Below are positions 1 to 64,000 of a DNA stretch of 64,000 nucleotides, in pieces. The notes under the pieces were generated by a model. It had not been told where the DNA came from, did no database searches, and saw only the letters and a list, made by a program, of their open reading frames with translations. Position 1 is the stretch's first letter; each line of letters opens with the position of its first letter. The position numbers and the translations under genes are program-made. Source of the DNA: Marinicella litoralis (GTDB lineage: Bacteria > Pseudomonadota > Gammaproteobacteria > Xanthomonadales > Marinicellaceae). The stretch is from contig NZ_NIHB01000001.1 in NCBI RefSeq assembly GCF_002591915.1, positions 349,805 to 413,804 of the forward strand, read 5' to 3'.

Positions 1-334
1 CTTCGTCGGCTAACACCAAATTATGAAACAACGGTCCTTTTTGAAATTCAAAGGTGGCCGATTGTGCATGATAAACATCGGTTCCGGTTAAGTCGGCTGG
101 CAATAAATCAGGGGTGAATTGAATCCGATGAAAATCACCTTCAATACATTCAGACAGCACTTTAATGGCTGTGGTTTTGGCCAAACCAGGCGCACCTTCT
201 ACCAACAAATGACCGTGAGATAGTAAGGACATCAATAAGCGGTCAACCAATTTTTGTTGACCTAAAATTTGAGTTCCAATGGCTTCTCGTATGTTTTGAA
301 AAGCTTGTGTTAATTCAATTGTGTTTTGTTCCAT
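1..334 (-). CDS. MoxR-family AAA+ ATPase, N-terminal part (cut by window edge)
   Basis: The visible 111 residues begin at an ATG at 332-334 and run off the left edge. They show the MoxR-type AAA_3 N-terminus: a short helical lead, a Walker A loop GAPGLAKT at residues 47-54, the IQFTPDLLPADLTG stretch that follows it in MoxR proteins, and the beginning of Walker B (LVLADE) at the edge. MoxR ATPases act as chaperone-like factors for metal insertion or for activating partners with von Willebrand A domains, which are often encoded downstream; that side lies outside the window. The gene is divergent from sufT across 392 bp. The family assignment is secure, the partner and substrate are unknown. 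Confidence 0.9.
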   Translation of the reverse strand, partial: MEQNTIELTQAFQNIREAIGTQILGQQKLVDRLLMSLLSHGHLLVEGAPGLAKTTAIKVLSECIEGDFHRIQFTPDLLPADLTGTDVYHAQSATFEFQKGPLFHNLVLADE

Positions 335-726
335 AAATAACCTGTCTCGTTTACACATCTACCGTTCTGGCGACATATTTAATTCCAAACTTGAAAAAAT
401 CAAGGTTTGACCCGTGAATGGATATCAGCAAGAGAGTGATTATACAAGATACCCAAGGCTTTGAATGTGTCAAAAGTAAGCATCGCTTAAAAGAGTTCAA
501 CGACACAGACTCTGGTCTTTGAATAAACAGGAGATTAAATGTTGAGTCATAAATTCATGTCAGGGAATCTCAAGCACAGTTAAACCGGCCCAGTACAGTT
601 GAAATCACTCAGTTGCACGCAGTTTTCTGTGCTGTAGAAAGAAGCACCCAATTACTGGTTCATCATGTTAAAATCTGCTGCTCTTATTATATAGACAGCT
701 TAGCGCATAAAAAGGTCGCATAACCC
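335..726. other. Intergenic region between moxR-like gene and sufT
   Basis: This 392-bp gap between two divergent genes must hold promoters for both. An AT-rich TTATTATATAG stretch at about 687-697 is a possible -10 region for sufT. A 34-codon ATG reading frame at 418-522 has no convincing ribosome binding site and no recognisable product, so it is not called. No repeat or RNA gene was recognised. Confidence 0.5.
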
Positions 727-1275
727 ATGTACAGTTTAACCAGTGAACCATTCAAATTAGATCGAGATGTTGAGGCCATAGCCGTACCCACCGGCGAAAC
801 CATCGAATTGCCAGCGGGTGTTGTTGGTTATATCACCCAAGCTTTGGGTGGAAGTTTCACCATTTTTGTGGATGGCAGCATGTTCATGATTCTGGGTCAC
901 AACGCCGATGCACTGGGAAAAGAACCATTGCCCGCCCCCACCTTACCTGAAAACGCCACGCAACAAGATGTCGAAGAAGCCGTATGGGCTCAGTTAAAAA
1001 CGGTCTATGATCCAGAAATTCCTGTGAGTATTGTGGAGCTGGGCTTGGTGTATGAATGTGTGGTTAAGTCGGGTGATAAGGGTTATGAAGTGGCCATAGA
1101 CATGACCTTAACCGCGCCGGGTTGTGGCATGGGCGATGTGTTGGTGTCTGATGCTGCGGCCAAAATCAAGTTGATTCCAGAAATCCAATCAGTTCATTGT
1201 CAAATTGTATTTGACCCCCCATGGGATCAATCCATGATGTCAGAGGAAGCCAAATTAGAAACGGGCATGTTATAA
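727..1275 (+). CDS. sufT: SufT-type FeS cluster assembly/maturation protein (MIP18/DUF59)
   Basis: The 182-aa protein has the two-part layout of bacterial SufT: an N-terminal all-beta segment (about 1-70) and a C-terminal MIP18/DUF59 domain (about 80-170). Diagnostic pieces are DPEIPVSIVELGLVY (95-109), the loop TAPGCGMGDVL with its conserved Cys133, and DPPW (163-166). The C-terminus EEAKLETGML is typical of gammaproteobacterial SufT. The family acts in iron-sulfur cluster assembly or delivery in the cytoplasm. No other suf genes are next to it here, so it is a stand-alone copy. A polysaccharide deacetylase starts 12 bp downstream and may be co-transcribed, with no obvious functional link. 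Confidence 0.9.
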   Translation: MYSLTSEPFKLDRDVEAIAVPTGETIELPAGVVGYITQALGGSFTIFVDGSMFMILGHNADALGKEPLPAPTLPENATQQDVEEAVWAQLKTVYDPEIPVSIVELGLVYECVVKSGDKGYEVAIDMTLTAPGCGMGDVLVSDAAAKIKLIPEIQSVHCQIVFDPPWDQSMMSEEAKLETGML

Positions 1276-1287
1276 CCAGCGGTGGCC

Positions 1288-2097
1288 ATGACTCAAGTCC
1301 CGATCCTCACATACCATGCAAATAACATCAATGGAATGGCCTACCAAAACAATGACCACGTGGCTTTGCAGGAAGATTTGCAGCTTATACATGACTTAGG
1401 GTTTCGCATCATTTCTTTGGATGAGTTGATGCAATGGAAGGCCGGGAATATGTCAGACAGTGAGTTTGAAAAAACCGTGGTTTTAACTTGTGATGACGGC
1501 ACATGGTTTGATTATCACGATGTTGACCACCCCACTTATGGGAAACAAATCAGTTTTTTTAACATTTTGAAAAACCATCAACAGCAAACCCACACACCAG
1601 TTCATATGTCCAATTTTGTGATTGTGTCGCCGGCTGCAAGGGTAATCCTCGATGAAAAATGCTTGGTTGGTCGTGGCTGGTGGACTGATGATTGGTGGCT
1701 TGCGGCACAAAAATCTGGCCTGATGGCCATCGAAAATCACAGTTGGGATCACAACCACGGGGTGCTAGACAATAAAAACGCCGATGATGATTCATTCAAA
1801 GCCATAGACAACCAGGCCGATTGTGATCGTCAGCTCAAACAATCTCAAGAATTTTTAAGTCGTTTCTTTGCCGGTCAACACCCAGTAAAATATTTTGCCT
1901 ATCCCTATGGCAACTTCAGTGATTTTTTACGGTATGAATATTTGCCTACTCAGGGTACTCAATTGGGCTTGGTGGCGGCTTTCACCACAGAACCGAAACA
2001 TGTGACGTCGAAAAGTCACCTGTGGGCGATGCCCAGGTATGTTTGTAACAATGATTGGAATAACACGGAACAACTGAAAAACCTCTTGTTGGCTTGA
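1288..2097 (+). CDS. Polysaccharide deacetylase-like (NodB fold) protein
   Basis: A 269-aa protein from the ATG at 1288 (an in-frame GTG lies at 1282; neither has a clear Shine-Dalgarno sequence). NodB-type landmarks are the opening PILTYH strand, the metal-site LTCDDGT (Asp-Asp) in the first quarter, the second metal motif HSWDHNH (H-x3-H form) near the middle, and the FAYPYG strand late in the protein. These match carbohydrate esterase family 4 enzymes, which remove acetyl groups from peptidoglycan, chitin or exopolysaccharide. There is no signal peptide, so it is either cytoplasmic or exported in another way. The true substrate cannot be told from the sequence. Confidence 0.8.
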   Translation: MTQVPILTYHANNINGMAYQNNDHVALQEDLQLIHDLGFRIISLDELMQWKAGNMSDSEFEKTVVLTCDDGTWFDYHDVDHPTYGKQISFFNILKNHQQQTHTPVHMSNFVIVSPAARVILDEKCLVGRGWWTDDWWLAAQKSGLMAIENHSWDHNHGVLDNKNADDDSFKAIDNQADCDRQLKQSQEFLSRFFAGQHPVKYFAYPYGNFSDFLRYEYLPTQGTQLGLVAAFTTEPKHVTSKSHLWAMPRYVCNNDWNNTEQLKNLLLA

Positions 2098-2225
2098 TAG
2101 TAACTCAATGATTCTGTTTGATTTTGCTGCTCCCAATGAGAACAGGTCTTAACCGATTCAAGGTATGTTGAACACCATGCAATAACATGACAGAATCGTG
2201 TTGAGAATTTGAAAACACTGAATGT

Positions 2226-3554
2226 TTACATGGTGACAAACTCTTCTGCTGAGGTTGGGTGGATGCCTATGGTGCTGTTGAGTTGGGTTTTACTCAGGCC
2301 TTGTTTAAGCGCAACGCCAAAGCCTTGAATCATTTCGCCGCCATCTGCCCCGACCACATGAATGCCCAACACTTGGTCAGTGTCGGCATTGACTACCAGC
2401 TTCATAAAAGTTTTTTCAGTCACTTCACTCATCGCATATTTCATTGCTCTGAAGGTGCTGGTGCTGCATTGCACGTTGGGGTATTGGCGCTTTGCTTCGG
2501 CTTCGGTTAAACCGCAGGTACCGATTTCTGGTTGTGAAAACACGGTGGTAGGGATGAAATCATAATCGGGGTATTGGTCACCGCCATTGAACAGGCGATT
2601 GACCAAATAATGACCCTCTCTGATGGCCACAGGGGTTAAGTTATCAGCGTTGCAAACATCACCCACGGCATAAACATGAGCCAAGCTGGTTTGTTGTTCT
2701 CGGTTGACTTCAATTTGGCCATTGGGTTTGGTTTTGATGCCAACTTGGTCGAGATTAAGTGAGGTGGTATTGGCTTGTCTGCCAGTGGCAAAAAACACCT
2801 GTTCTGAACGAATGTCGCCTTGCTTGGATTTGCAAATATATCCATCCACATCCTGTTCAACAGCAGTAACCTCAGTCATGGTCATGACATTGATGCCTGC
2901 ATCTATAAATGATTGTTGAGCAAACTGCGCCACTTCATCATCAAATCCACGCAGTATTTGTGGGCCGCGATAAACCAGGTTGACCTTGACCCCAAGGGCA
3001 TTGAAAATACCTGCAAATTCGACCGCGATGTAGCCGCCACCATTGATGGTAATGGAGCCAGGCAGTTCAGTCAGATCCAATGCTTCATTGGATGTTATCA
3101 CGTGTTCACGTCCAGGAATATCGGGTATGGTTGGTGTGCCGCCAGTGGCAATCAAAATTTTATCGGCGGTGTATTGATGACCGCTGATATCGACGGTGTG
3201 TGCATTCACAAAAGAGCCATGCCCTTTGATCAGTTCAACACCGGCATTGGACAATAATTTTAAATAAATGCCATTGAGGCGGTTGATTTCATCGTTTTTA
3301 TTATTCAGCAGTGTAGACCAATTGAACTGGCTTTGGATGTCCCAACCGAAGGCTTTGGCTGCTTTAAACATTTTGTTGTATTGTGAGGCGTAAACAAATA
3401 ACTTTTTAGGGACGCAACCTCTGATGACGCAAGTGCCACCGACTTTATCAGACTCACAAATGGCCACTTTTTTTCCATAACCAGCGGCAATTCTTGCGGC
3501 CCGAACACCACCAGAACCAGCCCCTATAACCAATAAATCAAAATCGTACTTCAT
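2226..3554 (-). CDS. gor: Glutathione-disulfide reductase
   Basis: The 442-aa protein is a class I pyridine nucleotide-disulfide oxidoreductase. It has the FAD-binding GAGSGGVRAA loop at 11-20, the redox-active disulfide in GGTCVIRGCVPK (Cys42, Cys47), an NAD(P)H-binding domain in the middle, and a C-terminal dimer interface ending in HPTSAEE, where His432-Glu437 act as acid/base. The RGCVPKK context and the missing N-terminal extension favour glutathione reductase over lipoamide dehydrogenase or mercuric reductase. It reduces oxidised glutathione with NADPH in the cytoplasm. It reads alone on the minus strand, 59 bp upstream of the next minus-strand gene. Confidence 0.92.
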   Translation of the reverse strand: MKYDFDLLVIGAGSGGVRAARIAAGYGKKVAICESDKVGGTCVIRGCVPKKLFVYASQYNKMFKAAKAFGWDIQSQFNWSTLLNNKNDEINRLNGIYLKLLSNAGVELIKGHGSFVNAHTVDISGHQYTADKILIATGGTPTIPDIPGREHVITSNEALDLTELPGSITINGGGYIAVEFAGIFNALGVKVNLVYRGPQILRGFDDEVAQFAQQSFIDAGINVMTMTEVTAVEQDVDGYICKSKQGDIRSEQVFFATGRQANTTSLNLDQVGIKTKPNGQIEVNREQQTSLAHVYAVGDVCNADNLTPVAIREGHYLVNRLFNGGDQYPDYDFIPTTVFSQPEIGTCGLTEAEAKRQYPNVQCSTSTFRAMKYAMSEVTEKTFMKLVVNADTDQVLGIHVVGADGGEMIQGFGVALKQGLSKTQLNSTIGIHPTSAEEFVTM

Positions 3555-3613
3555 GTTTTCTCTCTGCTGAACTGGGTGAATAGACCGTGTAGTTACTGAC
3601 GGCTTGCAAAATT

Positions 3614-4114
3614 TTAAAAAGGGCCTTGTTGGTGTGCCAACTCGATGAGTTCTTTTTGAGTGGATTCATCAAGTTGTTTTTTCCAATAGACAATTAAATG
3701 ATCGTATTGGGTTTGTATAAAACCCACAGCCAAATCAATTTTATAAGCGGCTCGGTGACCTACATAAGCAAATACAGCATCACAATCATCCAATGAATTA
3801 ACAATCTTGGAAACCAAAGTGAAAGCCACGCCGCCTTGTTGGCTCAAATCTTGTCGCACCGGTTTGGGTAAATGCTTAAGCGCGCGGCTGTTTACACACA
3901 TGCCACCACCTAAATAGATGTTGTGAAGTTTGGTGACGTGTCCATATCCCAAGGTGACAGTCAATTCTGACCCATCTGTGGCCAGCAATAAAAAGTGTTT
4001 GGGAAAGTCAGGGATGTTGGCATTGAAGGCCTTCTTGAACAAGGCGCCGGCCATGGGTTCTGCATCATCCACTTCAATCAAGTCAATACGAATATTTTCG
4101 GAGTTTTTAAACAT
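3614..4114 (-). CDS. Hypothetical protein, 166 aa
   Basis: I do not recognise this family. The 166-aa product has no signal peptide or membrane segment. It has mixed alpha/beta character, with a YLGGGMCVNSRAL stretch near residue 68 and a VFAYVGHRAAYKIDLAVGF stretch near residue 115; the latter is vaguely like an acetyl-CoA pyrophosphate loop followed by a beta strand, so an acyltransferase-like fold is possible but unproven. It lies downstream of a 520-bp non-coding stretch and upstream of gor, all on the minus strand. The composition matches its neighbours, and the length and codon use support a real gene. Confidence 0.6.
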   Translation of the reverse strand: MFKNSENIRIDLIEVDDAEPMAGALFKKAFNANIPDFPKHFLLLATDGSELTVTLGYGHVTKLHNIYLGGGMCVNSRALKHLPKPVRQDLSQQGGVAFTLVSKIVNSLDDCDAVFAYVGHRAAYKIDLAVGFIQTQYDHLIVYWKKQLDESTQKELIELAHQQGPF

Positions 4115-4310
4115 AAATATTAAGTTAGAAAAAAGTTAAAAAACAAGTTGAGTTGTTATGAGGTTTTCAGTATATAATAAAAAGCACAGGGACGGTTAAT
4201 AAGTGATTTTGTTGAGTTGGAAAAAATAATAAGAGGAGGCTCGATAACAAAAAATCATTTATCAACCATTGACATTGAAGATTTCATCAGTCATTAGAAG
4301 AGCACAGTGC

Positions 4311-4327
4311 GCCTTAATTATTAAGGC
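4311..4327. repeat. Perfect 17-bp palindrome (8-1-8)
   Basis: The arms gccttaat and attaaggc flank a single central t. It sits 36 bp before the larger inverted repeat in the same gap. A protein-binding site or part of a folded transcript are both possible. Confidence 0.5.
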
Positions 4328-4362
4328 CGCATTCCCTCGTTCAAAAAAATATAAAAAGAGGG

Positions 4363-4420
4363 TGGAGTTACAGAAATCAGAGAGTTAAAAAGCGTTAGGG
4401 GAGAAATTTCTGTAACTCCA
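4363..4420. repeat. 15-bp perfect inverted repeat with 28-bp loop
   Basis: The arm tggagttacagaaat at 4363-4377 is exactly repeated in reverse complement at 4406-4420. Neither arm is followed by a T-run, so it is not a simple terminator. Perfect arms this long in an otherwise unconstrained gap suggest a selected hairpin, an end pair of a small inserted element, or a regulatory RNA fold. Confidence 0.65.
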
Positions 4421-4635
4421 AAGCTTGTGTCGTTTCATTACAACTAATTGAATTCAACGACTTGTTGTAATCACTATACTACTAAGTCTTACGTACGTCA
4501 ATCACTTTGTAAGTGTTTTCGCAGTACGTTAGATTATATTATTCATTTCACTGCTGGTTTTTATGTGCCATAAGTCCCTTTGTTTTACAGCGATCACTTA
4601 ATAAGACCTTGGGTTAACGAAAAGCTTACAATTTT

Positions 4636-6090
4636 TTAAGGGTTGAATTGAATACAGACGTTTTTCGGTTCTGTAAAAAACCGCATGGCTTCCAACCCGC
4701 CTTCACGTCCAGAACCGGATGCTTTCATGCCACCAAAAGGTGTTCGCAAATCCCTGAGTAACCAACAGTTAACCCAAACAATACCGCAGTTCACCTTTTT
4801 CGCCAAGCGGTGACAACGACTGATGTCTTGGCTCCAAATACTGCAAGCCAAGCCATAAGCTGAATCATTGGCCATGGACACGGCTTGGTCATCGGTATCA
4901 AAGGCCTGCACGGTACAAACAGGACCAAAAATTTCTTCTTGATTGGTTCGACAACTGTTGCTTAAGCCGGCGACGATGGTGGGTTGTACGAAATAACCAC
5001 CTGCACACCTACCTTGCATTTCAAGCTGTGATCCACCGGTTAAAAGCTGGCCACCTTCCTGTTGTGCCAGTTCGATATAGCCCAGGACTTTTTCCATGTG
5101 AGGTTGAGAAACCAAAGCCCCAAACTGGGTCTCTGCTAACAAAGGGTCACCAATGGTTAATTGATTCACTTCGGCAACCAATGCTTGGGTGAATCGCTGA
5201 TAAATGGAGCGTTCTATATAAATGCGAGAACCGCACAAACAGATTTGTCCTTGGTTGGCAAATGCAGCCCGCGCCACTTCCTTGACTGTTCGTTCAAAGT
5301 CACAATCTGCAAATACCAGGGTTGGGTTTTTGCCGCCCAGTTCCAATGACAGCTTTTTATGCTGATTGGCAGTGGCTTGTTTGATTGATGTGCCCGTATT
5401 CGAACCGCCAGTGAAACTGATTGCTTTGATTTTTGGGTGAATGGTTAATGGTGCGCCAATGGATTGTCCTGTGCCGTGGATGATATTAAGTACGCCAGCT
5501 GGCAAGCCAGCCTCAATGCACAGCTTAGCAAACAAATAAGCGCTCATGGGAGTGATTTCCGAAGGTTTGGCCACCACGGTGTTGCCGGTGGCCAATGCAG
5601 GTGCAATTTTCCATGTAAATAAATACAGTGGTAAATTCCATGGAGATATACACGCCACCACGCCCAAGGGGTCTCGCAAGGTGTAGTTGATGGCCACGTT
5701 TTCCATGGAATGAGATTCGCTGCTGTATTGAGTACAGGCTTGGGCAAAAAACCTGATGTTGGCCGCGGCGCGGTATATGTCAACATTCTTGGCCAGCGTA
5801 ATGGGCTTGCCATTATCAATGGCTTCGGCCTTTGCTAAATCATTTTGATGGACTTCAATCAAATCGGCCAAACGGTTCAACACTTTGGCTTTGTGCTCAG
5901 CGGGCGTATTGGACCAAGCTGGAAAGGCTTGTTCAGCGGCATCGACTGCCAGCTTCAAATCTTGTTCATTGGATTCTGGCGTGAGGGCATAAACCAAACC
6001 TGTGGCCGGCTCATGGTTGTCTAGATAATGGCCATCAATTGGATCTGTCAAAACGCCGTTGATGTAATTTTGAATTTTTTTTAGAGACAT
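4636..6090 (-). CDS. Aldehyde dehydrogenase, 2-aminomuconate/2-hydroxymuconate semialdehyde type
   Basis: The 484-aa enzyme has the full NAD(P)-dependent ALDH set: SPWNLP with Asn152, the cofactor lysine in VVAKPSE (Lys175), LELGGKNP with general base Glu250, and the nucleophile in NQGQIC (Cys284). The C-terminal stretch NCWLLRDLRTPFGG is characteristic of the ALDH8A1/aminomuconate-semialdehyde branch, not of betaine or succinate-semialdehyde dehydrogenases. The product would be 2-aminomuconate or a related dicarboxylate. Its start overlaps the end of the SDR gene by 10 bp, giving a tight operon. Kmo and KynU at 40-43 kb make a role in kynurenine breakdown plausible, but HAAO and ACMSD genes are not in the window, so the substrate is inferred. 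Confidence 0.82.
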   Translation of the reverse strand: MSLKKIQNYINGVLTDPIDGHYLDNHEPATGLVYALTPESNEQDLKLAVDAAEQAFPAWSNTPAEHKAKVLNRLADLIEVHQNDLAKAEAIDNGKPITLAKNVDIYRAAANIRFFAQACTQYSSESHSMENVAINYTLRDPLGVVACISPWNLPLYLFTWKIAPALATGNTVVAKPSEITPMSAYLFAKLCIEAGLPAGVLNIIHGTGQSIGAPLTIHPKIKAISFTGGSNTGTSIKQATANQHKKLSLELGGKNPTLVFADCDFERTVKEVARAAFANQGQICLCGSRIYIERSIYQRFTQALVAEVNQLTIGDPLLAETQFGALVSQPHMEKVLGYIELAQQEGGQLLTGGSQLEMQGRCAGGYFVQPTIVAGLSNSCRTNQEEIFGPVCTVQAFDTDDQAVSMANDSAYGLACSIWSQDISRCHRLAKKVNCGIVWVNCWLLRDLRTPFGGMKASGSGREGGLEAMRFFTEPKNVCIQFNP

Positions 6091-6869
6091 GCTGTTCTGC
6101 CACCATCCACCGGAATGTTGACACCATTGATGTATGCCGCTGCAGGTGATGCCAAAAAGCCCACCACATTGGCAAACTCTTGAGGTGTTCCAAAGCGACG
6201 CATTGGGATGATGGCCTTTTCATGCTCAATCACTTTTTCAACCGTTAAGCCTGTTTTATTTGCTTTGTTCTCAAAGATGGCAGACAGGCGGTTGGTTTCA
6301 GTGGCCCCAGGCAATACATTGTTCACGGTGATGTTAAATGGCCCAAGTTCATTGGCCAATGTTTTGGCCCAACTGGCCACGGCACCACGAACGGTGTTTG
6401 ACACGCCCAGATTGGGTAAAGGTTGTTTAACCGAAGTGGAAATGACATTGATGATGCGGCCAAATTGCGCTTGCTGCATCGATGGAATGGCTGCCTGGGC
6501 CAGTACTTGGTTACAGATTAAATGTTGGTTGAATGCGGCTTGAAAAGCCGAGACATCGGCATCTTTAGCCAACCCAGGGGCCGGCCCACCGGTGTTGTTC
6601 ACCAGAATGTGTACTTCAGGAAAGGATGCCAAATGATTTTCAACCGCTGATTTCAAATCTTCCGGATGCGCAAAGTCTGCTGTGATGGTTTGGTGTGACT
6701 GACCTGCTGATGCTGACAAGGTCTTAACCACAGTGGCCAGTTTGTCCGCATTGCGTGCCAACAGCACTACAGTGGCACCTTGTTCAGCCAGTTGTTGTGC
6801 TATGGCTAATCCCATGCCTTGTGTCGAGCCACAAACCCAAGCAGTTTTTCCAACTAAATTCAAATCCAT
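6081..6869 (-). CDS. SDR-fold protein lacking the Tyr-x3-Lys catalytic pair
   Basis: The 262-aa protein has a standard Rossmann start (GSTQGMG, residues 14-20), an NNTGGP loop (91-96) in place of NNAG, and a Ser-containing ISTS strand (143-146). At the position of the YxxxK pair it carries Ser157 and Arg161 (SNTVR). The C-terminal PVDGG motif is normal for the family. SDR proteins with S-N-x-x-R at this site are a known divergent branch; whether they are oxidoreductases by another mechanism, isomerases or hydrolases is not settled by sequence. It overlaps the aldehyde dehydrogenase and follows the 66-aa gene by one base, so all three probably act in one pathway. Confidence 0.82.
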   Translation of the reverse strand: MDLNLVGKTAWVCGSTQGMGLAIAQQLAEQGATVVLLARNADKLATVVKTLSASAGQSHQTITADFAHPEDLKSAVENHLASFPEVHILVNNTGGPAPGLAKDADVSAFQAAFNQHLICNQVLAQAAIPSMQQAQFGRIINVISTSVKQPLPNLGVSNTVRGAVASWAKTLANELGPFNITVNNVLPGATETNRLSAIFENKANKTGLTVEKVIEHEKAIIPMRRFGTPQEFANVVGFLASPAAAYINGVNIPVDGGRTACL

Positions 6870-6870
6870 A

Positions 6871-7071
6871 TCAAGCCTCCTTCATTGCTTTAACTAATAA
6901 TTGTCTGGCCAAGACAGCATCTTCATGGGTTGGGAATTTAAATTTCAACATGTCTCCAACCATGCGCACATTGAATTGTTTGCCTTCTTCATGGTCGGCG
7001 GTAAAGACGGCACTGATGAAGACAATTTTTTCTAACACCAAGGTGTATCCTTTTAATTCATAAGTTTTCAT
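6871..7071 (-). CDS. Small hypothetical protein, 66 aa
   Basis: Reading starts at the ATG at 7069-7071 and gives a 66-residue alpha/beta protein rich in charged residues (begins MKTYELKGYTLVLEK). I chose this start because the longer in-frame version would run through the preceding terminator region and translate into an unrelated, low-quality N-terminus. The stop lies one base before the SDR start, so it is the first gene of a three-gene operon with the SDR and aldehyde dehydrogenase. It has no signal peptide and no motif that I recognise; a small accessory protein of the operon is the most that can be said. Confidence 0.65.
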   Translation of the reverse strand: MKTYELKGYTLVLEKIVFISAVFTADHEEGKQFNVRMVGDMLKFKFPTHEDAVLARQLLVKAMKEA

Positions 7072-7150
7072 GCTGTAGCAGAACCAATAGAGAGTGAACA
7101 TCTTACAAGGATTGTGAATTGTCGGCCAGTTGAGATGATAAATTGTCGGC

Positions 7151-7178
7151 AAAAAAAACGCCAAGACTGGCTTGGCGT
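7151..7178 (-). terminator. Rho-independent terminator of the DUF4389 gene
   Basis: An 8-bp stem (acgccaag/cttggcgt, loop actgg) at 7158-7178 is followed on the minus strand by a run of seven T residues. It separates the DUF4389 gene from the 66-aa/SDR/ALDH operon. Confidence 0.88.
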
Positions 7179-7210
7179 AAGTAATTCAGAGAGGAATGAA
7201 ATGAAAAAAA

Positions 7211-7597
7211 TTATTTAGCGGGTTCACCGTTTTTGCTGGCCTTGTCATCGTCGTAATGCCAAGACTGAAATGGAAATGGCTTCTCTTCCTTTTGAAAAGA
7301 CACGTAACCGATGATGTCAGCAAGGTAGTCGCCCAACTCACCATTGAATGCTTTGAGGTTTTTATTCAATTCGCCGGTAATCAATAAAAAGCCAAACTGA
7401 ACCAACACCACTGCGCCAAATACCCACAATGAAATCCAGCCAATTAAGGCAAAAAGTAAAGTCACAAAAATTCGGGTTAAGACTTCACTGTTGATGGTGG
7501 ATTCTTTTTTAGCAACGGTTTCTTCTGGTTTGGCTTCGTTGTTGTTTTCAACGGTTTCGCCTTCGATGATGACATCTTTGTTTTCTTTATCTGACAT
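7211..7597 (-). CDS. DUF4389 domain-containing membrane protein
   Basis: The 128-aa protein has a hydrophilic, acidic N-terminus (1-35), two close hydrophobic segments (about 42-60 and 62-80; LLFALIGWISLWVFGAV and VLVQFGFLLITG) and a conserved tail with NGELGDYLADIIGYVSF and SWHYDDD. This layout is that of DUF4389, a small inner-membrane family of unknown function common in gammaproteobacteria. It is a single gene closed by its own terminator. Confidence 0.82.
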   Translation of the reverse strand: MSDKENKDVIIEGETVENNNEAKPEETVAKKESTINSEVLTRIFVTLLFALIGWISLWVFGAVVLVQFGFLLITGELNKNLKAFNGELGDYLADIIGYVSFQKEEKPFPFQSWHYDDDKASKNGEPAK

Positions 7598-7703
7598 GTG
7601 TTTTACCTCTTATGTTGTCGTTTTATAATTACTATACAGAAGGGCATGAGCTTTTAACAGTGCCATTGGTAACTGCCAAATTCATTTTTTTGATGCTGCT
7701 TAT

Positions 7704-8609
7704 TTATTTTTTTAAGCTGGCTAACATGGATCCAGAAACAATGAAGAGCATACCCAGATAGCCGATGATTTGGATGGACTCGGCAGCCAACAACTGGGGG
7801 AAAACAGAAGCAAAGGCATTGATAAACAACAAGGTAAAAACTGGAGTCAAAGCCAAAATCATGCCGACTCTTGAGGCATTCCAATGGTTCAAAGCTTCAG
7901 CAAATGCGCCATAAGCAATGACGGTGTTTAAACAGGCATAGGCTATGGCCCACCATTGTAAACTGTTGATTGATTTGAGTGAACCCAAGTCTGACCAATA
8001 AAACATCACCAAACTGGCGAAACAATAAATAAAAAACAAGATGCTTTGAGAGGACAGTTTGGTGGCCAACTTTTTTTGGATCAATGCATAGATGGCCCAG
8101 GTCAAAGCCGCCGCAAACATCACCCAGATACCTGTGGTGTAATCGTTGGCTATGATTTGCTTGATTTGATCTTGAAAAAATAATACCAGACCGATAAGAA
8201 TAGCAACCACCCCCAACATTTGCATGCGATTGAATGACTCTTTATAAATCAGTACGCCACCCAAGGTCATCAACAAAGGCGCCAACTGGATAAAAACTTG
8301 TGCATTGGCGGGAGAAGTCATGTCCATGCCGATTAAAAACAACACATAATTGCCAATTAACATCATCGCTGCCAGTCCAAGCCACAGCCAATCTGACTGA
8401 GAGAGTGATTTGAATTCTTTGAGTTTGTTTTTACTTAATAGGAAGAAAAATGTGACCAATCCTGCTGTGAGAAATCGAAACCAAGTTAAGGTCATGGCGT
8501 CGGTAGCAGATAAACTTATTTTTAAAGACACCGGTAAAGTACTCCAGCACACTACCGTCAGTAATGACAGAAACAAGCCTTTTTTCCATGAATTCAATTG
8601 GGTTGCCAT
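7704..8609 (-). CDS. EamA/DMT-family inner-membrane transporter
   Basis: The 301-aa protein has about ten hydrophobic helices arranged as two EamA repeats, the first including the VCWSTLPVSLKISL opening and the second beginning near GIWVMFAAALTWAIYALI. Members of the drug/metabolite transporter superfamily usually export amino acids or small metabolites. I chose the ATG at 8607-8609, which has a TAGGA ribosome binding site nine bases upstream, over an in-frame TTG at 8630. It reads alone; the substrate cannot be predicted. Confidence 0.85.
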   Translation of the reverse strand: MATQLNSWKKGLFLSLLTVVCWSTLPVSLKISLSATDAMTLTWFRFLTAGLVTFFFLLSKNKLKEFKSLSQSDWLWLGLAAMMLIGNYVLFLIGMDMTSPANAQVFIQLAPLLMTLGGVLIYKESFNRMQMLGVVAILIGLVLFFQDQIKQIIANDYTTGIWVMFAAALTWAIYALIQKKLATKLSSQSILFFIYCFASLVMFYWSDLGSLKSINSLQWWAIAYACLNTVIAYGAFAEALNHWNASRVGMILALTPVFTLLFINAFASVFPQLLAAESIQIIGYLGMLFIVSGSMLASLKK

Positions 8610-8792
8610 AGATTTTTTCCTAACAATCAAGTTTAAAATGCTGGCGCCTGGTTGAACCTAAATCGCAAGCGGTTGGTATTTAAAAGTATTTCAATGGGTA
8701 CCCATGAATTGATATACCACAATAAGCACATTCAGCTTTAATTCAGTCTGAGGCTTGTAGTATAGTGATATTAGTCAACCAATGTTTGGATC

Positions 8793-10031
8793 ATGAAAAT
8801 ATTATTACCATTTTTGACCTTGTTTTTAGCTTCTTGTGGGGTTCACCACCACAGGTATGACGCGGAGCAAGACACCTATTACCAAGATGATTATTATGCA
8901 TACGATAACTACGACCCTTATTATGGGTATGGTTCAGCAGAATATTCGTCAGCAGGTGACGGTGTTTATTATAATAATTACAACTACTACCCAGATCGTT
9001 GGGGTGTGAATTACAGCAATGTGTATTACAGCCCTTATAGGTATCCCAGGGTGGGTTTTTATTATTCTTCAATCAACAATTGTGGTTATTCTTATTGGTC
9101 AACTTGGTGTTCGCCAGGCGCATGGCCATCAAGTTATTATTCCAATGGGTGGTGGCCTTCTTTTGGATTTGGTTTAAGTTACAGTGTAGGCTACAGTGGT
9201 TATTATGACAATTATTGGTGGTACAACCATTACCGTCATCGCAATTACAATCACAACCGACCCACACAGCGCGGTTACTATTCTGCGCGCAATGAAACCA
9301 GAAGGTTGGCCAATAGCCGGTATCACAACCAATCCAAAAAACCGAATCACAACCGTTATGGTAACAAGCCGCAAGCAGTGAATCGAGCAAGAAACAGCAG
9401 CAACAGGCCGGTCAATCGAGCACCCAATCGATCGAATTCAAATTCGAGACAACGATCTTCAACGGTTAACAACAGAGCCAGGCAAGAAGCAGCCGTGATC
9501 AATCACAGCAATCAAAACAGGGTGCAAAACAATGACTATCAATCTGCCAGGTCGCAGGTGGTTTATCGTTCGAGCAGCAGCCAGTTATTGCAGCAAAACA
9601 GTCAAAACAACGTCCAGCGTATACAACAGAACCATGAACCAAGTACGCAAATGCGACGCAACCGATACCAAAGCGCTGCCAGCTCAACGGACAGCATTTC
9701 AGTCAATCAAAATATCCGGGTTAAGCCGATGAACAGCCAAAGTCCGGTGTATCATACCAATACGATTCGTCGTCAAACAACCACGCTGCAAAGACCGCAA
9801 ATAAATCAAAGACAGGTGTATCAAAACACACAACCTTCGGTGAACCATCAGTCTGGTTCGAGAGTTCAGCTTATCAACCGTTCCGTGCCAAGCAGACCAC
9901 AAGTCCAGACAAGTAAGCCGGTCCAAAAACCAAAGCCTCAGCGCAGTAAACAAGAAAAATCTGCAAAAAACAGTTCGAAAAACAAGCCAAGTAGAGCGGT
10001 TAGATCGAACGATCGAGGGCGGAGAAATTAA
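8793..10031 (+). CDS. Tyr-rich, then Asn/Arg/Gln/Ser-rich lipoprotein
   Basis: The 412-aa protein starts with a lipoprotein signal (LASC lipobox, Cys15). Residues 20-160 are extraordinarily rich in Tyr with Asp, Ser, Gly and Trp (YYDNYWWYNHY-like patches). From about 160 to the end it becomes a low-complexity basic tail of Asn, Arg, Gln, Ser and finally Lys, with no hydrophobic core. Such a protein should be anchored to the outer membrane, with a long disordered chain that could bind polyanions, peptidoglycan or metals, or be cross-linked through Tyr. I do not recognise a named family. A strong terminator follows and no operon partners are evident. Confidence 0.8.
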   Translation: MKILLPFLTLFLASCGVHHHRYDAEQDTYYQDDYYAYDNYDPYYGYGSAEYSSAGDGVYYNNYNYYPDRWGVNYSNVYYSPYRYPRVGFYYSSINNCGYSYWSTWCSPGAWPSSYYSNGWWPSFGFGLSYSVGYSGYYDNYWWYNHYRHRNYNHNRPTQRGYYSARNETRRLANSRYHNQSKKPNHNRYGNKPQAVNRARNSSNRPVNRAPNRSNSNSRQRSSTVNNRARQEAAVINHSNQNRVQNNDYQSARSQVVYRSSSSQLLQQNSQNNVQRIQQNHEPSTQMRRNRYQSAASSTDSISVNQNIRVKPMNSQSPVYHTNTIRRQTTTLQRPQINQRQVYQNTQPSVNHQSGSRVQLINRSVPSRPQVQTSKPVQKPKPQRSKQEKSAKNSSKNKPSRAVRSNDRGRRN

Positions 10032-10061
10032 AACGAGTGCTGATGGCTCTATAATCCTTTC

Positions 10062-10088
10062 AAAAAACCCAGCGATGCTGGGTTTTTT
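10062..10088 (+). terminator. Rho-independent terminator
   Basis: The stem cccagc/gctggg with loop gat is flanked by A- and T-runs (aaaaaaccc...gggtttttt). It lies 30 bp after the Tyr-rich lipoprotein gene and is symmetric enough to work in both directions. Confidence 0.88.
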
Positions 10089-10166
10089 GATTTATGGCAA
10101 GTACACAAACACTGGGTTTGATGTAGAATAACAGCGTTTTAATCAATCGGGACAGGAAAAGAAACC

Positions 10167-11972
10167 ATGAAAAATATATTTATATTGTGTTTGCTACTGA
10201 TGTTAATGGCATGTCAACAACAAGGCATGAACAAACCAGTCACAACTCAAGTCACTGTTGAAGATGCCCAAGCATTTCTTGATCGAGTCGAAGAAACTTA
10301 TATCAAGGAAGGCGAATATGCTGCCAGAGTGGCATGGGTACAAGCCAACTTTATTACTGAAGACACCATTTGGTTGGGTGCAAAAAGCATCGAAAAAATG
10401 GGTGCCTTGTCGGTTAAATTTGCCAATGAAGCGAAACAGTTTGATGCTTTGGATTTATCCGATGACATGCGTCGACGTTTAAATATCATCAAAGGCAGCC
10501 TTACTTTAGCCGCACCAGATGATGCGGAAAAAAATGCAGAATTGGCACAAATCATGGCGAAATTAGAAGCCATGTATGGTGCTGGTAAATACTGTGTGGA
10601 TGGCGAATGTCAAAATTTAGGCGAATTGTCAAAAACCATAGCAGAATCCAGAGACCACAAAGCCTTACTTGAAGCTTGGCAAGGTTGGCGCACCATTTCT
10701 CCTGCCATGAGAGAGAAATATAAACGCATGGTTGAACTTGCGAATGAAGGTGCCCGTGACTTAGGGTATGATGATACCGGTGCCATGTGGCGAGCTGGCT
10801 ACGACATGCCTGCCAGTGAATTTCCGGTAGAGCTGGATCGTTTGTGGTCACAAGTTAAGCCCTTGTATGATTCATTACAATGTCATGTTAAAACCAAATT
10901 GACTGAACATTATGGCGATGAAATCATGGGTGATGATGGCATGATTCCAGCACACCTGTTAGGCAATATGTGGGCTCAGGATTGGACTGGTGTATATGAT
11001 TTGGTTAAACCAGCGGATGCGGGTTCAACCTTGGACGTCACGGCCTTGTTGGCTGAGCATGAGTATGATGCAGAAAAAATGGTTAAAACTGCGGAAGGGT
11101 TTTTTACTTCTTTGGGACTGGAGCCACTGCCTGAAACATTCTGGCAGCGTTCATTGTTCACCAAACCACAAGACAGGGATGTGGTTTGTCACGCCAGTGC
11201 ATGGGACATCGATAACTTGGAAGACATCAGAATCAAGATGTGTATCAAAGAAGATTACGAAGATTTTGTGACCATCCATCACGAATTGGGGCACAATTTT
11301 TACCAACGCGCTTATAAAGACAAAAGCATCCTTTATCGCAATGGCGCCAATGACGGTTTTCATGAAGCCATTGGTGATACGGTTGCCTTGTCAATCACGC
11401 CACAATATTTCAAAGAAATTGGCTTGATTGATGAAGTCCCTGCTTCCTCTAACGACCTGGGCATGTTGATGCAAAAAGCATTAGAAAAAATCGCTTTCGT
11501 ACCATTTGGTTTGATGATTGATCAGTGGCGTTGGAAAGTGTTCAATGGTGAAATCAGTCCAGAAGAATACAATGCTGGCTGGTGGTCGTTGAGAAACCAA
11601 TACCAAGGGGTTAAATCTCCAGTGGCTCGAACAGAAGATCATTTTGATCCAGGTGCTAAATACCACATTCCAGGTAACACGCCATACACCCGCTATTTCT
11701 TGGCGCACATATTACAATTTCAATTCCATCGTGAATTGTGTAAAACGGCCGGCTATGAAGGTGATTTACACCGCTGTTCAATCTACAACAACCAAGCGGC
11801 CGGTGAAAAGTTGATCAAAGTGTTGGAAATGGGTGCTGAAAAGCCATGGCAAGATGCGATGGAAATTGTTGCCAATTCTCGTGAGATGGACGCCACAGCA
11901 GTGGTTGATTATTTCGCGCCATTGAAAGTATGGTTGGATGAGCAAAACCAAGGCCGCGATTGCGGTTGGTAA
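10167..11972 (+). CDS. M2-family metallopeptidase (peptidyl-dipeptidase A, ACE-like), lipoprotein
   Basis: The 601-aa protein has a lipoprotein signal (LLMLMACQQ) and is a single-domain bacterial homologue of angiotensin-converting enzyme. The zinc site is HELGH at residues 372-376, with the third ligand Glu400 in HEAIGD; the spacing of 24 residues equals that of human ACE (H387 to E411). Downstream segments such as RYFLAHILQFQFH are also typical of M2. It would remove C-terminal dipeptides from peptides in the periplasm or at the outer membrane. The ATG has an AGGAAAAG ribosome binding site. It forms its own transcription unit, with terminators before and after. Confidence 0.93.
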   Translation: MKNIFILCLLLMLMACQQQGMNKPVTTQVTVEDAQAFLDRVEETYIKEGEYAARVAWVQANFITEDTIWLGAKSIEKMGALSVKFANEAKQFDALDLSDDMRRRLNIIKGSLTLAAPDDAEKNAELAQIMAKLEAMYGAGKYCVDGECQNLGELSKTIAESRDHKALLEAWQGWRTISPAMREKYKRMVELANEGARDLGYDDTGAMWRAGYDMPASEFPVELDRLWSQVKPLYDSLQCHVKTKLTEHYGDEIMGDDGMIPAHLLGNMWAQDWTGVYDLVKPADAGSTLDVTALLAEHEYDAEKMVKTAEGFFTSLGLEPLPETFWQRSLFTKPQDRDVVCHASAWDIDNLEDIRIKMCIKEDYEDFVTIHHELGHNFYQRAYKDKSILYRNGANDGFHEAIGDTVALSITPQYFKEIGLIDEVPASSNDLGMLMQKALEKIAFVPFGLMIDQWRWKVFNGEISPEEYNAGWWSLRNQYQGVKSPVARTEDHFDPGAKYHIPGNTPYTRYFLAHILQFQFHRELCKTAGYEGDLHRCSIYNNQAAGEKLIKVLEMGAEKPWQDAMEIVANSREMDATAVVDYFAPLKVWLDEQNQGRDCGW

Positions 11973-11992
11973 TAACTCGACAATGCACAACA

Positions 11993-12020
11993 AAGGCTGG
12001 TTTGATACCGGCCTTTTTAT
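11993..12020 (+). terminator. Rho-independent terminator of the M2 peptidase gene
   Basis: The stem aaggctgg/ccggcctt (one G-T pair) with loop tttgata is followed by a short T-run, 20 bp after the stop codon. Confidence 0.75.
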
Positions 12021-12122
12021 TGGCAAATCAAAACAAAAGTCACAACTTTAGGGGATTGATGGTAAGTCGACACGCACTTTGCTACCCTATATTTTCATTT
12101 CTATTAAACAGAGGAAAATACC

Positions 12123-12326
12123 ATGAGTGTAGCCAAAGTAACCGAAATCATCGCCAGCTCTAACAAAAGTTTTGATGATGCCATTGAAAATGGCATAGAA
12201 AGGGCCTCACAAACATTAAAAAATGTTTCGGGTGCCTGGGTGGAAAGCCAAAAAGTGGTGGTCAATGATGGCAAAGTAACCGAATACCGCGTGGCAATGA
12301 AAGTCACATTCATCTTAAAAGACTGA
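12123..12326 (+). CDS. Dodecin family flavin-binding protein
   Basis: The 67-aa protein is the length of a dodecin and has the expected beta-alpha-beta-beta order: VAKVTEIIASS, the amphipathic helix SFDDAIENGIERA, then a strand with the GAWVESQKV flavin-stacking Trp, and VTEYRVAMKVTFIL. Dodecins assemble as hollow dodecamers that store riboflavin or FMN in the cytoplasm. The start has a strong SD (AGAGGAAAA). It is a monocistronic gene with a terminator 25 bp downstream. Confidence 0.92.
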   Translation: MSVAKVTEIIASSNKSFDDAIENGIERASQTLKNVSGAWVESQKVVVNDGKVTEYRVAMKVTFILKD

Positions 12327-12350
12327 CCCCCAATGTCTGAGTGAATACTA

Positions 12351-12377
12351 ACCAGCTCAAGTGGCTGGTTTTTTTAT
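12351..12377 (+). terminator. Rho-independent terminator of the dodecin gene
   Basis: The stem accagc/gctggt with loop tcaagtg is followed by eight T residues. Confidence 0.88.
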
Positions 12378-12471
12378 GTGCGTAATCCTTAAACAGCTGA
12401 TTGGGTAGGTCAGATAAAAAAGTTGAGCTCGAACGATTGAATTATTTAAGCCATCTACAGTCAGATCTTAT

Positions 12472-13035
12472 ATGAAAATTATTATTTTGCTGTTATGCAG
12501 CCTTCAACTCCATGCCAATGATTTGGTGGCAGCGGCCAAAGAGCGACTTAATCACTGGGTTGTCTACGATGGTGCATATCAAAAAATTGATTACCCCAAT
12601 GGTGATGTTGATCAGACCAAAGGGGTATGTACCGATGTGATCATTCGATCCTACCGGGCTTTGGGTGTTGATCTACAACAACTGGTTCATGAAGACATGC
12701 GGCAGCATTTCACTTTGTATCCAAAAATTTGGGGGTTGACCAAGCCGGACAGCAACATAGATCACCGCCGCGTGCCCAACTTGGAAACATTTTTTGCTCG
12801 ATTTGGCACCGTTTTATCCATATCTGACCAAGGTGATGACTACCAGCCGGGTGACCTGGTTAGCTGGCGTTTGACTGGTTCTGGCTTACCGCACATTGGC
12901 ATTGTTTCTGACCAAAAGGCCGCCTCTGGAAATTACAAGATCATCCACAACATTGGGTTTGGGCCGCAAATCAACGACATGCTTTTTGCCCACCCAATCA
13001 AAGGCCATTTCCGGTTTGCCGCCAATACAGACTGA
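12472..13035 (+). CDS. DUF1287 domain-containing secreted protein
   Basis: The 187-aa protein has a short signal peptide (about 1-16, cleaved after LHAN) and the DUF1287 signature: YPNGDV, GVCTDVIIRSYRALGVDLQ with a Cys that resembles a papain-like NlpC/P60 nucleophile, HEDM, a DHRRVPNLETFF segment and, later, GDLVSWRL and PHIGIVSD with a His. The order Cys..His supports a cysteine hydrolase fold, so action on peptidoglycan or peptides in the periplasm is possible but not shown. It reads alone, 145 bp after dodecin. Confidence 0.82.
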   Translation: MKIIILLLCSLQLHANDLVAAAKERLNHWVVYDGAYQKIDYPNGDVDQTKGVCTDVIIRSYRALGVDLQQLVHEDMRQHFTLYPKIWGLTKPDSNIDHRRVPNLETFFARFGTVLSISDQGDDYQPGDLVSWRLTGSGLPHIGIVSDQKAASGNYKIIHNIGFGPQINDMLFAHPIKGHFRFAANTD

Positions 13036-13098
13036 TCAATTCAAAAACTAAAATGGCTGGATATCCTCGCCTTCCATCAATGCAAAAAAATGTTTAAT

Positions 13099-13115
13099 CA
13101 ATAGACCGTCTATTG
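13099..13115. promoter_or_regulatory. 8-1-8 palindrome upstream of the TonB receptor
   Basis: The arms caatagac and gtctattg surround one c. A third copy of the half-site (aatagac) occurs just downstream at 13126-13132. The element lies about 190 bp before the receptor start and about 65 bp after the DUF1287 stop, so it may be an operator for the receptor locus or a weak terminator without a T-run. Confidence 0.45.
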
Positions 13116-13294
13116 GTGAATCCGTAATAGACCTGTTTAGAATCTGTTATTCATTTATTATTTATGTATAATCATGGTGTGTATTAACACAATTTTAATG
13201 TTGCATTGACTTACGATATGTGATGTACTAAAAAAGACGTAGATTACTTTGATGGTCTGCGCATCTACATGAAACACTAATAACTATAAATGAT

Positions 13295-13310
13295 AAGAGG
13301 TGCTAAGTTG
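13295..13310 (+). promoter_or_regulatory. Ribosome binding site supporting a TTG start
   Basis: aagagg at 13295-13300 sits seven bases before an in-frame TTG at 13308-13310, whereas the ATG at 13290 has only AT-rich sequence before it. This favours TTG as the translation start of the TonB receptor. Confidence 0.6.
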
Positions 13311-16229
13311 AAAAACGACAGTGAAAAAAATTGGAAAATAAATCCGCTGAGTAAAGCGGTTGCCTTGGCATTAGCAGTCACGTCTGTGAATGTCCAAGCG
13401 CAGGATGATTCAGATGATGGAGATGACGTGGTTGACAGCGGTAAGATCGTGGTCACCGGTTCTCGCATTCGTCGTGATGAATTGAATGATACCGTCCCTA
13501 TTGAAGTGATCATAGCCGATGATGCGATTGATCGTGGGTTAACCACAGTGGGTCAATTGTTGCGTGAAAGCACATTGGCTTCGGGTTCAGCCCAAATTAC
13601 TTCAGCCATCTCAACGGCTTTTGTTACCAACGGCGGTCAAGGTGCTGAAACCCTGTCTTTACGTGGCTTGGGTGCCAACAGAACATTGGTGCTGTTGAAC
13701 GGTCGTCGTGCAGGACCTGCAGGTACACGTGGCGGCGTGTCGTCATTTGATTTTAATACCATCCCCTTGTCTGGGGTTGAACGTGTTGAGATATTGAAAG
13801 ACGGTGCCTCATCATTGTACGGTTCAGACGCTGTGGCCGGTGTGGTGAATATCATCACCAAAGAGGGTGACGGCGCTGGTATTGAGTTTTTCACTTCTCA
13901 GCCTGCTGAAAGCGGTGGAGAACGTTCTAGATTCAGTGCAACCTGGGGTAAGACCTTTTCAAAAGGTAACATCAGAATTACGGCTGACTACGACAAGCAG
14001 TCTGAGTTGGCTCAAGGCGATCGCGATTATTTTGCTTGTGGTGAAAGGTATTATTTTGATGCGTCATCCAATGCCCGAGCTGACATCATTGATCCCCGAA
14101 CCGGCAATCCTCATTGTACCGATTTACTGTGGGGCCATGTGTGGTTGTATGATTACGGCGGCGCCAATGTGACAGGCAACTTGGCACAATTTGACTACGA
14201 TGGTGATTTGGGTCAATACATAGATCCTGTGGCACCAGCGGTCAATCCAGAAGACATCACCATGCCACCAGGCTTTTTCTTGGTCACTGGTACTTCACCG
14301 GTGGTTAATGCCGACCATCCCTTCCAAGATTTACAGAGTTTAATCCCTGAATCAAGTCGTGCGACGGTGTTGGCAACAGGTTCTTTCCAGTTTTCTGATC
14401 GAGTTGAAGGTTATGCCGAAGTTTTACTGAATCGTCGCAAGACCACCAGTAATTCATACCGTCAATTTTGGGGTTATATTTACAATGAAAACTTTTTCGC
14501 TGGCAACCCATTAAGCGCTGGTTGGACCGGTGCACAATGGTTGTCACCTACACCGATTACTGACCATTCAGGTCAAGTGACCGAAGTGGATTACACCCGT
14601 TTTGTGGCAGGTTTAAGTGGTGAAATGGGCGACAATGGCTGGTATTGGGATGTGTCCTTGCAACACTCTGAAAGTGACGGTGATTACACCAACAAGATCA
14701 TCTTTAACGATGCCATTACGGATCAAAATTGGTTGTCTGGTTCTTGTGTAGGCTCAGTCACATCAGTTAATGGAGTGCCTTGTATCGACATCCCATGGCT
14801 GGATCCACAATTCTTGGCGGGTAACATTTCTCCAGAGGTTCGTGCCTTCTTATTTGGCATTGACAAAGGCAATACCGAATATGAACAAACCACCATTGAA
14901 GCTTCAATGACCGGTGATTTGTTTGAAATGCCAGGTGGATATGCCGCTACGGCATTTGGTATTCAGTACCAACATGATGGTATCAAAGACACCCCTGGCC
15001 CACAAACTTTGGCTGGGAATCTATGGGGATCTACCTCTGCTGGCATCACCAAAGGTGCGACAGAAACTTATGCCGTATTCGGTGAGTTACAATTACCTTT
15101 GTTGGCTGATTTGCCGGCTGTTGAAGAGCTCAATCTGACCTTGTCAGCACGTTATACTGATGTGCCTGATGCGGGTCAAGACACCACATACAAAGCCGGC
15201 TTGGCTTGGCACATAGGTGGTGGTGTAACGGTCAGGGGTTCTTTTGGCACATCATTCCGCGCTCCGGCATTGTATGAATTGTTCTTGGCAGACCAAACTT
15301 CATTTGTGGGTTCAAGAACGATTGATCCATGTGTGAACTATGGTACTAACTATGTCCCTGGTGACAACATTTATGACAACTGTGCAGCGGATGGTTTTGC
15401 GCCTGATTATGCGGGTGGCGCCATTTCTGCCACAGTGCAAACAGGTGGTGGTTTCGGTATTTTGGAATCAGAAACTTCTGAATCACAGACTTGGGGTGTT
15501 GTTTGGCGACCTGAGAACATCGATTTAAGTGTATCATTGGATTACTTTGACTTCTTGATTGAAGATGAGGTGACTCAATTGGGTGCAGCAAACATTGTGG
15601 GTCAATGTTATAACTCAAATAACTTTGGCACAGACCCATTGTGTGACCAATTTGATCGAGATCCATTAGATAACCGAATTACTTTGGTCAGAGACAGCTT
15701 CATTAATATTGCTGAGCAAAGCAACAAAGGTTATGACTTCAGAATTGATTATGCCACTGAAATTCCATGGGGTGAATTAGCCATTTCGACTCAACACACC
15801 TATCAGAAAGAATCAAGACGTGGTTTGTTTGAAGATACAGTTGAAGAATTCAATGGTACGGTCGGAGAACCTAAGCATACAGCCAACTTAAATGTTCGCT
15901 TCAATCGCAATGATTGGTATGTTAACTGGTTCACCAACTACATCGGCGATTCTGACAACTCAGAGTTCAATGCTGAATTTACTACTTTCTTGGGCCAAGA
16001 TATCAGACGAGTTGTGCGCACCCCCAGTGTTGCATACCACTCACTTTCATATGGCTATAAGCATACTGAAAGTGGTTGGTCTACAACGGTCGGTGTCAGA
16101 AACTTGATGGATAAAGAGCCACCAAGACTTTCTCGCGGTGGTGGTACCAGAGTGGGTAATTCGGCTTTCTACAGTCAGTATGATTGGTTAGGCAGAAGTT
16201 ACTTTGTTAACTTGAAGTATGACTTTTAA
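13308..16229 (+). CDS. TonB-dependent outer-membrane receptor
   Basis: The 973-aa protein (979 from the upstream ATG) has a signal peptide ending at VNVQAQ, an acidic linker, the plug entry KIVVTGSRIRR, a plug domain (about 55-200; includes LRGLGANRTLVLLNGRR and DGASSLYGSDAVAGVVNII) and a long beta-barrel ending in an aromatic residue (LKYDF). It belongs to the large family of RagA/SusC-distinct receptors used by marine Gammaproteobacteria for peptides and glycans. The sulfotransferase-like and tryptophan halogenase genes follow on the same strand, a layout known for halogenase/receptor loci in which the receptor imports the substrate. A strong terminator follows the receptor. Confidence 0.93.
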   Translation: MKNDSEKNWKINPLSKAVALALAVTSVNVQAQDDSDDGDDVVDSGKIVVTGSRIRRDELNDTVPIEVIIADDAIDRGLTTVGQLLRESTLASGSAQITSAISTAFVTNGGQGAETLSLRGLGANRTLVLLNGRRAGPAGTRGGVSSFDFNTIPLSGVERVEILKDGASSLYGSDAVAGVVNIITKEGDGAGIEFFTSQPAESGGERSRFSATWGKTFSKGNIRITADYDKQSELAQGDRDYFACGERYYFDASSNARADIIDPRTGNPHCTDLLWGHVWLYDYGGANVTGNLAQFDYDGDLGQYIDPVAPAVNPEDITMPPGFFLVTGTSPVVNADHPFQDLQSLIPESSRATVLATGSFQFSDRVEGYAEVLLNRRKTTSNSYRQFWGYIYNENFFAGNPLSAGWTGAQWLSPTPITDHSGQVTEVDYTRFVAGLSGEMGDNGWYWDVSLQHSESDGDYTNKIIFNDAITDQNWLSGSCVGSVTSVNGVPCIDIPWLDPQFLAGNISPEVRAFLFGIDKGNTEYEQTTIEASMTGDLFEMPGGYAATAFGIQYQHDGIKDTPGPQTLAGNLWGSTSAGITKGATETYAVFGELQLPLLADLPAVEELNLTLSARYTDVPDAGQDTTYKAGLAWHIGGGVTVRGSFGTSFRAPALYELFLADQTSFVGSRTIDPCVNYGTNYVPGDNIYDNCAADGFAPDYAGGAISATVQTGGGFGILESETSESQTWGVVWRPENIDLSVSLDYFDFLIEDEVTQLGAANIVGQCYNSNNFGTDPLCDQFDRDPLDNRITLVRDSFINIAEQSNKGYDFRIDYATEIPWGELAISTQHTYQKESRRGLFEDTVEEFNGTVGEPKHTANLNVRFNRNDWYVNWFTNYIGDSDNSEFNAEFTTFLGQDIRRVVRTPSVAYHSLSYGYKHTESGWSTTVGVRNLMDKEPPRLSRGGGTRVGNSAFYSQYDWLGRSYFVNLKYDF

Positions 16230-16250
16230 GTCTTGCATCTGTAGTAATGA

Positions 16251-16277
16251 AAAGCCGGCGCAAGCCGGCTTTTTTTA
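16251..16277 (+). terminator. Rho-independent terminator after the TonB receptor
   Basis: A 9-bp stem (aaagccggc/gccggcttt, loop gcaa) continues into a run of T residues. The downstream sulfotransferase gene therefore needs read-through or its own promoter. Confidence 0.9.
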
Positions 16278-16333
16278 TTCCATAGCCCATGGAAAATTAG
16301 GTAAAATCAAATGACCAAGCAAAACAAAAACAC

Positions 16334-17122
16334 ATGCCTAGAATAATAGCCAAAGCCGATAACCTCAATGAAATCAATAAAAGCTTCGAACAGCAGCCAT
16401 TGAAGTCACCCGTATTTTTAAACTCTGTTCCCAAGTGTGGTACCCATTTGATCAGAAACATCTTCAGGATGTTTGTACCTGTAGAACAGCAATACCATGA
16501 CATGTTCATTCAAATTCCGGTGTTGCATCAGCACTTAAAAGCGTTCAATCACAATAACCCCAAATTAAGTTGGGGTCATTTGTTGTTTTCTGATGAGTCT
16601 GCCTATGCCGTTCACCAAGTCAAACAAATCATTGTAGTGAGAGACCCTTATGACTGGGTGTTGGCGCGCGCCAGGTTTTTCCTTTCAGATTCATTTGAAG
16701 GTGATTTAGAACACCTAAAAGGGCCTGAATTTTCAACAGAACACATACTGAATATGATGATCTTTGGTATTTACCAAAAAGCGCCAACGATGAATGAAAT
16801 ATTTACCCACAATGCCATTTCTTGGATGGGTACAGGCGCAAAAATCATCAAATTTGAAGACTTGATCAGCCATTTAAAAAACCTCAATTCGACTGAATCT
16901 GCCGTGTATTTTAAGGATTTGTTTGCACATGCTGGGATCGAACAGCTGCCTGATGATTGGCGCAAGCGCATCGAATTGGGCTCAGATCGAAAACAAAGTG
17001 GCACCGCCAGGGAAAATTTATATGGCAACAAAGTGCAACTGCCTGAAGAATTGCCCGAGGTACAAAAAAGATTGGTAGACTATGCTGCACCAGGTTTAAG
17101 AGCCATTTTGGGTTACGAGTAA
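16334..17122 (+). CDS. Sulfotransferase-like protein
   Basis: The 262-aa protein carries the 5'-phosphosulfate loop of PAPS-dependent sulfotransferases (SVPKCGTHL, residues 31-39) and the 3'-phosphate motif in VVRDPYDW (Arg103). Between them lies a His-rich segment (SWGHLLFSDE) where family members have the catalytic base. The product would transfer sulfate from PAPS to a hydroxyl or amine acceptor. Four bases separate it from the halogenase, so both are probably co-translated. Similar proteins next to halogenases are also found annotated as hypothetical; the acceptor is unknown. Confidence 0.78.
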   Translation: MPRIIAKADNLNEINKSFEQQPLKSPVFLNSVPKCGTHLIRNIFRMFVPVEQQYHDMFIQIPVLHQHLKAFNHNNPKLSWGHLLFSDESAYAVHQVKQIIVVRDPYDWVLARARFFLSDSFEGDLEHLKGPEFSTEHILNMMIFGIYQKAPTMNEIFTHNAISWMGTGAKIIKFEDLISHLKNLNSTESAVYFKDLFAHAGIEQLPDDWRKRIELGSDRKQSGTARENLYGNKVQLPEELPEVQKRLVDYAAPGLRAILGYE

Positions 17123-17126
17123 ATAG

Positions 17127-18764
17127 ATGAAAAATCAAATCAGAAAAGTGTTGATTGTTGGTGGTGGTTCGGCCGGTTGGATGACCGCTGCCTATTTGCA
17201 CCAAGCTTTGAACAGAGAAGGCATGCCGCCAAGAGTGGAAGTCACATTGGTTGAGTCTCCTGACATCCCCAGAATTTCTGTGGGCGAAGCCACCATACCA
17301 TCCATGCGCCATTTGTTGGCAGTGATCGGTATCGATGAGTTGGATTTCATGAAGGCCACCGATGCCACGTTTAAACAATCGATCAAATACGTGAATTGGG
17401 AACATAATAACAACACCTTTTATCACCATCCATTTGGTAGAAATCGCCGTCAACCCATAGATTATGCGGGTTTGGAGTGGTTGGCCAGTGATCGCAAAAT
17501 TCCTTTTATGGAGACCTGCTCGCCACAGCCCATCATTTGTGAAATGGGTAAGTCTCCATTGATGATGGGAAAATGGGATATGGGAGCGCCAATTAATTAT
17601 GCCTATCATATGAATGCGCAAAAATTTGCTGATTATTTACGCGATTTCATAGTCCCCAAAGGGGTAAATCATATCTATGCCAACGTCACTGACATTGATA
17701 TGCGAGACAATGGTTGGATTAAAACGGTGCACACCGACCAAGCGCACCAATTAGAAGCAGATTTATTTGTTGATTGCACGGGGTTCAGGGCCAAACTGAT
17801 AGAAGAGAAAATGGGTGTGGGTTTTGAAGATTGTTCACAGTGGTTACTGTGTGATCGTGCCATTGCCATGCATGTTCCTTATGATGAACATTATCCAGGC
17901 ATGGTGAGGCCATACACCACCGCCACGGCCTTGTCCAATGGCTGGGTGTGGGACATTCCGATGCAGTCAAGACGTTCTTTGGGTTATGTGCATTCCAGCC
18001 AATACATTTCAGAGGAAGATGCGCTGAAAGAACTGTTGGCCTATCAGGGCCCAGGCAGTGAAGCACTGGAAGCCAGAACCGTCCATTTTAAAGTGGGCAG
18101 GCGTGAGGCCAATTGGAAAGGCAATTGTATTGCCATTGGTTTGTCTGGTGGTTTTATTGAGCCATTAGAATCAACGGGTTTATATCTGAGTGATTTAGGC
18201 GCGGTGATGCTGGCGGAACATTTCCCACAAACCGATGAATATATGGATGCCATGGCATTTCGTTACAACAGAATTTTAAGCAATCGATTTTATGAAGTAT
18301 TGGATTTCATCAACTTACATTACTGCCTGACCAAAAGAACCGACACAGCCTTCTGGCGGGAAGTTCAAAAACCAGAACGCATCACCGAGCGGCTCAAAGC
18401 CAAGTTTGAATATTGGAAAATGAAACCACCCAGTCAAACAGATTTTGAAGACCAGTTGTACCCTGGTCAAAACCAACAGAACAGCAATCCCAGCGTCCAC
18501 ATGGGTGATAAAAGGGTGCCGATAGATACTGCTGGACTGTGGAATCATGAGAGCTATGAGTGCATCATGTATGGTATGCATTTTGACTGCCAAGCCTATC
18601 AAGATCGGTTTGGAGAAGACCGGCCTAAACTCAATGTACATCCACAGATATTGCACCGACTACAACAAGCACATGCCAAGTTACCTCCGCACCATGTTTG
18701 GTTACAACAGTTTGTAGGGATGAAGAATTACCCCGGCAACAAAACACCCAAAGGCTGGGTGTGA
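17127..18764 (+). CDS. FAD-dependent tryptophan halogenase
   Basis: The 545-aa protein closely matches PrnA-type halogenases: FAD loop GGGSAG (12-17), the halogenase lysine in TFKQSIKYVNW (Lys83, equivalent to PrnA Lys79), WVWDIP (273-278, the WxWxIP block that excludes monooxygenase activity) and EPLESTGL with Glu348-Ser349 (PrnA Glu346-Ser347). With reduced FAD from a partner reductase and halide it generates HOCl/HOBr for electrophilic halogenation. The genes around it are not a classical pyrrolnitrin or rebeccamycin cluster; the pair with a TonB receptor suggests use on an imported substrate. Substrate and regiochemistry cannot be read from the sequence. Confidence 0.92.
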   Translation: MKNQIRKVLIVGGGSAGWMTAAYLHQALNREGMPPRVEVTLVESPDIPRISVGEATIPSMRHLLAVIGIDELDFMKATDATFKQSIKYVNWEHNNNTFYHHPFGRNRRQPIDYAGLEWLASDRKIPFMETCSPQPIICEMGKSPLMMGKWDMGAPINYAYHMNAQKFADYLRDFIVPKGVNHIYANVTDIDMRDNGWIKTVHTDQAHQLEADLFVDCTGFRAKLIEEKMGVGFEDCSQWLLCDRAIAMHVPYDEHYPGMVRPYTTATALSNGWVWDIPMQSRRSLGYVHSSQYISEEDALKELLAYQGPGSEALEARTVHFKVGRREANWKGNCIAIGLSGGFIEPLESTGLYLSDLGAVMLAEHFPQTDEYMDAMAFRYNRILSNRFYEVLDFINLHYCLTKRTDTAFWREVQKPERITERLKAKFEYWKMKPPSQTDFEDQLYPGQNQQNSNPSVHMGDKRVPIDTAGLWNHESYECIMYGMHFDCQAYQDRFGEDRPKLNVHPQILHRLQQAHAKLPPHHVWLQQFVGMKNYPGNKTPKGWV

Positions 18765-18774
18765 TGGTTTTTTT
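18744..18774 (+). terminator. Terminator-like hairpin overlapping the halogenase stop codon
   Basis: acaccca/tgggtgt (loop aaggc, 18744-18762) includes the stop codon region, and after a five-base gap comes a T-run at 18768-18774. The gap before the T-run makes it a weaker terminator than the others. Confidence 0.55.
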
Positions 18775-18797
18775 GTTGTCTTAAAAGCAAGAAAAAG

Positions 18798-20360
18798 TCA
18801 TTGCAATTCGGCTGCTTTTAATTCAGTCAGCTTCACCTCAGCACGGATCAAAGGTTGTTGTGACCGTTTGACTTCATCCAGCGATTTAAGCGAATGTAAA
18901 GCCGCTAAGCGCAGGTTTTTTTCTGCCGACATTTGTTGCAAACGCGCCGTCTTGTTTTCGGTACTGATAGTTTGTAAGCGTTGCATTTTTTCTGATTTGA
19001 CTTTTTCTAATCGTTTCAAGTTTTGCGCCAATTCAAGCCGTTTCTGGCTATTGATCTGTGGGAGTTTTTGCGTCAACAATACAAGTTTTTGATCATTGAT
19101 CTGCTTGAGGGTGGGTGCTTTGGGCACAGGGTTGTTTGGTTGATTATCTTGCGGAATTGCTGGCACAGCAGGTGTTTGGGGTGTGGTGATTGTCGGCCTA
19201 ACTAAGCTAAGTGGTGGCGTGGGAAGGGTTTCTGCCTGCCTATCTGGAACAGCAGAAGGCGCAGCCGGTGCAGTTTCAGCCTTTGGTGCTTCTGGCGCTG
19301 CTGGGGATTCAGGCGAATTGGGTGCTTTGTCAGCCTGAGGCGCCGCCATGGCTTGTGGAGCAGATGGCACGAGGTTGGCTTTTTCTGTGTTGTTTGCTTG
19401 GGCAAAGGTCAGCTGTGAAACGGTAATCAGTGAAAGCACCGTTGCTGCTGTGGTTAACAGAATCTTTTGTTTTGATGGTTGCATGTGGTGTCTCCTATTT
19501 TGCGGGGTTAAAATGTTTTGTAATCGAACAAACATGGCGTTGGCTTGTGCCATTGCAGTTGTTATGGTGGCAACATTTCCATGATTCAGTTGGTGGAAAT
19601 GCAGCAGTGTTTCAACATAATGACTGGGTTTGATGTCATGTCCAAGGACCAAATCATCACAGGCTGACTCAAAGCTATTGATCAGTTTGTGATGAATGAA
19701 CCACAGCAATGGATTGCACCAAAACAGTGCGCTGGCGATTTTACTGGCCATCATCCAGAGCCAATCATTTCTTTTGATGTGTGCCATTTCATGCAGCAGA
19801 ATAATGCGCAGTTGTTGATCATTTTGGATGTTGATGGGTAATAAAATGACTGGTTGCTTGTGGCCCCAGGTACAAGGTGATTGAATTTTTGTGGATTGAA
19901 TGATTTTAGGCATTCGTTGTAAGCCTAGCAATGAAACCGATTCCAGTGCTATTTTCAGCCATGGTTTAAATTCAATCGGATTGCCTTGGTCGCTCAGTGA
20001 TTTAATTTTATTTAATTGAGCCGTGATGCGAATGATCAAAAAGACACTGATGATTGAGACCAATACAATCAATGGCAGCCAATTGTAGGGTGTAAGATCG
20101 TTGGTTTGAGCCACTGTTGTTTTTGCTGCTGTGTCAATGAATGCCGCTGAATCAAAAGCCGGTAGCAAGGGAATCTTGATAACAGAGATTTGGCTGTTTA
20201 ACCAAGGCAATGTAAGCAGTAAAACCAAACCCATGCGCCACATATATGCCTGATTGGTGGCGGTCAGTTTGGGTTGAAATCCAATGAGCAATCCAGCAAC
20301 CAACAGCATTTTAAGCATCAATATAAACAGTGGTGATAGGATCATTGCTGGGATATCCAT
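18798..20360 (-). CDS. BlaR1/MecR1-like M56 membrane metallopeptidase with coiled-coil C-terminus
   Basis: The 520-aa protein has N-terminal membrane helices (about 7-28, 40-55, 95-112), a cytoplasmic zinc protease with HEMAH at 190-194 and the downstream FESACDD acidic ligand region, another helix at about 300-320, then a periplasmic Pro/Ala-rich stretch (about 325-420) and a Lys/Gln/Leu-rich coiled coil (about 420-520). Unlike BlaR1 it lacks a penicillin-binding sensor domain. It starts within the blaI stop codon (TAATG overlap), so the two proteins are made together; the expected role is cleavage of the BlaI-type repressor on an envelope signal. Confidence 0.85.
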   Translation of the reverse strand: MDIPAMILSPLFILMLKMLLVAGLLIGFQPKLTATNQAYMWRMGLVLLLTLPWLNSQISVIKIPLLPAFDSAAFIDTAAKTTVAQTNDLTPYNWLPLIVLVSIISVFLIIRITAQLNKIKSLSDQGNPIEFKPWLKIALESVSLLGLQRMPKIIQSTKIQSPCTWGHKQPVILLPINIQNDQQLRIILLHEMAHIKRNDWLWMMASKIASALFWCNPLLWFIHHKLINSFESACDDLVLGHDIKPSHYVETLLHFHQLNHGNVATITTAMAQANAMFVRLQNILTPQNRRHHMQPSKQKILLTTAATVLSLITVSQLTFAQANNTEKANLVPSAPQAMAAPQADKAPNSPESPAAPEAPKAETAPAAPSAVPDRQAETLPTPPLSLVRPTITTPQTPAVPAIPQDNQPNNPVPKAPTLKQINDQKLVLLTQKLPQINSQKRLELAQNLKRLEKVKSEKMQRLQTISTENKTARLQQMSAEKNLRLAALHSLKSLDEVKRSQQPLIRAEVKLTELKAAELQ

Positions 20361-20752
20361 TATAAGCCCTGCTTTTTCGCCGCTTTGATCTGTTGCATGA
20401 TTTGATCCAATTCGGTATCAGATAAACGATCTTTTTCCATGCCAATCAAAGCACTGACAGCAGCGGTAGGAGAGCCATTGAAAAATGTTTTCATTAGGTT
20501 CTTCATGGCGGATTGTTTGGCATCACTGGTGTTCATAACAGCTTGGTAAATGTATTTTGGTCCTTGCTGATGGAAGGACAAACATTCTTTTTTGACCAAA
20601 CGACTAAGCATGGCTCGAACGGCTGAATAACTGGGCGGGTCAGGTAATTGGCTCAAAACTTGCTGAGCTGTGGCTTGACCTTGAGCGAAAACGATGTCCA
20701 TGATTTGGCGTTCTCGGCGGCTGAGTTGGTTGTATGGTTCTGAATATTGCAT
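20360..20752 (-). CDS. BlaI/MecI/CopY-family transcriptional repressor
   Basis: The 130-aa protein has the winged-helix start LSRRERQIMDIVFAQGQATAQQVL and the recognition region PSYSAVRAMLSRLVKKECL of the BlaI family, followed by a C-terminal dimerisation part that ends in a short basic tail. It normally binds dyad operators and is removed by proteolysis when the M56 partner senses a signal. The partner is encoded immediately downstream with a one-base overlap. A matching dyad lies just upstream of its start, so autoregulation is likely. Confidence 0.9.
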   Translation of the reverse strand: MQYSEPYNQLSRRERQIMDIVFAQGQATAQQVLSQLPDPPSYSAVRAMLSRLVKKECLSFHQQGPKYIYQAVMNTSDAKQSAMKNLMKTFFNGSPTAAVSALIGMEKDRLSDTELDQIMQQIKAAKKQGL

Positions 20753-20763
20753 TGTGTTAATTT

Positions 20764-20790
20764 TGTAGCAGTGTGCTAATATTGTAGCAC
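20764..20790. promoter_or_regulatory. Candidate BlaI-type operator
   Basis: Three alternating half-sites (tgtagca, gtgcta, tagcac) lie 12-38 bp before the blaI start; gtgcta at 20773-20778 and tagcac at 20785-20790 form an exact 6-bp inverted repeat around a 6-bp spacer. The position fits an autoregulatory operator. Confidence 0.65.
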
Positions 20791-20855
20791 CAAATGCAAA
20801 AATGCAAGCGTTTTATGAGAATTTTATGGCTGGATGGGTGTTTGAGATCAATTCA

Positions 20856-21995
20856 TCAAGACAATGCATGCATCCAGTCATCGATTAAATCATCAATGTG
20901 CTCAATACCCACTGAAATGCGAATCAGGTTTACCGGGGTTAAACTGGCTTTGCCTTCAACTGATCTGCGATGTTCAACCAAACTTTCAACCCCACCCAGT
21001 GAAGTGGCACGAGTAAATAAATGGAGTCTCGCGATCACTGCCATGGCTTGTTGCTGTGTTTCACCGATTTGAATAGACAGCATCGCACCACTGCCTTGTG
21101 GCATTTGGGTTTTCGCTAATTGATGCTGTGGGTGGCTGGGTAAATCTGGAAAATGAACGGTTTTAACCTTTGGGTGTTGTTGTAAAAAGGCTGCTAATTT
21201 GTTGGCATTGTGTACTTGTTGCATGATCCGCAGCTTCATGGTTTTGATGCCGCGAGTGATTAACCAACAATCAAAAGCAGAGGGCACCGCACCGCTGAGG
21301 TTTTGGATGTTGGCCAGATTATCAACGAACTCTTTTGGTGCATTGCTGTTGATGACCAAGGCACCACTGAGTGAATCAGAATGACCTCCAAAGTATTTGG
21401 TGGTTGAGTACATCACCGCATCAGCTCCCAACTCCAACGGTCTTTGTAAAACCGGTGTACACCAGGTGTTGTCGACCACGCACAACGCATTATTTTCATG
21501 TGCAATGGCAGCAACCTGACGAATGTCGGTCACTTTAAGTAATGGGTTAGAAGGTGATTCAATCCAAATCAGGCGGGTGTTGGGTTGCAAGGCTGACTTG
21601 ATGGCTGCCGTGTCAGTCATGTCCACTTGGGTGTGTGATAAATGCCAGTTGGCAAATAATTCTGCCAGCGTTCGCCGCAATTCGTAATAAGCATCATCAG
21701 GCACGATCACATGATTTCCTGCTTTCAATGATTGCAACACGGTGTTGATGGCTGCCATGCCAGAGGCGAACGCAAAAGCACAGTGACCGCCTTCTATTTT
21801 GGCCAAGGCGTTTTCCAGCAGTTTGCGATTGGGATTGTGTTTACGAGAATAAATAAAACCACTGGCAAAACTGCCGTCATCTTCACGTCTGAAGGTGGTG
21901 GATGGGTAAATGGCATTGGCGACAGAACCCGTTTCATCCCCATGGGGTTCAGTGGCTTGAATGGCTTCGGTTTCAAAGTGGCGTTTTTTTGACAT
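20856..21995 (-). CDS. metB: Cystathionine gamma-synthase-type PLP enzyme
   Basis: The 379-aa protein belongs to the Cys/Met-metabolism PLP family. The internal aldimine lysine is Lys200 in MYSTTKYFGGHSD, the FASGMAAI segment binds the cofactor phosphate, and TSLGGVESLVEHRRS near the C-terminus is the substrate-binding signature. The family contains cystathionine gamma-synthase, cystathionine gamma-lyase and O-acetylhomoserine sulfhydrylase; overall length and the opening ATEPHGDETGSVANAIYPS fit the synthase or lyase. It would join an activated homoserine with cysteine, feeding methionine synthesis. It is monocistronic, so the metB label is the best guess, not proven. Confidence 0.8.
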   Translation of the reverse strand: MSKKRHFETEAIQATEPHGDETGSVANAIYPSTTFRREDDGSFASGFIYSRKHNPNRKLLENALAKIEGGHCAFAFASGMAAINTVLQSLKAGNHVIVPDDAYYELRRTLAELFANWHLSHTQVDMTDTAAIKSALQPNTRLIWIESPSNPLLKVTDIRQVAAIAHENNALCVVDNTWCTPVLQRPLELGADAVMYSTTKYFGGHSDSLSGALVINSNAPKEFVDNLANIQNLSGAVPSAFDCWLITRGIKTMKLRIMQQVHNANKLAAFLQQHPKVKTVHFPDLPSHPQHQLAKTQMPQGSGAMLSIQIGETQQQAMAVIARLHLFTRATSLGGVESLVEHRRSVEGKASLTPVNLIRISVGIEHIDDLIDDWMHALS

Positions 21996-22202
21996 GCTGG
22001 GTATCTATAGAGTTTAAAGTCATTGTATTCGACTGTTGTGCCAATACAAAAGCTAAATTGATAACAATTTCATATGATCTGCCACCAATAATACCAAGTA
22101 CAAATCGACCAGCTAAAAAGTGGACATTGACTTCGGTCTGACCAGTGATGAAAGGGCTGGTTGTGGATTTTTGATGGCGAGCAAACTATGAATAAAGTGA
22201 TG

Positions 22203-22544
22203 TCATTCTGTAACGGTGTCGAGCAAGCGGCCACAAGACCAACACAGTGCAAAATGACCCTCATTGGTTTCCCCACATTGTGAACAGGTCCAATCAATCA
22301 GTTGCTCGGCATTTTCTGGTTGAGATTTCCGGCTTTCCCTCAAGGGCTGAACCAGCTCCAAAGCACGCTCCCAATCGGCATCCCGATGGATCCATAATTC
22401 CGGCCAGGTTTCAAAAAAAGGCACTTCACCTGCAGCACTGGTAGAGAATTCATTTTTTATAAAACAGGGGATGTTGGCCTCTTCCAGTGTGTTTTTGGCT
22501 TGAATCACCCAGGTTAGCAGTTCATCTACGAATATCTTTTTCAT
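22203..22544 (-). CDS. DUF2007 domain protein with zinc-ribbon tail
   Basis: The 113-aa protein joins a DUF2007 (putative signal-transducing) fold at about 1-80 (LEEANIPCFI, then WPELWIHRDADWERALELVQ) to a RanBP2-like zinc ribbon (WTCSQCGETNEG then ALCWSCG, residues 91-110) with four Cys. I chose the ATG at 22542-22544; a GTG one codon upstream is also possible. DUF2007 proteins are small, widely distributed and of unknown role. It reads alone between metB and the LytTR gene. Confidence 0.8.
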   Translation of the reverse strand: MKKIFVDELLTWVIQAKNTLEEANIPCFIKNEFSTSAAGEVPFFETWPELWIHRDADWERALELVQPLRESRKSQPENAEQLIDWTCSQCGETNEGHFALCWSCGRLLDTVTE

Positions 22545-22603
22545 CACTCCAGTTTACCACCGTTGCATGAAAATACATGGATCGGTTGTAAGCCATTGAT
22601 GAA

Positions 22604-23434
22604 TTACATGGCCACCAAGCTGATAACTTCTTTGCGGTATTTTCGGGAAACCGGCACTTCCTTGCCATTGGTTAACAACAAAGTACAAGGGTCTTTGCCC
22701 TGATCTTTCAATCCATTGATCATTTTTAAATTTACAATATACGATCGATGAATCCGTAAAAATTGGGCGGGGCTTAATTGGTCTTGCATTTGTGTCATGG
22801 TTTTTCGATGCAAAAGCACGTTGCCGTTGGTGTCATGAATGTAGACATAATTACCGCCTGATTCTACGGAGATGATGTCATTGGGGTCCAATAAAGTAAT
22901 GCCTTGTTGGGTTTTGATTTTCAATTGGGTGATTGGACCCTGAAGGCCAGTATCGGACTGTGTTCTTAAGCTGAGTTTTAAGTAAAAATACAGTTCAATC
23001 AGTAGCAACAAGGTAAAGTAGGTCACCACATCTTTGCGGTATTCGTACCACCACTCTGCGGTCCAATCACCAAAATCATAATGACTGCCCACCCATTGGT
23101 AGACCAGTTTCCTGATTAACACCATCAGCAACACATGCAACAAGGAGAAAACCATGGAACCCATGAAATGCCAGCCCAAACTTTTCAACCATTGGGGGGT
23201 AAACAAGGGCTGTTTTTTAACCCAGTAAGCCACTGCAAAGACCAAAGACAACATCACCAAGGTACTTGAATACTCCCATACATAAGGTTCCCAAGACAGG
23301 AAATTGACTTGATTTCTGGTTAAATCATCGGCCACTGTGACCGATCTGAGGTGGGCTTTGATCATGCCGATGGTGGCCAAACCCAACCAAAACCAAATAA
23401 AAGAGGCCCAAAATTTATCAGCTTTGAATGCCAT
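22604..23434 (-). CDS. Membrane-bound LytTR-domain transcriptional regulator
   Basis: The 276-aa protein has four hydrophobic helices in its N-terminal 165 residues and a LytTR DNA-binding domain at about 175-276 (ISVESGGNYVYIHD, LHRKTMTQM, FLRIHRSYIVNL, VPVSRKYRKEV). I start at the ATG at 23432-23434, since the longer in-frame version opens at a TTG inside the acyltransferase promoter region. LytTR proteins with an integral N-terminus sense membrane-related signals without a separate histidine kinase. The divergent acyltransferase 104 bp away is the obvious candidate target. Confidence 0.88.
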   Translation of the reverse strand: MAFKADKFWASFIWFWLGLATIGMIKAHLRSVTVADDLTRNQVNFLSWEPYVWEYSSTLVMLSLVFAVAYWVKKQPLFTPQWLKSLGWHFMGSMVFSLLHVLLMVLIRKLVYQWVGSHYDFGDWTAEWWYEYRKDVVTYFTLLLLIELYFYLKLSLRTQSDTGLQGPITQLKIKTQQGITLLDPNDIISVESGGNYVYIHDTNGNVLLHRKTMTQMQDQLSPAQFLRIHRSYIVNLKMINGLKDQGKDPCTLLLTNGKEVPVSRKYRKEVISLVAM

Positions 23435-23538
23435 CAATGTTGTCCCATGTTGTTGGTCACATTTGCAGCGACATTCGTCCCACAGAGGCTGTTTTGTTGA
23501 CCCAGCTTCGTTATTATCATGGTTTTGGGTTCCAAATA

Positions 23539-24717
23539 ATGACGGCAAGAAGGTATGATTTAGATTGGTTGAGGGTGATGGTTTTCGGTCTGCTCATTTT
23601 TTATCACATAGGTATGGTTTATGTTGCCGATTGGGGTTTTCATTATAAATCAGAACATCAGGCTCAATGGCTAAAAAGTATAATGATATTAATTAACCAA
23701 TGGCGCTTGCCTTTGTTGTTTTTAATTTCAGGCATCGCCATGCGATTTTTATTGAATAAAGTTGAGCTGCTGCGTTTTATTGGACTCAGGACTTTGCGCT
23801 TGTGGTTGCCGTTGTTGTTTGGTATCTGGGTGGTTGTGCCACCACAGTTGTATGTAGAAATGACGGTCAATGGTGATTTGCCAGACATCAGTTACTGGAC
23901 ATTTTATCGCGCGTTCTTCGACTTATCTCATCCGTATTTTGAAAAATATCCTTCAGGTATTTTCCCTCATGTTGATGTCAACCACCTCTGGTATATTCGA
24001 GAACTGTGGTATTTTTCAATGTACTTGCTGATGATTTATTTGCCATTGAAGCTGACGGGTCTATTTGATTATTTGACAGCATTTTTGGCACAACACAACA
24101 GGTGGTCATTGTTGTTGGTTCCTGCGTTGATCATGTCCTTGTTGTCATTGACCGTTTTCCCTGATGACAGTGAAGGCATTCGCAAGGCAGTCGGTTTCAG
24201 TTTCCTGTGTTGGGGTTTCTTGATGGGTTGGGATCGAAAATTTTGGCAGACTGTCAAACACTCACGAGCCTTGTTTTTGATTTTGGCCATTGGTTCATTT
24301 GCGGTGCTAATTGGGTATTATCATGTGGTGTTTTCAGTTCGAGCAGAAGCTGCCGATGGTTGGGTCAGGGTGGCAGAAGTGGTGTTGGTCAACGTCAATC
24401 GCTGGTTGTGGATTTTAATGATATTAGGTTATGCCACTCATTACCTCAATCACAATCACCAGTGGTTAAATTACCTGAACCAAGCGGTTTACCCTTATTA
24501 TATTTTGCATCAAAGCATCATTGTGGTGAGTGCCTTTTACTTGGCCTCTTTCGACTTGGGACCCATTTGGGAACCGTTGTTGGTTATTATAGCCACCTTT
24601 GTGGGTTGTGCCCTGGGGTTTGAAGTGATTCGTCGTTTTGCGCCACTTCGTTTGTTGTTCGGTTTAAAAGTTGGGGTTTCATCTGAGGGTCATAAGCAGG
24701 AACAGAAAAAGCCTTAA
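23539..24717 (+). CDS. Acyltransferase family 3 (OpgC-like) membrane protein
   Basis: The 392-aa protein opens with RRYDLDWLRVMVFGLLIFYH, the conserved start of acyltransferase-3 proteins with the His in the first helix, and has about ten membrane helices and the late YPYYILHQS motif. Such enzymes move acyl groups (succinyl, acetyl) onto periplasmic glucans, lipopolysaccharide or other envelope sugars. The ATG at 23539 begins the conserved domain; longer in-frame starts upstream would overlap the LytTR gene. It is divergent from the LytTR regulator and convergent with the kinase-fold gene, which starts two bases after its stop. Confidence 0.88.
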   Translation: MTARRYDLDWLRVMVFGLLIFYHIGMVYVADWGFHYKSEHQAQWLKSIMILINQWRLPLLFLISGIAMRFLLNKVELLRFIGLRTLRLWLPLLFGIWVVVPPQLYVEMTVNGDLPDISYWTFYRAFFDLSHPYFEKYPSGIFPHVDVNHLWYIRELWYFSMYLLMIYLPLKLTGLFDYLTAFLAQHNRWSLLLVPALIMSLLSLTVFPDDSEGIRKAVGFSFLCWGFLMGWDRKFWQTVKHSRALFLILAIGSFAVLIGYYHVVFSVRAEAADGWVRVAEVVLVNVNRWLWILMILGYATHYLNHNHQWLNYLNQAVYPYYILHQSIIVVSAFYLASFDLGPIWEPLLVIIATFVGCALGFEVIRRFAPLRLLFGLKVGVSSEGHKQEQKKP

Positions 24718-24719
24718 AA

Positions 24720-25520
24720 TCAGATGTTTTTTAAGGCCAAAATACCCACTTTTAGCTTTTTGTAATCATGACCAAAAAGCGTTTGCATGGGAATTTGTGT
24801 GATCCATTGCATTCGATTGGTGGTGGTTCGCAAAGCATCAATCATCGCTGGATCATGGTCTGATATGAAGTGTTGAATGGCGTTGTTGAAGAAAGTTTGG
24901 TCATGGACAAAAAACCGAGCGGTGGAATTGACCAACAACAACAGATCCCTAGCTTGAGCGTGCGCAATACCCATGACTTCCAAGGGGTCATCTTCAAAAT
25001 CAATAAAGGTAACGGTTTGTGTGCTTTCATTCAATAACATGTTGCGGATAAACCCTTGGCTGAGGTACAGGTTTTTTTGGTGCAGTTGTTTGATGGCATT
25101 GAGACATGTTTGTAGCAGTTTTTGTTTGACGGCTTGTTGGGTGTTTTCCTGTTTCATGATTTTGACGATGGATTGACCACCATCTTTGAGCAACAACCAG
25201 TCATCATCGTGGGCCAAAAGCTCAGCAACGTTCACCCCAGCTTTGGTCAACTGTTGGATGCGATGTACCTCGTTGGCAATGGCTTGTTTGCCACCTGGCT
25301 GAGGCACTGCTTTTAACAAGGGCAAACGCATCAACCAACTGAAAAGATTCAATGCGTGGTAACGAAATACGCCTCTGGCTGGAGCGGTTTTTTTTAACCA
25401 GAATATGCCTTGGTCGGTTGAAATTTTTTCAACCCGCTCAACGGAATCCATGGCGCTTTGCCATTGTTTTTCTGAACAATTCAATTGAGTCAATAAAAGC
25501 TTTAAGTCAACTTCAATCAT
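24720..25520 (-). CDS. Kinase-fold protein with an altered catalytic loop
   Basis: The 266-aa protein (start at the ATG at 25518-25520) resembles Kdo/lipopolysaccharide kinase or Bud32-like folds: a Lys-containing strand (IFWLKKTAP), an N-lobe/C-lobe arrangement, a putative catalytic-loop stretch LYLSQGFIRNMLLN and the metal-binding FIDFEDDP. The Asn of the catalytic loop and the DF. of the metal motif are present, but the catalytic Asp expected five residues before Asn is Gln. No membrane segments are visible. It may be a phosphotransferase with a shifted acid/base or a pseudokinase. Family and activity are tentative. Confidence 0.65.
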   Translation of the reverse strand: MIEVDLKLLLTQLNCSEKQWQSAMDSVERVEKISTDQGIFWLKKTAPARGVFRYHALNLFSWLMRLPLLKAVPQPGGKQAIANEVHRIQQLTKAGVNVAELLAHDDDWLLLKDGGQSIVKIMKQENTQQAVKQKLLQTCLNAIKQLHQKNLYLSQGFIRNMLLNESTQTVTFIDFEDDPLEVMGIAHAQARDLLLLVNSTARFFVHDQTFFNNAIQHFISDHDPAMIDALRTTTNRMQWITQIPMQTLFGHDYKKLKVGILALKNI

Positions 25521-25566
25521 GTCGCATATTGTACTTTTAAATGCAGAAAACACCAAATTTGTTACC

Positions 25567-25600
25567 TGTCAGGTGGTTTGTCAGGTCAATGGCATATAAT
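25567..25600 (+). promoter_or_regulatory. Direct repeat and -10 box before the HTH-2TM gene
   Basis: Two identical tgtcaggt units (25567-25574, 25579-25586) are spaced 12 bp apart and are followed by a perfect TATAAT at 25595-25600. The start codon is 86 bp further on. They may be an operator for the regulator itself; no convincing -35 box is seen. Confidence 0.45.
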
Positions 25601-25686
25601 AGTCAGGGTGGTGACATGGTCATTCTTTTGAAAATTAATAAAAATATCAACACTTGGAAAATCAGCGAAAAAGCAAAGGTATCATT

Positions 25687-26196
25687 ATGATTTTAAGAAA
25701 ACTCAGATTACAACATGGTTGGTCACAAGAACAGGTGGCAGAATTCACAGACTTGAGTGTCAGGACCATTCAACGCATTGAGCGTGGTGGTCAAGCCAGT
25801 TTAGAGTCAGCCAATGCTTTGGCCGCTGTTTTTCAAGTTGATGTATCAACCTTTATGAATCAATCAGGAGAAAACAGTATGCTTAAAGATCAAGAAGTAC
25901 CGCAAGGGAATCAACCATCAGTCGAACAAAATCCGCAAGTTTCGGCTGAAGAAAAATCCGCAATCAACTACGTCAAAGGGATCAAAGAATTTTATGGTCA
26001 TTTGGTTATGTTTGTAATTTTTATGGCGGCCTTTTTAATCACCGGAAAATTCGTACACCCACAATTGAAGTGGTTGGTTTTGGGATGGGTGGCCGGATTA
26101 ATCATTCATGCCTTGGTGGCCTTCGAAGTGTTTGGTTCTTTTGGTACCCAATGGGAGAAAAAACAAATCGATAAAAAGCTGGGACGTAAACTATAA
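25687..26196 (+). CDS. HTH (XRE-type) regulator with 2TM domain
   Basis: The 169-aa protein starts at the ATG at 25687, where an AAAGG ribosome binding site is in place (a TTG 11 codons upstream has none). Residues 1-55 are an XRE-like helix-turn-helix (LRLQHGWSQEQVAEFTDLSVRTIQRIERG), followed by a polar linker and a 2TM domain at about 95-165 with two hydrophobic helices. Membrane-anchored regulators of this HTH-2TM type link membrane state to transcription. A hairpin at 26245 closes the unit. The targets are unknown. Confidence 0.85.
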   Translation: MILRKLRLQHGWSQEQVAEFTDLSVRTIQRIERGGQASLESANALAAVFQVDVSTFMNQSGENSMLKDQEVPQGNQPSVEQNPQVSAEEKSAINYVKGIKEFYGHLVMFVIFMAAFLITGKFVHPQLKWLVLGWVAGLIIHALVAFEVFGSFGTQWEKKQIDKKLGRKL

Positions 26197-26244
26197 TAGT
26201 TAATCAAGCTTTGAGCTCAATGAAGCTCATCATGACATTTTACC

Positions 26245-26276
26245 TGGCCACATGGCTTGTTCATGTGGCCAAATTT
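26245..26276 (+). terminator. Hairpin, probable terminator of the HTH-2TM gene
   Basis: tggccacatg/catgtggcca is a perfect 10-bp stem with a 7-base loop, 48 bp after the stop codon. Only a short AAATTTTA follows, so termination may be weak. Confidence 0.6.
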
Positions 26277-26294
26277 TAAATACGGAGAGGGTCA

Positions 26295-26537
26295 GTGAAC
26301 ATCGAAACCATACAAACATTCTTGGCTTGGAACCTACTTATTCATGCAGGCATTTTGTTGTTCATTGTTTTGCTGTTAAGTTTGGGACGAAATTGGGTGG
26401 TCAAAATTCACCTGTCGATATTCGCTTTGTCGAAGGACCAGCTGTTGCGAGTTTATTTTAATTTCATAGCGGCCTATAAAATATTGGTCATGGTTTTTGT
26501 GTTGGTACCTTATGTGGTGATTAGATTTTTGTTGTGA
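26295..26537 (+). CDS. DUF6868-like small membrane protein
   Basis: The 80-aa protein begins at a GTG at 26295, after a gagagg ribosome binding site. It has two hydrophobic helices (about 11-33 and 57-78) around a short polar stretch LSIFALSKDQLLRVYFN, which matches the size and layout of the DUF6868 family. Function unknown. Its TGA stop overlaps the GTG start of the FkbM gene, so the two are translationally coupled. Confidence 0.72.
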   Translation: MNIETIQTFLAWNLLIHAGILLFIVLLLSLGRNWVVKIHLSIFALSKDQLLRVYFNFIAAYKILVMVFVLVPYVVIRFLL

Positions 26538-27430
26538 GTAATACATCCCAACCTTTTGGTGTTTATAAACCGACACCCAGGATTCAACGCAAGATTAATT
26601 GGTGCCATCAATTACCGGCCAACTGGCTGGGTAAACAAGTGGCGCAGTTGTTACGCAAACAAGTGATGGCAAAAACCACTTTGCCGCTTGATTTAGAATT
26701 TGATCAGGTTCGATTGCGTTGTCAACTCAATGACAATGTTTCTGAACGCGGTTATGTGTTCATGCCATGGCGCTGGGATGCCATCGAACGTCAAGTGATG
26801 TTAAAGGCGTTGCCTGCTGAAGGGGTGTTTATTGACATCGGAGCCAATGTAGGGATTTATTCAGCGATTGCAGCCACTGTACTTAATCGCATGGGTTGCG
26901 TGGTGGCAATTGAACCCAACCCGCCTGTTTTTGAACGCTTAAAATTCAATTTATCGGCCACCTGTGAAGGTAAAAAGGAAAAACCAAGAATTGAAGTTTT
27001 ACAGCAAGGGATCAGTGATCAATCTGGTGAGTTTGAACTGTTTTTGGATGCCGAGAACTTGGGGGCCAGTTCATTGTTGGGCACAAACCCTGAACAAGCG
27101 TCCATTCAAGTGATGTGTTCGACTTTACTTGAGGTGATCGATGCGCAAAAGTTATCACGGGTGGATGTGATTAAATGTGACATTGAGGGTGCAGAAGATC
27201 GGGCATTGATGCCATTCATAATTGACGCACCTCGCCATTTATTACCCCATTGCTTTATCTTTGAAAACAACCATGGTCAATGGGAGGGCGAATTGCTTGA
27301 AGTTTTGTTACAAAGGAATTATGTGCAAACCCATCGAACTCGAATGAATTATGTTTTTCAATTGAGACAACCCATACATTTTGCCAGTAAAGAAAGAAAA
27401 TACCAGCAAACAGTACCCGTTACTTCATAA
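26534..27430 (+). CDS. FkbM-family SAM-dependent methyltransferase
   Basis: The 298-aa protein carries a class I methyltransferase core: motif I VFIDIGANVGIYSAIAA, motif II VVAIEPNPPVFERL, and the later DVIKCDIEGAE, which is the FkbM signature. Such enzymes O-methylate sugars, polyketides or other metabolites. It starts with GTG, overlapping the stop of the small membrane protein gene. No polysaccharide or polyketide genes are next to it, so the substrate is open. A non-coding gap of 81 bp leads to the aldo/keto reductase. Confidence 0.85.
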   Translation: MSNTSQPFGVYKPTPRIQRKINWCHQLPANWLGKQVAQLLRKQVMAKTTLPLDLEFDQVRLRCQLNDNVSERGYVFMPWRWDAIERQVMLKALPAEGVFIDIGANVGIYSAIAATVLNRMGCVVAIEPNPPVFERLKFNLSATCEGKKEKPRIEVLQQGISDQSGEFELFLDAENLGASSLLGTNPEQASIQVMCSTLLEVIDAQKLSRVDVIKCDIEGAEDRALMPFIIDAPRHLLPHCFIFENNHGQWEGELLEVLLQRNYVQTHRTRMNYVFQLRQPIHFASKERKYQQTVPVTS

Positions 27431-27511
27431 GGTATGAGGCAATCCTTACTTTCGCATTGAGGGAACTATTGGAACTGGCATAAGTCAGAATCTTTAATTT
27501 TTGGTGATTTT

Positions 27512-28426
27512 ATGCTTTCTCGCAGAACCCTGAATACCCTGTTGTTGACTTGGGCTGGCCTGAATGTGACCCAAAATTTCGCAAATGGATCGCAAGTCAT
27601 CAACAAGACCATCCCTTCATCTCATACCACGATCCCAGCCATCGGCATGGGCACTTGGATCACTTTTGATGTGAATCAAGCCAACAAACAGCAACTGGAT
27701 CACTTGATCGCTGTATTGCATGCTTTCTTTAAAGGCGGTGGTCGGATGATTGATTCATCGCCGATGTATGGTTTTGCTCAACAAGTGTTGGGACAAATCT
27801 TGCCTCTGGTTCAGGGCAAAGAACAACTGTTCTCAGCCACCAAAGTTTGGACCATGGGTCAACAAAATGGCATCGCGCAAATGCATGAATCGATGAAGCT
27901 TTGGGGCTTGGATCAAATTGATTTAATGTATGTCCACAATATGCTTGATTGGCAAACCCAAATAAAAACCTTGAATGACTGGAAACAACAAGGCTTGATT
28001 AAATATACGGGAATAACCACTTCACATGGTCGTCGGCATCAAGCATTGATTGCCATGTTGAAAAGTACACCGGTGGATTTTGTACAGTTCAGTTACAACA
28101 TCAGTGACCGAGAAGCTGAAAATTATTTATTGCCTTTGGCACAGGATTTAGGTGTTGCTGTCGTGATCAATCGGCCATTTCAAACCGGTGGCTTATTTAC
28201 CAGGGTTAGAAATCAGCCATTACCAGAATGGTCCAAAGACATCCAGTGTGAAAATTGGGCCCAGTTCTTTCTTAAATTTGTGATATCGCATCCAGCGGTG
28301 ACTTGTGCCATTCCGGCCACCAGTCAAGTTCAGCACATGCAACAAAACATGCAGGCATTACAAGGTGATTTGCCAGATCAGGCGATGCGTTTGGAAATGA
28401 TTAAATACCATGAATCAGTTACTTGA
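27512..28426 (+). CDS. Exported aldo/keto reductase
   Basis: The 304-aa protein has an N-terminal Tat-like signal (LSRRTLNTLLL, Arg-Arg) and an aldo/keto reductase barrel. The tetrad can be seen as Asp and Tyr in MIDSSPMYGFA, Lys in ATKVW and His in MYVHNM. NADP-dependent reductases of this type with a Tat or Sec signal are known but of unclear substrate; NADPH supply outside the cytoplasm is a puzzle, so a role bound to the membrane or before export is possible. The stop overlaps the convergent bioC by 8 bp. Confidence 0.85.
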   Translation: MLSRRTLNTLLLTWAGLNVTQNFANGSQVINKTIPSSHTTIPAIGMGTWITFDVNQANKQQLDHLIAVLHAFFKGGGRMIDSSPMYGFAQQVLGQILPLVQGKEQLFSATKVWTMGQQNGIAQMHESMKLWGLDQIDLMYVHNMLDWQTQIKTLNDWKQQGLIKYTGITTSHGRRHQALIAMLKSTPVDFVQFSYNISDREAENYLLPLAQDLGVAVVINRPFQTGGLFTRVRNQPLPEWSKDIQCENWAQFFLKFVISHPAVTCAIPATSQVQHMQQNMQALQGDLPDQAMRLEMIKYHESVT

Positions 28427-29231
28427 TCTTTAACGGTAAGCCTTTGTCCTCAGCAGTCTTACGAGCACGTAAATACACCAATTCATAAGTCGCTGGATAC
28501 AGTCCGTCTGCAGTACGAAATTCCTCGAAATTCTTGGTCAGTTGTTTGATGACTTTGGGTGAGGTTAATCCTTTTGGGCGGTTGTTATCGACATTGTGCG
28601 CGCCGATGTTTTTTAAATCACGCATCATGTCAATCACATTGGCATAAGTCATGGTGATGAATTCCGAGTCAGCAATCACATCAGCAAAACCCAATTGCAT
28701 GGTCAGGTCTGCCATTTTAGCGGCCGGTACAAATTCATTCACATGGGGTTGGTCATCAATCGCTTGCCATGCCAACTTTAATTCATGCAGGGTGTGTTCA
28801 CCCATGGTGGTTAAGTGTAAATGACCACCCGGCTTCAAGGCCCTTTTGATTTCTTGTAACACAGTGGACTCATCACACCATTGAATCATCAAGTTAGAAA
28901 ACACCAAATCACAGCTTTGTGCATGCACATCAATCGCATGGGCGTCAGAGACCCGGGCAGACACTTGTGGGTGTTGGGGTACTTGATCAATCATCGATTG
29001 GGCAAAATCAGCCGCAATCACATGGCTTTGCGGATACAGTTTAAGCAGTTCTGGAACAGCCCAGCCGGTGCCACAGCCCAAATCAAGGATTTGCTTGGGT
29101 GCGGTTTTGAGGTCATCACCCAATCTTTCCAGCAATCGTGACAATGACTCTTTCTGCAACACTGCATGTTGTTCATATTGTTTGGCCGCTTTATCAAAAG
29201 ACGCTTGGATCAAGTGGTGTTGTAAACTCAT
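28419..29231 (-). CDS. bioC: Malonyl-[ACP] O-methyltransferase BioC
   Basis: The 270-aa protein opens with IQASFDKAAKQYEQHAVLQ, the BioC signature, then motif I ILDLGCGTGWAVPELL, and VFSNLMIQWCDE in the middle. It methylates the free carboxylate of malonyl-ACP at the start of pimelate synthesis, so that fatty-acid synthase can elongate it. The end overlaps the aldo/keto reductase from the opposite strand by 8 bp, and the start overlaps bioH by 4 bp (ATGA). The other bio genes are not in the window. Confidence 0.92.
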   Translation of the reverse strand: MSLQHHLIQASFDKAAKQYEQHAVLQKESLSRLLERLGDDLKTAPKQILDLGCGTGWAVPELLKLYPQSHVIAADFAQSMIDQVPQHPQVSARVSDAHAIDVHAQSCDLVFSNLMIQWCDESTVLQEIKRALKPGGHLHLTTMGEHTLHELKLAWQAIDDQPHVNEFVPAAKMADLTMQLGFADVIADSEFITMTYANVIDMMRDLKNIGAHNVDNNRPKGLTSPKVIKQLTKNFEEFRTADGLYPATYELVYLRARKTAEDKGLPLKIK

Positions 29232-29992
29232 AAATTTCCGTTGATGAACTTGCTTTGAATTAATTCAGTTAATGCTTCGGCTTGTCTGATGAAAGGCGCA
29301 TGTCCAGAACCTCTGAGCATGTGGTATTCGCCGTGACAAACTTCTGCGGCTTGTTGCATGGCTTGTGGCAGAACCAAACGATCTCTGCGGCCACTGATCC
29401 ATAATGAGGGTATTTTTAGATTTTTCAATTGTGCGGTCAAATCAACTTGGCGCAACAGGGTTAAGCCAGCAGTTAACGCTTGTTGGTTGGGTAAGGGCCG
29501 TTCAAACACTTTTTGTTTCAAAACCCGCAACTGAGATCGTTCGTCATCTACGCCCATGACTTCAAGGGCTAAAAAAGTCTGTATGGTTTGTTTGACATCC
29601 TGTTGCAAATTGTTGGCAAACTGTTCCAATACCTTGACGTCGGTACCATGTGGCCAGTGCGCTCTCGCAACAAAACAAGGCGTGGCACAGAGCATGATCA
29701 AGGCATCCATTTGGTTTGGTTTTTTTAAGGCAAAATTCAAGGCCAACATCCCACCCATAGACCAGCCCAACCAGATACCTTTAGGCACTTTGCTGGCTTC
29801 ATCAGCCAACTGATCCAAGTCTAATGACAAGGGTTCCTGATGATTCAGTCCATGACCAGGCAAATCAATTAAGTTGACCTGAAAAGACTGTGCCAATTGT
29901 GTCGACCAATCATCAAATAAATGCGCATTCATGCCCCAGCCGTGGACGACATTAAGCACTGGCCCTTGGCCTTTGGAATCAACAATTTTCAA
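29228..29992 (-). CDS. bioH: Pimeloyl-[ACP] methyl ester esterase BioH
   Basis: The 254-aa alpha/beta hydrolase shows an oxyanion loop HGWGMNAHLF, the nucleophile elbow GWSMGG, a later ISGRRDRLV containing the acid and the catalytic His in GSGHAPF. BioH cuts the methyl ester formed by BioC after two elongation rounds, giving pimeloyl-ACP. It is the first gene of a bioH-bioC operon with a 4-bp overlap. Because BioH-like hydrolases are widespread, the name rests largely on the link with bioC. Confidence 0.9.
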   Translation of the reverse strand: MKIVDSKGQGPVLNVVHGWGMNAHLFDDWSTQLAQSFQVNLIDLPGHGLNHQEPLSLDLDQLADEASKVPKGIWLGWSMGGMLALNFALKKPNQMDALIMLCATPCFVARAHWPHGTDVKVLEQFANNLQQDVKQTIQTFLALEVMGVDDERSQLRVLKQKVFERPLPNQQALTAGLTLLRQVDLTAQLKNLKIPSLWISGRRDRLVLPQAMQQAAEVCHGEYHMLRGSGHAPFIRQAEALTELIQSKFINGNL

Positions 29993-30143
29993 AAGTGATG
30001 AGGTCTATAGTCAGAAAGCGCACATTATACAAAAACCAAGGTCTAATCACAGCACAGGGTTGGGTTAATTCATGTTCGCATTGGGTTAATCTCAAAAGGG
30101 CCCATTGCGGGTTTGCTGATAAATTGATCTCAATGCCAATGAG

Positions 30144-30710
30144 TTATTGCATTTGGGTTATCAACCAAGCCCGAGCGGCGGTCCAATGCCGGTTAACAGT
30201 TCTTGGCGACAGCTCTAATGCCATGGCGGTTTGTTCTACATTGAGACCGGAAAAAAATCGTAATTTAACTACATCTGACATCACTGTGTCTTTGCTTTCC
30301 AGCTGGGTTAACGCACGATCCAAAGCCAGCATTTCAAAGCCAAGGGAGTCATCTGTAGACAGGTTTAAATTGTTGGTATGTTGGGCATTGGCTCCACGTT
30401 TCAAACTGGCTTTGGCACGAGCAGATTCAATCAATATTCGTCGCATCGATTCGGCCACTGCAGCGAAAAAGTGACGTTTGGAATCCCAATTCAAACCGGT
30501 CTGGTTGACCAAGCGCAAATAAGCTTCGTGAACCAGTGCCGTGGCACTTAATGTGTGGTCTTTGCGTTCGGTATTCATTTTCCTTTGCGCCATTGACCGC
30601 AACTCAAAATAGATTAAATTCAACAATTGATTCTGGCGCTCTTCATCACTCAAATCATTTCGAGTTAACAAGGCGGTCACTTGAGACCGAGTTTGATTGA
30701 GCGCATCCAT
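30144..30710 (-). CDS. ECF-type RNA polymerase sigma factor
   Basis: The 188-aa protein has a sigma-70 region 2 (LLNLIYFELRSMAQRKM then LSATALVHEAYLRLV) and region 4 with an HTH (GLNVEQTAMALELSPRTVNRHWTAARAWL). The length and this motif set match the ECF class that is found next to Ser/Thr kinases with TPR domains. It lies divergent from just such a kinase, only 51 bp away. In this class the kinase or its TPR region often takes over anti-sigma function or phosphorylates the sigma factor. No classical anti-sigma gene is nearby. Confidence 0.9.
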   Translation of the reverse strand: MDALNQTRSQVTALLTRNDLSDEERQNQLLNLIYFELRSMAQRKMNTERKDHTLSATALVHEAYLRLVNQTGLNWDSKRHFFAAVAESMRRILIESARAKASLKRGANAQHTNNLNLSTDDSLGFEMLALDRALTQLESKDTVMSDVVKLRFFSGLNVEQTAMALELSPRTVNRHWTAARAWLITQMQ

Positions 30711-30761
30711 AGTTAATATTGTAACTCAGACAACGGTGAATTTTATGCGATAATCTAAACA

Positions 30762-33653
30762 ATGAATGAGAATGAGCACTGCAACACAAATAACTACGAT
30801 GAGCACTGGGACTTATTGTGGCGCAGTTTCGAGCAAATTATTCAATCGCCCAAAGAGCAACAAACCAAGCGCATTGAGCAAATTAAACAGCAACATCCTC
30901 AACTTTTTCCAGAACTGGAAAACCTCATTCAGTCCCACCAAACAGACTCCAGCGTGTTGGATCGGGAGGCTTCTGACCCTGACTTTCAAATGGCCTTCAA
31001 ACCACCGAAAAGCATAGGGGGGTTTGAAATCCTGGAACCGTTGGGCTCCGGTGGGCTGGGAGATGTCTACAAAGCCAGAAAACAAGAAGATGGTTTTTCT
31101 CGCACCGTGGCGATTAAATTTGCCCCTGCCGGGAAGTATTCACCGATGGTTTTGGACAGTTTCAACAATGAGTTAAAAATCTTACTGAGCTTGAACCATC
31201 CGCACATTGAACGTTTGTTTGAAGGAGGGGTGTCATCAGACAACATTCCATACTTGGTGGTTGAGTTTATTGATGGCGAGCACATCGACAGTTATTGTGA
31301 TCGCAAGCAGTTGAATGTGAAACAAAGGATTAAGTTGTTCTTACAAGTTTGCCAGGCCGTGGCTGTCATGCACCAATCGCTGATCATTCACCGCGACATC
31401 AAAGCCAGCAACATCATGGTTGATCAAAATGGCGTAACCAAGTTGCTTGATTTTGGACTGGCTAAATTAACCGATAGCAAACAATCTGAGGAACTCAATG
31501 AGTCCACAGTTTCTGGTTTTATGATGACCTTGGCTTATGCCAGCCCAGAACAAATTCGTGGCCAAAACATCACCACAGCCAGTGATGTGTATTCACTTGG
31601 CATGTTGCTGTATTACTTGCTGACAGGCAGGTTGCCCTATTCTGTTGAAGGACATGATTTGGTGGCAATCAGTCAACAAATCACCGGAAAAATACCGCCT
31701 TTGGCCAGCCAAAATATAAAAACAGATGCGCCGATAAATGCTTCACAGACCGCATTGCAGAAAAAACTCAAAGGTGAATTGGATGCCATCTTAGCCAAAG
31801 CCATCAGTAAAAATCCCCAACGACGCTATGTTTCAGCTCAACAATTGGCTGATGACTTGGCTCGGCACCTGAGTCACGAACCGGTTTTGGCAAAACCCGA
31901 TACGGTCATCTATAGAATGCGTAAATTCATCCAGCGTCACCCTGTGGGCGTTGTGATGACCACCCTGGTGATGCTGTCGTTGATGTTGTTGTCTGCGATG
32001 TTGTTTCAACGCAGTCAGGAGTTACAAAGTGCTTTGGTGGCCACTGAAGCAGAAAAACAACGGGTGACCCATGTCACTGAATTTTTGATAGATGTGTTTA
32101 AAGTGTCAGACCCCATACAGAATCAATCTGATATTGTCGATGTGAAGGATTTGTTGGATTACTCGAGCCAACAATTGGCCAATCAATTCAATCAAGAGCC
32201 GGCCACCAAAGCGAAACTTTACCAAACATTGGGTTCGGTGTATTTGAACATGAGTGACATTGACTCAGCTGAGCGTTTATTGCATCAATCCACACAATTT
32301 GAATTGGATTTACCTCCTTCAGAACAATTAACAGCGACTTTGATTCAAGCAGAATTGTTACAGAAAAAAGGCCAGTTGAAAGCGGCTTTGCAGCTGTTGA
32401 CCCAGTATGAAAAAAACCATGCTGATTTCAAACTTCCGGTGGTTGCTGACTTGAAAATGTCGCTGAACAAAGGACAATTGCTCTATCAACTGGGCGCGTT
32501 GGATTTGGCCAGTGAAACACTCAGGGTGGCCAGTGAAAAATTGTTACAGCACAGTAACAGCAATGAAAAAATCAAAGGGGAACAATTACAGGCAGACATC
32601 CATCAGCTGTTGGGCAATGTTTATTGGAAAAAAGGTGATTTAAAACAGGTTGAAATTCATTATCAACGGAGTTTTGACAGCAACTCTTCAAGGTTAGGGC
32701 CTCAACACCATGCCACCCTCAAAAGCCTTTCGGCTCTGGGTGTATTGGCTTATACGCAAGGACATTATGAGTTGGCAAGAAGCCGGTTTGAACAAGTGCT
32801 TAACAGTCGAATTGAACATTTGGGCAGCAAACACTTCCTTACGGCCGACGCCCACAATCGATTGGGAGCCACTGAATATGAATTGGGTCAGTTAACTGCA
32901 GCAGAAATTCATTACAACCAAGCATTGGATGGCTTGGCTGCCAGTGGGTTGCGTGAGTCCATCAAATTCACCCGAGTATTGAATAATTTGGGACTGATTA
33001 AAAGGCAACAAACTCAATACCAAGCCGCCGAACAACTGTTTCTACAAGCTTTGGAAATTCAAGCCCAATTGCTTGGCCAGGACAATCCTGACTTGGCAGC
33101 CATGCAAAACAATTTGGGTTTAACCGCCTATGACCAAGGAAACTTTCAACAGGCATTGGAATGGTTTGAGCAAGCGTACCAGGTACAGTTTCATGCCAAT
33201 GGATTAAAAAATGCCAAAATCGCTTTTGCCATGACTAATATGGGCCGCATGTACTTAAAATTGAATCAGCCGGATCAATCCAGGGTTTGGATCAATCAGG
33301 CCCTGCAATTGCGTGCCGAACAATTAGGCACGGATCATTTGCTTTATGCGGCCACATTGATGGCTGAGGCTGAATGGGCTTTTGCAGTTAACAGCTACGA
33401 AAAAGCAGTTAAAAGTGTCGAAAATGCACTTAAAATAAGGGAGTCTCAGTTGGATCAAGATGACTGGAGGTTGGCTGACAGTCGACATTTGTGGCATAGT
33501 TTAAGTGAACAAAAAGACATGACAACCCATCAACAACTGTGTGCGGATGCTGAAATCATCAAACTACGCTTTGGCCAATCCCATCCAAGAACACAAGCCA
33601 TTTATCATCGCATGTCAGAACATACAGTAACGAACTGTTCTCATCCAGAGTGA
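30762..33653 (+). CDS. Membrane Ser/Thr protein kinase with TPR sensor domain
   Basis: The 963-aa protein has an N-terminal helical region (1-85), a Hanks-type kinase at about 86-370 (GSGGLGDVYKA loop, VAIKFAP lysine, HRDIKASN with catalytic Asp at about 212, DFGLAK, ASPEQIRG), one membrane helix at about 388-408, and a C-terminal domain of repeated helix pairs (about 490-930) that are TPRs. The tail should be periplasmic or extracytoplasmic and bind a protein or peptide signal. The divergent ECF sigma factor is probably the phosphorylation or regulation partner. The set resembles stress-sensing kinases; the signal is unknown. Confidence 0.92.
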   Translation: MNENEHCNTNNYDEHWDLLWRSFEQIIQSPKEQQTKRIEQIKQQHPQLFPELENLIQSHQTDSSVLDREASDPDFQMAFKPPKSIGGFEILEPLGSGGLGDVYKARKQEDGFSRTVAIKFAPAGKYSPMVLDSFNNELKILLSLNHPHIERLFEGGVSSDNIPYLVVEFIDGEHIDSYCDRKQLNVKQRIKLFLQVCQAVAVMHQSLIIHRDIKASNIMVDQNGVTKLLDFGLAKLTDSKQSEELNESTVSGFMMTLAYASPEQIRGQNITTASDVYSLGMLLYYLLTGRLPYSVEGHDLVAISQQITGKIPPLASQNIKTDAPINASQTALQKKLKGELDAILAKAISKNPQRRYVSAQQLADDLARHLSHEPVLAKPDTVIYRMRKFIQRHPVGVVMTTLVMLSLMLLSAMLFQRSQELQSALVATEAEKQRVTHVTEFLIDVFKVSDPIQNQSDIVDVKDLLDYSSQQLANQFNQEPATKAKLYQTLGSVYLNMSDIDSAERLLHQSTQFELDLPPSEQLTATLIQAELLQKKGQLKAALQLLTQYEKNHADFKLPVVADLKMSLNKGQLLYQLGALDLASETLRVASEKLLQHSNSNEKIKGEQLQADIHQLLGNVYWKKGDLKQVEIHYQRSFDSNSSRLGPQHHATLKSLSALGVLAYTQGHYELARSRFEQVLNSRIEHLGSKHFLTADAHNRLGATEYELGQLTAAEIHYNQALDGLAASGLRESIKFTRVLNNLGLIKRQQTQYQAAEQLFLQALEIQAQLLGQDNPDLAAMQNNLGLTAYDQGNFQQALEWFEQAYQVQFHANGLKNAKIAFAMTNMGRMYLKLNQPDQSRVWINQALQLRAEQLGTDHLLYAATLMAEAEWAFAVNSYEKAVKSVENALKIRESQLDQDDWRLADSRHLWHSLSEQKDMTTHQQLCADAEIIKLRFGQSHPRTQAIYHRMSEHTVTNCSHPE

Positions 33654-33737
33654 ACACCGCTGGGCCCTCAGTCAGTTAATGACTTGCCCAGCCGTTGAAA
33701 AATTGAAGTGAATGTCGTCTGACAGGTATGTGGCTGT

Positions 33738-34967
33738 TTATTTTTCGGCAGCAAAAGCTTCAATCTGTTGCCATACCCTGAGTAAGTTGCCTGATAAAAT
33801 TTTAGCGATGTCAGTTTCTGAATAACCTCGGTTCAACAAACCTTCGATTAAATTTGGGTAGGTAGACACATCTTTTAAACCAGTGGGTAAGGAGTCGCCC
33901 ACACCGTCATAATCAGAACCGATTCCCACATGATCAATGCCAGCAATTTTGACCACATGGTCAAAGTGATCCAATACATCATTTAAGTCTGCAAACGGAA
34001 ATGGGTTTTCATTGTTGTAAGATTCAGTGAATGCTTTGACTTCATGACTGTCTTCTGCAACACCGTGCTGATTTATAAATGCTTCTCTGGCTGCTTTAAA
34101 GGCATTCCAGTGTTCAATGGAAGTTTGCGAAATAAAAGTAGAACCAAAATTAATAAATATGACACCCCCTTTTTCGGCCATGGTTTTGATCATTTCATCG
34201 TTCATGTTGCGCTCAAAACCTGGGGTGAAATGACGTGCTGAGGAGTGGGACGCTATCACGGGTACTTGACTGTGTTCCATCACATCGTAAAAAGCCAGGT
34301 CGGAAATGTGTGAAACATCAACCATCACACCAATCTGATTCATCGCCACCACCAACTCTTTACCAAAATCTGTCAGCCCTTGTGCCGGTCGTGCTTGGTC
34401 ATAAGAAGAGTCTGAAATGTGGTTACTTAAAGAATGAGACAGGGTGATGTAACGAATACCGCGGTCATAAAAATGTTTTAAATTATTTAAGTCGCCAGCG
34501 ATTGGTGAACCATTCTCCATTCCCATGGGTAAAGAAACCAGGCCCTTGTTGAAATTATCCTTTAATTGTTGGCTTGAGTATGCCAAAGCAAATCGCTCAG
34601 GTGCCTGTTTAACAATGGCTTCAACCGAATCTATCAATCGGTTGGCTACAGCGGTACTGTCACCACCTTCGGCTTCAATGTTGGCGGGAATATAGATTGA
34701 CATAAAGGGTGCGTCTAAACCGCCAGCCCTTGCTCTGGGGTAGTCGAAATCACCGCCATCTGTGGCCTTGCTAACGTCAGCATAGTGTTCTTCCAAACGG
34801 TAAGGCACATCGACATGCAAATCTGCAATGATGTATTTTTTACTGATTTGTTGAGCCGTTGTGGTTTGATTGTTTGGCTGTTCTGGTTTACTTGGGGTGT
34901 TTTGACACGCTGACAAAACAAGCAACAAAAGCAGAATACTGAAGTTTTTTAGCTTACTTTTTTTCAT
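33738..34967 (-). CDS. Membrane dipeptidase (peptidase M19), lipoprotein
   Basis: The 409-aa protein has a lipoprotein signal (LVLSACQN) and the renal dipeptidase fold. Visible landmarks are the metal-binding ADLHVDVPYRLE near residue 48, MGMENGSPI containing the bridging glutamate, VDVSHIS and VIASHSSARHF with their His residues, and GIGSDYDGVGDS near the C-terminus. M19 enzymes hydrolyse dipeptides, including those with a D-residue at the C-terminus. It would act in the periplasm or at the outer membrane. The neighbouring lipoprotein gene lies only 25 bp upstream, so the two may share transcripts. Confidence 0.92.
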   Translation of the reverse strand: MKKSKLKNFSILLLLLVLSACQNTPSKPEQPNNQTTTAQQISKKYIIADLHVDVPYRLEEHYADVSKATDGGDFDYPRARAGGLDAPFMSIYIPANIEAEGGDSTAVANRLIDSVEAIVKQAPERFALAYSSQQLKDNFNKGLVSLPMGMENGSPIAGDLNNLKHFYDRGIRYITLSHSLSNHISDSSYDQARPAQGLTDFGKELVVAMNQIGVMVDVSHISDLAFYDVMEHSQVPVIASHSSARHFTPGFERNMNDEMIKTMAEKGGVIFINFGSTFISQTSIEHWNAFKAAREAFINQHGVAEDSHEVKAFTESYNNENPFPFADLNDVLDHFDHVVKIAGIDHVGIGSDYDGVGDSLPTGLKDVSTYPNLIEGLLNRGYSETDIAKILSGNLLRVWQQIEAFAAEK

Positions 34968-34992
34968 GGTGAGGTCTCATAAAATGACAGAT

Positions 34993-35448
34993 TTATAGAA
35001 CGGTGATTTGGTTTAAATCACTGACGACGATGTGGGTTTGATAATAATATTTTTGAGTCCGTTTTCCTTGCGCGTAGAACCACACTTTCATGCGCTTGGC
35101 TTCTCCTTTGACCCGGATAGTTTTGTCTTCATAGTAGCTTCTGATGTCGACATTAAATTTGGCTTTGAAAGCTTGTTGAAATGAAGGCAGTACAGTCACA
35201 GTAATATTTCTGCGGTCGCGGTAATCCTCTTGGGTGTTTAAAAAGATTCTTGAGGATTGTTTCCCACTGTTTTTGATGGTCAGTAAAAACTCACCTTTCA
35301 ATCCCTTGGGTGCCATGGCTTCGGTTTTTTCGATGATGTCCCATGTAGAGTACATGGAAGGGGTGGTTTGATTGACCTGATGGTTGCTACAACCAATAAT
35401 GAGGATAAAAACAACAGAAATGAAAAAGTATTTGATGGCAGATCCCAT
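34993..35448 (-). CDS. Hypothetical lipoprotein, 151 aa
   Basis: The 151-aa protein has a lipoprotein signal (FILIIGCSN, Cys at about 20) and a mostly beta-rich body (GEFLLTIKNSG; RNITVTVLP; TIRVKGEAKRMKVWFYAQG; YYYQTHIVVSD). The strand pattern is OB-like, suggesting a ligand- or nucleic-acid/sugar-binding surface, but I do not recognise the family. It is 25 bp upstream of the M19 dipeptidase on the same strand, so it may work with it at the envelope. Confidence 0.65.
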   Translation of the reverse strand: MGSAIKYFFISVVFILIIGCSNHQVNQTTPSMYSTWDIIEKTEAMAPKGLKGEFLLTIKNSGKQSSRIFLNTQEDYRDRRNITVTVLPSFQQAFKAKFNVDIRSYYEDKTIRVKGEAKRMKVWFYAQGKRTQKYYYQTHIVVSDLNQITVL

Positions 35449-35502
35449 GAATTTTAATCAACAAAAAAACACAACAGTATAATTCATATGATCACCAGCC
35501 AG

Positions 35503-35805
35503 TTACTTTTTCATGGCTTTTGCCATGCGCTCAACAGCTTCTTTTGATGCCCTTAAACTGGTGCCAAATTGATCGCGATAATGTTTAATCGCCAATATTT
35601 TATTACCAGACTTGATGGCGTCTGTGACATCAAAGGGCATGGTTTGTTGGAATTCAGCATCGCTTGTTTCGGTATACAAGAAGGCCCTTTCTTCAGCAGA
35701 TAAGTGCTGTTGGTTGTCATCTTTTTGCTTGAATATTTTAGGTGCAAACGCCATAAAAATAATAATCAGCATGACAATTGAGGCAATGATTTGAAATTGG
35801 TCCAT
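35503..35805 (-). CDS. Small membrane protein with a ribosomal L7/L12-like C-terminus
   Basis: The 100-aa protein has one N-terminal membrane helix (about 6-22, IIASIVMLIIIFMAF), a polar linker, and a C-terminal helical unit (NKILAIKHYRDQFGTSLRASKEAVERM) that resembles the helix-turn-helix of the L7/L12 C-terminal domain (K-A-I-K..R..T...L.EAKEAV). Proteins of this kind are found in other bacteria without a known role. It lies 55 bp upstream of the lipoprotein gene on the same strand. Confidence 0.7.
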   Translation of the reverse strand: MDQFQIIASIVMLIIIFMAFAPKIFKQKDDNQQHLSAEERAFLYTETSDAEFQQTMPFDVTDAIKSGNKILAIKHYRDQFGTSLRASKEAVERMAKAMKK

Positions 35806-35875
35806 GGGGTACTCTAAAAACCAGTCTTAACATGATACTTCATTTATCCAATGCGCATGCACATTAATTGATAAA

Positions 35876-36637
35876 CTAAAATCGCAACGACAAACAGCTC
35901 AATCCACCGTCCAATTTTTGAAATTCTGAAACATCAACAGGCAGCACATCAAACCCAGCTTGACGCAGTTTCTTTTGTGTTTTAGCAAAGCCAGCTGGCA
36001 TGATTACGGTGCCATTGACCCAGATACAATTGGCAGCATAACTTTCATCAGGATCCACCGCCAAAACATTGAATTTTTCAAAAGCCGCATGCTGTAAAAA
36101 CGCCCCACTGGCCACCAAGTGATTGTTTTCGAGGTAACTCAATCCGGTTTTCAGATGCAACATTTCTGACATCGCTACACAGGATCCACTCATGCCATGG
36201 GATTCAAGTATGGCAATCAGTTGATTGGCGCCGTTTGAATTGCTGCGGTCTGACAAACCGATGAAAAAATGATTGTTCACCATCATTACATCACCACCAT
36301 CCAAGGTGCCGGGAGGTTGGATGCGTTCCACTTTGGGGTAAAACGCTTTAACGGCCTTTTCTATCGCGTCAGTTTCTCCCTTCCGACTGGAGGCCCCTGG
36401 GTTGGTGATGATGGCACAAGCTTTGGTAAGAATGGCAGGGTCTTCAACAAAACAAGAATCAGGAAAATTTTCATCTGCGGGCAAAACAGTGACCGCAACA
36501 CCGCATTGTTTTAATGCTTGTATGTAATTTTGATGTTGTTGTAGCGCCAATGCATAATGAGGAGCACCTAATTGGGCTTCAGTGATGCCATTGATCATGG
36601 CATGGCAAGGGGTTTTGACAATGGCGTGTTTGAACAT
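35876..36637 (-). CDS. Dimethylarginine dimethylaminohydrolase (DDAH)
   Basis: The 253-aa protein belongs to the amidinotransferase/hydrolase superfamily. It has the FPDSCFVEDPAI substrate loop near residue 58, the GTLDGGDVM strand near 109, the catalytic His in EMLHLKTG and the nucleophile Cys248 in DGGLSCLSLRF. It would hydrolyse methylated arginines to citrulline and methylamines. Arginine deiminases and guanidino-group transferases are related, but DDAH-type length and the GGLSC ending fit best. It is divergent from the VOC gene with 94 bp between. Confidence 0.88.
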   Translation of the reverse strand: MFKHAIVKTPCHAMINGITEAQLGAPHYALALQQHQNYIQALKQCGVAVTVLPADENFPDSCFVEDPAILTKACAIITNPGASSRKGETDAIEKAVKAFYPKVERIQPPGTLDGGDVMMVNNHFFIGLSDRSNSNGANQLIAILESHGMSGSCVAMSEMLHLKTGLSYLENNHLVASGAFLQHAAFEKFNVLAVDPDESYAANCIWVNGTVIMPAGFAKTQKKLRQAGFDVLPVDVSEFQKLDGGLSCLSLRF

Positions 36638-36731
36638 GGCAGCTGTGATGGGCTTGGTTAATTTAAAGAGTATATTGTTGAACGAATGGGATTGAATTAC
36701 AATCTTTGAATCTCAATCACCAGGATGCAAA

Positions 36732-37085
36732 ATGAGCCAAACTGCAAAAATCAACTATTTAGAGCTGCCGGCCAAAGACCTGACCACCACCAAAACGTTC
36801 TTCACCACAGTTTTTGATTGGCAGTTTACTGATTATGGTCCTGAATATTGTGCCTTCAATGAATCGGCAGGCTTAGCGGGTGGCTTTTATTTGTCTGGGC
36901 AAAACGCACGCGTTGAATCGGGCAGTGTGCTGGTGGTATTTTACAGTGATGATTTGCTTGATACCCAAACCAAAGTGGAACAAGCGGGTGGTCAAATCAA
37001 CCAGGCAGTGTTTGCCTTTCCTGGTGGCAGGCGTTTTCATTTTTTAGACCCCAATGGCAATGAGTTTGCAGTGTGGTCAGAATAA
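36732..37085 (+). CDS. VOC-family (glyoxalase/bleomycin resistance-like) protein
   Basis: The 117-aa protein has the paired beta-alpha-beta-beta-beta layout of the VOC superfamily: INYLELPAKDLTTTKTFFTTVFDWQF at the start and a matching second unit ending in FPGGRRFHFLDPNGNEFAVW. Members bind metals and act on many small molecules; this size is that of a single-domain dioxygenase or glyoxalase-like protein. The SD aggatg is six bases before the start. It is followed after one base by a GNAT gene, so they form an operon. Confidence 0.85.
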   Translation: MSQTAKINYLELPAKDLTTTKTFFTTVFDWQFTDYGPEYCAFNESAGLAGGFYLSGQNARVESGSVLVVFYSDDLLDTQTKVEQAGGQINQAVFAFPGGRRFHFLDPNGNEFAVWSE

Positions 37086-37086
37086 C

Positions 37087-37677
37087 ATGGCGTTTATTGA
37101 TAAAACATTGCTTGGTCAAAAGGTTCGACTGGAACCAATTGAAGAAAGGCATTTGCTTGGTTTGAGTTTGGCCATTGAAGATGGCAAGTTGTGGCAACTG
37201 ATGGTTACCAGTGTGCCACACCCTGATCAGTTGTCCACTTTTTTAGCTCAAGCACAACGTGAGTTACAAGGCGGGCTTTCTCAAACCTATGTCATCATTA
37301 ATCCAGCCAATGAGCAAGTGGTTGGTTCAACGCGATTTTTGAATACCAGTTGGCAACATGCCCGCACTGAAATTGGCTTTACCTTTATTGCCAAAAGCAG
37401 TCAGCGGACTGCCATTAACACCGCGGCCAAATTTTTGTTGTTAAGCCATGCTTTTGAAGATTTGGGTTTTAATCGAGTGGGATTTGTTACTGACTATTTA
37501 AATCAACCCTCTCGCACGGCCATTTTACGCTTGGGGGCCAAACAGGAAGGCATTTTACGCAATCACATGGTGATGACTGATGGCAGAATCAGGGACTCGG
37601 TGTTTTTCAGTGTTGCCATTCACGAGTGGCCTGGAATCAAAAAATTCCTGTTGGAGAAGTTAGGTGGTGAGGTATGA
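37087..37677 (+). CDS. GNAT acetyltransferase (RimJ/RimL-like)
   Basis: The 196-aa protein has the RimJ/RimL-type start (GQKVRLEPIEERHLLGL), a middle strand IGFTFIAKSSQRTAINTAAKFLLLSHAFE that carries the pyrophosphate loop, the FNRVGFVTDYLNQPSRTAILRLGAKQEGILRNH stretch typical of the family and a final FFSVAIHEW strand. It may acetylate an N-terminus or small molecule. The ATG at 37087 follows the VOC stop by one base, and the 3' end overlaps the next GNAT gene by 4 bp. Confidence 0.87.
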   Translation: MAFIDKTLLGQKVRLEPIEERHLLGLSLAIEDGKLWQLMVTSVPHPDQLSTFLAQAQRELQGGLSQTYVIINPANEQVVGSTRFLNTSWQHARTEIGFTFIAKSSQRTAINTAAKFLLLSHAFEDLGFNRVGFVTDYLNQPSRTAILRLGAKQEGILRNHMVMTDGRIRDSVFFSVAIHEWPGIKKFLLEKLGGEV

Positions 37678-38150
37678 AAACAATGAATGACAGCACCTTG
37701 CAATACCGGGCAGCCACAACCAAAGATTTACCGACTTTGGTTGCCATGTTGGCTGATGATGCTTTGGGTGCGTTGAGAGAAAATCCAGCCTTGCCATTGT
37801 CAAAAGAATACCTGATGGCTTTTGCGTCTATTGATGAGGATCCAAACAATGAACTGATTGTGGTTGAACTGGAAGCACAAATCATTGGCATGTTACAGCT
37901 GACATTCATTCCTTATTTAACCCATCAAGGTACTTGGCGGTGTTTGATAGAAGGGGTGCGGATTCATCGCCAACATCGAGGTCAGGGAGTGGGCCAAGCT
38001 TTATTCCAGTGGGCGATCGATCGAGCCAAACACCGGGGATGTCAGTTGGCGCAATTGACTTCAGATAAACAAAGGCCAGATGCAATCAGGTTCTATGAAT
38101 CTTTGGGGTTTGTGGCCAGCCATGAAGGATTTAAGTTAAAACTCAATTGA
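37674..38150 (+). CDS. GNAT acetyltransferase
   Basis: The 158-aa protein is a single-domain GNAT: LQYRAATTKDLPTLVAML opening, IVVELEAQIIGMLQLTFIPYL central sheet, an acetyl-CoA loop HRQHRGQGVGQALFQWAIDRA and the closing FYESLGFVASHEGFKL. The Q/R-x-x-G-x-G/A pattern is intact. Its start overlaps the upstream GNAT stop (ATGA). Acceptor unknown; antibiotic or small-amine acetylation is possible. Confidence 0.88.
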   Translation: MKTMNDSTLQYRAATTKDLPTLVAMLADDALGALRENPALPLSKEYLMAFASIDEDPNNELIVVELEAQIIGMLQLTFIPYLTHQGTWRCLIEGVRIHRQHRGQGVGQALFQWAIDRAKHRGCQLAQLTSDKQRPDAIRFYESLGFVASHEGFKLKLN

Positions 38151-38307
38151 TTGCAACGGAATGAATTGACTGAAACATTGGAAATAATGATTGATGTATT
38201 CAGCGTTATCAATTGGTTTAAATACAAAACTGTGTTATTTTAATACTGGTTCAAAAAGCCAGCATCTGCGGTTTTTTGATATAAAAAAATTTTAGGAGGA
38301 TTGAATT

Positions 38308-38568
38308 ATGACATTAGAAGGTTTGTTGATTGTATTGTTGATTGGTGCCATCGCAGGTTGGATTGCGGGTGTTTTGGTTAAAGGTTTCGGTTTTGGTCTT
38401 TTGGCCAACATCGTCATTGGTATCATTGGCGCATTTGTAGGTGGTTACATATTCAGTGCGTTGGGTATATCTGTGGCTTCAGGTATCTTGGGCAGTATTA
38501 TAGTTGCGACCATTGGCGCGGTGGTGTTGTTGCTGATCATAGGTGTGATCAGAAAAGCCACCAAATAG
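38308..38568 (+). CDS. GlsB/YeaQ/YmgE-type stress membrane protein
   Basis: The 86-aa protein has three hydrophobic helices rich in Gly, with the GAIAGWIAGVLVKGFGFGLLANIVIGIIGAFVGGYIF signature of the transglycosylase-associated (YeaQ/YmgE) family. These are small inner-membrane proteins induced by envelope or osmotic stress; catalytic function is not shown. A perfect TAGGAGG ribosome binding site precedes the start, suggesting high expression. A terminator follows closely. Confidence 0.9.
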   Translation: MTLEGLLIVLLIGAIAGWIAGVLVKGFGFGLLANIVIGIIGAFVGGYIFSALGISVASGILGSIIVATIGAVVLLLIIGVIRKATK

Positions 38569-38594
38569 TACTGAGTCATTAATACACAGTAAAA

Positions 38595-38619
38595 CCCAGC
38601 TTGATGCTGGGTTTTTTTT
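38595..38619 (+). terminator. Rho-independent terminator of the GlsB-type gene
   Basis: The stem cccagc/gctggg with loop ttgat is preceded by AAAA and followed by eight T residues. The same stem sequence as the terminator at 10062 occurs here. Confidence 0.9.
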
Positions 38620-38670
38620 GACAAAGATGGCAGCCAGTTTACTGTGCTTTGATCGGCATTAAAAATCATA

Positions 38671-40401
38671 TCATTGACGTTTTGCTTTGGCCGGTCGACC
38701 CAGTAAAAATCCCTGTATATACTGACACCCCAGTTCAGCAAGACATGCCATCTGTTGTTGGGTTTCAACCCCTTCTGCTATCACTTCTAAATTCAGTTCC
38801 TTGGCCATCAACACCATGACTTTGACCAATGAAATATCGGTTTTAGAATGGGGTAATTCTTTAACAAAACTCCGGTCAATTTTTAAGGCATTGAATTGGA
38901 TTTTTTTCAATTGTGACAGGTTTGAATAACCAGTGCCAAAATCATCGACAAAAAATCGAATGCCTTGCAATTCATCTTGTTGGATCAATTGTGTGATGTA
39001 TTCATTCATCTTAACCATTACATTTTCTGTGACTTCTATGGCCAATTGTTTGGGGTCCATTGAGGTGTGTTTGAGCTGTTTGATTAAATAAGACTTGAAC
39101 GAAGGATGCATCAATTGTTTGGGTGACACATTGATGGAAACGTATTCACCCTTTTGACATTGTTGTTCAATGAATTGGACAGCGTGATCTATCACCAACT
39201 CTCCCAATGGTAAAATCAAATCAGATTCTTCTGCAATCGCAATGAATTCAGTGGGGCTGACTGAGCCAAAGATTTTATCGTTCCAGCGAGCCAAGGCTTC
39301 GTAACCAATGATTGATTGGTCTTGCGCCTTGAAAATGGGCTGGAAATGAACTTCCAATTCTTTTGACTTGATGGCATCTCGCAAATAAACATCCATTTCT
39401 AACTTGCGTTTGATGGTCATGGTGTAGGCTTCTTGGTAAAATTGATGCCCACCGCGATTGTTCTTTTTGGCCACATACATGGCTGCATCTGCATGTTGCG
39501 CTAAAGTAATCACATCAGACCCATCTTCTGGGTAACTGGCGATGCCAATGCTGGCATTGATGAACACACGGTGTTGATTCGAATCGAACGGTTCTTTTAA
39601 TATGCGAATGATGTTTTTGGTTATACTTTCAATTTCGGCTTTGTCTTGATAACTCACCAACAACATGAATTCATCGCCACCAACGCGTGCCACTTCACCC
39701 CGTTCTTTGATGACTTTGACCAAGCGATTGCCAACGGCTTTGATCAAAGCATCTCCAACGGGGTGGCCGTAGCTTTCGTTGATGAATTTGAAATCATCCA
39801 AATCAAGAAAGACCATGGCAAATTTACCGCCCGAACTGTCGGCACGCTGGATGTAGCTCAATGCCGCTTCGGTTAAGGCCGATTTATTCATTAACTCAGT
39901 GACTGGGTCGAAATTCGCCATCCACAGTAACTTCTCATTGACGTTGGCCAATTCATGGGTCCTGTCTGCCAAAATCAGTTTGAGTTTTTCATTGGCATCG
40001 TTGAGCTGTAACTCATAATGTTTCAACTCTGTGATGTCAGTGATCACACCACACAAAACACTGCCTAAATTATCATCTTGGAACACCATTTTTCTGACTT
40101 GTAAAGTGAGGTTAACCCCATCACTGGTGGTGAAAGCTTCCTGATTAACGATGGCTTCATGGGAAGCAAAAGCCTCTTCATCTTTGAGCCGACACACTTC
40201 AGCCGCTTCGTGATTTAACAAATGGTAATCTATCTGCCCTAACAATTCACCACGTTTTCTTTCCATCAACTCACAAAAAGCATCATTAACCAACAACAGG
40301 CGGTGTTTTTTGTCTTTGACAAAAACCGGAGTGGGTAATGAATTGATGATGCTTTCGAATAAAGCGGCTATTTTCAAGCCCTGTTGTAGTAGATCAGCCA
40401 T
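38671..40401 (-). CDS. PAS-GGDEF-EAL cyclic-di-GMP regulator
   Basis: The 576-aa protein begins one base after the kmo stop. It has a PAS domain (about 10-125; LPTPVFVKDKKHRLLLVNDAF), a short coiled region, a GGDEF domain (about 155-320, with ARVGGDEFMLLV) and an EAL domain (about 335-575, YEALARW, DDFGTGYSN, AEGVET). The GGDEF motif is intact but the RxxD inhibitory site before it is absent; the EAL key residues are present, so it may act as a diguanylate cyclase, a phosphodiesterase or both. The start at 40401 is chosen because the longer frame runs into kmo. Its place at the end of the kynurenine operon is unusual. Confidence 0.9.
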   Translation of the reverse strand: MADLLQQGLKIAALFESIINSLPTPVFVKDKKHRLLLVNDAFCELMERKRGELLGQIDYHLLNHEAAEVCRLKDEEAFASHEAIVNQEAFTTSDGVNLTLQVRKMVFQDDNLGSVLCGVITDITELKHYELQLNDANEKLKLILADRTHELANVNEKLLWMANFDPVTELMNKSALTEAALSYIQRADSSGGKFAMVFLDLDDFKFINESYGHPVGDALIKAVGNRLVKVIKERGEVARVGGDEFMLLVSYQDKAEIESITKNIIRILKEPFDSNQHRVFINASIGIASYPEDGSDVITLAQHADAAMYVAKKNNRGGHQFYQEAYTMTIKRKLEMDVYLRDAIKSKELEVHFQPIFKAQDQSIIGYEALARWNDKIFGSVSPTEFIAIAEESDLILPLGELVIDHAVQFIEQQCQKGEYVSINVSPKQLMHPSFKSYLIKQLKHTSMDPKQLAIEVTENVMVKMNEYITQLIQQDELQGIRFFVDDFGTGYSNLSQLKKIQFNALKIDRSFVKELPHSKTDISLVKVMVLMAKELNLEVIAEGVETQQQMACLAELGCQYIQGFLLGRPAKAKRQ

Positions 40402-40402
40402 A

Positions 40403-41770
40403 TCAGAACCTGGGAAGCTTTTGTTTGACCAAACGCTCAGCACGTGCAAAATCAACCTGCGCCAAATCATCAATCCCTTCGCTCAATTCAGTCAAAATTT
40501 TGGCTTGAATTTTGCCACGCGCAAATGCCAGTGCATAAGGTATCAAGTGAAACATCACCATTGAGTAGCGAGGAATGAAATATTCAGAGAGGCGTTTCTC
40601 CAATTCAAAAGCAATGGCTTTTTTCAAATGAAATTTGGGGTCATTCACGGTAGAACGCATCTCCACATAATTTTCTAAAGCCATGTCTGCGATGGCGTTG
40701 CTGTTGTTCATGCGGCTTTCCACAAAAGCAGGCATGGCCTGCTGCCAATTATCTTTGTAGGTATCCAAGGCTTGGTCCATGGCCACACAATCCTCAAATC
40801 CTGCATTCATGCCCTGGCCATGAAACGGCACGATGGCATGGGCAGCATCCCCTGTCAGCACGGCGTTTTTATATTGCCAATCATCACAGCGAATGGTGCC
40901 AAGATAGCCAGTTGGGTTGTTGAAAAAATCAGTTTCCAAATCTGGAATCAAACCTTTGGCATCCGCAAAATACTGGTCAAAAACGGTGTGCAAAGTCTCG
41001 ACATCAGTGATGGATGCAAAGCTGACTGGACCTTCGTTGGGCATAAACAAGGTTAAGGTGAAACTGGCATCTGGGTTCGGCAAGCCAATCATCATGTAAT
41101 CACCGCGCGGCCAGATATGTAATGCTTCTTTTTCCATCAGAAACTCGCCGTTGGGACCTGCTGGAATGTTCAATTCTTTGTACGAGTGATCCAACAGCTC
41201 AGCTGAAAACGTTGTTTCTTTGATCGCTTGCATCGAGGTCCTGACCTGACTGCCTCCTCCGTCAGCACCGATCAAATAATCATAATCAATGGTGGTGGTT
41301 GTTTGCTTCAGTTTGTTGCTAATTTCACATTGGTTGAGGTCAAAATTAATTGACAGACATTCATGTTTGAAAAAGAACTCGACCTGGCCAGTGGCTTCTG
41401 CTGCATCACGTAAGAGGCTGACCAAACCAGCTCTGGAGACCGAATAAATCACTTCTTCTGGTTTTTGTCCATAACTTTGTAATTTCAGCTGTCCTTGTTC
41501 ATCGTGCAACATGCGGCCTTGCATTGGAATCAACAAGGGTTTGACTTGATTCATTAAGCCCAAACGATCCAAGGCATCAATGCCTCGGTTGGCAAGTGCC
41601 AAATTGATCGACCTGCCTGCAGAGATGGCTTCTTTTCTGATGTCAGGCAGTTGTTCATAAACTGAAACTTGGTAGCCGCGTCTGGCCAGATAAATGGCAT
41701 GCATGGAGCCTACCAATCCAGCCCCCATAATTACAATGTGCTTGGGGCGGTTGTTTGCGGGTTGACTCAC
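40403..41770 (-). CDS. kmo: Kynurenine 3-monooxygenase
   Basis: The 455-aa protein is a class A FAD monooxygenase: the FAD loop IVIMGAGLVGSMHAIYLARRGYQV, the later YDYLIGADGGGSQVR and the LTGDAAHAIVPFHGQGMNAGFEDC FAD motif, typical of KMO. Membrane-directed hydrophobic helix near the C-terminus (about 395-430) is as in eukaryotic and bacterial KMO. It hydroxylates L-kynurenine to 3-hydroxykynurenine with NADPH and oxygen. kynU is immediately upstream with a 4-bp overlap and the GGDEF-EAL gene is one base downstream, giving a three-gene unit. Confidence 0.95.
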   Translation of the reverse strand: MSQPANNRPKHIVIMGAGLVGSMHAIYLARRGYQVSVYEQLPDIRKEAISAGRSINLALANRGIDALDRLGLMNQVKPLLIPMQGRMLHDEQGQLKLQSYGQKPEEVIYSVSRAGLVSLLRDAAEATGQVEFFFKHECLSINFDLNQCEISNKLKQTTTTIDYDYLIGADGGGSQVRTSMQAIKETTFSAELLDHSYKELNIPAGPNGEFLMEKEALHIWPRGDYMMIGLPNPDASFTLTLFMPNEGPVSFASITDVETLHTVFDQYFADAKGLIPDLETDFFNNPTGYLGTIRCDDWQYKNAVLTGDAAHAIVPFHGQGMNAGFEDCVAMDQALDTYKDNWQQAMPAFVESRMNNSNAIADMALENYVEMRSTVNDPKFHLKKAIAFELEKRLSEYFIPRYSMVMFHLIPYALAFARGKIQAKILTELSEGIDDLAQVDFARAERLVKQKLPRF

Positions 41771-43056
41771 AGTGCAGCCTCCAAAATATCAACAAAGTGA
41801 ATACAATCTGCAAATGAGTTGTACAAGGGTGTCGGTGCCACACGAATGACATTGGGTTCGCGCCAATCACAGGTAACGCCGGCGGCTTCAATGGCATCAA
41901 AAACGGCTTTGCCATGTTTGTCTTCACTGTTGATACAAATCGACAGTTGACTGCCACTTAAAGCTTCATCAGGGGTAATGATGTCGACTTGATTGGCCAA
42001 GCGATTTTGTAGTAAAAAACGTAAATAAGCGGTTAATTGCTTCGATTTGTTGCGAAGTGTGGATATTCCGCCTGCTTGTTTAATGGTGTCTAAAGAGGCT
42101 CGAATCGCTGCCAATGATAGAATGGGCGGGTTAGATAATTGCCAGCCTTCGGCCGATTGGATGGGCATAAATTGGTTTTCCATTTTGAAACGGGTGGATT
42201 TGTCATGCCCCCACCAACCTGCAAAACGTGGTAAATCTGGGTTGTCATGGTGCTTTTCATGGACAAAACAACCGGCCACTGAACCTGGGCCTGAGTTTAA
42301 ATATTTGTAGGTACACCAAGCCGCAAAATCAACCCCCCAATCATGCAGCTGCATTTCAATGTTACCGGCTGCGTGGGCCAAATCAAAACCAACCACAATG
42401 TCATGGTGTTGGGCGGCATCTGTGATGGCCTGCATATCGAACACTTGTCCAGTGTAGTATTGAACGCCAGGTAGCATAATCAAAGCCAGTTCATCGGCAT
42501 GTTCATCAATGGTCGCCAGTATGTCATCCAATTGTAAACAGGTTTCACCTTCACGTGGTTTCAGTAAAACCATGGCATCAGCTGGATCATGACCATGAAA
42601 TTTTACTTGTGATTCAACCGCATAATGATCCGAAGGAAAGGCGTGGTCTTCTATCAGCACTTTGTATTTTTTATTGCTTGGGCGATAAAAGCTGACCATT
42701 AAAAAATGTAAATTGGCGGTCAAAGAGTTCATACAAACCACTTCAGAAGCTTTGGCGCCGACCAGTTTGGCAGATTCTTCAGCTAAAAATTCATGGTATG
42801 GCATCCATGGAAACTCACAATCAAAGTGGCCTTTGACCCCCAGTTTTTGCCATTTATTTAATTCATCATTCAGGTATTGTGAAGTCAGTTTTGGCTGTAA
42901 ACCCAAGGAGTTACCACAAAAGTAAATTTCATCTTGTTCAGTGCCTTTTATTTTTGGAATGTGAAATTCGCCTCGCATATTTGACAATGGATCCTGTTGG
43001 TCCAATTGCTGGGCGAACTCTAAATTGTCTTCAAATACCATGTCTGTCAGATTCAT
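41767..43056 (-). CDS. kynU: Kynureninase
   Basis: The 429-aa protein is a fold-type I PLP enzyme with the kynureninase features IYFCGNSLGLQP near the start, CMNSLTANLH in the phosphate-binding region, VGFDLAHAAGN and the PLP-lysine stretch DFAAWCTYKYLNSGPGS. The start MNLTDMVFE at 43056 is preferred over an upstream in-frame ATG. It cleaves kynurenine or 3-hydroxykynurenine to anthranilate or 3-hydroxyanthranilate and alanine. It is the first gene of the kynU-kmo-GGDEF/EAL operon. The gene for tryptophan dioxygenase (kynA) is not in the window. Confidence 0.95.
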   Translation of the reverse strand: MNLTDMVFEDNLEFAQQLDQQDPLSNMRGEFHIPKIKGTEQDEIYFCGNSLGLQPKLTSQYLNDELNKWQKLGVKGHFDCEFPWMPYHEFLAEESAKLVGAKASEVVCMNSLTANLHFLMVSFYRPSNKKYKVLIEDHAFPSDHYAVESQVKFHGHDPADAMVLLKPREGETCLQLDDILATIDEHADELALIMLPGVQYYTGQVFDMQAITDAAQHHDIVVGFDLAHAAGNIEMQLHDWGVDFAAWCTYKYLNSGPGSVAGCFVHEKHHDNPDLPRFAGWWGHDKSTRFKMENQFMPIQSAEGWQLSNPPILSLAAIRASLDTIKQAGGISTLRNKSKQLTAYLRFLLQNRLANQVDIITPDEALSGSQLSICINSEDKHGKAVFDAIEAAGVTCDWREPNVIRVAPTPLYNSFADCIHFVDILEAAL

Positions 43057-43165
43057 CGAAAACGAATTATTATAAAGCAATCGAGCCGCAAAATGCAGGC
43101 AAGCCAACTAAGCCTCTTCTTTTCTTACATGCTTGGTCTGTTAAATATGTGTTTGGGTGCTTATT

Positions 43166-46100
43166 TTATTTAGTTTCCACCTCTTTAGCTGCTTGTTTTT
43201 TGCGGTTAAATTTTGGCCACCAATCTTCTTTGTTTAAACTTAAGAATAAACACTTGAGCCAATTAATCACAGCAAAGCTGATCCAAATTGACCACAAGAG
43301 GATCAACAATTTATACCACCACAGGTGAACACTCAGTAAGGTGATGTTTGGCAATACATCAAGTCCCGAATCCAGATACCAGTACAATGTGGATGAAGAG
43401 GCGTTTTGTCCTGCGACACCCATATCAGGATATGACAGCAAGCCATAGGCCACTGTGGCGATCAAAACACCAATGGTGCCGATGGTGAAAAACACACTGA
43501 ACCATTGCAACAGAATGCGCTTGGCTCTTGAATCGAAGCCATTGAAATCTTGTTTCCAACCAACAAAAAATAGCCAACTGGCCACCACCGAAAAAGCCAG
43601 CCAAGAGAACGTTCCAAAGGCACAACCCAGTACCAACCATTGCCAAAACTTCAAAGGAGAATACTTGATGCGTGCCAAGAAGAAGGCCAGGACCGCAAAC
43701 ACCAATAATTCGCCCCAATACAGAAAGGCCGGGCCAACGCCTGCTGAATGACCCCATAGCAACCAACGATCACGCGGTACCTGTATGGTTTGGCTTAAAT
43801 TACTGAAATGGCTGTTCAGGTTGATGCTGGGCGTATGGTGCAAACTGCCTAATTCTTGGTTCACATGCCATTCAATACTGACCCGATGTGCGCCGGGTAA
43901 ATAACTCACTGCAACCACGCCGTCTTCATTGATTAAATTAGATTCAATGCCATCAAAAGTCACTTTTTTAACTTGAGCTTCAGGGTCCAGATTAATATCA
44001 AAGTGCCCGCCTTGAGTGGCACGGTACCTGATGTTGGTTTCCACTTTGGTGGTTCTTTTGCCCAGAGTATAGACGTTGCTGCTTGAATCAATGGACAGCA
44101 CATCGCCAGCGACCGCCTTGGGTCTGGTGATGTCCAGCTCTAAGGTCTCACCTGGTCTGGGCATATAGACGTGAACGAAATAATCATCGGCATCATCAAC
44201 CATGTTTTCCGAAGCCACCAATGGTACACCTGCTATGTTGACATGCCATTGTGGGGAGGTAATCACTTCCCAGGTTTCAATGTATTGTTCACTTTCACTG
44301 GCAATGAGTTGTAAATGAGGCACCCGCTCCAAACGTGAGCGCCAGTAAAATTCGAACTGATTGGGCCCCATGCTGACCATCACCGCGCCATGGTCGTCCA
44401 ACTGCACTTTTTCAGTTGGAAATTCTTGGTTCACCAAGGGCACGGTGACATTAATGACCCCTTGTTGGGGCGCCACTCGGCTCACCTGGGTTTGTATGTA
44501 CCATTGGTCATCAAAAGTAAGGCTGCGTTTGACTTTGACAAATGGTTTGATGTCAGTGGCATTGGCTTGTTCATTGGACTCTGCTTGGATGGTGGCAATC
44601 AATTGTAAAGTGTCACTGCTGAGTTGTTGTCCATCCAGTCCAGCAAATTGCCAATTTTCAGATTGTACTTTGACCTGCCCTGGTTTAAGTGGAAAGCGCA
44701 CTGATATGCTGTTGCGATTGGCCAGAACACCGGTTATCAGCACGTCATGAATACCCGCTTGTAACGACAACCAGTGTTTGTCCTGGAATTTCAGTCGACT
44801 GGATACGGCCAATTGATTGACCTTAACGGAGGTCAGGTACCAATCGGGTGAATCGGGCAGAGGCACCAGCACATCATCTAAGACGTGATACCGCAGGTTC
44901 ATTTCAAGTTGTTGATCCACCGCTTGGGCTTGAACTGATTCTATGGCCGCACAATGGGGGGCGCAAACAGAGGGCTGATACATGCGGTTTTTCAACTGCT
45001 CTAATAAATGCTCTGGCGGAAAGTTGTCAGCCAGCAGTGGGCTAGCAAACAGCAGCAACAGCATTGAGCCAAGTGCTGCTTTGGGTGTTGTTTTGTTTGA
45101 TTTGAATGACACGCGCATTTTCTGCAATAAAGCCAATAACCAATAGACCGAGGATAAGATCAACAACAACCGCCAAACCACGCGCATTGCGGGGCTGAGT
45201 AAAACCAATTGATAGCTCTGGTCGGCAGTGATCGGTCCGTCCCAAAATAAACTGACTGAATTGTATTGCCATTCAGGCGTGCCTTTGCCTGCTTGCAAGA
45301 CTGCATCGGCCTGGTATCGATTCAGTGTATCTGCCCTTTTGATTCTCGACCCAGTCACCGTGATTTTACCCTGTTCTTCGATCATGTCGGCTTGAATCGC
45401 GTTTTGGGTGTTGTAAGCTTGGGTGTACACTTGACTCAAGTCTTTGGCTTTTTTCACCGAGGAAGCAGGTGTTGGTGCAAAACTGGATGGTGATGGAAGG
45501 CTTCTTTCCAATTGTGGGTGGATCATTAATCTGGCTTGGGTGACCCAATGGGGCAACAAGACCGACAACAACCCCAATACACTGAGCAATGCATACACTT
45601 GGAATAAACCCAGCCACCGACCTTTGGGCAACCAAGCTATGATGGCAATGGCCACAATTAAATTGGCCCAGGCATACAACGGCATATTCAAACCATGATA
45701 ACCCAAGACCAGCGTGACAAATGCGGCCAAGGCCGATTTGATGCCAATCACTTTGAAACTCAAAACCGTCAGTAACATGACCACGAAAATATCCCACAAT
45801 CGCCATTTTTCAATCCATACATTGCGACTGTGATCGACATTGTGGGTGGCCAAAGCCATGTAACCATGAGGTAAATACAATTCAGTTCGGACTGAATCAA
45901 AATTGACTTGCCAACCACTGATTTGAGATAAAAATTCTTTGCTGAATTCGCCGTCTACCTGGAGGTCGATTTCAGGCTTGCGCAATTCCACACCTTGGTG
46001 CCCAGTATCAGATTCAGTAATCAATAATGTTTCATTGTGACTGCTGGCGCTCAATAAGCGGTGGTTGTCATCGGCATTCAAACGCCAACTGCCAAATTTC

Positions 46101-47203
46101 CCTCCAGTGATGTTGTCTTTGGTGCGATACACATCGCCAGAAAATGACAGCCAAGCACGTCGGTTTAGGCTCAATTGTTCACTTTGGTTTAAAGTGCCTC
46201 TTTTTTGTTCAATGATTTTGAAGGTATCACCCTCATTGACCAAATAATTGGGAACCTGGTTCCACAATGAGGAAGATTGTTCCGGATTGATTGCGGTGAC
46301 CCCTTCAATTTGGGTCAATCGGATGTTTTTATTGTCTTGATAGGCCCAAATTTCTTGTTTAGGCCAATGTTCCCCATCTGCTTTAAACTCAAGTTCATCA
46401 GGCCAGCCATTGACATTCATGCTGATGCGTACTTCGCTGTACCCCGGCTTGAGTTGTACCCAGAGTTCACCTTGTTGGTCAACATAGGCATTCAAGTCTC
46501 CAGCAACATCGGTAATTTGCAAGTAGGGCAACATAATCCGCCCTAAATTTTCACTGCGTGCGACACCAGAAACGCGCAGATCTATGGCCATAAATAAAGT
46601 CATGGGGTGGCCATCAATGATCAGTCGGTTGACTTCAATGTCCAAATTGTTCGCTTCAACTTGTTGTTCGTTGAATGCTTCACCCAACCACAAAGCATTG
46701 TTCTCACGCACTGGGAATTTAACTGAAACACCATCCAAAGTCAGGCTGATGTCAGACAACTCTGCCGGAATATTGATTTTTTCAGGACGGGTTTGCCAAC
46801 TGAATTGTCCGCTGACTTGATGCAACCCAACCGTGAGCCACAACCGTGGTTCTTGATTGTGCTTTTGGATGGCAGCGGGTTGTTGATTCAACAACACCTG
46901 TTGTGGCCAGGATGCTTGGTCACCAGGCAAAGGAATCCAACTGTCTGCAAGCACCTCCCAGGTCATTGAAAAAGCAGCCTGATTTGAATCCACATTGAAC
47001 TTCAGGGTTTGTGGCCAGGCACAGACATGGTTGTTCTTGATGCCAGATTTTTGATTTGAAAAATAGGGGCAATCACGAAAAGCTTGGTCATGTTTTACCC
47101 AATCCTGCCATTGAGCCAACTCTGGCGGAACCTCCGCAGCGGTTGATTGAAAACCCAACATCAACTGTAATAACAACCCAATCAACAAAAACATGTCTTT
47201 CAT
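43166..47203 (-). CDS. Very large membrane protein with duplicated architecture and a TonB-receptor-like VTGSRIKR segment
   Basis: The 1345-aa protein has a signal peptide (about 1-22), a periplasmic beta-rich domain (to about 455), a cluster of membrane helices (about 465-550), a linker carrying GKITVTGSRIKRAD around residues 610-625, another helix (about 675-700), then a second signal-like stretch (MLLLLFASPLLADNFPP) and a second periplasmic domain similar to the first (VPLPDSPDWYLTS versus IPLPGDQASWPQ; WLSLQAGIHDVLITG versus WLTVGLHQVSGQF), ending with about six further helices. It looks like a fusion of two related membrane proteins. I do not recognise a named family or function. It reads upstream of kynU with 109 bp between. 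Confidence 0.8.
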   Translation of the reverse strand: MKDMFLLIGLLLQLMLGFQSTAAEVPPELAQWQDWVKHDQAFRDCPYFSNQKSGIKNNHVCAWPQTLKFNVDSNQAAFSMTWEVLADSWIPLPGDQASWPQQVLLNQQPAAIQKHNQEPRLWLTVGLHQVSGQFSWQTRPEKINIPAELSDISLTLDGVSVKFPVRENNALWLGEAFNEQQVEANNLDIEVNRLIIDGHPMTLFMAIDLRVSGVARSENLGRIMLPYLQITDVAGDLNAYVDQQGELWVQLKPGYSEVRISMNVNGWPDELEFKADGEHWPKQEIWAYQDNKNIRLTQIEGVTAINPEQSSSLWNQVPNYLVNEGDTFKIIEQKRGTLNQSEQLSLNRRAWLSFSGDVYRTKDNITGGKFGSWRLNADDNHRLLSASSHNETLLITESDTGHQGVELRKPEIDLQVDGEFSKEFLSQISGWQVNFDSVRTELYLPHGYMALATHNVDHSRNVWIEKWRLWDIFVVMLLTVLSFKVIGIKSALAAFVTLVLGYHGLNMPLYAWANLIVAIAIIAWLPKGRWLGLFQVYALLSVLGLLSVLLPHWVTQARLMIHPQLERSLPSPSSFAPTPASSVKKAKDLSQVYTQAYNTQNAIQADMIEEQGKITVTGSRIKRADTLNRYQADAVLQAGKGTPEWQYNSVSLFWDGPITADQSYQLVLLSPAMRVVWRLLLILSSVYWLLALLQKMRVSFKSNKTTPKAALGSMLLLLFASPLLADNFPPEHLLEQLKNRMYQPSVCAPHCAAIESVQAQAVDQQLEMNLRYHVLDDVLVPLPDSPDWYLTSVKVNQLAVSSRLKFQDKHWLSLQAGIHDVLITGVLANRNSISVRFPLKPGQVKVQSENWQFAGLDGQQLSSDTLQLIATIQAESNEQANATDIKPFVKVKRSLTFDDQWYIQTQVSRVAPQQGVINVTVPLVNQEFPTEKVQLDDHGAVMVSMGPNQFEFYWRSRLERVPHLQLIASESEQYIETWEVITSPQWHVNIAGVPLVASENMVDDADDYFVHVYMPRPGETLELDITRPKAVAGDVLSIDSSSNVYTLGKRTTKVETNIRYRATQGGHFDINLDPEAQVKKVTFDGIESNLINEDGVVAVSYLPGAHRVSIEWHVNQELGSLHHTPSINLNSHFSNLSQTIQVPRDRWLLWGHSAGVGPAFLYWGELLVFAVLAFFLARIKYSPLKFWQWLVLGCAFGTFSWLAFSVVASWLFFVGWKQDFNGFDSRAKRILLQWFSVFFTIGTIGVLIATVAYGLLSYPDMGVAGQNASSSTLYWYLDSGLDVLPNITLLSVHLWWYKLLILLWSIWISFAVINWLKCLFLSLNKEDWWPKFNRKKQAAKEVETK

Positions 47204-47436
47204 AAAATCACCTTAACTATCAGATTATTTGTGGCCTTTGAACAATCATGATAACCATCATTGGATTGAAATACCATTAAATCGATGTTTCACCTCTCGC
47301 CATCATCACTGCAAGGGTGTATTCCAGAGATGTATGGAACAATCTCTCAGGGCACCTTTTGAACAACGGCTTGAGATTTGATGAAATAATCAATGCCTCA
47401 AATTCCTAAACAAGTTAAAATCCACCACTCAATCCC
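47204..47436. other. Intergenic region before the tRNA array
   Basis: The left part should hold the promoter for the 1345-aa gene on the minus strand. The right part, 47311-47356, resembles the 3' end of the insertion-plus-tRNA units further right (gatgtatggaacaatctctc then agggca), listed as a repeat remnant. Confidence 0.5.
47311..47356 (+). repeat. Remnant of the hairpin element joined to a tRNA-Arg 3' end
   Basis: The stretch begins with gcaagg as in the element's tail and ends in aatctctcagggca, one mismatch from the T-stem/acceptor 3' strand of the intact tRNA-Arg. The 5' part of the tRNA is gone. Confidence 0.6.
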
Positions 47437-47699
47437 GCGCCCATAGCTCAGCTGGATAGCGTAGGCTTTAGAGGTTCGTTTGCCTTCTTTGTTGCGGAGC
47501 AACAAAACCGGCTGCACTCACAAATGGGTTGATAAAATAAAAACCGGTTGGTCGGGAGTTCGATTGAATTGTTGGGAAAAATTCAACCCGTTGGCTTGCC
47601 AACGACCCCGCAGGGGCGAAGTGCAAGGGTTGTTAGCTACCGCATCCTGCTCTCGCTAATCACTAACATCCATATAAGCGCGAAGTAATCTCTCTGGGC
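47437..47699 (+). pseudogene. tRNA-Arg(TCG) copy 1, interrupted by hairpin-bearing insertions
   Basis: The acceptor and D-arm (47437-47463) match the intact gene at 48086 except for one base in the D-stem. After position 26 comes about 43 bp with an exact 8-bp hairpin (tttgttgc, gga, gcaacaaa; 47488-47506), then an accggct like the 5' anticodon stem, then about 28 bp in place of the anticodon, then accggttggtcgggagttcga (3' anticodon arm, variable loop and T-stem) at 47543-47563. A third insertion of about 124 bp, with the hairpins cgttgg/ccaacg and cccc/gggg, splits the T-loop before atctctctgggc (47688-47699). The anticodon is lost, so it cannot be a normal tRNA gene. Confidence 0.75.
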
Positions 47700-47784
47700 A
47701 AATTCCTGATAAGGGGTTCTTTAAGAGATATCAAACATTCCACTTGTACTCATTTAATAACCCGTTAAAATACATCACTCCAAT

Positions 47785-48000
47785 GCGCCCATAGCTCAGC
47801 TGGATAGAGTAGGCTTTAGTGGTTCGTTTGCCTTCTTTGTTGCGGAGCAACAAAACCGGCTGCACTCACAAATGGGTTGATAAAATAAAAACCGGTTGGT
47901 CGTGAGTTCGATTGAATTGTCGGGAACAAATCAACCCGTTGGCTCGCCAACGACCCCGCAGGGGCGAAGTGCAAGGATGCACGAAGTAATCTCTCTGGGC
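47785..48000 (+). pseudogene. tRNA-Arg(TCG) copy 2, interrupted at the same sites
   Basis: Copy 2 has the same order as copy 1: acceptor/D-arm (47785-47811), insertion with the same tttgttgc hairpin, accggct, insertion in the anticodon, 3' anticodon arm and T-stem (with one changed base), and a shorter T-loop insertion with cgttgg/ccaacg and cccc/gggg hairpins, then the 3' acceptor strand at 47989-48000. Its D-stem is the intact gagt. It differs from copy 1 by isolated substitutions and by lack of a 46-bp segment in the T-loop insertion, showing that the two copies diverged after duplication. Confidence 0.75.
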
Positions 48001-48044
48001 AAACTCCTGATAAGGGGTTCTTTAAGAGATATCAAACATTCCAC

Positions 48045-48072
48045 TTGTACTCATTTAATAACCCGTTAAAAT
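48045..48072 (+). promoter_or_regulatory. Promoter of the intact tRNA-Arg gene
   Basis: TTGTAC at 48045-48050 and TAAAAT at 48067-48072 are separated by 16 bp and end 13 bp before the tRNA, a normal arrangement for a sigma-70 tRNA promoter. The same boxes precede copy 2. Confidence 0.7.
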
Positions 48073-48085
48073 ACATCACTCCAAT

Positions 48086-48162
48086 GCGCCCATAGCTCAG
48101 CTGGATAGAGTAACCGGCTTCGAACCGGTTGGTCGGGAGTTCGAATCTCTCTGGGCGCGCCA
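48086..48162 (+). tRNA. tRNA-Arg (anticodon TCG), 77 nt with encoded CCA
   Basis: The full cloverleaf can be drawn: acceptor GCGCCCA/TGGGCGC (7 perfect pairs), D-stem GCTC/GAGT, anticodon stem ACCGG/CCGGT with loop CTTCGAA (anticodon TCG, reading CGA), T-arm GGGAG-TTCGAAT-CTCTC, discriminator G and CCA. It is the only complete tRNA in the window and is preceded by its own promoter and followed by a terminator. Two interrupted copies lie just upstream. Confidence 0.95.
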
Positions 48163-48170
48163 AATACAAA

Positions 48171-48196
48171 AAGTCATCCTCGGATGGCTTTTTTTA
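48171..48196 (+). terminator. Rho-independent terminator of tRNA-Arg
   Basis: aagtcatcc/ggatggctt (one G-T pair, loop tc) ends in a T-run, 8 bp after the CCA end. Confidence 0.9.
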
Positions 48197-48256
48197 TTTC
48201 TCTTGCACAGAGAATGAAAGCTTCCTTAGTTCGACTAAAATGACAGGATCATTTTA

Positions 48257-48329
48257 GCCCGTTGGCCTGCCAACGACCCCGCAGGGGTGGAATACATGGA
48301 TGTATGGAACAACCTCTCTAGTCGCGCCA
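48257..48329 (+). repeat. Isolated hairpin element with tRNA-Arg 3'-end remnant
   Basis: This 73-bp unit repeats the cgttgg-cctg-ccaacg and cccc-gca-gggg hairpins (48260-48287) seen in the T-loop insertions, then gatgtatggaac, and ends with aacctctctagtcgcgcca (48311-48329), which differs at few positions from the 3' end of the intact tRNA including its CCA. The tRNA 5' part is missing. Loop bases differ between copies (cttg, ctcg, cctg) while the stems stay perfect. Confidence 0.7.
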
Positions 48330-48443
48330 CCTCATCTGTCTAAGCTAAAGTGTTCTGAGGGTTGTCCATTAAACTGGACCATTGTGATCAATAGACAGGG
48401 GCTTTGATGACAACCAAAGCGTTATTTCTATTCAGATAGGGTA

Positions 48444-48767
48444 CTAATTGGCTGATTGATTTAAATAGGGCATTAATTGGCTGCCCGTGATTTGGTGTTG
48501 ATCCACCAAGCACATGCGGATGCTGTTTGAGATGGTAATCCTGGCACAACAATATATGTCGTCGCTTGAAATATAGGCTTCAAAAGCATGCTCATTAAAA
48601 CTGGAATCGTGCAACAAGTCTTTAGGGATCCATACCACTTGGTCGGTACCACACAGTTTGAACAAATAATCATCCAAACATTCTCCCAGCCATTGGTCTT
48701 TGCATAAAGTGACTGTATAGGGTTTTTTGCAATCCATTATGGGTGTGATATTTTGTATGACTGTCAT
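48444..48767 (-). CDS. Hypothetical protein, 107 aa
   Basis: The 107-aa protein starts at the ATG at 48767, which has an AAAGGA ribosome binding site (an in-frame GTG eight codons upstream has none). It is soluble, with several Cys residues and a QWLGECLDDYLFKLCG stretch; I do not recognise the family. The last codons sit in an imperfect tandem duplication of about 26 bp (roughly 48420-48472), in which the second unit is read in another frame, so the present C-terminus was probably created by that duplication. Confidence 0.55.
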   Translation of the reverse strand: MTVIQNITPIMDCKKPYTVTLCKDQWLGECLDDYLFKLCGTDQVVWIPKDLLHDSSFNEHAFEAYISSDDIYCCARITISNSIRMCLVDQHQITGSQLMPYLNQSAN

Positions 48768-48827
48768 TTTTAAGTTCCTTTGAAAAGTCACTGGCCCAAT
48801 ACATGATTGGGCCAGTGTGGTCTTTTT

Positions 48828-50384
48828 TTATTGTAGTAAAGCCGATAAATAAACGGTGCTGCCTTGTTTGATTTCAATCAATTGATTCAATGGATCAAAA
48901 TCTAACAGCAATTTTCCGGGTTCTACAGGGTCTCTGAATTCAAGTTCTGTTTCATCAGTGTTGACATCAAATGAGGTGATGACTTGTCCACCAACCACCA
49001 ATTGATAAGTGCCCAATGTCAGGTCTTCAACTTCAACTTTAAAGTCTCTGCGGTCAGTACGTACTTCGTAGTCCACTGAACCGCTGGCATCAGCATCTAC
49101 ACCGGTATTGGTAAAATCAACATCTATCTCTATTTGCTGGTTATTTCCACCACCGCCACCAGTGTCACCACCATTGTTTCCACCGCCTGGTGTTTCGGGA
49201 AAGTTAACAGTGAAAAGAAGGTCTGATCCCTGGGTCACAGTCAACAAAGCACCCAGTGGATTGAAGTCGAGTAATTCTTTACCTGCTTCAATGGGATTAC
49301 GAAATTCAAGTTCGCCTTCTGCACCCGTTGGGGTTTGGACCACTTCAACCACACCTTGAATGACGCCATCAACGTTAAAATCATAAAAGCCCAAAGGGAC
49401 GTCTTCGAGTTCTATTTGAAAATCAACTCGATCGGCACGTTGTTTGAGTTCTGCTTTCGCTTGGCCCAATGGAATGATGCCAGTGTTGGTCATGTATATT
49501 TCTGTTTCACTGTCACCAAAAGGTGGTGCATTCTGACTGCTGTTGCCTCCATTGTTACCGCCTGAGGTACTGCCTTCTGATGTGAGGTAAACCAAACCAT
49601 TTTGGGTGATGTCAATGATTTGATTATGTGGGTTGAAATCCAATAATAATTTACCAGGTTCTACGGGGTCTCTGAACTCTATTTCACCTTCTGTGGATCC
49701 ACCTGTTAGGGTAACGACTTCAATGTCACCTTTGAATTCGTCACCGACAAACAACTGATAAATGCCCACAGGTAAGTCTTCAATTTCAACGGAATAATCT
49801 ATTCGATCAGTGCGTTGTTCATATTTGGTCTTGCCATTGGCATCTGCATCTAAACCAGTCGATAACAAAGGAGTGATGATCTCTGTTTCTGTGATGGTGT
49901 CACCCAGCTCATCAAACCATCCACCGGTACAGTTGAGGTTATTAATGATTGTATTTCTGGTTACTGGCATAGAACCTGCATTGAAACCAGAAGCCGTTGG
50001 GTTCCAACTGACTGTGCCATTGTTGCAGTCTGTGAAGTTGAATTGAACTTCGCCCCATGGGGTGTTAGATATGTTGTTGGGATCATGTAAATCACCAAAT
50101 TGACCACCTTCTGGAACAATCATTTGGAAATTGATGGATTGACCTGTGATCTCACCCACGCCAATTAACCAATATTGATTCCCATCGGTATCAAAAGTAA
50201 ACCAAGTGGTCAGTGCCATCTTCTGGTTATTGCTTTTAATGATTTCCAGTAAAAAACCTTGGCCGTTTTTCGCTGGGTCATACCAGCCGCCTGTAAAGCT
50301 TTTGGTGATAATTAAGTTATTGGCCTGAACCCATGAGGTGGCCATCATTATTAATATATAGATAAATGCTTTTGTTGTTTTCAT
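48828..50384 (-). CDS. Secreted protein with three tandem beta-rich repeats
   Basis: The 518-aa protein has a signal peptide (about 1-21), an N-terminal domain (about 22-160) with GGWYDPAKNGQGFLLEI and WFTFDTDGNQYWLIG, and then three repeats of about 100 residues. Each repeat contains a NTG...D or R block (TNTGVDADASG), YE.RTDR.D(F/Y).VE(V/I)EDL, then GTYQLVVG and EFRDP.EPGKLLLDF.P. Gly/Asn-rich linkers separate repeats 2 and 3. It looks like an extracellular or envelope beta-sandwich protein. I do not recognise a named family. It stands alone on the minus strand. Confidence 0.78.
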   Translation of the reverse strand: MKTTKAFIYILIMMATSWVQANNLIITKSFTGGWYDPAKNGQGFLLEIIKSNNQKMALTTWFTFDTDGNQYWLIGVGEITGQSINFQMIVPEGGQFGDLHDPNNISNTPWGEVQFNFTDCNNGTVSWNPTASGFNAGSMPVTRNTIINNLNCTGGWFDELGDTITETEIITPLLSTGLDADANGKTKYEQRTDRIDYSVEIEDLPVGIYQLFVGDEFKGDIEVVTLTGGSTEGEIEFRDPVEPGKLLLDFNPHNQIIDITQNGLVYLTSEGSTSGGNNGGNSSQNAPPFGDSETEIYMTNTGIIPLGQAKAELKQRADRVDFQIELEDVPLGFYDFNVDGVIQGVVEVVQTPTGAEGELEFRNPIEAGKELLDFNPLGALLTVTQGSDLLFTVNFPETPGGGNNGGDTGGGGGNNQQIEIDVDFTNTGVDADASGSVDYEVRTDRRDFKVEVEDLTLGTYQLVVGGQVITSFDVNTDETELEFRDPVEPGKLLLDFDPLNQLIEIKQGSTVYLSALLQ

Positions 50385-50554
50385 TTGAGCCTCGCTTCCA
50401 AAAAATCTGGATTATTGATTAAAATTTGTTTGATTTGTATTTTATAATCCAAATTATAGCATGAAATCAAGTTTTATTTGATTTATTTGTATTTTATATT
50501 GCAATTAAGGCTTTTTTTTGATAATCTGGTCTCAAATAGAGAGGATTTGGCGTT

Positions 50555-51376
50555 ATGACTAATCAATTAAACAATGTAATAAGACAAATGTTGATTCAAA
50601 TATTCAGGCCGTTGGTCAGAATCATGTTAAGGATGAATGTGCCATTCAATGAAGTCAGTGAAGTATTAAAATGGACCTATGTGGATGTGGCTGATACACA
50701 CTTTGGTATCAATGGCAAAAAACCGACCAAATCAAGAATATCGGTAATCACTGGCCTGGCCCGTGCACAAGTTGATAAACAAATGAAATTGGATTTATTT
50801 GAAGCTGAAAACAGTCAATACAATTGGAACAGGGGTGTAAGGGTGCTAACTGGGTGGGTAGAAGACAAAGATTATGTTGATCAATATGGCAAACCCAAAA
50901 TCATTCCAATTGAATCTGATCAAAGCCCAGATTTCAAAACTTTGGTGGAGCGTTATTCTGGCGGCACCACATACCGTTCTATTTTAGACGACCTTTTACA
51001 ATCCGACTCTGTGGTTGTTAAAGACGGCCGTGTTGAATTGCTTAAGCCTTTTTACTTAACTGTTAACGATCCCAATGACTTACAGAAAATTAATTTTTTG
51101 GGAGTCTCAACCCAGTATTTAATTGAAACCATTGACCACAACATTGATCCGAACAGACCCAACCCAAGGTTCCAAAGAATCGTTTTTCACGAACACCTGC
51201 CTCAATCACTGATTAATATTGCTGAATCATATGTCAGAGAAAAGAGTCAAAAATTAGCCAATGAAGTGGATGAATACTTAGAGCATTTGATTCAACACTC
51301 CAATCACACCGAACATGAAAAATTAATTCCTTATGTTGGTTTGGGCTTGTATTTTTACAAAGCTGGCGATGAATAA
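50555..51376 (+). CDS. DUF6502 family protein
   Basis: The 273-aa protein has an N-terminal winged-helix-like region (LRMNVPFNEVSEVLKWTYVDVADTHF, KSRISVITGLARAQVDKQ) and a C-terminal half without known motifs. This arrangement matches DUF6502, often found next to DUF5666 genes, as here (36 bp downstream). The helix-turn-helix-like start suggests DNA binding, but the role is not known. Confidence 0.78.
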   Translation: MTNQLNNVIRQMLIQIFRPLVRIMLRMNVPFNEVSEVLKWTYVDVADTHFGINGKKPTKSRISVITGLARAQVDKQMKLDLFEAENSQYNWNRGVRVLTGWVEDKDYVDQYGKPKIIPIESDQSPDFKTLVERYSGGTTYRSILDDLLQSDSVVVKDGRVELLKPFYLTVNDPNDLQKINFLGVSTQYLIETIDHNIDPNRPNPRFQRIVFHEHLPQSLINIAESYVREKSQKLANEVDEYLEHLIQHSNHTEHEKLIPYVGLGLYFYKAGDE

Positions 51377-51412
51377 TATTTATATAATGCAGACACTCCC
51401 TGGAGAAATGAA

Positions 51413-52918
51413 ATGAAAATTATCAAAACAACTATATTGGTATACACCTTGATACTGATTTTTGGCTTAGCAGATGCTGTGGCCAGTGATCAAGCCAACA
51501 AAGGACAAGGCGGTACCGGTTTCACCATCAACCATATACGAAACTTCAGCACCGATCAAAACACCCTCATTAAAGAAGATGGCGTGATCAATCCGGTGAT
51601 TGAAGGCCAAGGAGGTACAGGTTTCAAGGTCAGGTATCGAGTGGGTAATGATGTCACACCAGACGTCACCGGCGGAACCCTCACTGAAATTGATTTTATC
51701 AATACCCACAAAGGGCCCATTACCTCTTTGGATCCTTTCAGAATATTCAATGTTGATGCATTGACCACGGCTGACACTTTTTATGATGACAACTTGGTTT
51801 TTGATGACATTGTGGTGGGTGATGAGCTTAAATTAAGTGGCTTTGTTGACACCAACTCAACGTTGTTGGTCAGTCGAGTTGAAGCGGTAGACACCCCATT
51901 GACTGAGTGGAAATTGTCTGGCTATGTCTCAGACTTAAATGCCACCCAATTCAATATACAAAATCAGTTGGTGCTGATCGGTGGTGTTGTTCCTGAAGCC
52001 TGTGGCACAGGTCTGGCTAATGGTGACTTTGTTGAAATTGAAGCCACCCCAGACATGTCATTTACTGCTGGCTCTCCATTGAGCACGGTCACTCAAATTG
52101 AATGTAACCCTGAAGGGGTGGGTACCGATCCTGGTAATTTCATACCTGTGGCATTGGAAGGCATAGTTGACTTTGAAGACATAGAAGCGAACAATTTCTT
52201 TTCCATAGCCGGACAACAGATCAATGTCAGTGTTTCCACCGTTTACCTGAATGGCGAAGTCGATGACGTCGTGGTAGGTGCCAAGGTTGAAGTTGAGGGT
52301 CAGATGGATACCACCACATCAATGATTGATGCCTTCAAAGTTAAATTCAATGAAGTGCGGTTTAAGTTTGAAGAACCGGTTATTCCAGCTGATGTCAATC
52401 CGGGCGTTTCGATTCAATTATTTGGACAAGATATTCTGAGCACACCACAATTGCGCGATGAAGACAACATCATGGGATCTGGATTAATCGGTCCGACACA
52501 AGTTGAAGTCAGAGGTTATACCGACAGTGAAGGTCAGTTGTATGCGACCAGGGTCAGAGAACGTGGTAATCCGGATGCCAACGACGTCAGTGCTGACGGC
52601 CAAATTACCGCTATCAATGAGCCAATGATGGAAGTTCAAGGTGTTATGGTTGATACCAGCAGCAGTTCATTCTTTGACATCAATGGCGCACCGATCACTT
52701 CTGCTGAGTTTTTTGCATCAATTGCTGTTGGTACAGAAGTGGAAGTGGAAGCAGCGGTGCTTGATGAAATGACCAACATCATATCTGGTGGTTTAATTTC
52801 GATTGACGAGGCAGATGATGTCAACCGACCTGCCAAAATATTGGGCACGACAGAGGGCCTTGGAATTGGCACGGTTACCAGCAAAGCCGATGTGATATTT
52901 GTCGATTCTTTTGAATAA
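51413..52918 (+). CDS. DUF5666-type secreted protein with acidic ..FVDSFE C-terminus
   Basis: The 501-aa protein has a signal peptide (about 1-24), two GQGGTGF motifs in the first 70 residues, and a chain of short beta-barrel-like units (VVGDELKLSGFVDTN, VGAKVEVEGQMDT, VGTEVEVEAAVLD) typical of DUF5666. It ends in ADVIFVDSFE, a short C-terminal pattern I associate with secreted proteins of Lysobacterales and related marine bacteria. It is co-transcribed with the DUF6502 gene, and a strong terminator follows. Function unknown; an extracytoplasmic binding or adhesion role is a guess. Confidence 0.8.
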   Translation: MKIIKTTILVYTLILIFGLADAVASDQANKGQGGTGFTINHIRNFSTDQNTLIKEDGVINPVIEGQGGTGFKVRYRVGNDVTPDVTGGTLTEIDFINTHKGPITSLDPFRIFNVDALTTADTFYDDNLVFDDIVVGDELKLSGFVDTNSTLLVSRVEAVDTPLTEWKLSGYVSDLNATQFNIQNQLVLIGGVVPEACGTGLANGDFVEIEATPDMSFTAGSPLSTVTQIECNPEGVGTDPGNFIPVALEGIVDFEDIEANNFFSIAGQQINVSVSTVYLNGEVDDVVVGAKVEVEGQMDTTTSMIDAFKVKFNEVRFKFEEPVIPADVNPGVSIQLFGQDILSTPQLRDEDNIMGSGLIGPTQVEVRGYTDSEGQLYATRVRERGNPDANDVSADGQITAINEPMMEVQGVMVDTSSSSFFDINGAPITSAEFFASIAVGTEVEVEAAVLDEMTNIISGGLISIDEADDVNRPAKILGTTEGLGIGTVTSKADVIFVDSFE

Positions 52919-52938
52919 GGCTTAACGCCTGCTTAGCC

Positions 52939-52968
52939 AAGCCAAGTGATTTCACTTGGCTTTTTTTT
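52939..52968 (+). terminator. Rho-independent terminator of the DUF5666 gene
   Basis: aagccaagtg/cacttggctt, a 10-bp stem with loop attt, is followed by eight T residues on the plus strand. Confidence 0.92.
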
Positions 52969-52971
52969 GCC

Positions 52972-54804
52972 TTATTCTACCGTTACAGATTTGGCCAAAT
53001 TTCGTGGCTGATCAACATCGGTGCCTCGCAAGACGGCGACATGATAAGACAACAATTGCAGGGGCACATTAAATACGATGGGTGAGGTGAATGTGCCGCT
53101 GGCTTCCATTTCAATCAAGTGATTGACCCGATCTTTTAAGCCGTGCTGACTTTTGTGGTCAACAAAAACATACAATTCGCCACCCCGGGCGCGGACTTCT
53201 TCAATATTCGATTCGAGTTTTTCCAACAATTCGTCATTTGGACAAACGGCAATCACTGGCATTTTTTCATCGACCAAAGCCAATGGTCCGTGTTTGAGTT
53301 CACCGGCAGGATAACCTTCGGCGTGGATGTAGGAGATTTCTTTGAGTTTCAAAGCACCTTCTAAGGCAACTGGGTAATGCACGCCACGGCCTAAAAATAA
53401 GGCATTGTCACGGCGCACGATTTGTTCTGCAATGACTTTAATCTGATCGTTCAATAACAAGGATTGGTTGATGATACCAGGCAAGGTTCGCAATTGTTTG
53501 GCCAGGTTACTGCGAATGGCTTCATCGACATTTTTTATTTCAGCCAACTTTAAGGTCAACAAAGCCAAAACGGCCAATTGAGTGGTCAGCGCTTTGGTAG
53601 ATGCAACGCCAATTTCAGGTCCTGCATGGGTCAAAAAGCAAACATCGGTTTCGCGGTCCAAACTGGAATTGGCAACATTACAGACAGCAAATGTCGATAA
53701 ATACCCTGCCGTCTTGGCAAAGCGCAAGGCTGCCAACGAATCTGCTGTTTCACCTGATTGTGAAATGGTCAAAAATAAGGTGTTTTTCGGCACCACAGGT
53801 TTGCGGTATCGGTATTCACTGGCTATTTCAACTTGAGTGGGAATTTGGGTGATGGCTTCCAGCCAATAACGCGCCACCATGCCAGCATGGAAGGACGTAC
53901 CACAGGCTATGATGTGGATGTTTTCGACTTGTTCTAAAATAGCGGCGGTGGCTTGGTCGATGAAATACTTAGAAATCTTGTCATTGTAAAGTCGATCTGC
54001 AATGGTGTTGGCAACCGCGGTGGGTTGTTCATGGATTTCCTTGAGCATGTAATGGGCATAACCGTCTTTGGTCAAGGCGTCCGATGACATGGTTACCGTC
54101 TTTAATTCACGTTCTACTGCAGCGCCACTTTGGTCAAACAACAAACATTCATCTTGGGTGATTTCGACCACATCGCCATCTTCTAAATAATAAAACTGAT
54201 TGGTTTCATTGATCAATGCTTGTACATCAGAAGCCACATAGTTTTCATTTTCACCCAAGCCCACAATCAGCGGACTGCCTTTGCGTGCGGCAATGATTCT
54301 GTTGGGGTCAGACATACAAGTGATGGCCACCGCATAAGCCCCTTCTAATTCACCAATGGCTTGATGACAAGCGGCTGAAAAACTCTTGCCTTGTGCTTGG
54401 TAGTGGTGCACCAAATGAACCAATGTTTCGGTGTCGGTCTCAGATTTGAATACATAGCCTGCTGCCAATAATTTCTCACGCAAGGGTCGGTAATTTTCGA
54501 TGATGCCATTATGCACCACGGCAATCGCGTTGTTGGAATCATGTGGGTGGGCATTGGCTGAAGTCGGTTCCCCATGAGTGGCCCAGCGGGTGTGACCGAT
54601 GCCTACATGGCCCGTCACTGGATTGGCCTTTAATTCAGCTTTTAAATTGGACAGTTTACCGGCTTGTTTGCGGATGGCGATGTGATCTCCAGCCACGATT
54701 GCAATGCCCGCAGAATCATACCCACGGTATTCTAAAGTTTGTAAGCCATGAACAATGATGTCAACCACGTTCCTATGGGCGCTGACTGCGACGATTCCAC
54801 ACAT
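52972..54804 (-). CDS. glmS: Glutamine-fructose-6-phosphate aminotransferase (isomerising)
   Basis: The 610-aa protein is full length: class II glutamine amidotransferase at the N-terminus with nucleophile Cys2 (MCGIVAV), GHTRWATHG and HNGIIENY in the glutaminase pocket, and two SIS sugar-isomerase domains with CGTSFHAGM, SQSGETADS and ending in LAKSVTVE. It makes glucosamine-6-phosphate from fructose-6-phosphate and glutamine, the entry to peptidoglycan and LPS amino sugars. It lies one base after glmU on the minus strand, giving the classic glmU-glmS operon. No glmS-type riboswitch or small-RNA target is evident. Confidence 0.96.
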   Translation of the reverse strand: MCGIVAVSAHRNVVDIIVHGLQTLEYRGYDSAGIAIVAGDHIAIRKQAGKLSNLKAELKANPVTGHVGIGHTRWATHGEPTSANAHPHDSNNAIAVVHNGIIENYRPLREKLLAAGYVFKSETDTETLVHLVHHYQAQGKSFSAACHQAIGELEGAYAVAITCMSDPNRIIAARKGSPLIVGLGENENYVASDVQALINETNQFYYLEDGDVVEITQDECLLFDQSGAAVERELKTVTMSSDALTKDGYAHYMLKEIHEQPTAVANTIADRLYNDKISKYFIDQATAAILEQVENIHIIACGTSFHAGMVARYWLEAITQIPTQVEIASEYRYRKPVVPKNTLFLTISQSGETADSLAALRFAKTAGYLSTFAVCNVANSSLDRETDVCFLTHAGPEIGVASTKALTTQLAVLALLTLKLAEIKNVDEAIRSNLAKQLRTLPGIINQSLLLNDQIKVIAEQIVRRDNALFLGRGVHYPVALEGALKLKEISYIHAEGYPAGELKHGPLALVDEKMPVIAVCPNDELLEKLESNIEEVRARGGELYVFVDHKSQHGLKDRVNHLIEMEASGTFTSPIVFNVPLQLLSYHVAVLRGTDVDQPRNLAKSVTVE

Positions 54805-54805
54805 G

Positions 54806-56155
54806 TTATTTTTTTTCCGGTTTTTGCCAATTTTTAACAGACCGTTGTCTGTTTCTGGATAAAGTTAATTGATCATCTGGTGCATCTTTGCTTATGGTTG
54901 AGCCTGCGCCAATGGTGGCGTTCTTGCCAATCACCACGGGTGCAATTAATTGACTGTCTGAACCGATGAATGCACCGTCTTTGATTTCAGTGGTGAATTT
55001 ATTGACTCCATCGTAATTACAAGTAATGGTTCCAGCACCAATGTTGACGTCTTGACCAATAAGGGCGTCACCCAAATAGCTTAAATGACTGGCTTTGCTG
55101 TTTGGACCTAGTTGGGTTTTTTTGGTTTCAACAAAATTACCAATCTTACAGCCAGCTGCGATATTTGTTCCTGGTCTTAAACGAGCGAAGGGGCCAATTT
55201 GACAAGCACCAGTGGTGACCACCTGGTCCAACATGGAATGCGGTTCAATGACTGTTCCTGAGGCCAATTGACAATTTTTTACCACTGAATAAGCGCCAAT
55301 ATGGACGTCATTGCCAAGTTCATTGTGACCCTCGAAAATCACGCCTTTGTCTATCACCACGTCTTGACCACAAATTAATTGGCCACGAATATCAACAGAA
55401 CCAGGTTGGATTAAACGCACGCCATTGCTCATCAGTTGATGCCTGCTGCGTTGTTGCATGATTGCTTCTAATTCAGCCAATTGGACCATGTCATTGGCCC
55501 CTTTTACCGCATCAGCTTGAGCCAGTTGTACCGCTTTGAATGGAGCACCGTCAGCAGCAGCCAAGCCGATGACATCGGTTAAATAGTATTCTTGTTGTTG
55601 GTTGTTATTTGATAGTTGATAGAGCCACGATTTGAGTTTCAAAGCTGGTGCTTGAATGATGCCAGAATTGATTTCTTGGATGGCCAATTGGCCTCTGTTG
55701 GCATCCTTTTGCTCCACAATGGCCTCAATGGACTCACCTGATCTGATGATTCTGCCGTAACCTGTGGGGTCTTTTAGACTGGCAGTGAGGACAAATTGTT
55801 GTCCTTGCAATCCTGCCAAGTCATCGGTTTGCACCAAAGGGGCATCGCCATACAATACCAAAATATCTTCATCATCATTAAAAAATTCAACGGCTTGTTG
55901 AACCGCATGGCCTGTGCCCAGTTGTTGCTTTTGTTCAGCCCAATTGATGTTGAGGTCCTGACAATGTTGAATCAACTGCTCACCTTGGTGACCAAAAACC
56001 ATTGTAATTTGTGCAGGATTTAAGGAATGCGCCAGTTGCAATACATGATCAATCATGGCCACGCCTGCCACTTGATGCAACACTTTAAGCTTGTTTGAGC
56101 GCATGCGGGAGCCCGCACCAGCTGCTAAGATCACCACATGTAATGGTTTGTTCAT
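54806..56155 (-). CDS. glmU: Bifunctional UDP-GlcNAc pyrophosphorylase / GlcN-1-P acetyltransferase
   Basis: The 449-aa protein (start MNKPLHVVILAAG; the longer frame upstream lacks conservation) has the uridyltransferase signature LAAGAGSRMRSNKLKVLHQVAG at its N-terminus, the YGDAPL and TGYGRII strands, and a C-terminal left-handed beta-helix of hexapeptide repeats (VVKNCQLASGTVIEPHS, IGNFVETKK, IGAGTITCNYDG). It makes UDP-GlcNAc from glucosamine-1-phosphate, acetyl-CoA and UTP. It is the first gene of the glmU-glmS operon. Confidence 0.96.
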   Translation of the reverse strand: MNKPLHVVILAAGAGSRMRSNKLKVLHQVAGVAMIDHVLQLAHSLNPAQITMVFGHQGEQLIQHCQDLNINWAEQKQQLGTGHAVQQAVEFFNDDEDILVLYGDAPLVQTDDLAGLQGQQFVLTASLKDPTGYGRIIRSGESIEAIVEQKDANRGQLAIQEINSGIIQAPALKLKSWLYQLSNNNQQQEYYLTDVIGLAAADGAPFKAVQLAQADAVKGANDMVQLAELEAIMQQRSRHQLMSNGVRLIQPGSVDIRGQLICGQDVVIDKGVIFEGHNELGNDVHIGAYSVVKNCQLASGTVIEPHSMLDQVVTTGACQIGPFARLRPGTNIAAGCKIGNFVETKKTQLGPNSKASHLSYLGDALIGQDVNIGAGTITCNYDGVNKFTTEIKDGAFIGSDSQLIAPVVIGKNATIGAGSTISKDAPDDQLTLSRNRQRSVKNWQKPEKK

Positions 56156-56314
56156 GGCAGCATCCCTTGGTGTGGATGGTGTTTTAGTGGTTCGAATGAA
56201 TTCAATGGCGCCTGTCAAATCGGTTGAAAGCAGTTATTATAATTCATCTCGAGCTTAAGCCAAAATATTAGCTGGTTTTGATGGATTCAAATCAATCAAG
56301 CACACTTAATTCGT

Positions 56315-56596
56315 TCAACTTCTGTTTCTGTATTCAAGCAATACAATTTCTGTGAGGTCCTTGTTTTGGTTTTCCTGATGGCGTTGGAAAACCCTTTTCT
56401 TGGACATTGAGTCAAGCCTTTCAAAATAGAGGTAGGTACTTGGCATATTTAATTTGATGTAGGCTGCCAGCTTGGCTTCGGAATCAAAAACAAGTTTTTC
56501 TGCTTGGGCATTGAACAAATCATTGTCATAAACCACTTCAGCTGCAACTGAAAACGACATGCAGATAATGAATACCCAAGGGGTTATTTTTTTCAT
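56315..56596 (-). CDS. Small exported hypothetical protein
   Basis: The 93-aa protein has a signal peptide (about 1-19, FIICMSFSVAAE) and a basic, helical mature part with no motif I recognise. The length and signal peptide suggest a periplasmic protein. It lies between glmU and the divergent GntR operon and reads alone. Confidence 0.6.
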   Translation of the reverse strand: MKKITPWVFIICMSFSVAAEVVYDNDLFNAQAEKLVFDSEAKLAAYIKLNMPSTYLYFERLDSMSKKRVFQRHQENQNKDLTEIVLLEYRNRS

Positions 56597-56715
56597 CTCA
56601 AATCCTCATTAAATAAACGCCTTTTAATCATGAGCCAAGGCATTAGAGTAAAAAATCTAATTCGGTCAGATTGTGGTTTTGTTCAGCATTCAAAGGATTA
56701 AATGTTTTTCTGAGC

Positions 56716-56763
56716 TTGACAATCTTGCAGCTGTGATTATACTGTGCATATACAATATACACA
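56716..56763 (+). promoter_or_regulatory. Promoter and inverted-repeat operator of the GntR/ABC operon
   Basis: TTGACA at 56716-56721 and TATACT at 56738-56743 are 16 bp apart. Overlapping the expected transcription start is tgtgcatat-aca-atatacaca (56743-56763), a 9-bp inverted repeat with one mismatch. The position is ideal for repression by the first gene's product, a YtrA-type GntR regulator. Confidence 0.8.
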
Positions 56764-56775
56764 GATGATTATTCT

Positions 56776-57171
56776 ATGGACCCTTATTTAGTTTTATCGC
56801 AAAAAGATGGTAGACCCATGTATTTACAAATCATGGAGCAAATCAAAAGCTTGGTGGCTCAAGGTGAATGGCATGCCGGCGAAAAAGTCCCATCCATCAG
56901 AGAATTGGCGGTTGCTTCCAAGGTCAGTGTGATTACGGTCAAGCGGGCCTATCAAGAATTAGAGCGAGAAGGGGTGTTGTTAACACAGCCTGGTGTGGGA
57001 TCGTTTGTGGCAAAGAATGATGAATTAGGAGATCAAATTATGAAACAAGAAATCGACAAGCATTTATCCAAAGCGTGGGCACAGGCCAAGTCATTTGGTT
57101 TGTCATTGGACGAATTGATGGCACGCTTGAAAATATTGGCAACGAATAATAAAGGAGTCAAGGATGAGTGA
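56776..57171 (+). CDS. GntR-family regulator, YtrA type
   Basis: The 131-aa protein has a GntR winged helix at 10-75 (PMYLQIMEQIKSLVAQGEWHAGEKVPSIRELAVASKVSVITVKRAY, LEREGVLLTQPGVGSFV) followed by a short helical dimerisation tail of about 50 residues, as in the YtrA subfamily, which controls ABC export operons. An inverted repeat overlapping its promoter is the likely operator. The stop overlaps the ABC ATPase start by 8 bp. Confidence 0.9.
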   Translation: MDPYLVLSQKDGRPMYLQIMEQIKSLVAQGEWHAGEKVPSIRELAVASKVSVITVKRAYQELEREGVLLTQPGVGSFVAKNDELGDQIMKQEIDKHLSKAWAQAKSFGLSLDELMARLKILATNNKGVKDE

Positions 57172-58063
57172 TTTTGCCTTTCAAATGCACCAAGTGGCCA
57201 AACAATACCCGCACTTCCAATTACAAAACATTGATTTACAGCTACCTAATGGCGGCATCATGGGTTTGATTGGACCCAACGGTGCGGGTAAATCAACCCT
57301 TATAAGGATATTGATGGGTTTAATCGCCGCCGACAAGGGCACCACAGAGGTGCTGGGTCACAACATGCCAAATCACCAAGCTTTGGCTAAGGTCAACATT
57401 GGCTTTGTATCTGAAGACATGCGACTGTATAAAAATGCCACACTTCAATGGCACATGGATTTCATCCAAAGAATTTATCCTGAGCAATGGAACCAAAAAT
57501 ATGCAGTTAGTTTGTTATCTAAATTTGATCTCATCAGTGAACAAAAAATCAAAGGCATGTCCCACGGTCAAAGGGTCAAGTCGAGTATCTTGTTGATGCT
57601 TGCACGCCAACCCAAGCTGCTGATATTTGATGAGCCGACCACTGGCTTAGATCCGGTGGCCAGGAAAGAAGTGCTCAATGAGATGATGGTGGTGCTAAAC
57701 GATGAGGATCGCAGTATTTTGTTTTCGTCGCACAATACCCAGGATGTTGAACAATTGTCAGATCAAATCACATTCATAGATCGGGGTGAAATTGTCAGCA
57801 GTGATGACAAGGAGTCTTTCATAGAAAACTGGCGCAGAATCCGCTTACATGCAGATTCACCATTGACCATATCAGTCGACCAGCACGTCAAAGAAGTGAT
57901 TAACCAAGGACGCAACACCACCTTAATCATGCATCAATTCAATGAGTCCATGTTGCGTCAATGGACCCAACAAGGGGCCGTGGTCAAAGGGGTTGAATAC
58001 ATGAGTTTAGAAGAAATATTTGTGGCTGAAGTAGAAGCCAAAAGATCAGGAGTAGCAGCATGA
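57164..58063 (+). CDS. ABC transporter ATP-binding protein
   Basis: The 299-aa protein has all nucleotide-binding motifs: Walker A GPNGAGKST, Q-loop region, signature MSHGQRVKSS (LSGGQ variant), Walker B LLIFDEPTTG, D-loop and the switch His in FSSHNTQDVE. The long C-terminal part (about 220-299) is typical of ABC-2-type exporters with membrane partner. The next gene encodes the permease, overlapping by 4 bp. The substrate is unknown; YtrA-linked exporters are often involved in envelope or antibiotic stress. Confidence 0.93.
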   Translation: MSDFAFQMHQVAKQYPHFQLQNIDLQLPNGGIMGLIGPNGAGKSTLIRILMGLIAADKGTTEVLGHNMPNHQALAKVNIGFVSEDMRLYKNATLQWHMDFIQRIYPEQWNQKYAVSLLSKFDLISEQKIKGMSHGQRVKSSILLMLARQPKLLIFDEPTTGLDPVARKEVLNEMMVVLNDEDRSILFSSHNTQDVEQLSDQITFIDRGEIVSSDDKESFIENWRRIRLHADSPLTISVDQHVKEVINQGRNTTLIMHQFNESMLRQWTQQGAVVKGVEYMSLEEIFVAEVEAKRSGVAA

Positions 58064-58731
58064 GTCGTATCACCAAAACATTGATCTTAAAAGACATAAA
58101 ATTAAACTTGTCCCCGATAATTCTTTATTTACTACTTGGAATATTCAGTTTATGGTTGTTGACCTCGTCGCAATTGGGCGTGTTTAACACGGGTGCTGTC
58201 ATATTAATTTCGATGGTTATCATCTCCGGTATACACATGATCACAACCACCGTAACCACAGAACGCAATGATCAAGTATTGCCCTTTGTCATGAGTTTAC
58301 CGATCTCATTTGTACAATATACCCATGCAAAAATCTGTGCCAATTTTGCAGTGTTTCTGTCATTTTGGCTGATTCTATTGGTTGGATTGATGTGGGTTAT
58401 TTTTGGCCAACCACAAGTACCGGATGGCATGGCCATTTTCACGCTGATTTTGATGTTAGAAATGTTGGTCATGTTCACCTTGTTGTTGTCTGTTGCTTTG
58501 GTTTCAGAGTCACAAAACATCACTGTTGTGGTGATGTCCATCACCAATATTGGCCTGTCCCTCTTTATGTTTTGGTTGTCTGGATTTGAGGCCATCAACA
58601 GCTTTATGCAGACAGAACAGGTGGTTTGGAACAGCACAGCGATTACGTTTGTGGCTGTCGAGTTGTTGTTGGTAGTTGTTCTGTTGGCACTCACCTATTT
58701 GATTCAGGCCAGAAAGAAAGATTTTATTTAA
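58060..58731 (+). CDS. ABC-2 type transporter permease
   Basis: The 223-aa protein has about six membrane helices and no soluble domain, as expected for an ABC-2 permease; it begins ITKTLILKDIKLNL, the amphipathic N-terminal helix common to this group. It is joined to the ATPase by a 4-bp overlap and is followed after 16 bp by an acyltransferase. A single permease with one ATPase suggests a homodimeric exporter. Confidence 0.82.
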   Translation: MSRITKTLILKDIKLNLSPIILYLLLGIFSLWLLTSSQLGVFNTGAVILISMVIISGIHMITTTVTTERNDQVLPFVMSLPISFVQYTHAKICANFAVFLSFWLILLVGLMWVIFGQPQVPDGMAIFTLILMLEMLVMFTLLLSVALVSESQNITVVVMSITNIGLSLFMFWLSGFEAINSFMQTEQVVWNSTAITFVAVELLLVVVLLALTYLIQARKKDFI

Positions 58732-58747
58732 ATATCCGGGAGATCTC

Positions 58748-59860
58748 ATGAATGTTGATTCCAACCAAAAACGTTATCATTATATGGATAATTTACGGGC
58801 ATTGGCGATGCTGGCAGGTGTCGTATTTCATGCCAGTTTGGCTTACAGTCCCATGCTGCATTTTTTTTGGTTATCGGCAGATAAACAGTCAGCTGCATCG
58901 ATTGATGTGATGGCTTGGTTCAGCCATTTATTCAGAATGCCATTATTTTTTTTGATCGCTGGTTTTTTTGCCATGTTGTTGATTGAAAAAAGAGGTGTTT
59001 TGGCCATGGTGGGTAACCGTGCCATGCGAGTATTGGTTCCACTGACCATTTTCTTGCCACTGGTGCTGTTGTCAATTGGGGCTGGTATCAATTGGGCAGG
59101 CACTCATGTTGAGAACCCGTCTCCTGCATTGGCCTTCATCTATCAAATGATGCAGTCAAAAACAGGCGGAACGCAGCCTATCAATTTAGCCCATTTGTGG
59201 TTTTTATACTATTTGTGCTTTATGTATGTGATTTTGGTGTTGCTGAATCAAATCAAGTTTTTTCATGTCCAATGGTTACAACGGGTGTTAAAACCATGGG
59301 TATTGATGGTTGTTTTCCCTTTGCTGCTGGTTCCGGTGTTTTATTCAATCCCTGCCCCCCATCCTGCACCAGAAGGTTTGATGCCGTTGTTATGGCCTTT
59401 CGGGTTTTATGGTTTGTTTTTTCTGGTGGGTGCACTGCTGTTTAAACAACAAACTTTGATTGATCAACTCGATAAATATTTTTATCCACTGTTGGGTGCT
59501 GGGCTGAGCAGTTATGTTTATTTTGTTTATCGAATGCCTGCTGCTGATGGCAATTTGTTAATGGCCATAGCGGAAAGCATAACAGCCGTTGCTATGACTT
59601 GGGTGTGCATGATTGCTGGCAAACGATGGTTGAATCAGCCCAGTAAATCATTTCGGTATATAGCGGATTCCTCTTATTGGATTTACCTGATTCATATGCC
59701 CGTGTTGTTTATGATTCAATACGTGTTGTTAGATCAAGATTGGAATCTATGGTTTGAATTGGCGTTATCTGTTTTAGTGACCATGATCATTGGCTTACTG
59801 ACATATGCGCTGTTTGTCAGGTGGTCACCCATTGGTTGGTTGCTGAATGGTAAACGCTGA
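58748..59860 (+). CDS. Acyltransferase family 3 membrane protein (second in window)
   Basis: The 370-aa protein has the conserved RYHYMDNLRALAMLAGVVFHA start, about ten membrane helices and a late DSSYWIYLIHMP motif. It is the second OpgC/acyltransferase-3 protein of the window, related to but clearly different from that at 23.5-24.7 kb. A ccgggaga stretch precedes the start. As last gene of the GntR/ABC operon it may acylate an envelope or exported molecule handled by the transporter. Confidence 0.88.
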   Translation: MNVDSNQKRYHYMDNLRALAMLAGVVFHASLAYSPMLHFFWLSADKQSAASIDVMAWFSHLFRMPLFFLIAGFFAMLLIEKRGVLAMVGNRAMRVLVPLTIFLPLVLLSIGAGINWAGTHVENPSPALAFIYQMMQSKTGGTQPINLAHLWFLYYLCFMYVILVLLNQIKFFHVQWLQRVLKPWVLMVVFPLLLVPVFYSIPAPHPAPEGLMPLLWPFGFYGLFFLVGALLFKQQTLIDQLDKYFYPLLGAGLSSYVYFVYRMPAADGNLLMAIAESITAVAMTWVCMIAGKRWLNQPSKSFRYIADSSYWIYLIHMPVLFMIQYVLLDQDWNLWFELALSVLVTMIIGLLTYALFVRWSPIGWLLNGKR

Positions 59861-59880
59861 TATATGAGTTTGATAAGACA

Positions 59881-61203
59881 TCATGACTGCACACGCAATT
59901 TACCCCAAGGCCCTTTAATGGCAATCGTCATACCAGGGTCCTTATGGATATTAGCAAACAAAGTGTTACCATCAGGAGAAAAGCATGCGCCAGCCCATTC
60001 GGCTTGGCTGTTTGCAGCTATGTGATAAATTTGCCCTTCAGCAGTTAAACCAACCAAACATTTTTGCTCCAACGAGTTGTCTTCACAAATGATTAAATCA
60101 CCCCAGGCATTGACCGTAATGTTGTCTGGCTTTTCTAATATGCCATCTTCTTTGGCCTCATAAATCAGTTCGATTATGCCTTCATTATTTTCTTGGTTGG
60201 CTGTGTATTTAAAAATTTGGCCCTTATTATGGGAACCGCCAGCAGTACAAACGAAATATACACCATCTTGATGAGCAACCAACCCCTCACCCCTCATAAA
60301 AACCGCAGCCCCTTTGGCTTTCCCTTGCTTCCTGACATTGTTTTCCTCGGGGTCCGGTTCATCAATGGCAACCCACTCACAAGGGTATTTTTGGTGTAAC
60401 GTTAAAGGGTTTTCAGTTGTATGCGTGATCCCAGCATCTTTAAACTTCAACGCTTGTAACTCGCCACCTTTTACAAGGTCGGTTTTGTCAGTAGGTATGA
60501 ATTGATAAAAACAACCATTCATGTGGTCCTCAGTTTGATAGACATTTCCACTGAACGGGTCAAATGCAACAGCCTCATGCTTGAAACGTCCCATGGCTTT
60601 TAGGGGCTGCGCTTTTTGTAGCGGTTTGAGTGGGTCAACTTCAAAATTATAGCCATGGCGTTTACCCATAAACCAGGTGTCACCAAACATGGCGGGGCTG
60701 GCTTCCTCGCAACTGATCCAAGTGTTCCATGGAGTTTTGCCGCCAGAACAGTTCACAATGGTACCGGTTAAACTTAAATAATGTTTGATAAGGTTTAAAT
60801 CTTGATCCAACCAAATGGTAACAGTACCTCCACTGGCTTTCGGGTCATACGCATATTCAGGCTCAGGTGACTCAGGATCATTGAATAAATACCCAGCAAT
60901 TTCGTGGTTCCTGACTAAAATGATTTCGTCATTCGGTCCAGAGAAGCAACCCATTCCATCATGGTAGTCTGGCACCATATGTCCATCTGTCATGACTTCA
61001 TCATAAGCCGATATGACTTTATAACTGAATCCTGCCGGTAAGTCACAAACACCATTGGGATCTCTAATTAACTGGCTGATTGGTCGAGGTTTAGCTTCCG
61101 AGGAACAAGCGGATAACTGCATCAAAGTGGCGCTTAATGTAACTGCGCTGCCAACTTTAACAGATTGTTTCAGGAACTTTCTTCGATTGACTGGTTCAAG
61201 CAT
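59881..61203 (-). CDS. PhoX-like (DUF839) Tat-exported protein
   Basis: The 440-aa protein has a Tat signal (NRRKFLKQ, residues 6-13) followed by a lipobox-like LSACSS (Cys33), so it may be a Tat-dependent lipoprotein. The body is the PhoX/DUF839 type: VRNHEIAGY, SGGTVTIWLDQDLNL, TWISCEE, AVAFDPFSGNVYQTED and the late ACFSPDGNTLFANIH. PhoX enzymes are calcium/iron-dependent alkaline phosphatases; the family also contains proteins without proven phosphatase activity. It reads alone. Confidence 0.85.
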   Translation of the reverse strand: MLEPVNRRKFLKQSVKVGSAVTLSATLMQLSACSSEAKPRPISQLIRDPNGVCDLPAGFSYKVISAYDEVMTDGHMVPDYHDGMGCFSGPNDEIILVRNHEIAGYLFNDPESPEPEYAYDPKASGGTVTIWLDQDLNLIKHYLSLTGTIVNCSGGKTPWNTWISCEEASPAMFGDTWFMGKRHGYNFEVDPLKPLQKAQPLKAMGRFKHEAVAFDPFSGNVYQTEDHMNGCFYQFIPTDKTDLVKGGELQALKFKDAGITHTTENPLTLHQKYPCEWVAIDEPDPEENNVRKQGKAKGAAVFMRGEGLVAHQDGVYFVCTAGGSHNKGQIFKYTANQENNEGIIELIYEAKEDGILEKPDNITVNAWGDLIICEDNSLEQKCLVGLTAEGQIYHIAANSQAEWAGACFSPDGNTLFANIHKDPGMTIAIKGPWGKLRVQS

Positions 61204-61311
61204 ATGAAAAACTGACGATGAGAATATTAATTATCATAATTCAAGTGAGTTGATCATTGATGTGTATAAAGTCATCTTTAGGTAATATCGAGCACAAACA
61301 TTAATCTTAAA

Positions 61312-62028
61312 TCATTCAACAGCTAAGGATGCTATGCTTTGTGCCACTCCAAACCACCATTGAGTTTCTGCAATCGGCGCAGTACCAAAAATAAAAGCAG
61401 TAATGATGATTGAACCCCACAAAGAAACCACGTGGAAATGACCCAAAACAATCCGGTCCCAGAACACAAAATAAGCCATGATGCCGATGTGAGTCAAAGC
61501 ACCTAACAATCCAGCCAATTCAAGCACGCCCATATAATTCATATACAAACGTGCAAAGGCCGCTTCTAAGATCGCGAAACTGCCTAAAAAAATCAATCTT
61601 TTATGCCAGCTGCGATCTTTAATCAGCATAGCCAGAATAAAACAAACAGTGAATACCAGCAATGTAACCAACCTGAAAAAAGGCACTTGCACAGCATGGA
61701 CCCACTCGTTTAATTTGAAGTAATGCTGCATAAATTTGACTTGAACCATGAAGCCGGTATAAACCAAGCCGATGACGACCAGAACAGCCAACAGTCCGAG
61801 GATTTGATGGTATGCAAACCGCTTAAGACTGATTAATAATGGCTGAACCATCAACAGCAACAACCACAGAAAGACAAAGCTTGCATGCCAATGGATGAGG
61901 CTGACCGGGCTGTTGAATGAGCCTTGTATGACTGGCTTAAAAAAGCTGGGCCAAAAAGCCAGCAATGCCAGCAACAGCATTGCAAGACCCCAAAAGAAGA
62001 AACCGCATTGGGTTTTTTTATCAATCAA
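61312..62028 (-). CDS. Seven-helix membrane protein of unknown function
   Basis: The 238-aa protein has about seven hydrophobic helices spread over its length, with conserved-looking His residues in SLIHWHASFVFLW and FAYHQILGLL, and DRIVLGHFHVVSLWG. His pairs in helices can bind haem or metals, as in DUF2306-like or cytochrome-type proteins, but I cannot name the family. It reads alone on the minus strand. Confidence 0.65.
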   Translation of the reverse strand: MIDKKTQCGFFFWGLAMLLLALLAFWPSFFKPVIQGSFNSPVSLIHWHASFVFLWLLLLMVQPLLISLKRFAYHQILGLLAVLVVIGLVYTGFMVQVKFMQHYFKLNEWVHAVQVPFFRLVTLLVFTVCFILAMLIKDRSWHKRLIFLGSFAILEAAFARLYMNYMGVLELAGLLGALTHIGIMAYFVFWDRIVLGHFHVVSLWGSIIITAFIFGTAPIAETQWWFGVAQSIASLAVE

Positions 62029-62077
62029 AGGTGAACAAAGCGTTTTGACAAGCGTTTGGGTAGGGACGCGCGCATGA

Positions 62078-62635
62078 TCATAATGGGTGTTTATCGAGCC
62101 AAGTCGATTTTAACAGTCCATAGACTTCACTGTCGGTAATCACCCCATCAATTAACCAGCGTTGTTTCAGGAAGCCCTCCAAACTGAATCCCATGTTTTT
62201 TAACAAAGCAGCAGACGCCGCATTGGCTGGGTCGATGTCAGCTTCGAGTCGGCGCAAATTCAAGTCGGAAAAACAAAATGAAATAAAAGCCGAAATCGCT
62301 TCAGTCATCAGCCCCTTTTGCCAGTGTGAACGGGACAACACGTAACCAATTTCTGCTCTGGCGGAATCCTGATGAATATTAAATAAACTGATTTGGCCGA
62401 TCATGTTTTGCTGTACTTTTGATTCTACAACCAATGACAAGGCAGCGTTGTTTTGATTGGCTTGGACATTGCGCAAAACTTTTTTCTTGGCTTGTGCCCT
62501 GTCTTGCATCGGAGGGTCGCTCCAAAATTTCATGGTTTGGACATCGGAAAAAATAGCAAAGACCTGATCAAGGTCATGCAATCCGATGGGCCTCAACTTC
62601 AATCGGTCGGTTTCTATGTGTATTGAATTAAACAT
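62078..62635 (-). CDS. GNAT acetyltransferase (RimJ/RimL-like)
   Basis: The 185-aa protein opens with HIETDRLKLRPIGLHDLDQVFAIF and has IGYVLSRSHWQKGLMTEAISAFISFCF at the CoA-binding site and RRLEADIDPANAASAALLKNMGFSLEGFLKQRW, all typical of RimJ/RimL-type N-acetyltransferases. I start at the ATG at 62633-62635, where the conserved domain begins. It overlaps the membrane protein gene upstream by 8 bp, so it is the last gene of a three-gene unit. Confidence 0.87.
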   Translation of the reverse strand: MFNSIHIETDRLKLRPIGLHDLDQVFAIFSDVQTMKFWSDPPMQDRAQAKKKVLRNVQANQNNAALSLVVESKVQQNMIGQISLFNIHQDSARAEIGYVLSRSHWQKGLMTEAISAFISFCFSDLNLRRLEADIDPANAASAALLKNMGFSLEGFLKQRWLIDGVITDSEVYGLLKSTWLDKHPL

Positions 62636-63014
62636 CATCCTTATCAATCAAAAAGTGCAAAACAACGGCCAATAACAGACATAAAATACCCAATATATCC
62701 ACCATGGTCACTTTCATCAATGCATCATTGACTTCACCGACTGACCAAACCAAGAACAAAAAACCAACCATTGAAATGCCAGTCATCACCAAGGCAGCAG
62801 TTCTTAACTGGGGTTTAAACAAGGCACAGAAAACAAAACCACCCATTATGCCAAACAACAAAGCACGATGCCGCATCAGGACTTCCAATTCATTGTTGTT
62901 TATGACAACACCATAAGCTTGGGACAGTTGGGCTGTCGAAAGCAAGCCAATCAGTGGCAGAAAATTAATCAGACCAATGACAAAAAGCAGCGACAAATAA
63001 ATTTTAAGTTTCAT
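62628..63014 (-). CDS. Four-helix small membrane protein
   Basis: The 128-aa protein has four hydrophobic helices (about 5-25, 48-65, 73-93, 105-124), separated by the polar RHRALLFG. Such short proteins are sometimes annotated as phosphopantetheine adenylyltransferase-like in databases without biochemical basis; I see no nucleotidyltransferase motif. It overlaps both neighbouring GNAT genes (4 bp and 8 bp), so it is translated in a tight three-gene unit. Confidence 0.7.
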   Translation of the reverse strand: MKLKIYLSLLFVIGLINFLPLIGLLSTAQLSQAYGVVINNNELEVLMRHRALLFGIMGGFVFCALFKPQLRTAALVMTGISMVGFLFLVWSVGEVNDALMKVTMVDILGILCLLLAVVLHFLIDKDDV

Positions 63015-63526
63015 GACCCTTCCTTGTACTTACTCACTTCGGCCACTTGTAAACTGACTTGTTTGGAATGTTCATCTAACCACTGTGTGGCCACTTCAGT
63101 AAAACCAAACCGTTGATGAAAAATTTGTGAGGCTGTGTTCAATGGTTTGATGTTGTATTCACAAGCAATGAGTTCAATGCCGACTGTTTTGGCAGTGGTA
63201 AATAAATCCTGGTACAGCAAGCTGCCAATTTTTTTGCCGGTCATGGCAGCATCTACGACAATGCGATCGACATAGTAAAATGAGGGGAAATGCTGGTTAA
63301 ACCAACGGTAATTCGGGCTTTGATACGCTTGACCTGCAGACAATACCAATAAAAAGGCCACCACTTGATCTTGGTGGATGACCACCTTGTGATAATCAGA
63401 CCAGGCATGGAGGTTTTGTAGGTGAGGTAAATCCATTTCGCTGGTCGCTTTGATGGCGGCCAGGTTGAGCGCAAGGATGCGCTGAAAGTCATGAGGCTTG
63501 GCGGGACGAATTTTACAGTCATTCAT
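63011..63526 (-). CDS. GNAT acetyltransferase
   Basis: The 171-aa protein has the GNAT pattern: CKIRPAKPHDFQRILALN opening, a DRIVVDAAMTGKKIGSLLYQDLF acetyl-CoA loop (Q/R-x-x-G-x-G/A type, here GKKIGS) and NTASQIFHQRFGFTEVATQW near the end. It is the first gene of a unit with the four-helix protein and a second GNAT. Acceptor unknown. Confidence 0.86.
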   Translation of the reverse strand: MNDCKIRPAKPHDFQRILALNLAAIKATSEMDLPHLQNLHAWSDYHKVVIHQDQVVAFLLVLSAGQAYQSPNYRWFNQHFPSFYYVDRIVVDAAMTGKKIGSLLYQDLFTTAKTVGIELIACEYNIKPLNTASQIFHQRFGFTEVATQWLDEHSKQVSLQVAEVSKYKEGS

Positions 63527-63566
63527 CCATTGATTTTAACTGGCTTCAAGGATTAATTAAAGCCAT

Positions 63567-63595
63567 AAAAAAAGCCGGCACATGGCCGGCTTTTC
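63567..63595 (-). terminator. Rho-independent terminator of the cold-shock gene
   Basis: agccggc/gccggct (loop acatg) is followed on the minus strand by a T-run. A short T-run on the plus side as well could let it work in both directions. Confidence 0.85.
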
Positions 63596-63618
63596 AATTC
63601 TTATGCTGAAGTGAACTC

Positions 63619-63825
63619 TTATTGAGGCACTACATTGTTAGCACAAGGACCTTTTTGGCCTTGGCCAACTTCGAATTCAACGGCTTGACCGTCATTCAAT
63701 GTAGCGAAACCGCCGCCACTTTGAATTTCTGAATGATGAACAAATAAATCTTTACCACCGTCTTCTGGTGTAATAAATCCGAAACCTTTGTCCGCGTTGA
63801 ACCACTTTACTGTACCTTTACTCAT
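63619..63825 (-). CDS. Cold-shock protein (CspA family)
   Basis: The 68-aa protein is a single cold-shock domain with RNP1 KGFGFI (13-18) and RNP2 LFVHH (27-31), and the usual [14 protein letters not shown] start. It binds single-stranded RNA and DNA and acts as an RNA chaperone. The C-terminus [13 protein letters not shown], with a Cys, is typical of gammaproteobacterial members. A terminator follows. Confidence 0.96.
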
Positions 63826-64000
63826 AATATAAATCTTCTAAATGTTTGGTGAATAATAAATTAATCCTACAATCGAATTCACCGTTTCGATGTAAGAACT
63901 TCATGTTAATTCAGGGCAATTTCACAAAAAAATGATTTTATGTAGAAAATGTAGTTTTGAACAGATGAAGCCACTGACTTCATGTTTGATTAGAATGTCT
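63826..64000 (-). promoter_or_regulatory. Long upstream leader region of the cold-shock gene
   Basis: These 175 bp up to the window edge are AT-rich and without a gene. Cold-shock genes commonly have long structured 5' leaders, and this stretch is where such a leader and the promoter would be. No exact cold-box was identified by eye. Confidence 0.45.

Follow-up and report, generated by a model that had tools for sequence, protein, structure and literature searches.

Beside an intact tRNA-Arg(TCG) gene, the DNA analyzed here carries a locally duplicated and partly decayed set of chimeras between that tRNA and a tRNA-linked repeat (TLR; RtT in Rfam), with a second repeat lodged inside them. The window, meaning the whole stretch of 64,000 nt that was analyzed, comes from Marinicella litoralis (assembly GCF_002591915.1, NZ_NIHB01000001.1, positions 349,805-413,804, forward strand; labeled G000:C1:349805-413804). 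A preliminary description had reported an intact tRNA-Arg gene next to two tandem copies cut at three matching points by hairpin-bearing insertions, an observation that is real but was misread, being only partly confirmed, and whose interpretation is partly supported. The intact gene was recovered by ARAGORN and Rfam, and the sequence itself confirms the two tandem split copies with perfect hairpins (47437-47699 and 47785-48000), in which the tRNA pieces are parted by foreign sequence. Instead of three insertions, only two elements are present: element A is a single element that spans the first and second “cuts” (about 47464-47542 and 47812-47890), and element B is the third, placed in the T-loop. 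B is the body of the TLR, a four-hairpin RNA module of about 80 nt. Using R1, a covariance model of B built without E. coli sequences, and R2, a sequence-only model of A, the following features were delimited.

47263..47346, plus strand: degenerate B-like remnant upstream of the array (R1, 18.0 bits, E 4.5e-4)
47437..47463, plus strand: copy 1, tRNA-Arg 5′ part (acceptor 5′ strand and D arm), by sequence; within repeat D1, shared with copy 2
47464..47542, plus strand: copy 1, element A replacing the 5′ half of the anticodon arm (R2, 53.7 bits at G000:C1:397275-397329, i.e., window 47471-47525; borders by eye)
47543..47563, plus strand: copy 1, 3′ half of the anticodon stem, variable loop, T-stem 5′ strand and TTCGA, by sequence
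47564..47687, plus strand: copy 1, element B (TLR/RtT body) in the T-loop (R1 at 47561-47692, 75.5 bits; predicted fold)
47688..47699, plus strand: copy 1, T-stem 3′ strand and truncated acceptor 3′ strand without CCA, by sequence
47700..47784, plus strand: spacer that takes in the tRNA upstream region and recurs ahead of the intact gene (repeat D3, 134 nt, 99%)
47785..47811, plus strand: copy 2, tRNA-Arg 5′ part, by sequence and repeat comparison
47812..47890, plus strand: copy 2, element A (R2, 54.5 bits at G000:C1:397623-397677, i.e., window 47819-47873; borders by eye)
47891..47911, plus strand: copy 2, 3′ half of the anticodon stem to TTCGA, by sequence
47912..47988, plus strand: copy 2, element B; the loops of hairpins 1 (cggga) and 4 (agga) contain GGA (R1 at 47909-47993, 103.1 bits; predicted fold)
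47989..48000, plus strand: copy 2, T-stem 3′ strand and truncated acceptor without CCA, by sequence
48086..48162, plus strand: intact tRNA-Arg(TCG) (ARAGORN; Rfam RF00005, 66.3 bits)
48168-48193: terminator-like hairpin 3′ of the intact tRNA-Arg and before the third B (window scan)
48235..48311, plus strand: third element B, downstream of the tRNA-Arg and the terminator-like hairpin (R1 at 48232-48316, 97.7 bits; GGA in two predicted hairpin loops)
48312..48329, plus strand: diverged copy of the tRNA 3′ end, acctctctagtcgcgcca, after the third B as in the TLR layout (about 19 nt, 3 mismatches; sequence, by eye)

Three B bodies thus lie less than 550 nt from the tRNA-Arg gene in the window (R1; ARAGORN). 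Read against the intact gene, copy 2 consists of 27 nt of tRNA, the 79-nt A, 21 nt of tRNA, the 77-nt B and then ATCTCTCTGGGC. Copy 1 follows the same plan, with about 47 extra nt that break hairpin 4 of its B, and its predicted fold also lacks the usual loop of hairpin 1. Both split copies end with 12 nt of the T-arm side, after which the sequence is diverged and the CCA is missing. With no CCA and the anticodon arm destroyed, they cannot yield a normal tRNA. The two copies share 96% identity over 192 nt (D1), and the spacer with the tRNA upstream region 99% over 134 nt (D3); they are tandem duplicates with a unit of approximately 300 to 350 bp. Their insertions match in position because of this duplication and are therefore not independent events. 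Consequently, the earlier argument, which took related hairpins at matching sites as evidence against simple decay, does not apply to these two copies, although it holds across genomes and tRNA kinds. The claim that the spacers contain promoters fared less well, as a consensus scan of 47300-48400 returned a single site, upstream of neither copy, where 1.3 are expected; TTGTAC-16-TAAAAT, found before copy 2 and before the intact gene, is promoter-like by eye reading only.

A duplicated tRNA-Arg might simply have been hit by two dispersed repeats before the whole was duplicated in tandem, leaving a locus without function. This plain decay, which we regard as rather unlikely, is favored by the tandem duplication at 96 to 99%, by the broken hairpin 4 of copy 1, by the lost CCA and anticodon arm, and by folding energies that do not differ significantly from those of shuffled sequences (z of -1.4 for copy 2, -1.2 for a G013 copy and 0 for the B of copy 1). 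It also agrees with the tRNA-Arg loci of G017, G016, G008, G010, and G004, in which no upstream tRNA-Arg copies were seen by eye in the 600 nt inspected. However, T-loop chimeras of the same tRNA-Arg do occur in six other genomes, namely, G007 (88% over 211 nt), G003, G013, G011, G006, and G012, with B stems that covary, and GGA is kept in two predicted loops of both the copy 2 B and the downstream B of the window.

Two further observations concern this tRNA in other genomes. Phage- or island-type integrase-like reading frames were seen by eye directly 3′ of tRNA-Arg(TCG) in G007 (L026, from about 1540) and G003 (L027, from about 1660), which suggests that integration, too, takes place at this tRNA. 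Three B-like matches in tandem, two of them 77 bp apart, lie 3′ of tRNA-Arg in G002 (L032 476-712, minus strand).

Element A is a dispersed repeat found in the genus and also in G033, which belongs to another family; it was detected in 17 of 41 genomes, the source genome included (R2, sequence-only model). It also follows the 5′ part of tRNA-Arg in G007, G003, G012, and G005. In copies found without a tRNA (G017, G016, and G033), the core resembles CTTCCCTTCTTT-hairpin-AAAACCGGCT with a 3′ end near CCAACCG, and A is sometimes arranged in tandem with a period near 106 to 110. ACCGGCT, the motif around which the second cut had been placed, recurs in most of these tRNA-free copies; it is part of A and matches the tRNA anticodon stem by coincidence, and this match may have guided recombination. 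Rfam gave no match at E up to 0.5 for the A loci L035 and L042-L045, and no match to A was found in plasmids. Head-to-tail A arrays of about 106 to 108 bp, with no tRNA seen nearby, were observed at L035 980-1900 and G003:C1:435479-435749. In G033, a B-like stretch lies between A pieces (L043 850-950, minus strand; by eye), and A and B therefore meet outside tRNA genes too.

Further copies of B were found in the source genome and its relatives, and their stems covary. R1 detected B in 52 of 61 genomes (E ≤ 0.1) and in 57 of 143 class genomes drawn evenly, those listed each coming from another family (E ≤ 1e-3), the source genome being included in both counts. Within the source genome, 8 of 10 R1 matches are at a tRNA or tmRNA (nine positions are listed, and the tenth was taken as L080:515-588). 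Double changes occur in 22 of 24 stem pairs over 115 distinct rows, with 631 cells compared to 178 in shuffles, in an alignment fitted to the model; a MAFFT alignment of 10 hand-picked sequences, from which the structure itself was drawn, gave 30 cells compared to 10. The loci were chosen from the best R1 matches among those listed, and hits are not independent, many being shared by descent or tandem copying. The Rfam RtT model (RF00391) matched nothing in window 45000-50000, even with E allowed up to 1; it exceeds its gathering cutoff in 2 of 15 loci, L086 (49.3) and L075 (46.8), and in none of 20 class loci. RF02902 matches 48226-48325 at 27.4 bits, below its cutoff.

Although built without them, R1 matches the E. 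coli tyrT repeats at 36.1 (the annotated rttR), 34.3, 30.9, and 13.3 bits, and, at 41.8 bits (E 2.8e-15), the repeat that follows rrfB and is identified as RrB by position. First described in 1978, for tandem repeats next to the E. coli tRNA-Tyr gene, TLRs number 22 in ten E. coli loci, and the last 18 to 19 bp of each are the same as the end of the tRNA or rRNA that precedes it, according to the available text of PMC8144298, which also notes that the tyrT phenotype claim was retracted and in 2021 still describes the family as without known function. The body in the tyrT operon is homologous to B by R1 and shares its T-arm junction, GGTTCGA...AATCC; the T-loop site in the window is this same TLR junction. 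Like the array studied here, RtT forms tandem arrays of varying number, such as the 175-bp rtT variable-number tandem repeat of Salmonella in the consulted part of PMC2658671. Unlike in E. coli, the body also occupies T-, D-, and anticodon loops here, within tRNA copies that are almost complete. RtT-family small RNAs adjacent to tRNAs also include Arrc20 and Arrc21 of Actinobacillus, with expression reported by RT-PCR and Northern blotting, and AaHKsRNA22 (RF02902); the available text of PMC4986893 does not mention loop insertions for them. Dispersed hairpin elements of other kinds, such as REP/BIME and rtT-like attenuator elements, resemble B in this respect, and rtT-like BIMEs are reported upstream of enterobacterial genes in the portions of PMC2965389 and PMC12306157 consulted; B differs in its defined four-hairpin fold and in the many bodies found in tRNA loops.

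The position of B relative to tRNA genes was determined for 167 distinct R1 hits, a link being an intact gene on the same strand within 1.2 kb. This set leaves out eight class loci without a tRNA (L165, L166, L169, L171, L173, L181, L183, and L187), six near-identical copies in G181, class loci already represented by other entries, and bodies added later. An intact tRNA or tmRNA was linked to 115 of the 167 hits (115 of 175 with the eight omitted loci restored), leaving 52 without a same-strand tRNA (60 of 175). Both flanks of the body match the gene at a single point in 94 of these 115 cases, compared to 17 of 277 positions drawn at random from these loci, a match requiring at least 14 of 18 letters and some of the random positions being possibly other B copies. 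The insertion points of the 94 bodies are in the T-loop in 68 (Arg, Ser, Gln, Glu, Pro, Tyr, Val, and tmRNA), in the D-loop in 18 (Ser), and in the anticodon loop in 8 (Ser CGA, GGA, and TGA). The usual junction is YGA^A; T-loop insertions follow A58, and the B of the window is at TTCGA^A. Ninety-four bodies are in the tRNA sense and one, a borderline case (14 of 18), is antisense. Among the class loci, 19 of 29 have a tRNA or tmRNA, the nearest one within 300 nt being on the same strand in 17 and on the opposite strand in 1 (L182, whose flanks match a same-strand tRNA-Glu). When B lies 3′ of the gene, 17 to 19 nt of that gene's 3′ end directly follow it in 11 of 15 class loci. A closing-stem test of left against right flanks gave a weak difference over 14 TLR loci (mean of 9.4 for own pairs and 7.5 for swapped ones). 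In genus, order, and class alike, many bodies thus lie beside tRNA genes or exactly in loops of extra tRNA copies, in the tRNA sense. Given such insertions across tRNA kinds and genomes, the window array is one case of a wide pattern, with a distant parallel in G078, where the intact tRNA-Ser(CGA) gene follows three 217-bp units of that tRNA that contain B in the anticodon loop. Insertions of B within loops of extra tRNA copies were not found in the open-licence literature in the parts consulted, older primary papers lying outside that scope. A tRNA intron was also considered and rejected, as excision by script restored a tRNA recognized by ARAGORN in only 5 of 120 hits, the type of one being unclear, and never did so for the copies in the window.

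Two TLR bodies with T-arm flanks are found 3′ of the tmRNA gene of the source genome (G000:C12:275143-275443; L081 844-1144). In G181, seven near-identical B bodies (L198-L204) each occupy the center of a dispersed repeat some 300 bp long, of which B is the best-conserved part, with no tRNA in the 1-kb stretches. A subfamily without T-, D-, or anticodon-loop flanks (L066, L089-L092, L094-L096, L103-L106, and similar) often ends in GAATAAA and has similar flanks in different species of the genus.

The preliminary description had proposed small mobile hairpin elements with a preference for tRNA arms. The precise siting in loops bears this out in part, yet no linked transposase was found and YGAA lies in loops anyway, in 97 of its 104 occurrences within tRNAs (by approximate position windows), so that the loop preference is not independent of the motif. 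B could then be a small nonautonomous mobile element, site specific at YGA^A and moved, for example, by an HUH/Y1 transposase acting on single-stranded DNA, with loops being merely where the motif occurs. We find this improbable. It would account for the single-point flank matches, for the 52 hits without a nearby same-strand tRNA, and for the near-identical dispersed copies of G181, and Y1 transposases are present in 12 of 18 genus genomes. However, TTCGAA is its own reverse complement, so insertion into the T-loop at the DNA level should go both ways, in conflict with the 94 sense and 1 antisense orientations. Neither does the source genome contain a Y1_Tnp match, and the 20 regions holding 23 of the 26 genus Y1 matches include one B and no A. 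The covarying stems and the fixed loop GGA point instead to selection on RNA. An origin from RAYT/REP was set aside as weak for the same lack of a transposase linked to the copies.

Structured RNAs derived from tRNAs and having a new role were the other option raised. A role at the RNA level is likely, since B belongs to the known TLR/RtT family and combines covarying stems with conserved GGA loops; this role is probably shared with the published E. coli homologue rather than new. Among the 115 distinct alignment rows, GGA is present in loop 1 in 113, in loop 4 (including the closing pair) in 110, and in both in 109, compared to 12 in loop 2 and none in loop 3. Loop 1 is mostly CNGGA and loop 4 AGGAN or ATGGAT. 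GGA occupies both expected places in 160 of 167 hits and in 476 of 3,340 shuffles, with the provisos that R1 itself includes the GGA letters and that E. coli copies without GGA still score 31 to 36 bits. In copy 1 of the window, the first GGA is kept in the sequence only. Such conservation in the first and last hairpin loops was not found in the open-licence literature in the parts consulted, older primary papers again being outside this scope; the loop insertions in tRNA copies and the GGA pair conserved over many families are the new additions made here.

The motif for CsrA is GGA within the loop of a hairpin, and E. coli RrB binds CsrA in vitro, the shift being lost on changing three of five GGA, including the two placed in loops by the authors, as described in the available text of PMC8144298. 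Like B, RrB has GGA in loops 1 and 4 of its predicted fold, with a further one in loop 3. RrA, RrB, and RrF are TLRs 3′ of E. coli 5S rRNA and are linked to rRNA, whereas B is linked to tRNA. The same text holds these three to be unique among TLRs in their affinity for CsrA, the other 19 E. coli TLRs having prediction scores below 0.01, and reports modest in vivo effects in the same direction for deletion and overexpression. CsrB, CsrC, RsmY, and RsmZ are decoy RNAs with GGA in several hairpin loops, compared to only two sites per B body; the CsrB and RsmZ models gave weak subthreshold matches and none over the cutoff in 18 genus genomes. Three of the four E. coli tyrT bodies lack GGA, in contrast to the conserved loops found here. 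These bodies would suit a different target, in which B in the T-loop gives a processed chimeric tRNA-like RNA that acts on tRNA-processing enzymes, a synthetase, or Hfq rather than on CsrA. The sense orientation, the tRNA 3′ end carried by TLR units, and the Hfq interaction published for RrA, RrB, and RrF (in the same partial text of PMC8144298) are consistent with such a target, but 109 of 115 rows retain the GGA pair amid freely varying stems, and we consider this alternative a poor prospect.

A csrA gene is present in 15 of 18 genus genomes, including the source genome (C12:296327-296482). In 11 genomes (G000, G001, G002, G004, G009, G012, G013, G015, G042, G057, and G185), it is a close 5′ neighbor of B bodies on the same strand. 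The site is tRNA-Ser(GCT) in ten of them; in G057 it is the end of a contig, where the flank is D-loop-like and the locus contains no tRNA. By coordinates, csrA also precedes B within 650 nt in G006, G074, G121, G149, and G192, and it has the opposite orientation in G030. In the source genome, two B bodies were observed in the D-loop of tandem 5′ copies of tRNA-Ser(GCT), between csrA and the intact tRNA-Ser (G000:C12:295772-296009; L082). Since csrA beside tRNA-Ser is a common gene order in gammaproteobacteria, this adjacency may be incidental. Among the class genomes, csrA and B co-occur no better than by chance, csrA being found in 49 of 57 genomes with B and in 71 of 86 without it (p 0.65, the same draw being assumed), and csrA adjoins B in at least 6 of the 49 with both, among the matches listed. 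The idea that B is found only together with csrA was dropped, as 8 of the 57 B-positive genomes gave no csrA hit (G068, G072, G097, G128, G135, G152, G158, and G182, the last inferred). Seven of these assemblies are 73 to 96% complete and that of G072 is 100% complete; in the six other than G097 and G135, both GGA are kept in all bodies seen but one (G128).

On balance, we lean toward the B body being a small two-site CsrA decoy RNA that rides on tRNA transcription. The body would be transcribed with or like the tRNA, the first and last hairpins, each with a loop GGA, would bind CsrA, and the dose of decoy would follow tRNA transcription and array length. As a working guess, the TTCGA/AATC ends that body and tRNA share may allow entry into tRNA loops through recombination or gene conversion acting locally, given that the 3′ end of the unit's own tRNA is present in most of the downstream units inspected. 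More speculatively, and at somewhat less than even chances, CsrA binding could be the ancestral job of the whole TLR family, with two-site decoys in tRNA loops across much of the Gammaproteobacteria, including just behind csrA, through which tRNA transcription would tune CsrA, and with the E. coli tyrT repeats as degenerate exceptions. The sharp rule of YGA^A in tRNA loops and tRNA sense is one that any account of TLR spread must explain. Stems that change freely around GGA fixed in the same two loops, in many families and kinds of tRNA, point to a specific function for the TLR family that is cheap to test and that, if true, would tie tRNA transcription, and hence growth rate, to the Csr system.
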